The notes under the pieces were generated by a model. The model was given only the letters and a program-made list of their open reading frames with translations. It made no database searches and was not told the origin of the DNA. DNA of 43,619 nt. It comes from Burkholderiaceae bacterium (GTDB lineage Bacteria > Pseudomonadota > Gammaproteobacteria > Burkholderiales > Burkholderiaceae_C). Positions 1 to 43,619 of the stretch are shown here, piece after piece. The stretch lies in NCBI GenBank assembly GCA_016790175.1, contig JAEUPI010000113.1, positions 1-43,619 of the forward strand. The letters are read 5' to 3'. Made by a program: the position numbers and the translations under genes. Within the stretch, counting starts at the first letter, position 1, and every line of letters begins with the position of its first letter.

Positions 1-702
1 GGCTACAACCTTCGGCTGCTGACCGTCGTCCAGGCCATGTCGCAGCTCGATGCCGTCTACGGCGAGAAGGAGGCGCGCACCTTCGCCACCAACCACGGCC
101 TGCAGATCCTCTACGCGCCGCGCGAGCAGCGCGACGCCGACGAGTACAGCGCGATGCTCGGCCACTTCACCGAGCGCGCCACGTCGCGCGGGCGCAGCCG
201 CTCCTTCAGCGGTCGCGGCCAGACGACGGTCAGCCGCAACGAATCCGAACAGCGCCGAGCGCTGCTGCTGCCGCAGGAGTTTAAGGAGCTGGGCAGCGAG
301 CGGCTCGTGATCGTGATGGAGAACTGCAAACCGATCCTCGGCGAGAAGATCCGCTACCACCTCGAGAAGGCATTCGCCGAGCGTCTGCTGCCGGCGCCGA
401 CGGTGCCGGCGATGGACATGGACCTGCACTTCGCGCGCGTGCAGCAGCGATGGCGCGAGGTGGATGGCGACCTGGCTCCCGGCGAGGAACTGACGGTCGA
501 GGCGCTGGCGCACGACCTGGCGCACCTGCCGGACCTCAATGACGGGCCGGCGGAGGTGGCTGCCGAGACACTGGTCGCTGTGTTCGCGCCGGCATCCGGC
601 GCCCAGGGCGGCGCCGTCGAAGCCGTGCCGGACGACGACGGCGTGCTCTCCGATACACGCGCCGCGGCCGAACGCGACATCGAGCCGGTGGCCGACCGCT
701 GA
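1..702 (+). CDS. virD4: Type IV coupling protein VirD4/TraG, C-terminal part (5' end outside window)
   Basis: The open frame runs from base 1 with no start, so about 233 residues of the C-terminal part are present. Proteins of this family are inner-membrane hexameric ATPases that deliver the relaxase-DNA complex to the conjugative type IV secretion channel. The segment reading YNLRLLTVVQAMSQLD, followed by TNH and the PREQRDADEYS stretch, is typical of the second half of the VirD4/TraG nucleotide-binding domain; the Walker motifs lie outside the window. The last 60 or so residues are acidic and low-complexity and probably form a variable tail. The OmpA-like lipoprotein gene begins 16 bases after the stop. 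The family call is firm; the exact Tra/Vir subtype is inferred. Confidence 0.9.
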   Translation, partial: GYNLRLLTVVQAMSQLDAVYGEKEARTFATNHGLQILYAPREQRDADEYSAMLGHFTERATSRGRSRSFSGRGQTTVSRNESEQRRALLLPQEFKELGSERLVIVMENCKPILGEKIRYHLEKAFAERLLPAPTVPAMDMDLHFARVQQRWREVDGDLAPGEELTVEALAHDLAHLPDLNDGPAEVAAETLVAVFAPASGAQGGAVEAVPDDDGVLSDTRAAAERDIEPVADR

Positions 703-718
703 CCGATGGAGAAGACCG

Positions 719-1375
719 ATGAACGACAGCGCCATACGCTCGATCCTGCCGTTGCTCCCCTGGCTGCTGATGCTCGGGTCGTGCACCTCGCCGCCCAAGC
801 CGCCGACGCCGGATGAATCGAACCGTCGCCCGGTCAACAGCGCGCAGGCGATCGAGCTGCAGTCCTGCCGCTCGGAACTTCAGAACACCCGCATCCTCGC
901 GAGCGAGGCGAGCCGGGCCGCCGAGGCCGCGGCGTTCACCGCGGCGCGCCTGCACGAGCGGCAGCAGGTGCTGGCGGCCTTGGTCTCCACCGCATCGCCG
1001 GCGCCGGCCAACGCCGTCTTCACGGTGCACTTCAGCTACGGCAGCGCGCGCGCGAACCTGCCGCAGGACATTGCCGAGCCACTCCTGACCTCGGCGCGCA
1101 GCGCACCCTTGGTGGTCTTGCGCGGACGCACCGACGGTGTTACGGACGCTCCTGGCGAGAGCCACATCGCGCGCCTGCGCGCTGCGGCCGTGCGCGACGC
1201 GCTCGTCGCCGGCGGCGTCGATCCGCAACGCATCCGCGAGACTTTCCAGCCGAGCGGCGACCACGTGGCCGACAACCACACGCCCGAAGGCCGCGGCCTC
1301 AACCGGCGGGTCGAGATCGAGGTCTACCGCGCCACGCCTGCGGCGGCGAGCGCCGCCACGCTCGCGGCGCAGTGA
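719..1375 (+). CDS. OmpA-family lipoprotein of the conjugation module
   Basis: A 218-residue protein. The start at 719 is chosen because it gives a signal sequence with hydrophobic LLPWLLML followed by a lipobox-like LGSC, so the mature protein is probably lipidated near residue 20. An alpha-helical, Ala/Arg-rich stretch follows. The C-terminal half (about 95-205) has OmpA-like peptidoglycan-binding features: an initial beta segment FTVHFSYGSA, the VLRGRTDG segment, and a final GRGLNRRVEIEV. Such proteins anchor envelope complexes to peptidoglycan. Its place directly after virD4 suggests a role in the transfer apparatus, but no specific function can be read from sequence. Confidence 0.8.
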   Translation: MNDSAIRSILPLLPWLLMLGSCTSPPKPPTPDESNRRPVNSAQAIELQSCRSELQNTRILASEASRAAEAAAFTAARLHERQQVLAALVSTASPAPANAVFTVHFSYGSARANLPQDIAEPLLTSARSAPLVVLRGRTDGVTDAPGESHIARLRAAAVRDALVAGGVDPQRIRETFQPSGDHVADNHTPEGRGLNRRVEIEVYRATPAAASAATLAAQ

Positions 1376-1413
1376 GTCCACCCGCGGACCGATCAACCGA
1401 AGCGAGGTTCAAC

Positions 1414-2559
1414 ATGCAAACTGACGACGCACAAGCCCGCGGACGCGAGAACGAATCGAGGCAAGGCCCCGGCGGATCGGTCGAACCCGCGAAGCGCGCC
1501 GAGCTCGCGAAGGCACTCTTCCAGACACCCGACGATCCCGTGGTCGAGCGCTACGAACTGCGCGACGCGCTGACCGACCTGACCTACCGCGCCAACTCGC
1601 GCGCCGAGATCATCGCCAAGGCCGAGCAGATCGGCAGCTCGCGCTTCGTCGCGATCGACACCGAAGGACGGCGCACACCGGTGCAGAAGGTCGGCACGAC
1701 CTGGCAGCGCCAGCAGACCTTGCCGCCGCATCCGCCGGTGCCCGACCAGGCCATCGACGACGAGTCGCGCGCGCCTGTGCCGGCGGCCGCCAAGGTTGTG
1801 GCGCTCGACGCTGCGAAGCCAGCCGCCCGCGACACCTCCGCCGAGCGGGCGGTCGCGAAGATCGACGCCGAAGCCGAACGCACGGCGCTCGTCGCGCGGC
1901 TCGAAGCGGCGCTGCTCGAGCGCTACGTGATCAAGCGCGCACCGGTCACGGTCGGCGAGCTGACGATCGGCCGCACCGAGTACCGCTTCCGCGGCGACAC
2001 CACGCGTGTCGCCTTCACCGAATCGACCTTCCGCCTGGCGACGGACACCAACAGCCCGTCGGTCGCGCGCTCGATGGTCGACGTAGCCGAGGCGCGCGGC
2101 TGGCGGGCCCTGCGCGTCTCGGGCAACGAGGAGTTCAAGCGCCTCGTGTGGCTGGAGGCCACGGTGCGCGGCGTCAAGACCATCGGCTACGAGCCGGGTC
2201 CGGCCGATCTCGAGCTGGTCAAGCGCGAGCGCGAGGCACGCGCTGTGAACCGCATCGAACCGGCGCGCGGCGATGCGGCGACAACCTCGACGGCAGCGGC
2301 CGAGAAGGCTTCGGGCCGTGGCGGCGGACGCAAGGCGGTGCTGGCCGCTATCGAGGCGATCCTCGTCGCGAAGCGCGTGCCGCAGGCACGGCTCGAAGCG
2401 GTCATGGCGGCGGCCTCGGAGAAGCTCGCGCAGCGCATCGGCCGAGGCGAGCAGATCAAGGTGAAGGTCTACGACAAGGCAGCGCCATCGCACCGGCCGG
2501 TCTACATGCCGCAGCCCGAACAGCAGCGCAGCCGCGAACGCGCGGCGCCGGTGAGGTGA
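1414..2559 (+). CDS. LPD7-domain-like plasmid/ICE protein
   Basis: A 381-residue, highly charged protein. Start 1414 lies 12 bases after the AGCGAGG stretch at 1401-1407, a weak ribosome site at long spacing, and 38 bases after the previous stop. The N-terminal part (about 45-110) reads as a small alpha/beta region with YELRDALTDLTYRANS. The central part (about 165-260) contains LLERYVIKRAPVT and a region ending GWRALRVSGNEEFKRLVWLEA, the signature of the LPD7 domain (large polyvalent protein-associated domain) found in relaxase-linked and plasmid proteins. The C-terminus is Arg/Ala-rich. It sits between transfer genes, so a DNA-processing or relaxase-accessory role is plausible. There is no catalytic motif. 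Confidence 0.75.
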   Translation: MQTDDAQARGRENESRQGPGGSVEPAKRAELAKALFQTPDDPVVERYELRDALTDLTYRANSRAEIIAKAEQIGSSRFVAIDTEGRRTPVQKVGTTWQRQQTLPPHPPVPDQAIDDESRAPVPAAAKVVALDAAKPAARDTSAERAVAKIDAEAERTALVARLEAALLERYVIKRAPVTVGELTIGRTEYRFRGDTTRVAFTESTFRLATDTNSPSVARSMVDVAEARGWRALRVSGNEEFKRLVWLEATVRGVKTIGYEPGPADLELVKREREARAVNRIEPARGDAATTSTAAAEKASGRGGGRKAVLAAIEAILVAKRVPQARLEAVMAAASEKLAQRIGRGEQIKVKVYDKAAPSHRPVYMPQPEQQRSRERAAPVR

Positions 2560-2580
2560 GGCCGCTCGCGGCGACTCGCG

Positions 2581-3885
2581 ATGGCAGTTGCAACTACCGC
2601 TGGAGGCGATGGCGCCGGTGTCTGCGCGGCCATCGGCAAAGGCGCGGTCTACCTCGTCGCGGGCCGGCGTCTCGAAGCGGAATCGCGTGAATTCGCCGAG
2701 GCGGTCGCAAACGCCTTCGAGCGCCATGAACGCCCGCGCTGCCTCTGCCTGGTCGAAGGCGTGGAGATGTACATCGCCCGCCTGGCTGGTTCGACTGGGG
2801 GCTACATCGTCAAGCGCATGCCGGACTCGGGCAGCCGTCATGCGCCGGACTGCCCTTCCTACGAGCCGCCGCCGGAAGCATCCGGCCTGGGGCAGGTGCT
2901 GGGTACGGCAATCACCGAAGACCCGGCAACCGGCGAGACCACGCTGAAGCTCGACTTCCCGCTGTCGAAGATCGCCGGACGCTCGACGATGCCTTCGGCC
3001 GTTTCCGACAGCGATAGCGCGGCCAGCAGCGGCACGAGGCTCTCGCTGCGCGGCCTGCTGCACTACCTGTGGGACCAGGCCGAGCTGACGCGCTGGCAGC
3101 CCGGCTTCACGGGCAAGCGCAACTGGGCCACGGTGCGCAGGCATCTGCTGCAGGCGGCCGAACACAAGATCGCCCGCGGCGACGCCCTGCGCACCCGGCT
3201 CTACGTGCCGGAGGTCTTCTCGGTCGAGGAGCGCCACGCGATCAACGCCAGGCGCCTCGCGCAGTGGCAGCACGCGGTCGCGGCACCGGGCAAGCCGCAG
3301 CACCTGATGCTGCTGATCGGCGAGGTGAAGGAGATCGTGCCCGCGCGCTACGGCTACAAGGCGGTGGTCAAGCACGTGCCCGACCAGGCCTTCGCGATCG
3401 ACGAACAGCTCTACCGTCGGCTCGCACGGCGCTTCGAGCCGGAGCTGGCTCTGTGGGGCGCGGCCGACGACATCCACATGGTGGTGATCGCGACTTTCGG
3501 CGTGAGCAGTGCCGGCATCTCGGCGATTCATGAGCTGTGCCTGATGCCGGTGACGCGGCAGTGGCTGCCTGTCGAGGACGGATTCGAGAAGCAGCTCATC
3601 GATCGGCTCGTCGGCGAGAACCGATCGTTCGTCAAGGGGCTTCGCTACAACCTCGGCAGAACCGGCCACATCGCGAGCGCTACGCTGACCGACTGTGAAG
3701 CGTCGGTGCCGCTACTCTTTGTCGTGCATGACGGTCCCAACGACTCTGGACATGCGATCGACATTTGCAACGTCGGGACGCCCGCCTGGGTGTGGCACAG
3801 ATCGGGCGAGCCGATGCCGCTGTTGCCGAAGCCCTCCACTCGCCAAACCCCTGCTGGCCGGCCGTCGATGGATACACGCGGCTGA
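2581..3885 (+). CDS. DUF1173 family protein
   Basis: A 434-residue protein that follows the LPD7 gene after 21 bases. It matches the DUF1173 family, which occurs on conjugative plasmids and ICEs: an early CLCL segment, then YIARLAGSTGGYIVKRMPDSG and a Cys/His group (HAPDCPSYEP) that could bind metal. A central LLHYLWDQAELTRWQPGFTG segment and the C-terminal AWVWHRSGEPMP also fit. The function of the family is unknown. No strong ribosome site precedes ATG 2581, so a slightly different start is possible. The last 20 residues look atypical, perhaps because the cargo junction lies just downstream. Confidence 0.85.
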   Translation: MAVATTAGGDGAGVCAAIGKGAVYLVAGRRLEAESREFAEAVANAFERHERPRCLCLVEGVEMYIARLAGSTGGYIVKRMPDSGSRHAPDCPSYEPPPEASGLGQVLGTAITEDPATGETTLKLDFPLSKIAGRSTMPSAVSDSDSAASSGTRLSLRGLLHYLWDQAELTRWQPGFTGKRNWATVRRHLLQAAEHKIARGDALRTRLYVPEVFSVEERHAINARRLAQWQHAVAAPGKPQHLMLLIGEVKEIVPARYGYKAVVKHVPDQAFAIDEQLYRRLARRFEPELALWGAADDIHMVVIATFGVSSAGISAIHELCLMPVTRQWLPVEDGFEKQLIDRLVGENRSFVKGLRYNLGRTGHIASATLTDCEASVPLLFVVHDGPNDSGHAIDICNVGTPAWVWHRSGEPMPLLPKPSTRQTPAGRPSMDTRG

Positions 3886-4017
3886 ATCGAGCCGGGTGTC
3901 GGCCGTCCCCCCACGTCGGGACTGGCTACATAGGGAGCGTTCGGCGTCGGCGCCTGACGGTCGCCTGGCGACCCATTACTGGCCGTCGCCAAGACATGCG
4001 AGCACTCATGTCTACAG
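3886..4017. other. Junction between transfer genes and cargo island
   Basis: These 132 bases separate the DUF1173 stop from the end of the leftward protease-linked ORF. No convincing gene is present. They mark the left boundary of the accessory insertion; I did not find a clear direct repeat or hairpin here. Confidence 0.3.
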
Positions 4018-4263
4018 CTATGGGAGCTCCCTCTCGACGCAGGTCCTCGTTTGCGGTACGCCCGTGGGCCTGGCGAAGACGCAGACCTTGAAGCCATGGA
4101 CCTTCTGGGGAAGCTCGCACGCCGCGTGCACAAAGGCAGGATCAATCCACGCCCTGAGTTCCACCCCGCTCCCATCCACCCACGGCACGATCGTCATCGC
4201 ATGTGCGGGAAGGGCGGATTTCCAAAGAAGGGACTGAACGGCCCTGTCAATGCGACGGCTCAT
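4018..4263 (-). CDS. Small protein translationally coupled to the trypsin-like protease
   Basis: An 81-residue ORF whose ATG overlaps the TGA stop of the upstream protease gene by four bases (ATGA), a classic sign of translational coupling in one operon. I do not recognise a family. After a basic N-terminus it has a run of alternating hydrophobic residues (VELRAWIDPAFV and VHGFKVCVFARPTG), suggesting a small alpha/beta fold. Small partner proteins are commonly encoded next to bacterial trypsin-like proteases, so an inhibitor, substrate-sensing or effector role is possible but inferred. The call rests on the overlap, on the absence of a competing gene, and on the spacing. Confidence 0.5.
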   Translation of the reverse strand: MSRRIDRAVQSLLWKSALPAHAMTIVPWVDGSGVELRAWIDPAFVHAACELPQKVHGFKVCVFARPTGVPQTRTCVERELP

Positions 4264-5357
4264 GTGTTGTGCCCCGCGACAAGCTCGACGCCAAGCGCAC
4301 TCAAAATCGATTCGATCGGCAACACGAGGCTGTATCCAGTCCCTACCGCACCTTTGAGTCCACCAACGATCAATCCGACAGCGTGCCGTTCGCCTGAGCC
4401 GTCAACAAACGTCACCAGGGAGCCCGAATCACCCTCTTCGGAGAAGACCTCGCCGATTCCCTCGACAACAAAGACGGGCTCAAAGTAGACCTGACTCTTG
4501 AAGCTGTAGCCAACACCCGTGAGCCCGTAGTGAATCGCGACGGCGCTCTGCGCTTGGCCACGGACAATTCCCTTCGTGTGGCCCGTGGTCCTGCCAACCT
4601 TTTCGACACTCATGTTCGCTTTGACCGCGCGAGCACTCGAGGGAGTGTCGTAGTTGCTGCCCTGCAGTGACGAAACCCGACCTTCGTCCCTGATCTTGAA
4701 GAGAGCGGCGTCAAGGTTCTTGTGCACCGGGACGGCTCCGGGAATGCCAGGAACCATGTCGAGCCCGCGCTCGTGATATCCAATGGTGATTGGATCGAAC
4801 CCCATCGGGCTGACGTCGAGGACGCCGGGAGCGAGGATTGGCATCTGGCTTGCCGCGTGGTTGCATCCACCGGTGACGTGGTTGTTGCTCAAGCCGTACA
4901 GAACGCCCGCGGCATCTCTAACCAGCGCACCAAGCGTTCCCGCGTCCTGGCAGTTGGCCAACGAGATGGAACTCCCGCACGCATAGCAGTCGCCCTCGGG
5001 CCTCAACACGACGTGAAAGGGCTTGCTGTGAGGCTTCGGCAACTCGCCACCGACCTCATCGACGACGCCCTGCCGGTACTCGATGGATGACACGCCGACC
5101 GTCTTGGGAAGCACGGTCGCTTCTTTCTTGGTCGGCTTGGCCTTTCGGGTCAGCACTGTGATCACGCGCGTGACCTCGTTGAAGAAGATTTGCTGAATCC
5201 CCTTCTTGCGCAGAACGTCCCTGGCCGGGTCTGCGACAGGACTGATGGTCTCGACATCCGCAGCCGTCACCGTCGCCGGCAAAGTGACGTTCCCCGCAAA
5301 CAATCCCTCGCCCACCACCCAGGCGTGGAACACATCGGCATCGGTCTTCGTCGTCAT
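4260..5357 (-). CDS. Cytoplasmic trypsin-like (chymotrypsin-fold) serine protease
   Basis: A 365-residue protein. Start 5357 is preferred over longer frames because AAGGGAGA precedes it at good spacing. The catalytic triad of an S1-like peptidase can be placed: His160 in LSNNHV, Asp216 in NLDAALFKI and Ser311 in EEGDSGSLV. There is no signal peptide or membrane segment, so it should act inside the cell, unlike secreted trypsins. The N-terminal 110 residues are a separate domain, followed by a Cys-containing CYACGSS loop. It is divergent from the XRE-ImmA pair and lies next to a ubiquitin-like operon. Intracellular trypsin-like proteases are recurrent parts of phage-defence and stress systems, so a defence effector is a reasonable inference. 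Confidence 0.75.
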   Translation of the reverse strand: MTTKTDADVFHAWVVGEGLFAGNVTLPATVTAADVETISPVADPARDVLRKKGIQQIFFNEVTRVITVLTRKAKPTKKEATVLPKTVGVSSIEYRQGVVDEVGGELPKPHSKPFHVVLRPEGDCYACGSSISLANCQDAGTLGALVRDAAGVLYGLSNNHVTGGCNHAASQMPILAPGVLDVSPMGFDPITIGYHERGLDMVPGIPGAVPVHKNLDAALFKIRDEGRVSSLQGSNYDTPSSARAVKANMSVEKVGRTTGHTKGIVRGQAQSAVAIHYGLTGVGYSFKSQVYFEPVFVVEGIGEVFSEEGDSGSLVTFVDGSGERHAVGLIVGGLKGAVGTGYSLVLPIESILSALGVELVAGHNT

Positions 5358-5441
5358 AGCGTCTCCCTTGTTCGTACCTGGTTTCCGGTCGCCCGCGTGA
5401 TGCATGGGTAGGGATGAAGCACGCGACAGGCGGATGATAAC

Positions 5442-5460
5442 TTAACCTGGCTTTGGTTGA
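5442..5460. promoter_or_regulatory. AT-rich divergent promoter region with imperfect dyad
   Basis: The 175-base gap between the divergent protease and XRE genes is clearly AT-richer than its surroundings. It contains TTAACC at 5442 and GGTTGA at 5455, a 5-of-6 inverted repeat with 7 bases between. A TATAGT at 5471-5476 could be a -10 element for the XRE gene, although no good -35 was found. The dyad is a candidate operator for the adjacent XRE repressor. Confidence 0.35.
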
Positions 5461-5532
5461 TAAATTGTACTATAGTGACGCTTGGCACCACCACACAGGG
5501 GCTGGCCATCCCCTCACCCATAGGAGAACTCA

Positions 5533-5892
5533 ATGACCCCATTTGGAATGTTCATGCGAACGGTACGGCTGGAGAAGGGCTTGCTTCTGAAAGACGTTGC
5601 TGAACTGATGGAGGTGACGTCGGCGTATCTGTCGGCGCTGGAGCATGGGAAAAAGGGTGTACCCAACGCTCAGTTCGTATCCGGTCTGGAAAATCGACTC
5701 AGGCTCGACGCCAAGCAGCGCGACGCCCTGCGCCGCGCGGTACGCGACTCGTCGACCAGTCTGGCCATACCGCCGAAAGCAAATCCCGCCGTGTTCGAGA
5801 CGGCCCATGCATTTGCTAGGAAGCTGCCGAGCCTGTCGGATCGGCAGCTTGATCTGATCAACAACATCCTGCGGGACAAGGACAAACGATGA
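5533..5892 (+). CDS. XRE-family HTH transcriptional regulator
   Basis: A 119-residue protein with AGGAG seven bases before ATG 5533. Residues 5-65 form a helix-turn-helix of the Cro/C1 type, with LLLKDVAELMEVTSAYLSAL followed by EHGKKGVPN. The C-terminal half is a helical dimerisation or sensing segment. The stop overlaps the start of the ImmA/IrrE gene by four bases (ATGA), so the two are co-translated. In such pairs the metalloprotease usually cleaves the repressor to induce the controlled genes. It may control the divergent protease, its own operon, or the downstream ubiquitin-like operon. Confidence 0.85.
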   Translation: MTPFGMFMRTVRLEKGLLLKDVAELMEVTSAYLSALEHGKKGVPNAQFVSGLENRLRLDAKQRDALRRAVRDSSTSLAIPPKANPAVFETAHAFARKLPSLSDRQLDLINNILRDKDKR

Positions 5893-6548
5893 GCGATTGG
5901 CTGCACGGCGTGCGTGTGCCGCCGATGAACATCTTGACACTGCGAGGTCTCGCCGAGGCCATTCGGCAGCACTCGACACTGAAGGCGGAGGAACCGTTTC
6001 CGGTACTGCGGTTCCTGGAATGGTCGATGCTGAAGATCTTGAAGGACTTTGACTGGGAGATCGTGACTTCACTGCCCGATGGCGACGAAGCTCGGGCATA
6101 CCCGGACGGCGCGCCACACTACACAAAGGGCCCGCTGATTGAGTTGCTGCCGCATGTCTACGACGACGCAGCAAACAACAAGGGGCGACCGCGCCTGACG
6201 ATCCTGCACGAATGCGGCCATGCTCTCCTGCATCGACACGTTGCTGTCCATCACCGAGGACCGAAAGGTGCCGAGCTGAAGACATTTGAGAACTCGGAGT
6301 GGCAGGCGAATCAGTTTGCCGCCGAACTGCTCATGCCCGTCGCGAGTTTCGATGCGCCTGGCGATCTCGAGGCCTATGTTCAGGCGATGGGCGTGAGCCG
6401 CGAGGCCGCATGCAACCGCGCGCTCCAACTGATGCGCTCGCTGAACAAGCCCCGTCCTTCGTGGCCACTCGAGGTCTATGCGAGCTATGCGAAGAAGGCG
6501 AGGAAGGACGCTGCGTCGGTTCTACACGGGCCAACCGGCATCCACTGA
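5889..6548 (+). CDS. ImmA/IrrE-family zinc metallo-endopeptidase
   Basis: A 219-residue protein. The zinc-binding HExxH motif is present as HECGHALLH at residues 107-115. The downstream SEWQANQFAAELLMP at about 136-150 supplies the third ligand (probably Glu137) and is the family signature. ImmA-type enzymes cleave XRE repressors to switch on mobile-element or stress genes. The four-base overlap with the XRE gene supports that pairing. No membrane segment is seen, so it is cytoplasmic. It could also be an antitoxin-cleaving protease of a defence module. Confidence 0.88.
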   Translation: MSDWLHGVRVPPMNILTLRGLAEAIRQHSTLKAEEPFPVLRFLEWSMLKILKDFDWEIVTSLPDGDEARAYPDGAPHYTKGPLIELLPHVYDDAANNKGRPRLTILHECGHALLHRHVAVHHRGPKGAELKTFENSEWQANQFAAELLMPVASFDAPGDLEAYVQAMGVSREAACNRALQLMRSLNKPRPSWPLEVYASYAKKARKDAASVLHGPTGIH

Positions 6549-6588
6549 CGTGGTTGCGCTCGACAGACTGTGGAATAGGGAGGTATCC

Positions 6589-6733
6589 ATGACCCAGAAA
6601 TAGAAAGCGGCCGAATACCGAAGCACCCGGCCGCGGAGGTCAAGTCACGAGAACTCACCTCGGTTAGCACCTGTGATTTTCTGTAGCGAGCACTCCGTTG
6701 TCAAGGCGTCTTCATGCCGGCCAGGCAGCCGGC
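6589..6733 (+). promoter_or_regulatory. Leader of the ubiquitin-like operon: mini-ORF plus two hairpins
   Basis: In the 215-base gap before the ubiquitin-like gene, GGGAGG is followed at 6589 by ATG and a four-codon ORF (M-T-Q-K-stop, ending 6603). A 7-bp stem follows directly (GCGGCCG 6607-6613 with CGGCCGC 6628-6634). A second stem (GCCGGC at 6716 and 6728) sits 18 bases before the ribosome site of the ubiquitin-like gene. No good sigma-70 promoter was identified. This arrangement could allow attenuation or translational control of the operon, but that is inference. Confidence 0.35.
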
Positions 6734-6763
6734 GGCGTGTCTAAAACTTCTAGGAGTGTTGCT

Positions 6764-7075
6764 ATGCAACCGGAAATCGAAGCTGGCCACAACGTGGCCC
6801 ACCATGAGACGTTGGTCGTTCGCGTGCGCTACATCGGTGCGCGGGAACCCTTCGTCGACCCCAAGGCTCACGCGACGGAAACGCTCGGCGCGTTCAAGCC
6901 GCGCGTGTTGGCGTTCTTCAAACTCGTTGAGGGCAACGCTGACGGTGGCACGAAGGTGTACACCTTCGCCGTCGATGGGGTCGCAGTGACGAACGTAGGA
7001 GCGATGCTCGGAACGCTCGCCGCGGGCAAGCACGAACTCAAGCTCGACTTGCTCGAGCAGTTCAAGCAGGGGTAG
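6764..7075 (+). CDS. bilA: BilA-like ubiquitin-like protein (beta-grasp modifier)
   Basis: A 103-residue protein with AGGAG seven bases before the ATG. It has the strand-helix-strand pattern of a ubiquitin-like fold: ETLVVRVRYIGA, a helix around AFKPRVLAFFKLVEG, then KVYTFAVDGVAV and a final HELKLDLLEQFKQG. It belongs with the prokaryotic multi-ubiquitin/Bil-type modifiers. It ends in a single glycine immediately before the stop, so the C-terminus may be ready for activation without processing. It is the first gene of an operon with E2-like, JAMM and E1-like genes in the BilA-B-C-D order. The Bil system attaches its modifier to phage structural proteins and blocks assembly. The fold call is strong; the exact subtype is inferred from context. 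Confidence 0.8.
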   Translation: MQPEIEAGHNVAHHETLVVRVRYIGAREPFVDPKAHATETLGAFKPRVLAFFKLVEGNADGGTKVYTFAVDGVAVTNVGAMLGTLAAGKHELKLDLLEQFKQG

Positions 7076-7079
7076 GCCC

Positions 7080-7523
7080 ATGGCAACCGACTTCGAGCTC
7101 GCCCTCTTTGAAGAGGAGCTGCGAGAAGTTCGGTGCTTGCCCGAGGCAAGCCGTTGGGAGCTCGAGCGGGACGAATCCGTCCCGCTCGGGCTGTTCACGG
7201 TCATGCACCCGAAGAGCAGGCCTGCCGAACGCTTCAAAGCGAGGCTGCGTTGGAAAACCTTGTTCGGCGCGTTCTCGCTGAAGTACGTCCAGTTCGAGAC
7301 AAACGCTGACAACGATCCGACGGCCTGGCCGAAGTGTTTTGGGTTCAGGCCTGGATCGCTTGACGCCTGCCTTCCGTGGACCGCAGAAGGTCATGGGCTG
7401 CACCCCGAATGGGAAGGAACAGTCACCGGATCGTTCCCGAAGATCGAGAGACCGATTCACTTTGCGCTGCTGCAATTGCAGTCATCACTGGACAACTCAT
7501 ACGAAGGACGAGGTACACGATGA
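7080..7523 (+). CDS. bilB: BilB-like E2-type conjugating enzyme
   Basis: A 147-residue protein starting four bases after the ubiquitin-like gene. It has an E2-like layout: an N-terminal helical and strand region, then a core containing CFGFRPGSLDACLPW followed by GHGLHPEW, and C-terminal hydrophobic helices. Cys97 in DACLPW is the likely catalytic residue, with Cys86 an alternative. E2 enzymes receive the modifier from E1 as a thioester and transfer it to the target. No E3 gene is seen, as expected for these compact systems. The stop overlaps the JAMM gene by four bases (ATGA). Identification rests mainly on operon position and the HPEW/Cys pattern. Confidence 0.72.
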   Translation: MATDFELALFEEELREVRCLPEASRWELERDESVPLGLFTVMHPKSRPAERFKARLRWKTLFGAFSLKYVQFETNADNDPTAWPKCFGFRPGSLDACLPWTAEGHGLHPEWEGTVTGSFPKIERPIHFALLQLQSSLDNSYEGRGTR

Positions 7524-8026
7524 GGCAATCCCACTGGGCCATTCCAGAGGATCTGATGGTGGAGTCGCTGCGCACCATGCGCCCGCATGGCGCAGTTGGT
7601 AATGAGGGCCTAGCACTTTGGCTTGGTACGGGCTCGGGCACGCGAGCTGAAATCACGCACGTTGTGGAAGTGCGTGGCGCCGGCTTTCGAACCTCTCCGT
7701 TGTTCATGAGCCTGTCGATGCGCGCCATGGCATCGCTGACGGAGTTGGCTGAGCGGCAGGGCGCGTATCTGGTCGGTCAGATTCATTCGCATCCTGGGAC
7801 GCTCTTGAACTTGTCGGATCTCGACGAGGAGCACGGCATTCGCATTCCAGACTATCTGTCGGTGGTGTGCCCGTACTACGCACAACGCAACTCGGCCCTC
7901 GCAGACTGTGGCATCCACGTCTTCGAAGGCCGACGCTATCGACGCCTGGATCGCGCCGAGGCAGAACACAGAATCACCGCCACCGCGTCGCGCGTCAACA
8001 AGATCTGCATCGAGGTGCCCGCATGA
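7520..8026 (+). CDS. bilC: BilC-like JAMM/MPN+ metalloprotease (deubiquitinase)
   Basis: A 168-residue protein. The complete JAMM zinc motif is visible: Glu29 in VGNEG, then His89-Ser-His91-Pro, Ser99 and Asp102 (the HxHPx(6)SxxD pattern). JAMM enzymes cleave a modifier from its precursor or from conjugates. Because the modifier here already ends in Gly, removal of conjugates may be the main job. The gene overlaps its neighbours by four bases at both ends (ATGA), so all products should be made in step. There is no signal peptide. Confidence 0.9.
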   Translation: MRQSHWAIPEDLMVESLRTMRPHGAVGNEGLALWLGTGSGTRAEITHVVEVRGAGFRTSPLFMSLSMRAMASLTELAERQGAYLVGQIHSHPGTLLNLSDLDEEHGIRIPDYLSVVCPYYAQRNSALADCGIHVFEGRRYRRLDRAEAEHRITATASRVNKICIEVPA

Positions 8027-9603
8027 AGACCATCACCAGCAAGGCTTCAAGCCGTCCACTCGGCGTTGCGAAAGCTCTAGTGGGAGGGGCTATAGACGAG
8101 GGCTTTGTCTACTCAAAGTCGGTGATTCTCACCGGTGACAGCGTGGTCCTCGGCACGGCCAACGGTCGATGGTGTTTTCTGGACTCGCTACAGCTGCTTC
8201 TTCGCGTGGTTGGCCATCTGACGATCATCGTGCCGGCAGAGTTGGAAACACTCGATGCGGAGGTGCGGCAATACTGCAGCGATGCTTGGTGCCGCGGTTC
8301 GATTCAGATCATTCGGCCAGAAACGCCGATCGCTCTGGGATTCGCAGACGCCATTCTCAGTGTGGGCAGCGAAGTCGCTGCCGAGCTTCCATGGACAACC
8401 ATCAACTCCAATGGATGGGTTGCTAGGGTATCGTCGGGACCGACGGCACTCCCAGCGGACACGGGACAAGCAAACCCGATCGCGGCATTGATGGCTGTCT
8501 CGCTCGGGGTCACCGAGGTGTTTAAACGTTTGTTCGGCGTACCCGCCGATCGCGCGCCGCTGCTCGACCTCGTGGAGTTTTCTCTCTTCGAGATGTCATC
8601 TGAACCGTCGTCTCTGGGGCCGCCACTGCCTGAGGACATCGATCTGCCCGATACGCTACTCGTGGGCGGCGGAGCCATCGGAAACGGTCTCGCGCTGCTG
8701 CTTTCGCAGTTGCCGCTGCGCGGGCGGATGCACATCGTTGACAAGGAGGACTACGCCGAGGAGAACCTGGGCACGTGTGTGTTGGTCGCGCTAACCGGTT
8801 GGCTTGGGGAGCCGAAGGCCGAGAAACTGGCCGCCTGGCTACGAAGACATAGCCGAATGGAGGTGACTGGCGAGAAAGCGCTTGTTGCCGACGCACGCTC
8901 GGGTAGCACCGTGCGCTCGCTGTCCGTCGACCTGGTGATTGACGGACTCGACAACGTGGGGGCCAGGCACGAGGCTCAATCGCTGTGGCCCTCCGTGATT
9001 GTGGACGGCGGCATCAGTGAGGTCGGAGCGTCTGTCGTTCAGAGCAGATTGGACCGCCCTGATCTGGCGTGCCTCGCTTGTTCGTATGACCAGCCGAGAG
9101 ACAGCCTCCTAAACCGGCAGCGCCGCCTCAGCGGGCTGAGCCATGAATCGCTCGCTGACCAGAATCGCACGCTAACCGAACAGGATGTGGCGCAAGCCGA
9201 CCCGACCAAGCGCGAGTGGCTGCGGAAGCTTCTTGCGCAGAAGCGTACTGTGTGTTCCATTTTCAGCGAGGCCGGCTTGGCGGAACTCGGTGTCGACGCG
9301 GAAGAGGGCTTCAGACCGTCGGCGCCGTTTGTCGCAACGGCGTCCGCGTCAATGGTCATCGCTGAAGTAGTGAAGGCGCTGGTCTTCCCAGAAGCCGAGT
9401 TTGCGCAATGGTCTGCGATGGGAAGCTTGTTTCTGGGGCCTGCGTCGACGGCAAAGATCCACCGAAGGCCGCTCCCGACATGTCATTGCGTCGTGCACAG
9501 AGCGGTGATCGAGGCGCTTCGGCGCAAACGACGGTCCTCTTGCGCCCGTCACTCGTCGCAGGCTGTGGTGGAAGGGTCGGGCTTGGCGCCGCTTTCCCTC
9601 TGA
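8023..9603 (+). CDS. bilD: BilD-like ThiF/E1-family modifier-activating enzyme
   Basis: A 526-residue protein. The first 200 residues are an extra alpha/beta domain seen in prokaryotic two-domain E1-like proteins. The ThiF domain begins around 208 with a Rossmann loop GGGAIGNG (215-222), Asp240 in HIVDKED, and ENLGT around 247. CLAC at 350-353 together with CHC at 487-489 could hold a structural zinc. Cys411 in RTVCSIFSE is the probable catalytic thioester cysteine. The enzyme would adenylate the Gly C-terminus of the ubiquitin-like protein and pass it to the E2. It is the last gene of the operon. The final 30 residues are basic and may be variable. Confidence 0.88.
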   Translation: MKTITSKASSRPLGVAKALVGGAIDEGFVYSKSVILTGDSVVLGTANGRWCFLDSLQLLLRVVGHLTIIVPAELETLDAEVRQYCSDAWCRGSIQIIRPETPIALGFADAILSVGSEVAAELPWTTINSNGWVARVSSGPTALPADTGQANPIAALMAVSLGVTEVFKRLFGVPADRAPLLDLVEFSLFEMSSEPSSLGPPLPEDIDLPDTLLVGGGAIGNGLALLLSQLPLRGRMHIVDKEDYAEENLGTCVLVALTGWLGEPKAEKLAAWLRRHSRMEVTGEKALVADARSGSTVRSLSVDLVIDGLDNVGARHEAQSLWPSVIVDGGISEVGASVVQSRLDRPDLACLACSYDQPRDSLLNRQRRLSGLSHESLADQNRTLTEQDVAQADPTKREWLRKLLAQKRTVCSIFSEAGLAELGVDAEEGFRPSAPFVATASASMVIAEVVKALVFPEAEFAQWSAMGSLFLGPASTAKIHRRPLPTCHCVVHRAVIEALRRKRRSSCARHSSQAVVEGSGLAPLSL

Positions 9604-9738
9604 TCGCACGAACCAGATCACGCAACCATGCAACGGCCTTCGATAGTCTTGCGACCTGACGCGTTCAAGTAGCCCGCAAGGCAACCGCGGTATGGCCGCT
9701 TTCTGGGGCCAGTCTGCAATTCCGCTCCTCGCCGATCA
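9604..9738. other. Non-coding tail between E1 gene and IS element
   Basis: The 135 bases after the E1 stop contain no gene and no clear terminator. Before the IS insertion this DNA was continuous with the bases after 11329, and no gene appears to have been interrupted by the IS. Confidence 0.4.
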
Positions 9739-9742
9739 CTAA
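9739..9742. repeat. Left target-site duplication (CTAA) of the IS
   Basis: CTAA here is repeated at 11326-11329 on the other side of the IS1380-type element. The repeat is short but sits exactly against both inverted repeats. Confidence 0.7.
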
Positions 9743-9753
9743 CCCGGATGTTT

Positions 9754-9780
9754 CACCGGCAGCGTGTTGCGCTGCCGGTG
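9754..9780 (-). terminator. Hairpin near left end of the IS
   Basis: A perfect 11-bp stem (CACCGGCAGCG at 9754-9764 with its complement at 9770-9780) with a 5-base loop lies just inside the left inverted repeat, 135 bases downstream of the transposase stop. It could end transposase transcription or block read-through into the element. No clear U-tract follows, so the terminator call is tentative. Confidence 0.45.
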
Positions 9781-9914
9781 TGGCGGCGATGAAGCCGCTG
9801 CGAAGTGTTTCTTGCGGCGAGCGAGGTATTGGATGGGCTTGGCGCTGTTTTCGGGCGCACGGCCCCCTTACCCCAGTTGTTTGTCGGCGTGCCGGGGACA
9901 GCACTGGATGAGGT

Positions 9915-11234
9915 CTATGGGCTGAGCGCGGCCAACCGAGCGGCCGCGGTGGCGAACAGCTCGCGCAGCGGGTGGTGGCTGGCCAGCATCACCCGCACGC
10001 GACGCGTGTTGCGCAAGATCGCCGCGCCGATCTTGAGCAGCCGCACGCGGATGGTGGCCGCACTGGCGCGTTCCAGCTCGGTGGCCTGCAAGGCCAGCGC
10101 GCGCAGCCGCTGCATCAGCGTGTAGGCCAGTGCCGCCAGCAACAGGCGGAACTGGTTGGCGATGAAGCGCGAGCAACTCGCGCGGGTGCCGAACAGATCG
10201 AGTTGCGCTTCCTTGATGCGGTTCTCGGCCTCGCCGCGCTGGCAGTACAGATGGTCATACAGCTGGATGGCGTCGCCCTGGAGGTTGGTGACGATGAAGC
10301 GCGGGTTGGTGCCTTGGGCGCCGTACTCCAGCCGCGTGATGACGCGCCGCTCGTGGCTCCAGCTCTTGGCCGCGTAGGCGAACTCGCCGATCAGCCGCTG
10401 CTTGGTGCGGCTGCCAGCGTAGGCATCGGCCAGCGCGGTTTCAGCCAACTCGACCGCCGCGTGCAACCGCGCGTTGCGCGCCAGCCCGATGACGTAGCCC
10501 ACGCCTGAGCGCTCGCACCATTGCAGCAGGCGTCGCCGGCAGAACCCCGAGTCGCCACGCACGATGAAGCGGGTACTCGGCCAGGCCTGGCGCAGCCGCG
10601 TGACGAGCAGCCTGATCACCGCCGCGGCGTGTTTGGCGCCATCGATCTTGCTGGGCCTCAAGTAGCACGCCAACATCGCCTGGCCGCAGAACACGTACAG
10701 CGGCAGGCAGCAGTGATGGTCGTAGTAGGCGTGGAACTGCGAGAGTTCCTGACTGCCGTGCAGCGGCACGTCCGAGGCGTCGATGTCGAGCACCAGTTCC
10801 TCGGGTGGCTTCTGGTGGGAGGCAACGAACTGCTCAATCAGCACGCCGTGCAGCGCCCACGCCTGCGCACGTGTAGCCCGGTTCTCCAGGCGACTGAACG
10901 TGGGCGCCGAAGCCAGCGCCTCATCGCGCCCCACGGCCGTTTGCATCAGCACATCGTCGCGCAGCGCCTTGTGGTCGTTCAGGTCCTCGTAGCCGCAGCA
11001 CAGGCCGTACAGGCGTTGCGCCAGCAACTCGCGCAGACCGTGGTGGATGCGCTCGGGGTCTCGCCGGTCGGGGATCGCCGCAGCCGCCGCGCGGCTTAAG
11101 CCCAGGTGCCGATCGACCTGGCGCAACAGCAGCAGGCCGCCATCGCTGCTCAGGTCGCCACCGCTGAAGTCGGCCTCAATGACGCGCCGGCCGAAGCGGC
11201 CGAATTCGATTCCGTTCTTCGTACACTTTGGCAT
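9915..11234 (-). CDS. IS1380-family transposase
   Basis: A 439-residue DDE transposase. The start MPKCTKNGIEFG and the segment FSGGDLSSDGGLLLL are typical of IS1380 transposases. Likely catalytic acidic residues include Asp in VLDIDASDVPLHG, Asp in FIVRGDSGFCR, and Glu in the C-terminal GEAENRIKE. It is full length with no frameshift. It provides cut-and-paste transposition of the surrounding element and is transcribed leftward, opposite to the ubiquitin-like operon. Confidence 0.92.
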   Translation of the reverse strand: MPKCTKNGIEFGRFGRRVIEADFSGGDLSSDGGLLLLRQVDRHLGLSRAAAAAIPDRRDPERIHHGLRELLAQRLYGLCCGYEDLNDHKALRDDVLMQTAVGRDEALASAPTFSRLENRATRAQAWALHGVLIEQFVASHQKPPEELVLDIDASDVPLHGSQELSQFHAYYDHHCCLPLYVFCGQAMLACYLRPSKIDGAKHAAAVIRLLVTRLRQAWPSTRFIVRGDSGFCRRRLLQWCERSGVGYVIGLARNARLHAAVELAETALADAYAGSRTKQRLIGEFAYAAKSWSHERRVITRLEYGAQGTNPRFIVTNLQGDAIQLYDHLYCQRGEAENRIKEAQLDLFGTRASCSRFIANQFRLLLAALAYTLMQRLRALALQATELERASAATIRVRLLKIGAAILRNTRRVRVMLASHHPLRELFATAAARLAALSP

Positions 11235-11325
11235 CGACAGTCCTCGGTTGTCACAGGAGATCAGAGACCTATGACAACGGGCTCAGCCACGAGGCTGCCG
11301 ACCTACTACACATGAAATATCCGGG

Positions 11326-11329
11326 CTAA
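11326..11329. repeat. Right target-site duplication (CTAA) of the IS
   Basis: Second copy of the CTAA duplication created by IS insertion, directly abutting the right inverted repeat. Confidence 0.7.
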
Positions 11330-11454
11330 GGCACTGGCTTCGCTCACTATCGTTCACTTCACCCACATCGCGGACATTCGACGCTCTGTCCTCACAGTGA
11401 GCTATGCGGTGGAGGGGACTGGCCGCAGAACCGCTGAACCCGCAACGCGAGCGG

Positions 11455-12543
11455 TCAGCTGCTTGCGGCGCCACCGGTCTCGCGGCCGTCTTCCTGTGTG
11501 TGCGGGCCCGCCAACCAGAACTCGTGCAACTTAGCCTGCAGCAGGGCCTTGTCGGGCAACTGCGTCTCGTACTGCGCGATGAGCGCCGGGCTCGCCGTCC
11601 GGCTCAGCGCGTACTCGACCACCTCGTCATCCTTGCTGGCGCACAGCAGTACGCCGATTGCCGGGTTCTCGTGTACCTTGCGCACGTCGCGGTCCAGCGC
11701 CTCCACGTAGAAGCCGAGCTTGCCCAGGTACTCCGGCTCGAAGCGGCCGACCTTCAGCTCGATCGCGACCAAACAGTTGAGCCCACGGTGGAAGAACAGC
11801 AGGTCGAGCGCGAAGTCGCGGCCACCGACCTGGAGCGAGAACTCCGAGCCGACGAAGCAGAAGTCGCGCCCGAGTTCGATCAAGAACTGGCGCAGCTTGG
11901 CCAGCAAGCTCGCATGCAGGTCGGCTTCGGTGTGCGGCTGGGGCAAATCGAGAAAATCGAGCATGTAGGCGTCCTTGAAGGCGCCCACAGCCTCGGGCCG
12001 ACTTTGTCTCACCACTGGTGAGACTTTTGGCGGCGCGAGGACGGCGCGCTCGAACAGGGCCAGCTTGACCTGGCGCTCGAGTTCCCGCTTGCCCCACCGC
12101 TGGTCGACGACCAGGCGCAGGTAGAAGTCGCGCTCCTCCGGGCGCTTGCTCTGGCCCATGATGATGAGGTGGTGCGTCCACGGCACTTGCCGCAGCAGCG
12201 CCGCGGTTTGCTCTCCGGCCTCGGCATAGGCGTCGTAGAACTGCCGCATGCGGAACAGGTTCGGGCGCGTGAAGCCCCGCAGGCCCGGGTGCGCGCGCGC
12301 GATGTGGGCGGCGAGCTGCTCGACAACGCCGTCGCCCCACTCGGCCGCCGCGATCTTGCGGCTGATGTGCTCGCCGATCTGCCAGTACAAGTCGATCAGC
12401 GCGGTGTTGACGGACTGATAGGCGCGCAGTCGCGCGGCTTCGATCAGGCCGACGATGGCGTCGAACGACTCATCCCGATCGCGACGGGCAGTCGGCACCA
12501 CTGGCTTCGCTGAAGCCCTCTTCGCTCTCGCTTTGGTTGCCAT
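11455..12543 (-). CDS. PDDEXK nuclease-domain protein, DUF1016/YhcG-like
   Basis: A 362-residue protein. Start 12543 is chosen because GGAG lies seven bases before it; upstream in-frame residues are low-complexity. The N-terminal DUF1016 helical domain contains VNTALIDLYWQIGEHIS and a GFTRPNLFRMRQFY stretch. The C-terminal nuclease domain has FALDLLFFHRGLNCLVAIELKVG, in which Asp, Glu and Lys form the PD-(D/E)xK active site. The family is linked with mobile elements and restriction-type defence. A small ORF ends 31 bases upstream on the same strand, and a LexA-like box precedes both, suggesting SOS-controlled expression. Confidence 0.9.
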   Translation of the reverse strand: MATKARAKRASAKPVVPTARRDRDESFDAIVGLIEAARLRAYQSVNTALIDLYWQIGEHISRKIAAAEWGDGVVEQLAAHIARAHPGLRGFTRPNLFRMRQFYDAYAEAGEQTAALLRQVPWTHHLIIMGQSKRPEERDFYLRLVVDQRWGKRELERQVKLALFERAVLAPPKVSPVVRQSRPEAVGAFKDAYMLDFLDLPQPHTEADLHASLLAKLRQFLIELGRDFCFVGSEFSLQVGGRDFALDLLFFHRGLNCLVAIELKVGRFEPEYLGKLGFYVEALDRDVRKVHENPAIGVLLCASKDDEVVEYALSRTASPALIAQYETQLPDKALLQAKLHEFWLAGPHTQEDGRETGGAASS

Positions 12544-12574
12544 CGTCATGCTCCGGGACGCGCGACTTGCAGAG

Positions 12575-12793
12575 TCAGCCCGGTGACCCTGGGGTTCGCA
12601 GCTCGTGGATCGAGGTGACGCGCTCGCCGTTGACGTACGCGGCTCCATCGCGCACCTCGATCAGCATGTCGCCATAGGCGCTGTGCCAGACGTAGCGCTG
12701 CACACCCTCGCTGGCGAGTTCGAGATTCGGTTGGTCGGCGGGCTGTGGGCCCAGCATCACCTCGGGCAGCAGCGGCAGGTTCGGGGCGTTCAT
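12575..12793 (-). CDS. Small conserved plasmid/ICE protein upstream of nuclease
   Basis: A 72-residue ORF starting MNAPNLPLLPEV. The middle part, GVQRYVWHSAYGDMLIEVRDG followed by AAYVNGERV, is a compact beta-strand pattern that I recognise only as a recurrent small mobile-element protein of unknown function. A longer start at 12853 is rejected because it would put the ATG inside a LexA-like operator. No clear ribosome site precedes the chosen ATG. It appears to form an operon with the nuclease gene 31 bases downstream. Confidence 0.6.
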   Translation of the reverse strand: MNAPNLPLLPEVMLGPQPADQPNLELASEGVQRYVWHSAYGDMLIEVRDGAAYVNGERVTSIHELRTPGSPG

Positions 12794-12839
12794 GGCAGTC
12801 GTGCGGCACGGCGTGGCGTGTTTCTGAGAGTCGACATTC

Positions 12840-12859
12840 AACTGTACAAACATCCAGTA
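12840..12859 (-). promoter_or_regulatory. LexA-like SOS box
   Basis: Read on the minus strand the site is TACTGGATGTTTGTACAGTT, a CTG-N10-CAG core with TA and TT flanks, close to the enterobacterial-type LexA consensus. It lies 47 bases upstream of the small ORF/nuclease operon and immediately downstream of the relaxase stop. Binding by LexA would place the operon under DNA-damage control; this is inferred from the motif alone. Confidence 0.6.
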
Positions 12860-12866
12860 TGATGCG

Positions 12867-13823
12867 CTACCGGGTTAGATGAACATGTGTCGGCGCTGGC
12901 TGCCGCCCGGGTTCGTGCTTCGGCTCAGGCACGGGTTGCTGCGGCATGCCCGCCGCAAAGGCTTCGATGGAGCGAGCCAGTTGGTGGTCCGCCTCGCGCC
13001 CTGTCGCGGTGAGAGCGGCCGCGAGCTCGCGCCAGGCAGCCCGAGCGGCGTCGCGGCTTACCTTGGTCCCGGCACCCCTTCTGGTGGTCGCCGGGGCCTT
13101 CAGCAGTCTGCCGTCCTCGCCGGCCTTGAGCTGCCACAGCGCCGGGTATCGACGCAACGTGCCTCGCGTCGCCTGGCGCGTCGCCTCGGCCTCGATCCCG
13201 CGCTCGCGCAGCTTCGCCGCGAAGGTCTCGCGCCAGCGGTGCAGATCAGTCTTTCGTGGGTTGAGCCGCCGGCCATGCTTCGACTCCGCGCGTACGCTGA
13301 TGTGCACGTGCGGGTTGGCCTGGTGGTCGTGCAGCACCATCACGACCTTGTGGTCGGCCAACTCGGCCTTCGCGAACTGCCGCGCCGCCCAGTGCACGCT
13401 CGACGGGTCGGTGCCCCGCGGCATCGACAGCATGATGTTGAACGCCTCGCGCCGGTCGCTCGTGTCCTCGATCAGGCTGCCGCCGTAGCGCCAGTCGTCG
13501 GCCAGTTCGCGCAGCGCATCCCTCCCGCGCGTCGTTTGCCCACGCTCGTCCTCGATCTCGAGCCGGCCGTTCTTGCTGATGTAGCGGAAGTGCGCCGCGA
13601 TGGCCTTCATGCCACGCCCGCCGCCGGTCACCTTGACCATCACCTGCGGCGCGCGGCGCACGACCGTGGCCTCGATGCGCTCGCGGATCGCCGCCGCACG
13701 CCGTCGCGCGGCCAGCGCGCTGAGCTTCGGCTCGGGCTTGCCCTTGACGATGCGGTTGCCCGGATAGAACAGGCGGTCGCCCCAGGTGATGAGCACACCG
13801 TCGATGTCATGAGGTTCAGACAT
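12867..13823 (-). CDS. VirD2-like relaxase / mobilization nuclease
   Basis: A 318-residue protein. Start 13823 is set by a strong GGAGG seven bases upstream; longer frames read into the neighbour. Relaxases nick one strand at oriT and pilot it into the recipient. The metal-binding histidine motif is visible as DHQANPHVHISVRAE (His-x-His), and the segment GMKAIAAHFRYISKNG is typical of the VirD2/MobP group. The active tyrosine would lie in the N-terminal part; FRYISKNG or LFYPGN are candidates. There is no helicase or primase domain. The MobC-like gene lies 16 bases upstream on the same strand. Confidence 0.85.
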   Translation of the reverse strand: MSEPHDIDGVLITWGDRLFYPGNRIVKGKPEPKLSALAARRRAAAIRERIEATVVRRAPQVMVKVTGGGRGMKAIAAHFRYISKNGRLEIEDERGQTTRGRDALRELADDWRYGGSLIEDTSDRREAFNIMLSMPRGTDPSSVHWAARQFAKAELADHKVVMVLHDHQANPHVHISVRAESKHGRRLNPRKTDLHRWRETFAAKLRERGIEAEATRQATRGTLRRYPALWQLKAGEDGRLLKAPATTRRGAGTKVSRDAARAAWRELAAALTATGREADHQLARSIEAFAAGMPQQPVPEPKHEPGRQPAPTHVHLTR

Positions 13824-13839
13824 GTTGGCCTCCACCGCG

Positions 13840-14421
13840 TCACGAAGTTGCGCGCCGCACGGCAGCGTCGGCGCGAACGGAACGTGCCGGCCGCAACTCG
13901 GCCAGCGCTCCGGCCGCGAGCCGCAGATGCGAACGCACCTCGTCGCCCAACGTCTCGAGCTTCCTGCGGTACTCCAGTGCCGCGGTGACATCGCCTCGCC
14001 GCAGAAGGATGGCGAGTTGATGGACGTTGCGGCTCAGCGTCGAGAGTTCGGCGCTTGAAGCAGTCAGCGCGGCGAGGTAGTCAGCACGGTTCGATAGCAC
14101 GCCCGGCAGCGACGGGATGCTCGACACCAAGCCCGCGAGGAACGCGCCGCGCGAGAGACCGGCCCGTCGTGCGGCCGCGTCTAGCCGCTCCGCCTCGGCA
14201 CTCGCCAATCGAATCGACAGCTTCACTGTCAGGCCTGCGGGCACCGCAGGACGGCCTGTGCTCCCCGACTCGTGCGACGCGTCGACGCGTCCCAGCTCGC
14301 ACTCGACCGCACGTCGAACCACCACCGACACGCTGACCCGCTCGGCCTGCGCGCACGCCACCAGCGCGGCCTTGAGGCCGCGCATGTCCACCGTGACGAA
14401 CTCGTGAGGCAAGGTGTTCAT
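13840..14421 (-). CDS. MobC-like relaxosome accessory protein
   Basis: A 193-residue protein from MNTLPHEFVTVDMRG; a GTG start at 14464-14466 would add 15 residues. A ribbon-helix-helix-like segment (VKLSIRLASAEAERLDAAARR followed by AGLSRGAFL, about 75-105) suggests oriT binding. Downstream, ELSTLSRNVHQLAILLRRGD matches the helical region of MobC-family mobilization proteins. The protein would load or orient the relaxase at oriT. It is divergent from the stb-like operon, with the shared intergenic region between them. Confidence 0.75.
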   Translation of the reverse strand: MNTLPHEFVTVDMRGLKAALVACAQAERVSVSVVVRRAVECELGRVDASHESGSTGRPAVPAGLTVKLSIRLASAEAERLDAAARRAGLSRGAFLAGLVSSIPSLPGVLSNRADYLAALTASSAELSTLSRNVHQLAILLRRGDVTAALEYRRKLETLGDEVRSHLRLAAGALAELRPARSVRADAAVRRATS

Positions 14422-14471
14422 GGGCCGAGCGATCGATGCGAGGCGAGGCGGTGCGGAGCGCTTCACAACTT

Positions 14472-14485
14472 GGCGGCATGCCGCC
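14472..14485. promoter_or_regulatory. Perfect 14-bp palindrome upstream of mobC-like gene
   Basis: GGCGGCATGCCGCC is a perfect palindrome 51 bases upstream of the MobC-like start. It is a candidate operator for autoregulation by the relaxosome protein or for the stb DNA-binding protein. Confidence 0.4.
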
Positions 14486-14538
14486 TATCTCTGCACTCAC
14501 CTCGAATTCAGCATAGGTCTCGATCGAGGTCGCAAGAC

Positions 14539-14564
14539 CGATGATTTCGAGGCCGGAATCATCG
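14539..14564. other. Candidate oriT stem-loop
   Basis: CGATGATT at 14539 pairs with AATCATCG at 14557 to give an 8-bp stem with a 10-base loop. It lies between the divergent relaxase/mobC and stb-like operons, the usual place for oriT. I could not identify a nic-site consensus, so only the region and not the nick position is proposed. Confidence 0.4.
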
Positions 14565-14604
14565 AAGTGGAGCCTCCGCACGTGAAGGCACGTGATCGAG
14601 AAGC

Positions 14605-14790
14605 GACGCAAACGCGACGCGGCCTGCCGCAAAGCCGCCGGACAAGCGCCGATCAGCCGACGCAAGTGACGCGAGCTGACGAACAGCCGACGCACCGTGG
14701 CACAAAGCCGGCGCGAACGCGTCTGAAGGACGACGCCAGGTGACGCCAAGCCGCGCCACAGCCGACGCGGAGCCGATGATTTGGCGACGA
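14605..14790. repeat. Helically phased GACGC repeat array (stbDR/centromere-like)
   Basis: GACGC occurs at 14605, 14616, 14659, 14668, 14689, 14732, 14742 and 14764, with GACGA at 14678 and 14786. Spacings are 11, 43, 9, 10, 11, 43, 10, 22 and 22, all close to whole helical turns. Three copies sit inside CAGCCGACGC (14654, 14684, 14759). The array is directly upstream of the stb-like operon, as are the direct repeats bound by StbA in plasmid R388. It probably binds the first protein of the operon for partition and/or control of transfer. Confidence 0.55.
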
Positions 14791-14851
14791 AAGTCACCGC
14801 GCGCCGCGGCTCTGCATCGCTCTAGATTGGGCGCTTGTCGCCGAGACCACC

Positions 14852-15226
14852 GTGCAACTGCAGCCCAGGCGCGAACCCGGACGCAGCGACCGCAAGGCCG
14901 CCGCGTATGCCTCGGAGATTCTTCGCCTGCGTGCCGAGGGCTACACGTTCGAGGCGATCCGCGAGGCGCTGGCCGACGTTGGCATCCGGCTCAGCGAGAG
15001 CGCGCTGCGGCGCGAGGTGCGAAGGCACAAGCGGCCGGTGGTCGAACGGGCGACTTCGGGCGTGCGGCCAGCCTCGCGGACGCCTGCAAGCGCCACTGCG
15101 TCGTCACCGCCTGCATCGGTGGCTGTCGCGTCTGCGGCGACCGACTCCAGCGGCCGAGGAATCGCGAAAGCCTTCTTCGACGCCAACCCGAGCAACCCAC
15201 TGCTTCGCGCAAGGGAGAACCCATGA
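14852..15226 (+). CDS. StbA-like DNA-binding protein
   Basis: A 124-residue protein with a GTG start at 14852. The N-terminal half has a helix-turn-helix-like segment, EILRLRAEGYTFEAIREALA followed by DVGIRLSESALRREV; the C-terminal half is Ala/Ser/Pro-rich and probably disordered. It is the first gene of a three-gene operon whose second member is StbB-like, so by position it would play the StbA role, binding the phased repeats just upstream. It overlaps the next gene by four bases (ATGA). The StbA name is contextual; the sequence itself shows only an HTH-type protein. Confidence 0.65.
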   Translation: MQLQPRREPGRSDRKAAAYASEILRLRAEGYTFEAIREALADVGIRLSESALRREVRRHKRPVVERATSGVRPASRTPASATASSPPASVAVASAATDSSGRGIAKAFFDANPSNPLLRARENP

Positions 15227-15966
15227 AGCTGGCAGTCATCAACTTCTCCGGCAACGTCGGCAAGACCACGGTGGCGCGCCATCTGCTCGCCCCGCGCATC
15301 CCGGGCTGCCAGGTCGTCGCGGTGGAGAGCATCAACGCCGACGACGGGCAGCCGGTGACGATCCGCGGCCGGCAGTTCGCGCAGCTGCAAGAGTTCCTCC
15401 AGAGCGTCGATGACGTGGTGATCGACATCGGCGCGAGCAACGTCGAGGACTTGCTCAAGCTGATGCGGCGCTACCGCGGCAGCCAGGAAGACTTCGACGG
15501 CTTCGTGGTGCCCACGGTGCCGGCGCGCAAGCAGCAGCAGGACACGGCGGCGACCCTCGCCGAACTCGCCCGCATCGGGGTGCCCGCGACGCGCGTGCGA
15601 CTGGTCTTCAACCAGGTCGACGACGACATCCCGATCGAGCACGCGTTCGAGACACTGCTCGCGTACTGCTCGACGTCCGGCGCCGTGCAGCCGCGGACGG
15701 CGGCCTGCATGACGTACAACGAGGTCTACGCGCGCATTCGCGGCACCGGCCAGTCTCTGCTCGAGCTGGCCGCGGACGCCACCGACTTCAAGGCCGAGAT
15801 CGTCAAGGCGGGCTCGACATCGGACAAGCTGGCTCTGGCGCAGAAGCTGGCGACCCGCCGCCTGGCCCGTGGCGTGGTTCCCGAGCTTGACGCCTGCTTC
15901 GCGGCGCTCGACTTGCGGTCCTGCCTCGCGCGCGAGTCGGGCGAGACCACGCTTCCGGCCGCATGA
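15223..15966 (+). CDS. stbB: StbB-like ParA-family ATPase
   Basis: A 247-residue P-loop ATPase. It has a ParA/MinD-type Walker A motif, SGNVGKTT, at residues 9-16, and the segment DDVVIDIGASNVEDLLKLM supplies the Walker B-like aspartate. The order of motifs and size fit StbB/TraL-type proteins that act with StbA in plasmid positioning and conjugation. GGGAG precedes the ATG, which lies within the upstream stop (ATGA). The next gene overlaps it by four bases, so the three products should be made together. It is expected in the cytoplasm, with membrane recruitment through the third protein possible. Confidence 0.8.
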   Translation: MKLAVINFSGNVGKTTVARHLLAPRIPGCQVVAVESINADDGQPVTIRGRQFAQLQEFLQSVDDVVIDIGASNVEDLLKLMRRYRGSQEDFDGFVVPTVPARKQQQDTAATLAELARIGVPATRVRLVFNQVDDDIPIEHAFETLLAYCSTSGAVQPRTAACMTYNEVYARIRGTGQSLLELAADATDFKAEIVKAGSTSDKLALAQKLATRRLARGVVPELDACFAALDLRSCLARESGETTLPAA

Positions 15967-16424
15967 CCGATCCGGCCACGGCTCGCGAAGCGCTGATCGT
16001 CGAGGTGATCGGCGATGTCGCGAAGCTGATCCGCGAGGTCGAAGCGCTTGCGCCGGCGCTCGACGAGACCTGCCAGGCGCTCCAGCAGGCGAACACCAGC
16101 CTGCGGGACGAGCTGTCAGGCTTCGAGAGCCGGATGACGGCGATCACGGAGAACGCGAAGGCCCAGACGGTCAAGCACCTGGCGGCGCGCGCCGACGAAG
16201 CGGCGCGGCGGTCCATCGACCAGCAGAGCCGGGCGATAGCCGACGCGGCGCGGGTCGCCTTCGGCGCCGAACTCGGTGCGACGATGCAGCGGCTGCAAGC
16301 CACGTTGCGGCCACTCATCGAGCGACCGGAACGCCGTTGGGAACGGTGGTTGACGCACGCCGCTGCCGCGGCGGCGGCGTCGGCTGCGACGTGGTTTCTG
16401 GCCCTCCACGTGGGACTGCGCTGA
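15963..16424 (+). CDS. StbC-like coiled-coil protein with C-terminal membrane anchor
   Basis: A 153-residue protein. Residues 15-130 are predicted largely helical with coiled-coil character (Glu/Ala/Arg-rich, few prolines). A hydrophobic segment, AAAAAAASAATWFLALHVGL, lies at the very C-terminus and would anchor it in the inner membrane with the coiled coil in the cytoplasm. It overlaps stbB by four bases. A membrane-anchored third protein is the usual partner in this operon type and could tether the ATPase. Confidence 0.65.
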   Translation: MTDPATAREALIVEVIGDVAKLIREVEALAPALDETCQALQQANTSLRDELSGFESRMTAITENAKAQTVKHLAARADEAARRSIDQQSRAIADAARVAFGAELGATMQRLQATLRPLIERPERRWERWLTHAAAAAAASAATWFLALHVGLR

Positions 16425-16482
16425 CACGGGTAGCAAGTGGCACGCGAGCCGGCCCACGCGACAGCGAAGGCCGCCGAGCGCG

Positions 16483-16839
16483 TCAGATGTCCACCGGCCA
16501 GCGCAAGCCCCAGCGCGAGATAACGGCCCGCATGCGCCGGTCTCCGTCGGGGACGAGCGTGTGCAGGTCGGCGCGGCCCCAGCGCAGCGCGTCGAGGCAT
16601 TGCAGCATGTCGTCGCTGATCGCCACATCGACGGCGCGCAGCTCGAACACGTCGAGCGGAAACGCCTGCCCGTTGTACGCCGCGGCAAGAAAGCGCACGA
16701 TGCGGCCGATCTGTCCGGAGTCGCGCTCCTCGGCCAGGCGCAGCAGGCGCGTGAAGGCCTGCGCGCCGGCGGCCGTGGCCGCGCGCGAACGGGTTTGGTA
16801 CTCATCGAGCGCAGCTTCGATCTCTTCGTGTGGACTCAT
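16483..16839 (-). CDS. DUF7673-like plasmid protein
   Basis: A 118-residue protein. Start 16839 is chosen because GGAG lies eight bases upstream. It contains a helical LRLAEERDSGQIGRIVRFL segment and the conserved-looking YNGQAFPLDVFELRAVD, then a C-terminal DALRWGRADLHTL. I recognise it as a conserved hypothetical protein that often accompanies DUF932 on mobile elements; the function is unknown. It lies downstream of DUF932 on the same strand, separated by two strong hairpins. Confidence 0.65.
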   Translation of the reverse strand: MSPHEEIEAALDEYQTRSRAATAAGAQAFTRLLRLAEERDSGQIGRIVRFLAAAYNGQAFPLDVFELRAVDVAISDDMLQCLDALRWGRADLHTLVPDGDRRMRAVISRWGLRWPVDI

Positions 16840-16867
16840 CGCGCGGGCTCCATCGAAAGAAGTGAAG

Positions 16868-16890
16868 GCCGGCCCGATGGTCGGGCCGGC
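16868..16890 (-). terminator. Strong 10-bp hairpin between DUF932 and DUF7673
   Basis: GCCGGCCCGA at 16868-16877 pairs perfectly with TCGGGCCGGC at 16881-16890, with a TGG loop. On the leftward strand the stem is followed by a pyrimidine-rich CTTCACTTCTTTC rather than a pure U-tract. It could be an attenuator or terminator. Confidence 0.45.
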
Positions 16891-16904
16891 GGCGCGGTTG
16901 ACGG

Positions 16905-16932
16905 GCGATGACTTCGGCCTCGAAGTCATCGC
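16905..16932 (-). terminator. Perfect 12-bp hairpin just downstream of DUF932
   Basis: GCGATGACTTCG at 16905-16916 pairs with CGAAGTCATCGC at 16921-16932 with a 4-base loop. It begins 14 bases past the DUF932 stop and has no U-tract. A transcript-end or processing hairpin is likely; a protein-binding dyad is the alternative. Confidence 0.45.
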
Positions 16933-16946
16933 CTCGCGTCACCCGA

Positions 16947-17816
16947 TCACGACGCGGCCTTGATCTGCCGCATCTCCTCGGCCAGCATCCACAGTGCGCG
17001 ATTGAGGCTTACGCCGCGGTCGATGCTGCCCACCGGCCGGGTCCGCAGCCTGCGCCCCTGCACACTGCGGCCAGCCTGGCCGCCACGCATGACGTTTTCG
17101 CTAACTCGCTGGAATGTGTTCCACAGGTCGTGCCCGACATCTTCGATGCGGCGCGCCTCGTTGAGCTGCTCGGCGGTGACCGGCGCCGGGCGGTGCCCAC
17201 CGCTCTCCTCCACCCCGCGCTCGCCGAAGCGCAGTGCCAGCGCCGCGGTCGCGAATGCGACCTCTTCGGGCGGATCGAGACGCAGCGTCTTCATGGCCGC
17301 GACGTGCTCATCCACCACCTCGAACTCGTCGAGCACGCGAAACGCCCCGTCGATGACCTCGCCCTGGACGTCGCCCCGGTGCGGGATGCGAATGTCCTCG
17401 ACCACGTCGCCCACGACCAAGCCGTTATGGCAGACGAATCTGAACGCCCCTGCGAGCAATTGGTAGCTGCTCGCGCCGTCGTGGCTGTTGATGAGAATGA
17501 TCTCGTTCGCTTCCGGTCGGGTCTGCACCTGCCCTGCATGGCGCAGGCGAACCAGGTGTTTGGTGAACTCGGCCTTGCCCTCGATGCGGCTCGCGCCCTG
17601 CGCGACCATGAAGGGCTCGAACCCCTCCTTTCGCAGGCCGCGCAGCACTTCGATGGTTGGGATGTACGTGTAGCGCTCGGAGCGACTCTCGTGCTTGCCT
17701 TCGGCGAAGACCGAAGGCGCAGCGGCGCGCAACTGATCCTCGGTCAGCGGGACATCGGTCCGCACGACGCGGGTGTTGCGCGCAAAGCGCGTGGCCAGGG
17801 TTGGTGTTGAGTACAT
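16947..17816 (-). CDS. DUF932 family protein
   Basis: A 289-residue protein. Start 17816 is preferred because AAGGA lies six bases upstream; the ATG six bases earlier would abut it. The DUF932 signature is visible: YIPTIEVLRGLRKEGFEPF, then HLVRLRH and the central SYQLLAGAFRFVCHNGLVVG. The family is typical of large plasmids and ICEs and resembles phage/plasmid YfjQ-like proteins, but its function is not established. Its place beside SSB fits a set of leading-region genes expressed early after transfer. Confidence 0.88.
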   Translation of the reverse strand: MYSTPTLATRFARNTRVVRTDVPLTEDQLRAAAPSVFAEGKHESRSERYTYIPTIEVLRGLRKEGFEPFMVAQGASRIEGKAEFTKHLVRLRHAGQVQTRPEANEIILINSHDGASSYQLLAGAFRFVCHNGLVVGDVVEDIRIPHRGDVQGEVIDGAFRVLDEFEVVDEHVAAMKTLRLDPPEEVAFATAALALRFGERGVEESGGHRPAPVTAEQLNEARRIEDVGHDLWNTFQRVSENVMRGGQAGRSVQGRRLRTRPVGSIDRGVSLNRALWMLAEEMRQIKAAS

Positions 17817-17886
17817 GATCATTCCTTCAATCGTCGGTGTGGATGAAGGGACGAAGCCGAGGCGGTCCCGGCTCCGCCCGGCTCGT

Positions 17887-18378
17887 TCAGAACGGGATGT
17901 CGTCGTCAGCGTCGGCACCCACCGTGGCGGACTTGCGGCCCTTCGCGCCCTTGCCGGCTTTCGTGGGTGCCGGCGTCCTCTGCGGCGCGGGTCGGCCCTC
18001 GTCGGGCCCGCTGCCCTGCTTGGCGCGCAGCGCATCGCCCGCGGCCTTGGTGTCGAGGTAGTCGATCTCCTCGGCGGTGAAGGCCATCGAGTAGACGGTC
18101 ACGCCGTCCTTCTCGTAGTTGTTGTTCTGCACCCTGCCCGCCACGTTGACGTGGCTGCCCTTGGCCAGGTACTGCGCCGCGTTCTCGGCCTGCTTGCCCC
18201 ACAGCGTCCACAGAATCGCTGTCGACTCCTCGCCGCGGTTGTCGCCGCTGCCCTTCTTGGTGTTGCTGATCGCCGTCAGCGTCGCCTTGCTCACGGGGCC
18301 GTCGCGCCCGGCGACAGAGACCAGCCGCACCGCCGAGGCCAGGTGCGCGTTGCGTTGTTCGACTCGAACGAAAGCCAT
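17887..18378 (-). CDS. ssb: Plasmid-type single-stranded DNA-binding protein
   Basis: A 163-residue protein with GAGGAG upstream of the ATG. Residues 5-115 form an OB-fold-like region with VRLVSVAGRDGP, TLWGKQAENAAQYLAKGSHV and VAGRVQNNNYEKDG, as in SSB. A basic, Pro/Ala-rich linker leads to the acidic tail DADDDIPF that recruits replication and repair proteins. Plasmid SSBs protect the incoming single strand during conjugation. It lies upstream of DUF932 in the same orientation, separated by 70 bases. Confidence 0.92.
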   Translation of the reverse strand: MAFVRVEQRNAHLASAVRLVSVAGRDGPVSKATLTAISNTKKGSGDNRGEESTAILWTLWGKQAENAAQYLAKGSHVNVAGRVQNNNYEKDGVTVYSMAFTAEEIDYLDTKAAGDALRAKQGSGPDEGRPAPQRTPAPTKAGKGAKGRKSATVGADADDDIPF

Positions 18379-19312
18379 GATCGACTCCTCACGAGACGAC
18401 CAGCCGGGCCCGGTCTTCGGGTCCCTGAAAACTGATCCTCTCGCTCGGACTCCCTCGCTCCCGCCCCTTCAGGGGCGGGCGGGGGGTGGGGTGGCATTCA
18501 CGCGGTCGCCAACAGACGAAACGGTGAGCCGGTTTCCCGGCCCACCGCGTTGAAGATCCCCCCACAAGTCCCCCTCACTCGAGAGACGGGGGCGCCGTGG
18601 GGGGATCGCGGTGGGCTCCAACCGGCACGACGGGCAGCGACCGCAACGCACGAGGGCCCGAGCAACCGCGGCCGGCGTGACAGCTCCGCTGGCGCGACGG
18701 CTGCTGCGAGCGGCCCGCCCATGTTCACGAGAGTCGGCGTCTCCGCGACCGACGTGCCACCAAGCTGCCGCATGGCAGCGACTGGCGCGGCGGTCGAGCC
18801 GGCCCGAGCTGACTGCGCATTCAGGCGGCCCGGCTCCGGGCGTGGCGGGTGGCCGGGGTGACGATCTGGCACGTGCGCCGCACACGAAGCGAAGCGCAAC
18901 GCAGTGGAGCGCAGCGCCGTGCGCGAGCAGCGGGCCAGTTCGTCAAGCGGGCGAGCGGATCAGATGGCGGTCGCGTACCCGCGACGGCCATACGCGAGCC
19001 TGCGCTCCGCGGCCACGGGAGGACCGCCTTCGTGAGCATCGCCGGCGCAGCCGGCCTGACCGTGTTGCGTGAGGGATGGCAGACCGAAGGGGCGAGACGC
19101 TGGGCCTTTGACAGCGGCTCGACGCGCAGCGCAACAGCCCGGCCCCGCGCAGCGGGGACACGCCCTACCCTGACGCCTCAAACACACGGGCCCCCATCTC
19201 CGCGGTCGCAGCATCACCCTCCGCCACCGGCCGACGACACGACCTCGCGTGCATCGATGACCAGGCCCGAAGGCATTACGATGACTCCGACAAGAACTGG
19301 AGGGAGATCCAC
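18379..19312. other. 934-bp region without a convincing gene
   Basis: This very G+C-rich stretch has many open frames by composition alone, none with recognisable protein features or good start sites. It includes the ssb leader with a hairpin (18470-18489), G-runs around 18481-18497, and a further CCCCGC/GCGGGG dyad at 19143-19157. It separates the conjugation backbone from the resistance block and could contain a replication or regulatory locus, but I see nothing specific. Confidence 0.35.
18470..18489. promoter_or_regulatory. Hairpin in the ssb leader
   Basis: CCCGCCCC at 18470-18477 pairs with GGGGCGGG at 18482-18489 around a TTCA loop, about 90 bases upstream of the ssb start. It may terminate incoming transcription or shape the ssb leader. 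Confidence 0.35.
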
Positions 19313-20131
19313 TTGAACCCGAGCGACAACGAAGAGAACCGGTCGGTGGCCCTGTACTGGGACTTCGAGAACCTGCACGCAGGCCTTGTCGAAGCCAAGT
19401 ACGGCGAATGCGCGTACACCAAGCCCGACAACCGTTTCAAGCCGCAGGAGCCGCTGATCGACGTCCAGGCGCTCGTCGAACTCGGCGCGTCGTTCGGCCC
19501 CGTGGCCATCAACCGCGCCTACGGCAACTGGCAGTACTTCGGCCGCTATCGCGATGCGCTCCTGCAAAGCGCCGTCGAACTGATCCAGCTCTTCCCGCCC
19601 GGCGCTTCTGCCTAGAATGGCGCCGACATCAAGCTCTGCCTCGACGCCACCGAAGACATCAGCCGCTTCAGCCACATCGGCACCGTCATCATCATCGGCG
19701 GCGACAGCGACTTCATGCCGGTGGCCCAGAAGATCAAGGCAGCGGGCCGCACGCTCATCGGCATCGGCAACCGCATGAACACCAACCGCCACTGGGCCAA
19801 GAGTTGCCACGAGTTCCGCTACTACGACACCCTGGTCGAGGCCCCCGCTGCCGAAGAAGAGCAGAAGACCAGCGAGGCGAAGGATGCGCCACCGCCTGCA
19901 CCGATCGACCCGGCAGCCGACATGCTCAAGCGCGCCGTTCGACTGCTCGCCGAAACCAAGGGCGAGACCTGGGTGAACAAGGGCTCGGTCTGGCACATGA
20001 TCAAGCGCCTCGACCCGACGTTCGACACCAAGGACCACGGCCACGCCAACTTCGCCGAGATGGTGAAGGCTCTCGACGCCGTGGTCGAGATCAAGAAGGG
20101 CGAGTCAGATCACCTGCTTCGATTGCGATAG
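19313..20131 (+). pseudogene. NYN-domain (LabA/PIN-like) nuclease gene with in-frame amber stop
   Basis: With a TTG start behind GGAGGGAG, the frame encodes a NYN-domain protein: ALYWDFENLHAG holds the first acidic site, and after the stop VIIIGGDSDFMPVAQK and then AAGRTLIGIG hold the later acidic site and core. A C-terminal winged-helix-like region (GSVWHMIKRLDPTFDTKDHG) resembles the OST-HTH/LOTUS type. A TAG at 19613-19615 interrupts the frame between GASA and NGADIKLCLDA, exactly where the family has an uninterrupted K-N/G-A-D stretch, and the same frame continues for 172 codons. One AAG-to-TAG change would explain it. NYN proteins are RNA or DNA nucleases. A sequencing error is the main alternative. 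Confidence 0.75.
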
Positions 20132-20189
20132 GCGAACCGGAAACGATCAGTCCACTGCCGGCGCGCGCCATCGTGCGCGACGACGCGCG

Positions 20190-20402
20190 TCATCCGCAAC
20201 ATCTCGCCTGCTGCTGCACAGGCGGGCATGGCACCGTTCCGTACGAGCAGTACACGCAGCAGTCGCCCGGCTTCGGACGAAGCACCGCGTGGCATCGCTC
20301 GCACTCGTAGAAGAACTGGCAAGCGTCGGTCGGCATGGTCTCGGTCTTCACGTGCCCGCACGAAGGGCACGTCAGCGTCGACTGTGCGAAGACCGCGCTC
20401 AC
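20190..20402 (-). CDS. GDCCVxC-domain protein of the mer locus
   Basis: A 70-residue Cys-rich protein with a GTG start that overlaps the merP stop (GTGA). It contains CPSCG, YECERCH and the signature GDCCVYCSYGTVPCPP. Proteins of this family are encoded in mer operons, and some relatives carry selenocysteine, but here the codons give cysteine throughout. It probably binds mercury or another thiophilic metal in the cytoplasm, since no signal peptide is visible. It is the last gene of the merT-merP transcript. Confidence 0.85.
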   Translation of the reverse strand: MSAVFAQSTLTCPSCGHVKTETMPTDACQFFYECERCHAVLRPKPGDCCVYCSYGTVPCPPVQQQARCCG

Positions 20403-20683
20403 CGGCTGCCTTCCTTGGGCGTCGACGGATAACCTGCCTCGGTCGTCGCCCGCGTGAGCTGGCCGACCCCGGCCTGGGTGTCGTCGAACGTGACCACCGC
20501 CTCGCGCTGGTCAAGGCTCACATCGACCTTGGCAACGCCCGCAACCTTGATGAGCGCCTTCTTCACCGTGATCGGGCAGGCAGCGCAGTTCATGCCCGGC
20601 ACTGAAAGCGTCACGGTCCGGGTCGCGGACCAGGCCGGAGCAGTGACGATGGCCAGGACGACCGCGACGAAATGAGGTTTCAT
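20399..20683 (-). CDS. merP: MerP periplasmic mercury-binding protein
   Basis: A 94-residue protein with GAAAGG upstream of ATG 20683. A signal peptide (VAVVLAIVTAPAWSA) is followed by a single HMA domain with the GMNCAAC metal site at residues 30-36. MerP takes up Hg(II) in the periplasm and passes it to MerT. The stop overlaps the next gene by four bases, and merT ends 10 bases upstream. Length and motif are normal for the family. Confidence 0.95.
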   Translation of the reverse strand: MKPHFVAVVLAIVTAPAWSATRTVTLSVPGMNCAACPITVKKALIKVAGVAKVDVSLDQREAVVTFDDTQAGVGQLTRATTEAGYPSTPKEGSR

Positions 20684-20693
20684 GCCAGACCTT

Positions 20694-21044
20694 TCAGTAG
20701 AACAGCGGCGCAACGTATGGGAAGCCCAACGCGACCGCCACCAGGGCCGCGACGACCCAGAAGATGACGCGGTACCCGCGCCGAACGGCCGACACCGCGC
20801 AGACTTCGCCCGGCTTGCACTGCTCGACCGGTCGATACACACGCCGGAAGGCCAATGCCAGCGCCACAAGCGCGACGGCGACGAACACGGGTCGATACGG
20901 CTCGAGCGCCGTGAGGTTCGCAATCCATGCGCCGCTCAGCCCCACGCTGATCAACACGAGGGGGCCCAGGCAACAGGCAGACGCCAGCACGGCGGCCGCC
21001 CCGCCGGTCATCAGGGCCCCACGGCCCGATGCATCATTGAACAT
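20694..21044 (-). CDS. merT: MerT mercuric ion transporter
   Basis: A 116-residue inner-membrane protein with AAGGAAAGG before ATG 21044. It has three membrane segments. The first contains the vicinal cysteine pair ASACCLGPLVL, and the cytoplasmic loop holds the second pair in EQCKPGEVC, both needed for Hg(II) relay. The gene is the first of the mer transport transcript and is driven by the divergent MerR-controlled promoter. It imports Hg(II) for reduction by MerA, but no merA is present in this window. Confidence 0.95.
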   Translation of the reverse strand: MFNDASGRGALMTGGAAAVLASACCLGPLVLISVGLSGAWIANLTALEPYRPVFVAVALVALALAFRRVYRPVEQCKPGEVCAVSAVRRGYRVIFWVVAALVAVALGFPYVAPLFY

Positions 21045-21072
21045 GCGACCTTTCCTTGCGAACGCTAACGCC

Positions 21073-21103
21073 AGCATACTTCCGTACTTCAGTACGGAGT
21101 CAA
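21073..21103 (-). promoter_or_regulatory. MerR-controlled mer promoter and operator
   Basis: On the minus strand a -35 TTGACT (21098-21103) and -10 TATGCT (21073-21078) are separated by 19 bases, the long spacer characteristic of MerR-activated promoters. Within the spacer lies a 7-bp dyad, TCCGTAC at 21081 and GTACGGA at 21092, matching the classic mer operator. MerR bound here would untwist the promoter when Hg(II) is present. Confidence 0.9.
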
Positions 21104-21107
21104 GGGC

Positions 21108-21530
21108 ATGTCGAACGAAGTCGCCTTAACCATCGGTCAGCTCGCGCGCGAGGCCGGCGTCAACGTCGAGACGGTGCGCTTCTACCAGCGCCGAGGGCTG
21201 TTGTCGGAGCCCGACCGGCCGGCAGGCGGCATTCGCCGCTACGCCGGCATCGACACGGAGCGCATCCGCTTCATCAAGGCAGCGCAGCGGCTGGGTTTCA
21301 GCCTGGACGATGTTGAAGAACTCCTGCGGTTGGAAGACGGCACACATTGCAGCCAGGCGCGTCGGCTTGCCGAACGCAAGCTCACCGAGATTCGAAGCAG
21401 GATCGATGACCTTCGGCATATCGAGTCCGCGCTCGACGAAATGGTCGGCCGCTGCCGCGCGTCCCGCGGCAAAGTGAGCTGCCCGCTGATCGCGTCGGTT
21501 CATCGTGCGGGCGCGGCGCAACAACCGTGA
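21108..21530 (+). CDS. merR: MerR mercury-responsive regulator
   Basis: A 140-residue protein. A winged HTH lies at 7-45 ([20 protein letters not shown]). The three mercury ligands are conserved as Cys81, Cys116 and Cys125, a spacing that matches the well-studied Tn501 MerR. A long dimerisation helix connects them. It is divergent from merT across the operator described above. Its stop overlaps a GTG that could start the AP2-like ORF. The protein represses and, with Hg(II), activates the mer promoter. Confidence 0.95.
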
Positions 21531-22069
21531 CTGAGACGTCATCGGACGCATCGTCAACGAATCAGAGACGCATGTACGCGATCACACGCCTTCAGGCGAG
21601 CAGCGGAACCTGGTACTGGGTCGTCAACTTCAGCAGGCGCGGCGTGCATCACGAACGGCGGTTCTACGATCCCAAGCACGGCGGCAAGAACGCCGCACTG
21701 CGAGCCGCGATCACTTGGCGTGACGAAGAGCTCGCCAAGGCGAAGGTCCTCGGCGTTCTCGAGTTCTGCCAGCATAAGCGCAGCAACAACTGCAGCGGTA
21801 TGCCCGGGGTCCACTTCCTGTCGCCCCCTGCGCAGCCCGAAGGAATCTGGCAGGCGAAGCTGAAGCTTGCCGATGGCACCCGGTGGACAAAGACCTTCTC
21901 GGTCCGAAAGCACGGATACGACGAGGCCTTCAGGCTTGCGAGCGCCGCACGGCGAGAGATGCTTCGCAATGCACAGGATCGGCCGTACGTGTACGACCCG
22001 CTCGCGAAGCGCGTCGCTGCCCTTCAGGCAAAGGATGCCGACCAGGGTGGTGGTGCTCGTCGCCGCTGA
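21527..22069 (+). CDS. AP2-domain-like protein overlapping merR
   Basis: A 180-residue ORF that could begin at a GTG overlapping the merR stop (GTGA) or at ATG 21572, 15 codons in. The region around residues 85-140 ([21 protein letters not shown], then [23 protein letters not shown]) has the GV-x-W-A/K-FS-KHGYDEA pattern of bacterial AP2/ERF-like DNA-binding domains. The first part has a strand-rich [17 protein letters not shown] segment, perhaps a second degenerate copy. Such domains occur in homing endonucleases and mobile-element proteins. Co-expression with merR is suggested by the overlap, but the function is unknown. Confidence 0.6.
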
Positions 22070-22104
22070 TCGCCTTGATGGCCACAGGCTTGACCAAACA
22101 GCCG

Positions 22105-22372
22105 ATACCCGGCGATGCGGCGTCGAGCGCGAAGGGGAGCGCAGCCCAAGGCCTGACGGACGGTTCGCAGGATCTGCAGGGCGCCGCGGTCGGGCAGCAT
22201 GATGTCGAGCACGATGAGGTCGTAGTCCCGGCTCATGGCGGCGCGCTCATCGTCGAGGCCGTCGCGCGCCATATCGACCATGAAGTGCGCTTCGGCCAGC
22301 CCTGGCGCACGCAGTCGACTGTGCGAGGGCGGACCTTGACTACGAGTGCCTTCAAGCGCGATTCCTTAATCA
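22105..22372 (-). pseudogene. Frameshifted response-regulator receiver fragment
   Basis: On the minus strand, LKALVVKVRPRTVDCVRQG resembles the start of an OmpR-type receiver domain. After a one-base frame change near the GLAEAH region the sequence continues as EAHFMVDMARDGLDD and then YDLIVLDIMLPDRGALQIL, which contains the phosphorylation-site aspartate context. Everything after the fourth receiver strand is lost, and no DNA-binding domain remains. It is a decayed relic of a CopR/IrlR-like regulator, similar in type to the intact regulators at 30423-32001. Confidence 0.6.
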
Positions 22373-22921
22373 TGCACAAGCGGCGTCTTGGCCCACGTCG
22401 CCGCGCAGCGGCGCGTCGCCCCCAAGGTGCCGACGTGACGAAGATGTAATGCCGTGGTCAGTGTCCTGACAGCGGTGTCCGAGCACAATAGTCACATCGC
22501 CAGCGAAGCGACACCCTCATCCCCCGCGATGGGTCTGCCCGATGAGGCGGCGCTCTCGGATGCGATAAGTCGGCAGTTGCCGAGAGGTTGTTTGCCATGA
22601 CAAGTCCAACGGTTGCGCTTGACGCTCTGGACCTACACGAGGGCACACCGCGCCTTCGGGAGTTGCCCCTCGATGTGTTGTCGTCGATGTTCCTCGTCGT
22701 CGTCGGCACGATGGACGCCGTGGCCAGGTGGGCCATCGCAATGACAATCGGTCGCCTGACGGCTGTGACGGCGAGAAGTTGTCGCCGACAGACTTCCGAG
22801 TAGAGGCTCGGAGTCTTGAACGCGCGCGCGGCCGCCGTGCCGCGGCCGGCGCCGGCGCCATGGTCCGTCGAATGTCACGTACGCGCTTGTCACGTCGGCA
22901 TCGAGTCGGTCGCCATGCCGG
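22373..22921. other. Region without a recognisable gene
   Basis: These 549 bases between the response-regulator fragment and the RelA/SpoT-like relic contain only short open frames without recognisable motifs. They look like decayed DNA. No hairpin or repeat stood out. Confidence 0.35.
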
Positions 22922-23689
22922 TCACCGTGCCGACCTCCACCGCCGAACGGCTGCGCGCAACAGGTTGTCGAGCGTATGCCTGGGCTGAACGACCGACTCT
23001 TCCTTGTACCGTGCGTGGGCGGCCGCCCCGTGCTCGGCATGCCGGTGCATTGCCAAGAAACGAATCTGAACTTCGAACACATCGCCATCCGCATCGCTCG
23101 CGCTCAGGTGCAATCTGCGATAGCCGTTCGGCTTCGGGGCGGCAATGTAGTCCTTGAGTCAGCAGACGATCGGCAGGTAGACCTCCTGAACGGCACGCAG
23201 AGGGAAATAGCAGTCGGACTCCGTTGCCACGACGATTCGAACCGGGACCAGATCGTGGACCTCGCGGAGCTGAAGCACTTTGTGCTGCGTCTTTCTCCAG
23301 ACCCCCGCTGAATGTTTCACGCGCTGCTCGATGGCCACGCAGGCAATGCTGCGCGACAGCACGGCGTCGCGAAGCCGCCGCGCGCGGGCAAGCGCCACGT
23401 CTTCCAGCCGGGGACGCTGCGCTTCCCCGCGCGACGCAACGTCCCGCCAACCGGCAGGATCCAGGATGCGCAACGCAGCATGCTCCAGTTCGCATCGAAG
23501 CGCCGGCATGCCGAGTTCCTCGGACCGTGTCGCCAAGTGACCCCACGCTAGATGGGCGAGTGTGCGGATCGAAGGGTCGGCTGCGTTGCCGCGCCGTAAC
23601 CTGTCTGCGGCATGTTCGAATCGGGTCGGCGTGGCTGCCGGCATGCCGTCCGGCGGGGCGTTCAAGCCAGACGATGTACCGAGCGGCAT
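22922..23689 (-). pseudogene. RelA/SpoT-like (p)ppGpp synthetase fragment with in-frame TGA
   Basis: The minus strand encodes a synthetase-type region: ELGMPALRCELEHAALRILDP, then KHSAGVWRKTQHKVLQLREVHD with RIVVATESDCY, as in RelA/SpoT proteins. A TGA at 23159-23161 then interrupts the frame, and the same frame continues LKDYIAAPKPNGYRRLHLS with EVQIRFLAMHRHAEHGAAAH, the conserved end of the synthetase domain. One CGA-to-TGA change explains the stop. The N-terminal HD hydrolase domain and the TGS/ACT regions are missing. It is most likely a decayed fragment. Read-through as selenocysteine is not supported. Confidence 0.7.
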
Positions 23690-24324
23690 GAAGGCTCCTC
23701 GACGCGCCTCGCTCGCGCGCGCGAATGCCTTTCACTGGGCGGCGAGAAGGTGATTGACGCTGCTGTCCTAGTCGTGGCCGAAGGCGCGAAACCGGCTGCC
23801 GAGCCACCGAAGCTCCCAGGCGCCGACAAGGGCACCCTGACCGGCAGCACACCCGGCGCGTCGAACACGCTCGAGTCGCCCGCCGTGGCTAGACTGCGCC
23901 CGTCGGCAGTGATGACATCGACGACGTGGCGCGGCCATCCCTGCCGGAGAATCGCCTGATGGAACCTGGCGACCGCCTCGCCGGCCTCGCCTTGCGATTG
24001 CCCCCGCTCTAGGTCGGCGATCAAGGGCGCCAATGATTGAGCCAGACTCGCGTGCCGCGCTGCACCCTCGACCCCGAGATCCGCCGCCAGCTGCACGCCG
24101 GTGAACACTGCCATCGTCCCGACGACGGCCAGATTCGTCGGCAGGCTTAGCCGTATCACAAGACTGGTCCGGGGGCGCCGCGTCGGGGAGAAGGCTCGAG
24201 ACGCCGTCCCGTCCGCCGCAGACGGGAGTCCTGGCGAAGAGTCGACGGAAGCGCCCATCGCAGGTGTTGATAGCCAAGCAACTTGCCCGACCGCATGGCG
24301 AGTACGGTCGTCGCCTACGCCCAA
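23690..24324 (-). pseudogene. Possible sensor-protein N-terminal fragment
   Basis: A minus-strand open frame contains one likely membrane helix (SLPTNLAVVGTMAVFTGVQL) followed by a helical region and RFHQAILRQGWPRHVVDVI with ADGRSLATAG, reminiscent of the periplasmic sensing part of histidine kinases. No HAMP, H-box or ATP-binding region follows; the frame runs into a low-complexity tail. It may be what is left of a sensor kinase or another membrane protein. The call is weak. Confidence 0.3.
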
Positions 24325-24335
24325 GAACCTGCTTG

Positions 24336-24506
24336 CTAGTGTTGGTGCCCCGGAGCGGATTTGGCCGCGGGCGGCTCCGCCTGCGGCGTCGGGGCACGTT
24401 CGGCTGCGCCGTCTTGTCGGTTGCCGTCATGGCCGTGACCCATCACTCCCATATGCCCACTCCCGGCCATGGCGATCAGCAGGATGACAAGCTTCACCGC
24501 GATCAT
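24336..24506 (-). CDS. Small His-rich membrane peptide next to copper ATPase gene
   Basis: A 56-residue ORF from MIAVKLVILLIAMAGSG; a start nine codons earlier at 24533 is possible. One hydrophobic segment is followed by GHMGVMGHGHDG and a Pro/Ala-rich tail ending GHQH, a pattern of small metal-binding peptides encoded in copper and silver resistance loci. It lies 225 bases downstream of the ATPase gene on the same strand, so it may be the last gene of that operon. No strong ribosome site is seen. Confidence 0.4.
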   Translation of the reverse strand: MIAVKLVILLIAMAGSGHMGVMGHGHDGNRQDGAAERAPTPQAEPPAAKSAPGHQH

Positions 24507-24731
24507 CGCTTCACCACGTTGCTTCCGACTCATCACCATCGCTGCTTCGCAGTTCATCCGTGATCGCCACACCGTGTCATTGTGCGAAGCCATGGCATCG
24601 AGCCGGTGTGGGTGACAAAGATGCAATGCGCCCGTCAGGATGCAGCGGTTCCTTCGTTGCTGCCAGGTCAAGGCCGCCGGGCCGGAGCAAAGCCCGCTCG
24701 GCGAGTGCACCGGATGTGCGCCGCAGTGCCT

Positions 24732-26957
24732 TTAGCTTTGCCGCCGCAGGCGCAAGGCATTGGTGATGACGGACGCCGAGCTCAGACTCATTGCGAGTGC
24801 CGCGATCAACGGCGAAAGCAACCAGCCCGTGAACGGAAACAGCAGGCCCGCGGCGAGCGGTACGCCCAGCGCGTTGTATGCGAACGCGAACCAGAGGTTC
24901 TGCTTCATATTGACGATAGTCGCTTCGGATAGGCCACGCGCCTGAGCGATTCCGCGCAGATCACCCTTGACCAGGGTGACGGGAGCACTGTTCATCGCCA
25001 CGTCGGTTCCGGTGCCCATCGCCACGCCCACGTCGGCCTGGGCCAGCGCCGGCGCATCGTTGATGCCGTCGCCGGCCATTGCGACCACCCTGCCCTCGCG
25101 CTGCAGCGTCTTCACCAGTTCTAGCTTGTCGGCAGGCTTGACCTCGCCGTGCACTTCCTCGATGCCGAGCCGTCGCGCCACCGCGCGCGCGGTGGTCACG
25201 CCGTCGCCGGTGGCCATCACCACCCGCAGACCGGCGGCGCGCAGCGAGCCCAACGCCTCGGGCGTGCTCGACTTCACCGGGTCGGACACGGCGAGCAGAC
25301 CGGCCAGGCGTTCATCGATCGCCAGGTGCATCACGCTCGCGCCCTCGGCGCGCAACGCCTCGGCCTGCGGCACCAGCGGCTCGACGGTGACGCCGATCTG
25401 CTGCATCAGCGCAGTGTTGCCCAATGCGATGCGTCGCCCTTCGACGACGCCGCGCACGCCGATGCCCGAACTCGACTCGAAACCCTCCGGCTTGGCCAGT
25501 TCAATCCCTTTGTCGCGCGCAGCGCGCACGATCGCATCGGCCAGCGGATGCTCGCTGCCCTGGTCCAGGCTGGCCGCCAGGCGCAACACCTCGTCGGCCT
25601 CGAAGCCGGCGGCCGCGATGGCCCGGTCGAAGGCGGGTTTGCCCTCGGTAAGCGTGCCGGTCTTGTCGACGATCAGCGTATCGACCTTGCGAAAGTGCTC
25701 GATCGCCGCGGCGTCGCGGAAGAGGATGCCGCGGGTTGCCGCGCGCCCGGTGGCCACCATGATCGACATCGGCGTCGCCAAGCCGAGCGCGCACGGACAG
25801 GCGATGATGAGTACGGCTACCGCATTGATGAGTCCGTAGACCCAGCTCGGTTCGGGTCCCCAGAAGCCCCATGCGAAGAAGGTCGCCACCGCGATCGCCA
25901 CCACCGCCATCACGAACCAGCCGGCCACTTGATCAGCCATACGCTGCATCGGTGCCTTGGAGCGCTGTGCCTGCGCGACCATCTGCACGATCTGCGACAG
26001 CATGGTCTGGGCGCCGACGCGCTCCGAGCGCATCACCAGCGCGCCGTTCGTGTTCAGCGTGGCGCCGATCAACTTGTCGCCGGCACGCTTGGTCACCGGC
26101 AGCGGCTCGCCCGTCAACATCGACTCGTCCACCGCGCTGGCGCCTTCGACCACAACGCCGTCGACGGGCACCTTCTCGCCCGGTCGCACGCGAAGCAGGT
26201 CGCCGACGTGCACGTGCGACAAGGGCACATCCTCATCGCCCCCGTCGGGCTTGACGCGGCGCGCCGTCTTCGGCGCGAGACCCAGCAGCGACTTGATGGC
26301 CGCCGAGGTCTGCGACCGCGCCTTGAGCTCGAAAACCTGGCCGAGCAGGGTTAGCGAAATGATCACCGCCGCCGCCTCGAAATACACTGCCACCCTCCCC
26401 ATGGCCTGGAACGACGCGGGGAAGACGCCAGGTGTTGCCGTCGCCGCGACGCTGTAGGCGAACGCCGCCCCGGTGCCCAGGCCGATCAAGGTCCACATGT
26501 TGGGGCTGCGGTGCTTTACCGACTGAGCGCCGCGCACGAAAAACGGCCACCCCGCCCACAGCACGATCGGCGTCGCCAGCATGAGCTCGATCCAGCTCTG
26601 CGTGCCCATGCTGAACCACTGCAGCCGGTGGCCGAACATCGCCAACAACGTAACGATCACCGTTAGCGGCAACGTCCACCAGAAGCGGCGGCGAAAGTCC
26701 GTAAGTTCCGGGTTCTCGTCATCGTCCAGCGCTGGCAGCACCGGCTCCAACGTCATGCCGCACTTCGGGCAGTTGCCGGGGCGGTCCTGGCGGACCTCTG
26801 GGTGCATCGGGCAGGTGTAGAGCGCGCCCGCCGGCAAGTCGGTCAGCACGGGCGGAGCGGCGACGGAGGCGCCATGTCCACGAGGAGAGCGCTCGTCGTG
26901 CTGGTGCCCATCGCCGTGTTCGTGTTCGTGCTGATGGTGATGAGTGTGCATGTCCAT
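24732..26957 (-). CDS. copA: CopA/SilP-type heavy-metal P1B ATPase
   Basis: A 741-residue copper/silver exporting ATPase. The N-terminus is a His-rich tail ([20 protein letters not shown]) followed by a short metal-binding domain with YTCPMHPE at 47-54 and CPKCGM, instead of a standard HMA domain. The actuator loop TGEP is at 282-285, the transmembrane metal site CPC at 387-389, the phosphorylation motif DKTGT at 431-435, then SEHPLA and GDGINDAP. All key residues are intact. It would pump Cu(I)/Ag(I) from the cytoplasm to the periplasm. Upstream genes encode periplasmic metal-binding proteins and a two-component system, so copper control is likely. Confidence 0.95.
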
Positions 26958-27034
26958 GACCTCAAGCTCCGCACATCGGCTCGTCGTTTCTGGGCGGAGC
27001 CGTCAGCATGAGCGCGGCGGGGACCAACCGTTCA

Positions 27035-27577
27035 CTACCGCTGGGCCGATCGCGACAGGGCTGGCATCACGTCTTGTATGAGCCGCCAGCCATGGGCAAT
27101 GACGAACAGCGCGGCCAGAGCCGCGAAGAGGCAGGCGGCCGCCGCAAGACCGTCGTCGGCCAGTCCGGCGGCCACGACCGCCGTCGCCCCGACGACGGCG
27201 ACGCCCCACAGGCTTCGCCAATCCACGGCGCGACCCCGCGAGCGCACCACCTCGGTCGTGCCGTGGGCAAGGGCCAACAAGAACACGGCCTGCGTGCGAT
27301 TCGGCGCGACCGGCCATGCGCCGAGCTGCGCGTAGACAACCCAGCACAGCAGCAGCAGACCACACGCGAGCAGCAGCAGACCGCCTGCACCGCAACGCAG
27401 TCCGGCGCGCCAACCATCCCATGGCGCACCGGCATCCATCCCGGCCCGAAAGGCCGCGGCCACCAGCAATGCGCTACCGCCAAGCAACACGCAGTCACGC
27501 CAGAACAGACCGAGGCCTAATGCGAGGCCGGCCATCAGCCACAACAACCGATGCCAGGCCCACTCACCGGCGCTCAT
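27035..27577 (-). CDS. Hydrophobic membrane protein of the copper locus
   Basis: A 180-residue protein with about four or five membrane segments, for example LLWLMAGLALGLGLF, GLLLLACGLLLLCWVVYA and AACLFAALAALFVIAHGW. No metal motif or family signature was recognised. It sits between the ATPase and CusF-like genes in the same orientation, so it probably belongs to the same operon. A role in metal transport or in the membrane environment of the ATPase is possible, but not shown. Confidence 0.6.
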   Translation of the reverse strand: MSAGEWAWHRLLWLMAGLALGLGLFWRDCVLLGGSALLVAAAFRAGMDAGAPWDGWRAGLRCGAGGLLLLACGLLLLCWVVYAQLGAWPVAPNRTQAVFLLALAHGTTEVVRSRGRAVDWRSLWGVAVVGATAVVAAGLADDGLAAAACLFAALAALFVIAHGWRLIQDVMPALSRSAQR

Positions 27578-27619
27578 CGCCGCTCGCCCATACAGAGTAC
27601 GACGTTCAGGGCCACTTGC

Positions 27620-27955
27620 CTATTTCGCCGACTCGATGGCCGTCACCACATACCCGCTCGCAGCCTTCTCGGCGCGGAACTTCACTTTGTCGCCGGCCTT
27701 GACTTTGTCCAGCAGCGCGACCTCCTTGACCTGGAACACCATCGTCATGGCCGGCATCTCGAGATTCTTGATTTCGCCGTGCTTGATGGTCATCTTGCCG
27801 GCTTCCTTGTCGATTTTGCGTACCTCGCCATCGGTCATGTCAGCGGTGGCGGCCGCTGGCGGATGGTGCGCCGAGTGGTCGTCGGCCTTCTGCTGGGCGA
27901 ACGAGGGGCCGGCCAGCAGCGCGGCGACGAAAAGAGGCAGAACGTGGGACTTCAT
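27620..27955 (-). CDS. CusF-like periplasmic copper-binding protein
   Basis: A 111-residue protein with GGAG upstream of ATG 27955. A signal peptide (LPLFVAALLAGPSFAQ) is followed by a short His-rich segment and a small OB-fold. In the Cu/Ag site, EMPAMTM carries two methionines, but Met replaces the tryptophan that stacks on the metal in E. coli CusF. The protein should act as a periplasmic chaperone handing Cu(I)/Ag(I) to export systems. It lies just downstream of the cupredoxin gene. Confidence 0.85.
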   Translation of the reverse strand: MKSHVLPLFVAALLAGPSFAQQKADDHSAHHPPAAATADMTDGEVRKIDKEAGKMTIKHGEIKNLEMPAMTMVFQVKEVALLDKVKAGDKVKFRAEKAASGYVVTAIESAK

Positions 27956-27997
27956 GAGTGACTCCAATTGAATGTATAGACGATGACCGGCGAGGCC

Positions 27998-28501
27998 TCA
28001 CGCCGCGCCGACGCTGACCGTGCCGGCCATGCCGGCTTGATAGTGCCCGGCGATCAAACATGCGAACTCGAATTCCCCTGGCCGGTTGAAGGTCCATAGA
28101 ATTTCGCCCGACTTGCCGGGCGGCACGTGTGCCATATAGGGCTCGTCGTGCTCCATATCGGGGAACTTCATCATCAGCGCCGCGTGCTTCTCGTTCTCCG
28201 GCTTTGTGCCGATGACGAATTCGTGCATCACCTTGCCGGTGTTGCGCAACGTGAAGCGGACGGTCTCACCGAGTCGCACGGCAATGCGCTCGGGCGAGAA
28301 ACGCATCGTGTCGAGCATGCGAACCTCGATCGTTCGTTTGGCGGACTTGACGTCGCCGGCGATGCCCCAGTCCTTTTGCTCCTTCTTCGCCGGCCCGCTC
28401 TTCTTTGGATGCTCCTCGTCGCGATGGGCACGAACATCGCTGCCCGCGCCGAGGAACAACGCCGCAGCGGCGACGAGCAGGTTACGTTTGCTGGACTGCA
28501 T
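27998..28501 (-). CDS. Exported cupredoxin-like copper protein
   Basis: A 167-residue protein with AAGGAG before ATG 28501. A signal peptide (LLVAAAALFLGAGSDVRA) precedes a Lys-rich linker and a plastocyanin-like domain. The type-1 copper ligands can be placed: His93 in VMHEFVIG, then Cys148, His153 and Met158 in FACLIAGHYQAGM. It could bind or oxidise copper in the periplasm. It is encoded in the same orientation as the CusF-like protein and the ATPase, with 42 bases to the next gene. Confidence 0.9.
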   Translation of the reverse strand: MQSSKRNLLVAAAALFLGAGSDVRAHRDEEHPKKSGPAKKEQKDWGIAGDVKSAKRTIEVRMLDTMRFSPERIAVRLGETVRFTLRNTGKVMHEFVIGTKPENEKHAALMMKFPDMEHDEPYMAHVPPGKSGEILWTFNRPGEFEFACLIAGHYQAGMAGTVSVGAA

Positions 28502-28629
28502 GGAATCTCCTTTCGTTTTCAATCGTAGATGTAGGGTCTGTGGCTGACTAGGCAACCTAGGCTTACGCTCGACGATCACGAGCTGCTTGCGTTGCCACAT
28601 TGCGTCAACGCGCGGCGTGCGTTCGCCGA

Positions 28630-29076
28630 CTACGGACGATCGGATCGAGGCGGGCGATCGGGTCTGTCGACCACGAAAGCTGCGATCGGCGCGATCTCGG
28701 TGACGAACACCGCGCTGCCGTCTTCGGACCCGGCAACGCCAGTCGCGGGCCCGGGCATGGGAGCCATCGCGCCGCCGGACAAGCAGGCGCAGCAACCATC
28801 GCCGCCGGCGGAGCCTTGTCCACCGGGCGCGACGGCACTTGGCGTGCCGAGCGGAACCTCCGTCGTCTGCATGGACAAACCCGATGCGTTGTGGTGCGCG
28901 TGCGCATCGTGGTTGTCGACCGCAGAATCACCGGCGCGGTGTGATGCAATGGTGGCACCGGGCGCTCCGTCCCGGAGGATGGATCCGCAGATGGTGGCGG
29001 CTGCGCTCGCAAGGGCTTGCGCGGAAAGCGAGAACACCAGCAAACCGACCAGGCACGCTCGACGAATCAGGTTCAT
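28630..29076 (-). CDS. Exported metal-locus protein (CopL/CzcI/DUF2946-like)
   Basis: A 148-residue protein with a signal peptide (ACLVGLLVFSLSAQALA), a His-containing segment (HDAHAHHN), a cysteine cluster GCCACLSGG and a Pro-rich tail. I cannot assign it to one family. The size, exported nature and Cys/His clusters resemble small metal-responsive proteins of copper and cobalt-zinc-cadmium loci. It follows the sensor kinase gene by 18 bases in the same direction, suggesting one transcript. Confidence 0.6.
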   Translation of the reverse strand: MNLIRRACLVGLLVFSLSAQALASAAATICGSILRDGAPGATIASHRAGDSAVDNHDAHAHHNASGLSMQTTEVPLGTPSAVAPGGQGSAGGDGCCACLSGGAMAPMPGPATGVAGSEDGSAVFVTEIAPIAAFVVDRPDRPPRSDRP

Positions 29077-29094
29077 GGCTGCAGCGCTGCCTTG

Positions 29095-30426
29095 TCAGCC
29101 CACAGCAGCGAGCGTCAGGCCGATCGACGTCATGTCGTCGTCGGACCGTGCCAGCGGCTGACCCCCGTGCATGCGGGCGATGGCCGCCACGATCGCCAGC
29201 CCCAAGCCGTGATGCTCGTCGGCGGCGGCACGCACTTTGTCACCACGGAAGAATCGGTCAAACATCCGCGGCAGCTGATCCGCCGGAATCGTCGAACCGC
29301 GATTCACGACGGTGATGCTGATCTGCCTCTTCGGGAGCGCTGCGATCTCGACCTCCAATGTGGTGTCATGCGCTGCATACCGGGTGGCATTGCCGATCAG
29401 GTTGGACAGCGCTCGGCGCAGCAGCGCCACATCCACGCTAGCGGAGGCATCACCGACGATGCGCACGCCGAGGCGCGCTTCGTCGAGTGCAGCCTCATGG
29501 TATTCGACAACGGAGGCCGCAACCTGCGCCAAGCTCGGCGTGGCCTCCCGCCGCGCCTTGACCCCATGGTCCGCATGCGCCAGAAACAGCATGTCCTTCA
29601 CGATTCCTGTCAGGCGCCGCAGCTCCTCCAAGTTCGAAACCAGGGTCTCACGCAATTCCTCGGCGGCGCGCGGCCCGCGCAGCGCCAGTTCGGTGGCGCT
29701 GATCAGGGTCGTCAGCGGTGTGCACAGCTCATGCGCCACGTCGGCGTTGAAGCCCTCCAGCTGCTCATACGCCAGCTCGAGCCTGCGCAATAGCGCGTTG
29801 AACTGAGCGACGAGCGGCTGAAGTTCCTCGGGCTGTGCGGAGCCGTCCAGCTGCCGTCGGATGGAATCTGCCGCCAGATGGCGTGTTTGCTCGACGAGAT
29901 CTCGCACGGGTGCGAGGCCCCTACGCACGAGCGCGAAGCCTCCAATGGGTACAACCACGGCGCCGACGGTAGCGGCACCGAGCAGAGTCCACGCGAGATG
30001 CTGGAGCAGTTGCTCGTCGCGCCGCGTGCCCATGCGCATCGTCACATCGAGCGATCGGGTATCGCCCACGGCGAGCGGGAAGCTGAACTTAGACGTCCGC
30101 GACCGGGACTGCGCCGGCATGGCAGCGGATTGGTACAGCGGCGGGTCTACATCGGCCTGAAGAAGCAGCTCGAAATCGACGTGCGCGGCTACGAAGTCAT
30201 CCAGACGGTGTCTCAGTTCCTTGAGATCGCCGTCAACCGATGCCTCCTCGAGCACGTGCCGGACCAAGTTCTCCATCTCCAACAGCCGCTCGGTCTGTCG
30301 CGCCGAAACGCTCATCGCGAAGACGAAGTAGACCAGCGCACAGACGGACCCGAGCCCGGCAAGCGTCTTCAACGCCAGCCACCACGACAGCCGACGTCCG
30401 AGTGAGCCGACCGGTGTGGGCGTCAC
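29095..30426 (-). CDS. Heavy-metal sensor histidine kinase (CopS/CusS-like)
   Basis: A 443-residue membrane kinase. Two membrane helices (about 18-40 and 145-170) flank a periplasmic sensor domain; a HAMP region follows. The phosphoacceptor His lies in FNADVAHELCTPL, where Cys replaces the usual Arg. The N box (NLIGNATRY) and the G box (HHGLGLAIV) are intact. It would sense copper or silver in the periplasm and phosphorylate the regulator whose gene overlaps it by four bases (ATGA). Confidence 0.92.
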   Translation of the reverse strand: MTPTPVGSLGRRLSWWLALKTLAGLGSVCALVYFVFAMSVSARQTERLLEMENLVRHVLEEASVDGDLKELRHRLDDFVAAHVDFELLLQADVDPPLYQSAAMPAQSRSRTSKFSFPLAVGDTRSLDVTMRMGTRRDEQLLQHLAWTLLGAATVGAVVVPIGGFALVRRGLAPVRDLVEQTRHLAADSIRRQLDGSAQPEELQPLVAQFNALLRRLELAYEQLEGFNADVAHELCTPLTTLISATELALRGPRAAEELRETLVSNLEELRRLTGIVKDMLFLAHADHGVKARREATPSLAQVAASVVEYHEAALDEARLGVRIVGDASASVDVALLRRALSNLIGNATRYAAHDTTLEVEIAALPKRQISITVVNRGSTIPADQLPRMFDRFFRGDKVRAAADEHHGLGLAIVAAIARMHGGQPLARSDDDMTSIGLTLAAVG

Positions 30427-31109
30427 GTGCGGGCCTCGAGAACGTAGCCCATACCGCGCACCGTGTGCAGCAACACATGGTCGAATGACGCATCGAGCTT
30501 TCCGCGCAGCCGGCGGACGGCGACCTCGACCACGTTGGTCTCGCTGTCGAAGTTCATGTCCCAGACCTGCGCGGCGAGTTCGGTTCGCGACAGCACCTCT
30601 CCCTGCCGACGCAACAACAGGGCCAACAGATTGAACTCTTTCGCGGTCAGATCGAGCCGCCGGCCGGCACGAGTGGCTTTGCGTCGCAGCAGATCGACCT
30701 CGAGATCCCCCAGCCGCAGCACAGTGGGCTCCGTCGCGTCCTCGCGCAATGGTGCCGCCCGACGCAGCAGGGCCTGGATACGAGCCATCAATTCGGTGAA
30801 CGCGAACGGTTTGGTCAGGTAGTCGTCGGCGCCGCTTTGCAGGCCCCGCACGCGGTCGTCGACGTGAACTCTGGCGGTCAGCATCAGCACCGGCGTCTGT
30901 TTGGACTTGCGCAGCGCAGCCAGCAACGCCAAGCCGTCGATGCCGGGCAGCATGCTGTCGAGCACGATCAAATCATGCCCACCTTCGAGCGCCAGATGCA
31001 GGCCGGCGATGCCGTCGTTCGCGACGTCGACCACGTAACCCGACTCGGTGAGGCCCTTTCGCAGGTATTCGGCCAGTTTGGTCTCGTCCTCGACGAGGAG
31101 TAGCTTCAT
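30423..31109 (-). CDS. Metal-responsive OmpR-family response regulator (CopR/CusR-like)
   Basis: A 228-residue regulator. The receiver domain starts MKLLLVEDETKLAEYL, and the phosphoacceptor Asp is in HDLIVLDSMLPG, with Lys in YLTKPFAF. The C-terminal winged-helix domain ends VRGMGYVLE. It is co-translated with the sensor kinase through an ATGA overlap. A GATGAC-N6-GTCATC dyad 34 bases upstream of the start is the likely autoregulatory binding site. A paralogous regulator lies just upstream. Confidence 0.93.
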   Translation of the reverse strand: MKLLLVEDETKLAEYLRKGLTESGYVVDVANDGIAGLHLALEGGHDLIVLDSMLPGIDGLALLAALRKSKQTPVLMLTARVHVDDRVRGLQSGADDYLTKPFAFTELMARIQALLRRAAPLREDATEPTVLRLGDLEVDLLRRKATRAGRRLDLTAKEFNLLALLLRRQGEVLSRTELAAQVWDMNFDSETNVVEVAVRRLRGKLDASFDHVLLHTVRGMGYVLEART

Positions 31110-31142
31110 ATGATTATTTTGATGGGCGCCGTGAGCGCGGAA

Positions 31143-31160
31143 GATGACAAATTCGTCATC
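31143..31160. promoter_or_regulatory. Copper-box-like operator, copy 1
   Basis: GATGAC at 31143 and GTCATC at 31155 form a perfect 6-bp inverted repeat around AAATTC. The E. coli CusR/CopR copper box has the similar ATGACA...TGTCAT form. The position upstream of the regulator gene suggests autoregulation. A second copy is at 33724-33741. Confidence 0.65.
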
Positions 31161-31302
31161 TGACCGGTGCGACGAATAGCGGATTCTTAACCATGACGGG
31201 CTGTCGACTGCGGAACTCCGCAGCACATTGTGCGACCTGCTGCCCTCGCCGTACCGTCGCCGCGTAAGACCCTTCACCGAGTGGCAGTGGAGCCTGACCG
31301 AA

Positions 31303-32001
31303 TCACTGCGGCGAGGTCGGTCCTGGATCGCGAAGCTCGAGCACGTAGCCGGCGCCGCGCACGGTGTGCAGGAGCTTCTCCGCATACGGTTCGTCCAGCT
31401 TCGATCGCAGCCGCCTGATCGCAACCTCGACCACGTTGGAGTCGCCGTTGAACTCCATATCCCAGACCTGCGCGGCCAGCTCGGTGCGGGACAGTACTTC
31501 GCCGCGGTGGCGCAACAACACGTACAGGAGCGCGAATTCCCGCGCGGTCAAGTCCAGCTGTCGCCCGCCACGCCGTACGCGCCGGCCGACTGAGTCGAGT
31601 TCCAGATCACCCACCGACATCGGCGCGCCCTGCGCGCCCGCATGTCCACCACGCCGCGTCACGGCATGGATGCGCGCGAGCAGTTCCGAAAACGCAAACG
31701 GTTTCGTGAGGTAGTCATCGGCGCCCGCCCGCAGGCCGCGTACGCGATCCTCGACGCGGTCCAGCGCCGTCAGCACGATCACCGGCGTGCGCTTGTGCAT
31801 TCTCAACGCCACCAGCAGCTCGAATCCGTCGATCCCCGGCAACCGAAGGTCGAGAAGCAAAAGATCGTGCTGACTTTCCAATGCAAAGTGCAGGCCGTCG
31901 ACGCCGTCCAGCGCGACGTCGACAACGTGGCCCTGCTCGGTCAGCCCGCGCTTGAGGTAGTGTGCCAACCTTCGATCGTCCTCGACGACGAGAATGCGCA
32001 T
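31303..32001 (-). CDS. Second OmpR-family response regulator (tandem paralog)
   Basis: A 232-residue regulator starting MRILVVEDDRRLAHYL, with phosphoacceptor Asp in HDLLLLDLRLPG, YLTKPFAF, and a C-terminal winged helix ending VRGAGYVLELRD. It is a paralog of the regulator 193 bases downstream and shares its VLSRTELAAQVWDM segment. No cognate sensor gene is directly attached; it may be served by the kinase at 29095 or by one elsewhere. A Sel1-repeat gene lies 65 bases upstream on the same strand. Confidence 0.9.
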   Translation of the reverse strand: MRILVVEDDRRLAHYLKRGLTEQGHVVDVALDGVDGLHFALESQHDLLLLDLRLPGIDGFELLVALRMHKRTPVIVLTALDRVEDRVRGLRAGADDYLTKPFAFSELLARIHAVTRRGGHAGAQGAPMSVGDLELDSVGRRVRRGGRQLDLTAREFALLYVLLRHRGEVLSRTELAAQVWDMEFNGDSNVVEVAIRRLRSKLDEPYAEKLLHTVRGAGYVLELRDPGPTSPQ

Positions 32002-32066
32002 CGCGTGAAGTCGGATCGGGCCGCGTTGACAGGAGGCGTGCGGTGCGGTGCCGTGCCGGTGCGGCT

Positions 32067-33617
32067 TCAGGCTGCGAGCGCGAGCCGCAGCGATGGCCGG
32101 GCCCGCACTGCCCACTTCGTGCCCTGGCGCAACGAGTCCAGGGCGGCTGAACTGGCTCGCGCAAAGAAGAGATCGTCGTCGATCTGCAGGCGCTCGAAGA
32201 CCCGACGTTGCCGCAACGAGCGGCGGCGCCAATCGCCCTCGAGCGCGTCGCCTTCACGCCGAGCCTGCTCGAAGAACAATGCGGCGCGATGCAGGTTGTC
32301 CAAAGCCGCCGGGCGGAGGGCGGGCACGGCACGTGGTGCACCCAGCTTGCTCTGCTCGATGAATCGGTTCTTCCCGACCACTAACCCCCAGGTACGTCGC
32401 CCGTCGATGGGATCCACGCACAGCGCCTCGAGCTTGGTCAGCCCGAAATCCCGCGAGATGCGCAGACGAACCGCGAGCCATGGATCGGTGCTGCGGACGA
32501 TTTCGATGGCATGGTCGGCCTCGTCGTCATCGCCTGCCAACGGCAGGACCAGCGATTCGAGCAGTTGGCGGGCGGCTCCGTCACTCTGTCGGCTGGCTTG
32601 ATACAGCCAGTGGATGCCGCTCTCGGAACCCTTCAGATCCGATGCGCTGCGCAGGATCAACGCGCCAAGACGACGCTGTGCTTCGGCATCGCCCAGCACG
32701 GCGGCCTTCTCGAGGAAAAATCGGGCCATCTGCGGGTTCGCGACGCTACACCGATGATCCGCATGAACCCTGTAGAGCTGCATCCAGGCACCGTGACGGC
32801 CGCCATCGGCCGCGCGCAGCAGCAGGGCGGCACCCTTTCGAAGGTTGCCGCCACCGACGAGACAACTCGGCGCCAACGCGCCGCATGGGATGCCGCACAG
32901 CGCCCGGCCCAGGATGTACTCGGCAACTGTGTCATCGCCTTCCGCAGCAACGAGATCAAGACAGGCCTCGACCTGTGCGTGCGCGAGCCCGACTAGCCGC
33001 TTGCCTGATTGCTCGCACAGGTGCACCGCCCGCACGATCAACTTCGCCAATTGGACGCTCGGGCGCGGCGTGAGCGTCAGCGCGATTCGCAATGTCAGGC
33101 TGAGGCGGTCGACATCCTGCACCCTTGCCAGCGCCTCGCCGGCGAGCATAAGCACCGACGCGATGCGGATGTCGCCGCCCCTCGCGACGGACTGCGCGAG
33201 CGTCAGTACCGCTTCATCGTCTCCGGCACCACGCATCGCGGCGCTTGCGCGTCCAGCCGCGGCGTGGCCGGCAGCAGCCGCAGCGGTGAGCCAGCGAGCG
33301 GCTGCGGCTGTGTCTCCGTCGCGCAGACAGAGCCACACAGCGAGTTTGAACTGTGCGTACGGGCTTCCCGCGTTGGCAGCGCGCACAAGGGCCGCCTCCT
33401 GTCCATACGACACGACGTCTTCCAGCGACAGGCACTCGGCAATGACAACCGCGGCCTGCATCCCGCCGTTCAGGCTCGGATGCGTGAGGTAAGCGATGCC
33501 GGTCTCGACGTGGCGAGGCATGCCTCCGGTTCCCAAAAGATACCGGCGCGCGATCTCGCACTTCGCAGCCGGATCGTGCCGGGCCTGGGCCAGCAAGTGC
33601 ACGTTCTGACGTCGCAT
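32067..33617 (-). CDS. Sel1-repeat protein linked to metal regulators
   Basis: A 516-residue protein; start 33617 has GGAG seven bases upstream. Several Sel1-like helical repeats can be seen, for example AANAGSPYAQFKLAVWLCL, AAAAGHAAAGRASAAM, AADGGRHGAWMQLYRVH and AAVLGDAEAQRRLGAL, which should form a superhelical scaffold. The C-terminal part (about 410-516) has no repeat and contains LEALCVDPIDGRRTWGLVVG. There is no signal peptide. It precedes the second response regulator and is divergent from the porin gene across a copper-box-like operator, so metal-controlled expression is likely. Its partner is unknown. Confidence 0.75.
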   Translation of the reverse strand: MRRQNVHLLAQARHDPAAKCEIARRYLLGTGGMPRHVETGIAYLTHPSLNGGMQAAVVIAECLSLEDVVSYGQEAALVRAANAGSPYAQFKLAVWLCLRDGDTAAAARWLTAAAAAGHAAAGRASAAMRGAGDDEAVLTLAQSVARGGDIRIASVLMLAGEALARVQDVDRLSLTLRIALTLTPRPSVQLAKLIVRAVHLCEQSGKRLVGLAHAQVEACLDLVAAEGDDTVAEYILGRALCGIPCGALAPSCLVGGGNLRKGAALLLRAADGGRHGAWMQLYRVHADHRCSVANPQMARFFLEKAAVLGDAEAQRRLGALILRSASDLKGSESGIHWLYQASRQSDGAARQLLESLVLPLAGDDDEADHAIEIVRSTDPWLAVRLRISRDFGLTKLEALCVDPIDGRRTWGLVVGKNRFIEQSKLGAPRAVPALRPAALDNLHRAALFFEQARREGDALEGDWRRRSLRQRRVFERLQIDDDLFFARASSAALDSLRQGTKWAVRARPSLRLALAA

Positions 33618-34001
33618 CGACGACTCCGTTGGCGCCGCGCCGCCGAGCAGACGCTCGCATGGCACCGTGTGTTGTGGATGCAAGGACGATAGAAGTCGCG
33701 ACCTGACCGCCGGCTTGCCGAAAGATGACAAACACGTCATCGGGTCGCCTCGTTCAATGCACGACCGAAACGCACCGCACGTATCGCATGCATTCGAGAA
33801 CCGCGGCTTGTGGCCTTCAACAAACGCCGTATCGCGTTTCGGCCCGCCCGGCGCAAGCATGGGCCTTACCGTTCTCACACACAGGGCTGAGTTCGCGGCC
33901 TGCACTGCCTAGGCTTCGTGGCGACTTCGATCCGCGCATCCGCGCGCGGGACAGAACGTCGAGGTACGTCGCAAATCGTCAACATCCAATGGAGTCACGC
34001 A
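33618..34001. other. Divergent promoter region between Sel1 and porin genes
   Basis: This 384-base stretch has no convincing gene. It contains the second copper-box-like operator (33724-33741) and the ribosome site for the porin gene (GGAG near 33991). Promoters for both directions should lie here, but no clear -35/-10 pair was identified. Confidence 0.45.
33724..33741. promoter_or_regulatory. Copper-box-like operator, copy 2
   Basis: GATGAC at 33724 and GTCATC at 33736 around AAACAC repeat the operator found at 31143 with the same half-sites, spacing and AAA start of the spacer. It lies 107 bases upstream of the Sel1-repeat gene and 261 bases upstream of the porin gene, and could control either or both. 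Confidence 0.65.
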
Positions 34002-35039
34002 ATGAATAGGACACTTATCGTTCTCACCGTCGGCGCACTTTTCGCCGGCACGGCTGCTGCGCAATCCTCAGTCACCCTATTTGGTATCGCCGACCTGTCG
34101 GGACGCAGTGTGAAGAACGGCAGCGCGGGATCGCAGAAGCAACTGGCCAGCGGTGGCCTCGCCACGAGTCGCTTTGGTCTCCGAGGCGTCGAGGACCTTG
34201 GCGACGGGCTGTTTGCCCGCTTTCATCTCGAGGCAGCGGTCAACCCCGACGTCGGCACCACAGACACGAGCAAGTTCTTTGGCCGGCGCTCGACAGTCAG
34301 CCTGGAGGGCCGGTTCGGCGAATTCCGCATGGGCCGCGACTACAACCCGACCGCGATGAACACCTTCGACGAGCCGTTCGGCTTGGTCGGCGTCGGCACG
34401 ATCGGCAACTTCACCTACGCAGGTAGTGCCGCACTCGGCAGCGGCGCGACCACAGTGCTTCGCAACGACAACTCGTTCGCCTACTTTCTCCCGTCCAAAC
34501 TGGGCGGGATCTACGGCTCGGCGATGGTCGCCGCCGGAGAAGGCGTCGCGGGCAACAAGGGCGCGGGCGGTCGGATCGGCTATGCAGCCGGCCCGCTGGA
34601 CGTGGGTGCCGCGTTCTTCAAGACGGAGACCGCATCCAACACCGACTACGACCAATCGAACATCAAGGCGATCTACAAGTTCGGCTTCGCGTCGTTGAAT
34701 TTCCTCTATGACACGAAGAAGTTCGGGTCGCTGAAGCGCAAGATGACGATGATCGGCACCACGATACCATTTGGGCAAAGCGAAATTCGCGCCGCGTACG
34801 CCACCAACAACCACTCCGGTGGCGCCGCAGGTTCAGGCTTCGCCAACGCGGACGACAGCAAGCTGATGGCGCTCGGCTATGTGTACAACCTGTCGAAGCG
34901 CTCGGCGATGTACGCGACCGTGTCGCGCATCACCAACGACGGGGCGGCCCGCGCCTCGGTGAGCAACGCGCCGCCCGCAGGCATGCTGGGTGGAGAGAAG
35001 TCCAGCGGCTACGAGTTCGGGTTGATGCACCGGTTCTGA
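34002..35039 (+). CDS. Burkholderiales-type general porin
   Basis: A 345-residue outer-membrane protein with GGAG before the ATG. A signal peptide (LIVLTVGALFAGTAAAQ) is followed by SSVTLFGIADLSG, the usual first strand of betaproteobacterial trimeric porins, and SRFGLRGVEDLGDGL. It ends in phenylalanine (FGLMHRF), as needed for insertion by the BAM complex. It lies in a metal-resistance block and may be expressed in response to metal through the operator upstream. Confidence 0.92.
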   Translation: MNRTLIVLTVGALFAGTAAAQSSVTLFGIADLSGRSVKNGSAGSQKQLASGGLATSRFGLRGVEDLGDGLFARFHLEAAVNPDVGTTDTSKFFGRRSTVSLEGRFGEFRMGRDYNPTAMNTFDEPFGLVGVGTIGNFTYAGSAALGSGATTVLRNDNSFAYFLPSKLGGIYGSAMVAAGEGVAGNKGAGGRIGYAAGPLDVGAAFFKTETASNTDYDQSNIKAIYKFGFASLNFLYDTKKFGSLKRKMTMIGTTIPFGQSEIRAAYATNNHSGGAAGSGFANADDSKLMALGYVYNLSKRSAMYATVSRITNDGAARASVSNAPPAGMLGGEKSSGYEFGLMHRF

Positions 35040-35075
35040 ACCTGCTTCGAGCCCAAGCGCGCTAACGAGGGGGCG

Positions 35076-35099
35076 AAGCCGGCGTGCCGGCTTTGTCTG
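35076..35099 (+). terminator. Terminator after the porin gene
   Basis: AAGCCGG at 35076-35082 pairs with CCGGCTT at 35087-35093 with a CGTG loop and is followed by TTGTCT. It is placed 36 bases after the porin stop, as expected for an intrinsic terminator with a modest U-tract. Confidence 0.6.
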
Positions 35100-35300
35100 G
35101 GCGCGTATTCCGGCGGATCGTCTGCGGTCGGTCCCCGACGCGCATTCGAGCCGCTCCTGTGCCGGCGCAACGCCGCCTTACGCAGATGTCATCGAAGCGC
35201 CATCTTCCGGTCGGAGGCAAACACCTAGAGTGACAACGCGATGCAGCGATGCGTCGTCTGTGCGGGTCGCGGTACACCCGCTTTGCCAAGGAGTTTGAAG

Positions 35301-35759
35301 ATGAATGCGCGCATCGTGATGGTGATTTTGACTTGCGCGGCGTCGCTGCCGGCCCTGGCCGCAACTTGGTACACGCCCACCAACGGGGAGTTCATGCCTG
35401 GCGCGGGCGAGTCGAGCGGCCCGCCGCAGGTCGCGCAGTCGACGCGCACGGTCGAGCAAGTCAGGGCCGAGCTCGCGACATGGCAGCGCAATCCGGTCAC
35501 CGCTGACGGGTACATTCAGGTCCGCGGCGAAATCGGCTGGGTCTACGCCGGGACCGTTCGCAGCGACCGGACACGCGGGCAGGTGTTGAAGGAACTGGCC
35601 GACTTCAAACGCGACGGGGTCACGGCCGACGGCTGGACCTTGATGCCGGGAGAACTGGGCTGGACCCGGGTTGCGCCCGGACTCCCTGCGCAGGCCACCG
35701 CGACTTCGAGGGGCTCGCCGACCGCGGTGACGCTGGGACAACGTCCCGCACAGCGATGA
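35301..35759 (+). CDS. Exported DUF4148-like protein
   Basis: A 152-residue protein with AGGAG upstream. A signal peptide (MVILTCAASLPALAA) precedes a central segment TRTVEQVRAELATWQRNPVTADGY, which is typical of the small periplasmic DUF4148-type proteins of Burkholderiales. A related LKELADFKRDGVTADGW segment occurs later, so the protein holds an internal repeat of about 50 residues. The function is unknown. It precedes the cytochrome genes in the same direction. Confidence 0.7.
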   Translation: MNARIVMVILTCAASLPALAATWYTPTNGEFMPGAGESSGPPQVAQSTRTVEQVRAELATWQRNPVTADGYIQVRGEIGWVYAGTVRSDRTRGQVLKELADFKRDGVTADGWTLMPGELGWTRVAPGLPAQATATSRGSPTAVTLGQRPAQR

Positions 35760-35811
35760 GGTCCGACATGCTGAGCCGGCGTCGATCGAGACGCCGCATC
35801 ACCGCGACGAC

Positions 35812-36411
35812 ATGAGCGAGCCGAAAGCGGGCCTGTTCGTGCGGGCATGGCGGGTACTGCGCGCCCCCCATGCCCGCTTCTCTCTGATCGTGTTGCTGGG
35901 TGCCGGGATGCTCGCGGGCATCCTGTTCTGGGGCGGCCTTCACACCGCGCTGGAATGGACCAACACGCTGGAGTTCTGCACCGGTTGTCACGAGATGCGC
36001 GACACGGTGTACCAGGAGTACAAGACCACCGTTCACTATGCCAATCGCACCGGTGTGCGTGCGATCTGCTCGGACTGCCATGTGCCACGCGAGTGGGGTC
36101 CGAAGATGCTGCGCAAGGCACGCGCAAGCCTGGAGCTGTGGGGCAAGCTGACGGGAAGCATCGATACACCGCAGAAGTTCGAGGCCAAACGCATGGCGCT
36201 GGCCACGCACGAGTGGAACCGCATGAAGGCCAGCGACAGCCACGAGTGCCGCAACTGCCACAGCTTCGACAGCATGAGTGGCCAGGTGCAGAAGAAAACC
36301 GTGTTCGACAAGCACATGGCGGCCCGGACGGACGGCAAGACCTGCATTGATTGCCACAAGGGAATCGCGCACCAGCTGCCGAAGGAATACCGCGATCCCA
36401 ACGAGGAATGA
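35812..36411 (+). CDS. NapC/NirT-family tetraheme cytochrome c
   Basis: A 199-residue protein with one N-terminal membrane helix (SLIVLLGAGMLAGILFW) and four CxxCH heme sites at residues 56-60, 86-90, 146-150 and 178-182. Members of this family take electrons from membrane quinols and pass them to periplasmic or outer-membrane acceptors. The next two genes encode a monoheme cytochrome-porin and a small cytochrome c, so a short chain across the envelope is plausible. No ribosome site stands out before the ATG. Confidence 0.93.
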   Translation: MSEPKAGLFVRAWRVLRAPHARFSLIVLLGAGMLAGILFWGGLHTALEWTNTLEFCTGCHEMRDTVYQEYKTTVHYANRTGVRAICSDCHVPREWGPKMLRKARASLELWGKLTGSIDTPQKFEAKRMALATHEWNRMKASDSHECRNCHSFDSMSGQVQKKTVFDKHMAARTDGKTCIDCHKGIAHQLPKEYRDPNEE

Positions 36412-36474
36412 TTTCCGCGCCGACTGTCTATTTCGGGGCGGGTTTGTCGTGAACTGAACAAAGGAGAAATCGAC

Positions 36475-37827
36475 ATGTTGACGATTCCGGTTCGCCCGCT
36501 GTGGCGAGCGGCTGCCGCGATGGTGTCTGTTCTGGCGGCGCTGATGTACGCCGCGCCGGCGGCGTGGGCGGTGCCGAGCATGAGCCGCCAGACGGGCTAC
36601 GAGTGCTCGCGTTGCCACACGGTCTTTCCCGAACTGACGCCTTACGGGCGCGCCTTCAAGCTCGGCGGCTACACCACCAGTTCGCCAAAGTTCGACGAGA
36701 AGCCGCTGATCGAAAGGCTGCCGGTCTCCGCCGTGATACAGGCGGCGCGCACGTCGACCGCCAGCACCACCGCGGGCGGTACCGATCCCGCCGAGTTCCC
36801 GCAGGACCGCAAGAACATCGTGCAGGGCGCCGGCCTGTATTGGGGCGGAAAGATCACCGACAACATCGGTGCGCTGGTGCAGTACAACTACGACGGCATC
36901 GAGAAGAAGTGGGGCATGGAGATGTTCGATGCCCGCTATACGAACTCGACGTCCGTTGCGGAGAAGGAGCTGGTCTGGGGTGTGAGCCTCAACAACAACC
37001 CGACCGTCAGCGACGTCTACGCCAGCACGCCGCAGTGGTCGTTCCCGAATGCCGAAACGGCCTCGCCCGCGAGGCCCGCCGCGACCGCGGTCGACATGAC
37101 GCTGGCCAGCCAGGTCGGCGGCGTGGGAGTCTACGGTCTGTGGAACGATTTGGTTTACGTCGAGGTCGCAGGCTATCGCAACGCCAAGACCAAGGCGCTG
37201 CGCGCACTCGCGCTCAGTCTGCCGATCGAGACAGTCGTCGACGGAACGGCACCGTACTGGCGCCTCGCGTTGCAGCAGCGCTGGGGCGCCCACAGCGCGG
37301 CCATCGGAACGTACGGGCTCGTGGCCAAGGTGCTGTCGGATCCGGCCAATCCGGCTGCGGGATCGAATCGCTTCCGCGATCTGGCCTTCGACGCCAACTA
37401 CCAATTCATCGAAGGAGATCACACCGCGTCGACGCATGCGACCTGGATCAACGAGAAGCGCAACTGGCGGTCGAGTTACGCGCAAGGGCTGACGTCGAGT
37501 CCCGACGGGACGCTGAAGACGCTGCGCGCCGACGTGATCTACCACTATCGGCGGCAGTGGGGCGGCGGCCTGCAGTTCTTCCGCACGAGCGGCAGCAGCG
37601 ACGATCTTCTCTACAACACCGGCGACGCGCTGTTCGGCAGCAGCAGCGGAAGCCCGAACTCGCGAGGCTACGTGGCCCAACTCAACTACCTGCCCTGGAA
37701 CAACCTCAAGCTGTCGCTGCGATACACGGCCTACTCCCAGTTCAACGGGGCGAAGTCGGACTACACGCCGGGCCGCTCGGCATCGGACAACAACAACGTG
37801 CAGGTGATGGCATGGCTGATGTTCTGA
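36475..37827 (+). CDS. Monoheme cytochrome-porin, Cyc2-like
   Basis: A 450-residue outer-membrane protein with AAAGGAG before the ATG. After a signal peptide ending AAWA, the segment MSRQTGYECSRCHTVFPEL has one heme site (CSRCH at 44-48), and YGRAFKLGGY follows, the order seen in fused cytochrome-porins such as the iron oxidase Cyc2. The rest is beta-rich, with many aromatic and Asn residues, and ends in phenylalanine (MAWLMF), indicating a beta-barrel. It may move electrons across the outer membrane. The class is clear; the electron donor (iron or another metal) is not. Confidence 0.8.
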   Translation: MLTIPVRPLWRAAAAMVSVLAALMYAAPAAWAVPSMSRQTGYECSRCHTVFPELTPYGRAFKLGGYTTSSPKFDEKPLIERLPVSAVIQAARTSTASTTAGGTDPAEFPQDRKNIVQGAGLYWGGKITDNIGALVQYNYDGIEKKWGMEMFDARYTNSTSVAEKELVWGVSLNNNPTVSDVYASTPQWSFPNAETASPARPAATAVDMTLASQVGGVGVYGLWNDLVYVEVAGYRNAKTKALRALALSLPIETVVDGTAPYWRLALQQRWGAHSAAIGTYGLVAKVLSDPANPAAGSNRFRDLAFDANYQFIEGDHTASTHATWINEKRNWRSSYAQGLTSSPDGTLKTLRADVIYHYRRQWGGGLQFFRTSGSSDDLLYNTGDALFGSSSGSPNSRGYVAQLNYLPWNNLKLSLRYTAYSQFNGAKSDYTPGRSASDNNNVQVMAWLMF

Positions 37828-38231
37828 CGATCTTCATCGACACCGCGTCGCCTTGCCGCGGCGACGCGGCGGGCCGTGGCAGGGTCGAACCGACCGCCGG
37901 CCGGACGGTTGCCGCATTGGTTGTCGCGACGCTGCTCTCGGCAAGCGCACCGGCACGCGCAGCGCCGGATGGCGACGCCGCCCGAGCCCTCGCCCGGCAG
38001 AACAAATGCTTCGAATGCCACGCCATCGACAAGAAGTCCGACGGACCCAGTTGGAAGGAAGTCGCCGCGAAGTATCGCGGCAAGACGGAGGCGCCAGCAC
38101 GCCTGATGACCCATCTGACCACCGGCGAGACGGCCAAGTTCGCGGACGGCCACGAGGAGCCGCACAAGATCGTCAAGGCTCCGGAGAAGGCGCAGATCGT
38201 CAATCTCATCGACTGGATTCTTTCGCTCTGA
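37812..38231 (+). CDS. Small periplasmic class I cytochrome c
   Basis: A 139-residue protein. ATG 37812 overlaps the end of the cytochrome-porin gene by 16 bases; it gives a long leader with a hydrophobic signal (TVAALVVATLLSASAPARA). The heme site is CFECH at 66-70. The usual downstream Met ligand is not evident; after the heme the only Met is in LMTHL, and His114 or His118 are alternative axial ligands. It could carry electrons between the cytochrome-porin and the NapC-like protein. The start is uncertain. Confidence 0.8.
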   Translation: MADVLTIFIDTASPCRGDAAGRGRVEPTAGRTVAALVVATLLSASAPARAAPDGDAARALARQNKCFECHAIDKKSDGPSWKEVAAKYRGKTEAPARLMTHLTTGETAKFADGHEEPHKIVKAPEKAQIVNLIDWILSL

Positions 38232-38329
38232 AAGACCGGCTGGACCCGCCCGGCGGCGAGCCCTCGCCTTACGGCTGAGGCCCCCCGCACTCACATATGT
38301 GTGAGCGAAGTCGGGACACCCTTGTCAAG

Positions 38330-38343
38330 TTGATGTCCATCAA
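38330..38343. promoter_or_regulatory. Dyad upstream of the cus-like cluster
   Basis: TTGATG and CATCAA form a 6-bp inverted repeat separated by TC, 58 bases before the next gene, and a CACATATGTG palindrome lies at 38292. Both could be operators; the half-sites differ from the GATGAC boxes. Confidence 0.3.
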
Positions 38344-38400
38344 TCGAAATGCAGCGTGGCGATGTATTCTTTGTGTGTGAGACAGTGTCAGCCTTCCGCC

Positions 38401-38832
38401 ATGTTCCGTCACCGCGCTCAGCTTCGTCGATGGGCCGCTGGCGTGCTGGTACTGTGGCTCTTCGGCGTCATGTCCGGGGTGGCACATGCGTGCTTGGCCC
38501 AGGACGCAAGCGGAACGGCAACTGCCAGCGCCGACGTTGCCGCCGTGATGGACTCGGGACACGACACAGTGCATTCGAAGGCGTCCCCCGCCCAGCGCTC
38601 CCATCATGATCAGCCCGGCGGGGCGAACTGCCAGGACTTCTGCCAGAAGTCGGGACTATCGATTCCACCGCTGAAGGCACTAGACAACCTGCTGAATCCT
38701 GCGGTGTTGCCTCCGGCGCCGCCGATCGCTGTTCTTCCACCGGTCGCAGTGCCGGATCATCTGGCGGTGCCGCTCGCCGAGGGCGGTCAGCCCCCTCCTA
38801 TCCCGATTGCGTTCCTGCGCCTGGCGCTATAG
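38401..38832 (+). CDS. Exported Cys/Pro-rich metal-locus protein
   Basis: A 143-residue protein from ATG 38401. A signal peptide (GVLVLWLFGVMSGVAHA) precedes a cysteine/histidine-containing middle (HHDQPGGANCQDFCQKSG) and a Pro-rich C-terminus (LPPAPPIAVLPPVAVP). It resembles small uncharacterised proteins placed ahead of cus/czc efflux genes. It probably belongs to the rightward efflux operon; the function is unknown. Confidence 0.6.
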   Translation: MFRHRAQLRRWAAGVLVLWLFGVMSGVAHACLAQDASGTATASADVAAVMDSGHDTVHSKASPAQRSHHDQPGGANCQDFCQKSGLSIPPLKALDNLLNPAVLPPAPPIAVLPPVAVPDHLAVPLAEGGQPPPIPIAFLRLAL

Positions 38833-39092
38833 CGCCTGAGTCGTCAGACGGCTAGGTTGCGCCGAGCGCGCGACCTTGGTGCCGTCGTCGACCGCGGCCG
38901 ATCGACCGGAGCCCTCCCGCTCCGGCGCAACACGGCCGCCCACACGATGGCCGTCGCAACGGGTCCCTCGCCACGAGGAAGGGTCACTGCCGTGACCATG
39001 GGCATTCGCAAGACACACACCGCAGGTCGCGTGGACTCGCGTCCTTCGCGCCGCGCCACGACGTTCGATGGATTCACTTTACGAGGCAAGGC

Positions 39093-39386
39093 ATGACATC
39101 CCATCACGCTCATCACGAAGACCACGGCGCGCGGCCGGCCAACTGGTCGCGGCTGAATCAATGGCTGCTCTGGCTCGGCCTTGCCGCGGCCGTGGCGTGG
39201 CTGTACGTCCGCCACAACGAGCACCTGCTGCAGTTGCTGCCGTTCCTGATCGTCCTGGCATGCCCTCTACTGCATTTGTTCGGCCACGGCTCGCACGGCG
39301 GCCACGGCACAGATGCCGATACGCAGCCGCAACAACTGCCGCGCGATGCTGAAGCTGCGACGCGGGGAGGCGGACATGCGCACTGA
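39093..39386 (+). CDS. DUF2933 small membrane protein
   Basis: A 97-residue protein. A His-rich start (SHHAHHEDHG) precedes two hydrophobic segments (LLWLGLAAAVAWLYV and LLPFLIVLACPLLHLFGHGSHG) with the conserved CPLLHLFGHG-HGGH pattern of DUF2933. A His-rich tail ends HAH. Such proteins accompany copper and silver efflux genes. It lies 68 bases upstream of the cusC-like gene in the same direction. Confidence 0.85.
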   Translation: MTSHHAHHEDHGARPANWSRLNQWLLWLGLAAAVAWLYVRHNEHLLQLLPFLIVLACPLLHLFGHGSHGGHGTDADTQPQQLPRDAEAATRGGGHAH

Positions 39387-39454
39387 ACTTCGTCGCACAC
39401 TGCGCGCGTCGCGCAGCCCCGGCGTGCTCGGGGTCAGCCCGTTGGGGTGCTCGC

Positions 39455-40735
39455 GTGGACGTTAAGGAATCACTGGTAGGTCTGATGGCGGCCGCGCTCG
39501 TCGGCGCGAGCCTGCCCCATCCCGCGGCGGCCCAGGAGCAGACCCTGGGCGCCGACGTGGAAGGCCTGCTGGCGTACGCACGCTCGCGCAACCTCGAACT
39601 CGGCGCGATGCGGGTCGAAGCCGACGCGGCGACTCAGCGCATCGGACCCGCGGGTGCGCTGCCCGATCCCGTGCTGCGCACCGAGCTGATGAACATCAAC
39701 AACTACGGCAACGATGCGCCGCCCAGCATCCTGCCCTGGCGGGTGGGCGAGACCCGGTACACGCTGATGCAGCCGCTGCCCGGGTGGGGGAAGCGCGACC
39801 TGCGCCGCGACGCGGCGAGCGCCGACGCCAAGCAGGCCGCTGCGCGAGCCGACGCAACCTGGGCCGAACTGGCGGCGCGCATCAAGTCGGCCTTCGCCGA
39901 GCACTACCGGCTCGCGGGTGACGAGCGGCTGACGCGCGAGGTGCTGGATCTGCTGATGCGGCTCGAGCAGGTGGCACGCGCGCGATATGCCGGCGGCCTC
40001 GCGGCACAACAGGACGCGATACGCGCGCAGCTCGAGCAGACAGCCGTTCGCTCCGAGCTGATTGCACTCGACAACGACAAGCGCCAGGTGCGAGCCAGGC
40101 TCAACGGACTGCTGTCGCGCGAGGCCACGGCGTCGCTGACCGATCCGCAGGCGCTGCGCGCGCTGCCGGCGCTGTCGACCTCTGATGCGACCACACTCGT
40201 CGAACGGGCGCGCGCGCGAAACCCGCAACTTCAAGCGGAGTTGGCACGGCTGGAGAGCGCCCAGCGCAACCGCGACCTGACCTATCGCAACCGCTACCCC
40301 GACTACCAGGTCGGCGTCGCGCCGTCGCAGATGCGCTCGCGCATTACCACCTGGAGCCTGATGTTCGAGATGAACATCCCGTTGCAGCAGGAGGCGCGCC
40401 GCTCGCAGGAGCGCGAGGCCGAAGCCATGGTCACTGCCGCGCAGTCGCGCTCGGAGTCCATCGCGCGCCAGTTGCTCGCGGAACTTGCGGGCAATCTCGC
40501 GGCATTCGATGCGGCGCGGCACACCGAGTCGCTGATCAAGTCGCAGTTGCTGCCCCAGTCGGAGCTGAGCCTGCGCTCGGCGCTCGCCGCCTACGAAACC
40601 GGGAAGGTCGACTTCGCCACGCTGCTCGACGCGCAGCGCCAGATCCGCAAGGCGCGGCAGGATCTTCTCAAGTCGGAAGTCGAGGCGCAAATGCGCCTCG
40701 CGGAAGTCGAACGCATTCTGGGAGAGGAACTTTGA
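39455..40735 (+). CDS. cusC: CusC-like outer-membrane efflux protein
   Basis: A 426-residue TolC-family protein with a GTG start. A signal peptide (VGLMAAALVGASLPHPAAAQ) is followed by two outer-membrane efflux repeats, recognisable by LPDPVLRTELMN with PLPGWGKRDLRRD in the first half and DFATLLDAQRQIRKA near the end. It forms the outer-membrane channel of a CusCBA-type RND pump. The stop overlaps the next gene by four bases (TTGA), implying coupled translation. Confidence 0.92.
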   Translation: MDVKESLVGLMAAALVGASLPHPAAAQEQTLGADVEGLLAYARSRNLELGAMRVEADAATQRIGPAGALPDPVLRTELMNINNYGNDAPPSILPWRVGETRYTLMQPLPGWGKRDLRRDAASADAKQAAARADATWAELAARIKSAFAEHYRLAGDERLTREVLDLLMRLEQVARARYAGGLAAQQDAIRAQLEQTAVRSELIALDNDKRQVRARLNGLLSREATASLTDPQALRALPALSTSDATTLVERARARNPQLQAELARLESAQRNRDLTYRNRYPDYQVGVAPSQMRSRITTWSLMFEMNIPLQQEARRSQEREAEAMVTAAQSRSESIARQLLAELAGNLAAFDAARHTESLIKSQLLPQSELSLRSALAAYETGKVDFATLLDAQRQIRKARQDLLKSEVEAQMRLAEVERILGEEL

Positions 40736-42378
40736 AGATCTTCGCCTCCATCGTGCTCGCGATCGGCGGGCTCGGCGTCGTCGGCTCCGCCGGCTATTGG
40801 CTGGGTGCGCGCTCGCAGGCGCACGCTCCGGTCAGCGCCGCGGGTCCGGCGCCAGCCGCCAGCGCCGCACAGCCGCGCAAGCTGCTCTATTACCGCAATC
40901 CGATGGGGCTGGCCGATACGTCGCCAACGCCGAAGAAGGACCCGATGGGGATGGACTACATCGCGGTCTACGAGGGCGAGGAAGAAGCCGGCGATCCCGC
41001 TTCGGCCAAGCAGATTCGAATCAGTACCGAGAAGGTCCAGAAGCTCGGCGTGCGCACCGAGGCGGCGGGCATGCGTGCGCTGGGCAAGACGGTGCGCGCG
41101 TCCGGGCGCGTCGAGCCCGACGAGCGGCGCATCGCGGCCATCTCGCCGAAATTCGAGGGCTATGTGGAGCGGCTGCACGTGAACGTCACCGGTCAGCCCG
41201 TAGCCAAGGGGCAACCGCTGTTCGATGTCTACAGCCCCGAACTCGTATCGGCCCAGCGCGAGTACGCCATCGCGGTGCAAGGCATGCAGGCGATGAAGGA
41301 CGCGGGCGCCGAAGCGCAGAGCGGCATGAAGCAACTGGCGGAGTCCAGCCTGACACGGCTGCGCAACTGGGACCTCTCGCGCGACCAGCTGGCGGCGCTG
41401 GCGAAGTCCGGTGAGGCACAGCGCACGATCGTCTTCGCGTCGCCGGTCTCCGGCGTCGTCACCGAGAAGAAGGCCCTGCAGGGCATGCGGTTCATGCCGG
41501 GCGAGATGCTCTACCAGGTGACCGATCTGTCCTCGGTGTGGGTCGTCGCGGACGTGTTCGAGCAGGACATCGGCCTGATCAAGGCCGGCGCCAAGGCTGC
41601 CGTGAAGGTCAATGCCTACCCGGGCCGCATGTTCGAAGGCCGGATCACCTACGTCTATCCGACGCTGAAGGCCGAGACGCGCACGATTCCGGTTCGCGTG
41701 GAACTGGCCAATCCGGGTCAGCTGCTGAAGCCCGCGATGTTCGCGCAGGTTGAATTTCAGGTGGGTGCGAAGGCACCGGTGCTGGTCGTGCCCGACTCGG
41801 CCGTGATCGACAGCGGCACGCGGCGCATCGTGCTCGTGCAGAAGAACGAAGGACGGTTCGAACCGCGCGAGGTGGACCTGGGTTCACGCGCGGACAACTA
41901 CGTCGAGGTACTCAAGGGCGTACGCGACGGTGAGCAGGTCGTCGTAGCAGCCAATTTCCTGATCGATGCCGAGAGCAACCTCAAGGCGGCCGTGGGCGGG
42001 CTCGGCGGGCATTCAGGCCACGGCAGCCCGGCCAAGGGAAGCGGAAGCCCGCCGCAGGGCGGCCCCGCTGCGGCCGGCACCGTCGGCCACGCGGCAGCCG
42101 GCACGGTGGAAGGCGTCGACCTGAAGGCAGGCACCGTGAACATCGATCATGGCCCGGTGGCGTCACTCAAGTGGCCCGCGATGACGATGGAGTTCAAGGC
42201 CGCGAACACGGCCTTGTTGAACGGGCTGCGGCGCGGCCAGGCGGTGAACTTCGAATTCGTCGAGCGGCAACCTGGAGAGTACGTGGTGACCTCGATCGTG
42301 CAGTCCGCCGGGGCTGCCCGCGCAGGCGCCGCGCCGAGCACGCCGGCTGCGGGCAAGACCACCCACAGCGGCCACTGA
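40732..42378 (+). CDS. cusB: CusB-like periplasmic adaptor with C-terminal CusF-like domain
   Basis: A 548-residue adaptor with a TTG start overlapping cusC. The N-terminal membrane anchor is followed by a heavy-metal-binding YYRNPMG motif (53-59) with DPMGMDY, as in CusB. The core holds the barrel-sandwich and membrane-proximal domains (KFEGYVERLHV, ETRTIPVRVELANPGQLLKP). A Gly/His linker then leads to a CusF-like OB-fold at about 455-525 with KWPAMTM, which retains the tryptophan. Fusion of the chaperone to the adaptor would place the metal donor at the pump. Confidence 0.93.
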   Translation: MKIFASIVLAIGGLGVVGSAGYWLGARSQAHAPVSAAGPAPAASAAQPRKLLYYRNPMGLADTSPTPKKDPMGMDYIAVYEGEEEAGDPASAKQIRISTEKVQKLGVRTEAAGMRALGKTVRASGRVEPDERRIAAISPKFEGYVERLHVNVTGQPVAKGQPLFDVYSPELVSAQREYAIAVQGMQAMKDAGAEAQSGMKQLAESSLTRLRNWDLSRDQLAALAKSGEAQRTIVFASPVSGVVTEKKALQGMRFMPGEMLYQVTDLSSVWVVADVFEQDIGLIKAGAKAAVKVNAYPGRMFEGRITYVYPTLKAETRTIPVRVELANPGQLLKPAMFAQVEFQVGAKAPVLVVPDSAVIDSGTRRIVLVQKNEGRFEPREVDLGSRADNYVEVLKGVRDGEQVVVAANFLIDAESNLKAAVGGLGGHSGHGSPAKGSGSPPQGGPAAAGTVGHAAAGTVEGVDLKAGTVNIDHGPVASLKWPAMTMEFKAANTALLNGLRRGQAVNFEFVERQPGEYVVTSIVQSAGAARAGAAPSTPAAGKTTHSGH

Positions 42379-42390
42379 AGCGAGAACACC

Positions 42391-43619
42391 ATGCTGGCCA
42401 AGATCATCGAGTGGTCAGGCAGGAACCCGTTCCTGATCCTGCTCGCCACCCTGTTCATCGTGATCGCCGGTGTCGTCGCCGTGATGAAGACGCCGCTCGA
42501 CGCGCTGCCCGACCTGTCGGACGTGCAGGTCATCGTCTACACCGAATATCCCGGCCAGGCACCGCAGGTGGTGGAAGACCAGGTGACCTATCCGCTGACC
42601 ACGGCGATGCTCGCAGTGCCCAAGTCGAAAGTCGTGCGCGGCTTCTCGTTCTTCGGCGCGTCGTTCGTCTACGTCATCTTCGAAGACGGCACCGACATCT
42701 ACTGGGCGCGCAGCCGGGTGCTGGAGTACCTGAACTTCGCCTCCAGCCGGCTGCCTCGTGGCGTGTCGCCGGCGCTCGGCCCCGATGCCACCGGCGTCGG
42801 CTGGGTCTACCAGTACGCGCTGCTCGCCAAGAACAAGACGTTGGCCGAGCTGCGCACGATCCAGGACTGGTACGTGCGTTACCAGCTGACCAAGGCACAG
42901 GGTGTGTCCGAGGTGGCGTCGATCGGCGGCTTCGTGCAGACCTATCAGGTCACCGTCGACCCGCTCAAGCTGCGCACCTACGGCATCGCGCTGTCGAAGG
43001 TGTCGCAGGTGATTCGCGACTCCAATCGCGACGTCGGCGGGCGCGTGGTGGAAATGACCGAGACCGAGTACATGGTGCGCGGCAAGGGCTACCTGCGCAG
43101 CAAGGCCGACATCGAGACCTTGGTGGTCAAGAGCGAGGGCGGTACCGCGGTGCTGATCCGCGATGTCGCCCGCGTCGAGCTGGCGCCGGACGAGCGACGC
43201 GGTCTCACCGAGCTGAACGGCGAGGGCGAGGTGGTGTCGGGAATCGCGATGGCGCGATACGGGCAGAACGCACTGGAGGTGATCCACAACCTCAAGACCA
43301 AGGTCACCGAAATTGCCGGCGGCCTGCCAGAAGGCGTGACGATCGAAGCCGTCTACGACCGATCGGACCTGATCCACCGCGCCATCGACACGCTGACGCG
43401 CACGCTGATCGAGGAGAGCCTCATTGTCGCGGCGGTGTGCGTCGTCTTTCTGATGCACATGCGGTCGGCGCTGGTGGCCATCCTGATGCTGCCGGTCGGC
43501 GTGCTGATCGCCTTCATCGCCATGCGCCTGCTGGGCATGAACTCGAACCTGATGAGCCTGGGCGGCATCGCGATCGCCATCGGCGCGATGGTGGACGCGG
43601 CCATCGTGATGATCGAGAA
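42391..43619 (+). CDS. cusA: CusA-like RND efflux pump, N-terminal part (runs off window)
   Basis: The start of a heavy-metal RND pump: MLAKIIEWSGRNPFLILL is the first membrane helix, and LDALPDLSDVQVIVYTEYPG and PQVVEDQVTYPLTTAML are signature segments of the HME family. A porter domain follows, then membrane helices from about residue 340. About 409 residues are present before the right edge; the proton-relay and Met relay residues are outside. It follows cusB by 12 bases. CusCBA exports Cu(I)/Ag(I) from the periplasm and cytoplasm to the outside. Confidence 0.95.
   Translation, partial: MLAKIIEWSGRNPFLILLATLFIVIAGVVAVMKTPLDALPDLSDVQVIVYTEYPGQAPQVVEDQVTYPLTTAMLAVPKSKVVRGFSFFGASFVYVIFEDGTDIYWARSRVLEYLNFASSRLPRGVSPALGPDATGVGWVYQYALLAKNKTLAELRTIQDWYVRYQLTKAQGVSEVASIGGFVQTYQVTVDPLKLRTYGIALSKVSQVIRDSNRDVGGRVVEMTETEYMVRGKGYLRSKADIETLVVKSEGGTAVLIRDVARVELAPDERRGLTELNGEGEVVSGIAMARYGQNALEVIHNLKTKVTEIAGGLPEGVTIEAVYDRSDLIHRAIDTLTRTLIEESLIVAAVCVVFLMHMRSALVAILMLPVGVLIAFIAMRLLGMNSNLMSLGGIAIAIGAMVDAAIVMIE

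Follow-up and report, generated by a model that had tools for sequence, protein, structure and literature searches.

A diverged Bil-type ubiquitin-like conjugation operon with an upstream HTH/M78 regulator and a candidate antisense RNA

A four-gene operon of Bil type

The DNA studied here (the window) is a 43,619-nt stretch of a Burkholderiaceae bacterium contig. It carries four tightly packed plus-strand genes that, as judged from their sequences, are a diverged Bil-type ubiquitin-like conjugation system, real and a variant of the bacterial ISG15-like (Bil) operons. The evidence comprises gene content, homology, conserved active-site residues, a predicted E2 fold, a regulator conserved as a neighbor and a conserved RNA-like element. 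Taken as a whole, our best explanation, in which Bil-type conjugation acts on phage targets (by analogy) under the control of an HTH/M78 regulator and an antisense RNA, is one we consider probable.

The operon begins with a ubiquitin-like protein gene (Ubl, BilA-like; positions 6764–7075, 103 aa), followed after a four-base gap by an E2 gene (BilB-like; 7080–7523, 147 aa), a JAMM deconjugase gene (BilC-like; 7520–8026, 168 aa) and an E1 gene (BilD-like; 8023–9603, 526 aa), the last two each joined to the preceding gene by an ATGA overlap (7520–7523 and 8023–8026). A preliminary description of this DNA had proposed these four packed frames, and all are present at these positions; direct residue reading also confirms the catalytic features it had named, namely Cys97 of the E2, a full JAMM motif, and the GGGAIGNG loop and Cys411 of the E1. 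The order Ubl-E2-DUB-E1 is that of BilA-BilB-BilC-BilD (chains 8tyx, 8tyz and 8tz0) and is repeated in seven sister loci, which supports the Bil-type gene content and order first suggested and argues that the four-gene arrangement is not due to chance. The same order was found in metagenome-assembled genomes from Geobacteraceae (L002), Proteobacteria (L003) and Terriglobia (L004), a Deinococcus aetherius plasmid (L005), two genomes of the window's own family (L020 and L078) and one of its taxonomic order (L083), where the gene order is kept but the end of the locus cuts off the E1 after its start. The E1 proteins of L002, L003, L004 and L005 are 36–56% identical to that of the window.

Homology and conserved residues link the operon to Bil

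Both the E1 and the deconjugase match Bil proteins over most of their length. The E1 matched the PADLOC BilD model (2.6e-21), and its family profile aligned over residues 24–501 with residues 24–503 of BilD in 8tyz (E = 1.2e-23). The N-terminal extension, whose role had appeared unclear in the preliminary description, aligns with the first part of BilD. E1 proteins of the BilD type consist of an inactive and an active adenylation half, with a catalytic cysteine at position 417. In the window, the GGGAIGNG loop lies at residue 215 and Cys411 within VCSIF, both read directly; Cys411 is invariant in a five-sequence alignment (window and L002–L005), and its column holds cysteine in L010 and in five canonical BilD proteins, a gap in L009 and valine in L011, whose cysteine lies further on. 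The deconjugase is of the BilC type (PADLOC BilC, 1.1e-12; BilC of 8tyx, 1.9e-13 with the family profile). Its directly read JAMM residues are NEG (28–30), HSHP (89–92) and S99..D102, and among the same five sequences E29, H89, H91, S99 and D102 are invariant.

Weak matches of the E1 to ThiF/MoeB models would also suit a sulfur-carrier or cofactor pathway, in which ThiS/MoaD is paired with ThiF/MoeB. We regard this as highly improbable: the NCBIfam ThiF score is 22.1 bits, far under the 275.25-bit cut-off, the E2 and JAMM proteins are encoded by separate genes, and the E1 has a BilD-like N-terminal part and a cysteine beyond the adenylation loop. Bil-type conjugation is also in keeping with the catalytic cysteine columns.

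Cys97 of the E2 lies in CLPWTAEGHGLH, and C97, E103 and H108 are invariant in the five-sequence alignment. The motif of the window, C-x5-E-x-H-x2-H (Cys97, Glu103, His105 and His108), differs from the BilB residues Cys138/Glu144/His146/His151 given in PMC11354881: the glutamate at +6 from the cysteine agrees with BilB, position +8 is histidine, phenylalanine or glutamine across the family, and the last active-site histidine is at +11, versus +13 for BilB. The predicted fold and the catalytic cysteine are consistent with a UBC-fold E2, and the structure model is closest to BilB; a Foldseek search with it gave a best E-value of 1.8e-3 and none below 0.001. No Pfam, NCBIfam or PADLOC model matched the window E2, and the BilB model matched one of the five E2 family members, at 0.0048.

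The Ubl terminates in QG (protein end FKQG), as do all five aligned sequences (window and L002–L005), that of L004 with one extra residue. Since the protein is already glycine-terminated, JAMM trimming should not be needed here. An hhalign comparison with the C-terminal domain of canonical BilA gave a probability of 58%. The preliminary description had called this a beta-grasp protein ending in glycine; the C-terminal glycine stands, but the beta-grasp fold was not confirmed by structure prediction, the pLDDT of 43.7 being too low, and we set aside the model and its fold search on that ground. Sequence searches with the Ubl returned no Pfam match above cut-off and no NCBIfam, PADLOC or PDB match; a match to Cnd2 was at chance level (0.08) and was rejected. 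BilA is a two-domain protein according to the review PMC11354881, unlike the window Ubl, which at 103 aa has room for one domain; a short protein occupies the BilA position elsewhere too (98 aa in L011).

Profile and family searches against BilA–BilD, which had been proposed as a check, thus gave a divided result: the E1 and JAMM proteins match BilD and BilC, and the Ubl and E2, unlike those of Bil, match neither PADLOC BilA nor BilB. This PADLOC failure is uninformative because the Ubl and E2 of the Sinorhizobium control locus, L011, fail against the same models. With this operon, Bil extends to a lineage in which the Ubl and E2 go unrecognized by the Pfam, NCBIfam and PADLOC models applied here, and such systems may therefore be undercounted.

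An HTH/M78 regulator adjoins the operon

Directly upstream of the operon, on the plus strand, lie genes for an XRE/HTH regulator (CapH-like; 5533–5892, 119 aa; Pfam HTH_31, 4.5e-8; PADLOC capH, 3.7e-9) and an M78 (ImmA/IrrE) metallopeptidase (CapP-like; 5889–6548, 219 aa; Pfam Peptidase_M78, 1.5e-9), which share an ATGA overlap at 5889–5892. Neither this pair nor the RNA-like element that follows it figured in the preliminary description. PADLOC ranked capP first for the peptidase (1.8e-15), followed by several RmrA models. In CapH+CapP, the CapP peptidase cleaves the CapH repressor with single-stranded DNA bound. As there, an immune-type operon in the window directly follows an HTH gene and an overlapping M78 peptidase gene; unlike there, HTH and M78 are fused in sister loci, and an RNA element and a four-codon frame follow in the window. 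PMC13373217 describes CapH+CapP as damage-responsive controllers, counts CapW or CapH+CapP beside 219 of 544 Bub operons and places CapK+CapS before five Bil operons.

An HTH/M78 gene or pair adjoins the conjugation operon in seven of the eight loci. The two genes are separate and upstream in the window, L003 and L020, fused and upstream in L078, and fused and divergent in L002, L005 and L083 (the peptidase motif being recognized by eye in L005 and the L083 match coming from phmmer); in L004 no such regulator was recognized by eye. We sought a palindromic operator common to the HTH promoter region and the operon leader and found none, the window having one shared 9-mer.

A candidate antisense RNA runs across the operon leader

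The 215-base gap between the M78 and Ubl genes shows 71% mean column identity with L002 and L003. It contains a four-codon leader frame, ATG ACC CAG AAA TAG (MTQK; 6589–6603, plus strand), behind a purine-rich, ribosome-binding-like stretch. On the minus strand lies a putative antisense small RNA (6598–6675) with a hairpin and an intrinsic terminator (stem 6634–6607, U-rich tail), and before it a promoter-like site, TTGACA-17-GAAAAT (6676–6704, minus strand; 10 of 12 matches). A frame of four or five codons occupies the corresponding place in all eight loci inspected (MTQK, MTNK, MPSE, MTSQK, MVQK, MNNQ, MEYK and, in L020, MRKR; an earlier in-frame ATG would turn MTNK into MNMTNK), most of them behind a GGAG-like stretch. 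The leader frame ends where the terminator of the antisense RNA lies, and because this end overlaps the complement of the U-run, part of the frame's conservation may stem from the terminator.

Minus-strand promoter-like sites and terminators with matching spacing, and a hairpin in between, occur in the window, L002, L003 and L042, against a mean of 0.0–0.5 promoter-like sites per region in shuffled regions. L042, a Paraburkholderia plasmid found with the window leader as a DNA query, has an HTH-M78 gene on one side of the element and a short frame and a DUF6527 gene on the other. A four-copy covariance model run over 399 genomes of the family gave matches in 26. Neighbors of these matches were checked with phmmer within 1.5-kb flanks, and of 28 non-window places one (L064, refetched as L078; 23.7 bits) had Bil/M78 neighbors, lying exactly between an HTH-M78 gene and a window-type operon. 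L045 (34.4 bits) was rejected as a true copy, having unrelated genes on both sides. A five-copy model run over 399 genomes of the order gave matches in 31; among 33 non-window places, 29 were scanned, and L082 and L083 had such neighbors, L109 had a weak M78 match (0.0034) and 26 had none. L082 and L083 were the two best non-window matches of this model (40.2 and 33.4 bits), and in both TTGACA-17-GACAAT stands before the RNA. The L083 element lies between a divergent HTH-M78 gene and another window-type operon. The L082 element is bordered by a divergent HTH-M78 gene and by a ubiquitin-like operon of another kind, in which a Ubl is joined to an E2-like domain (Prok-E2_E at 0.01, below cut-off) and is accompanied by a JAB-ThiF frame (ThiF, 1.4e-12); the Ubl and JAB parts of this operon were named by eye, guided by type 6e of PMC1779556. 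Matches of 25–31 bits also occur in the genomes of L002 and L004. Model scores do not separate true copies from terminators: L044, the best non-window score of the family search, reached 36.7 bits with no Bil/M78 neighbor, versus 23.7 bits for L078.

The RNA model had no match in L004, L005, L020 or five canonical Bil loci of the window's family, and the RNA is therefore not essential to conjugation; the HTH/M78 regulator and the antisense-RNA-like element upstream set the window apart from Bil. Nor did it match L080 and L081, HigB/M78 plasmid loci in which no Ubl operon was seen (L081 being cut at the record start). L020 shows a similar hairpin and terminator (z = −3.9, 1 of 200 shuffles as good) beside its four-codon frame; having neither a promoter call nor an RNA-model match, it was left out of the seven copies considered below. 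A DNA pattern of the hairpin with two mismatches allowed matched in 16 of 150 genomes, only the window's own match being exact, and Rfam returned nothing at gathering level for six loci. Among the titles and abstract openings listed in a literature search, none mentions a small RNA beside defense or Bil operons, which does not establish its absence from print.

Predicted folding favors the minus strand. There the fold beats shuffles in five of five loci (z = −3.5 to −5.4), whereas the plus-strand fold is no better than shuffles in six of seven (z = −0.3 to −1.4; the exception is L083, z = −4.1), a difference that reflects several pairs reading G-U on one strand but A-C on its complement. A hairpin acting as a plus-strand leader structure was rejected because plus-strand folds are at shuffle level in those six loci. 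When the seven copies are taken together, standard pairs fill 134 of 140 cells (95.7%) on the RNA strand versus 104 of 140 on the other (74.3%), for a structure derived from the very sequences counted. Five pairs show both-sided changes on the RNA strand, a count that 3 of 500 shuffles reached; none of the 500 attained the paired percentage, and 59 attained the number of pair types. Read on the other strand, the same pairs include eight with both-sided changes, so the both-sided count cannot decide the strand, and the paired percentage alone tells the strands apart. With five copies, covariation was weak: the tool's own count gave 95.5% paired versus at most 51.8% when slid, and 130 of 500 shuffles reached the paired percentage and 176 of 500 the both-sided pairs.

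We consider the minus-strand element a candidate regulatory RNA of about 75 nt. Alternatively, no functional RNA may be made, and the element may be just a terminator beside what is left of a decayed convergent gene, or an operator in the DNA. Many model matches elsewhere resemble plain terminators, the U-run is degraded in L078, and the RNA is predicted from DNA sequence; yet in seven loci the spacing of promoter hexamers, upstream hairpin and terminator is preserved, pairing is kept in 95.7% of minus-strand cells versus 74.3% of plus-strand cells, further copies beside genes of the same kinds were located with the models, and the element is absent from L080 and L081, the M78 loci with no Ubl operon seen. 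We rate the terminator or operator reading as doubtful, and retain the candidate RNA in what follows.

Distribution and mobile-element setting

Among 369 genomes of the class, an E1 search at 1e-10 found that of the window alone, and the profile at 1e-15 found 3 of 398 genomes of the phylum, the two others at about 1e-22; one of these two was inspected and by eye resembles the Sinorhizobium set of L011. PADLOC BilD at 1e-15 retrieved 7 of 250 family genomes, namely the window, L020 and the five canonical ones. The E1 had no relative in phage records, and the E1 and JAMM proteins had none in viral contigs.

On its left side the operon is flanked by a coupling-protein-like frame, an LPD7 protein and DUF1173. 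To the right, outside the system, the downstream neighbor is a DDE transposase gene (9915–11234, minus strand; Pfam DDE_Tnp_1_4, 6.7e-168), followed by a YhcG-type nuclease, a relaxase-like frame and, beyond it, a heavy-metal P-type ATPase, two-component genes and an efflux set with a CusF domain. The original portrayal of the operon as mobile-element cargo lying between conjugation genes is fair, given the coupling-protein-like frame on its left and the DDE transposase and relaxase-like frame on its right.

Proposed mechanism and a possible shared regulatory cassette

From these features we infer a scheme that covers catalysis, targets, defense, repression and the antisense mode of action. 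The E1 would adenylate the C-terminal glycine of the Ubl and take the Ubl onto Cys411; the Ubl would then pass to Cys97 of the E2, which would attach it to target proteins, and the JAMM enzyme would remove it from them. By analogy with Bil, the targets may be phage proteins and the activity anti-phage. The HTH repressor probably keeps operon expression low, and under stress its cleavage by the M78 peptidase, like that of CapH by CapP, would lift the repression. The antisense RNA, transcribed from its own promoter across the mRNA leader, most likely lowers operon expression and may do so by pairing with the leader or by transcriptional collision.

The same conjugation machinery might alternatively serve as a stress response or in housekeeping of the mobile element, with host or conjugation proteins, for example, as targets. 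The operon does sit among conjugation and metal-resistance genes, and, according to PMC13373217, phage protection is not demonstrated for Bub, a sister kind, and M78 regulators of the CapP kind respond to DNA damage rather than to phage as such. However, Bil supplies the nearest characterized homologs, the best matches of the E1 and DUB, and the rare, patchy distribution (1 of 369 class genomes and 3 of 398 phylum genomes) is as for defense cargo. We judge the stress-response or housekeeping role unlikely and favor anti-phage conjugation.

Bub systems, to our knowledge, are without canonical E1 and E2 catalytic cysteines, unlike the window operon, in which E2 Cys97 and E1 Cys411 are conserved. 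Like Bub and the polyUbl/JAB-E1 operons (type 6e of Iyer 2006, PMC1779556), the window encodes ubiquitin-like conjugation genes, and CapW or CapH+CapP adjoin many Bub operons (PMC13373217). L082, of the JAB-E1 kind, carries the window's RNA element. Its JAB and E1 share a single frame, and its E2-like domain is fused to the Ubl, whereas each of the four proteins of the window operon has a gene of its own. We lean toward the view that at least two kinds of Ubl operon (Bil-like and Ubl-E2/JAB-E1) share a transferable cassette, in which a damage-sensing regulator of the HTH/M78 type is combined with a leader frame of four codons and an antisense RNA of about 75 nt whose own promoter drives transcription across the leader. 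Such an RNA would impose a threshold, with the costly machinery expressed only once the regulator is relieved.

Additional observations

Several further loci and frames came to light. A haloarchaeal (Natrinema) plasmid, L009, carries a Ubl-E2-JAMM-E1 set whose E1 matches PADLOC BilD (1.2e-29), and in a Janibacter melonis plasmid (L010) an unlisted window-type E2-like frame (2672–3127) separates the Ubl gene from the JAB gene. In L024 (oriented strand, 4311–5285), BilA and BilB appear as a single frame of 324 aa, and the Ubl would therefore need cleavage for its release. A large protein of about 1090–1160 aa precedes four of the five canonical Bil loci in the window's family (L021, L022, L024 and L025); that of L021 is an M78 peptidase joined to a UvrD helicase, and the other three begin alike, as judged by eye. 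Within the window, a protein with a Nal1 C-terminal-like match (1.7e-7) is encoded on the minus strand at 4260–5405, divergent from the HTH gene, and a protein with an AP2 domain match (2.1e-9) at 21527–22066 has a MerR gene beside it, near the metal-resistance genes.
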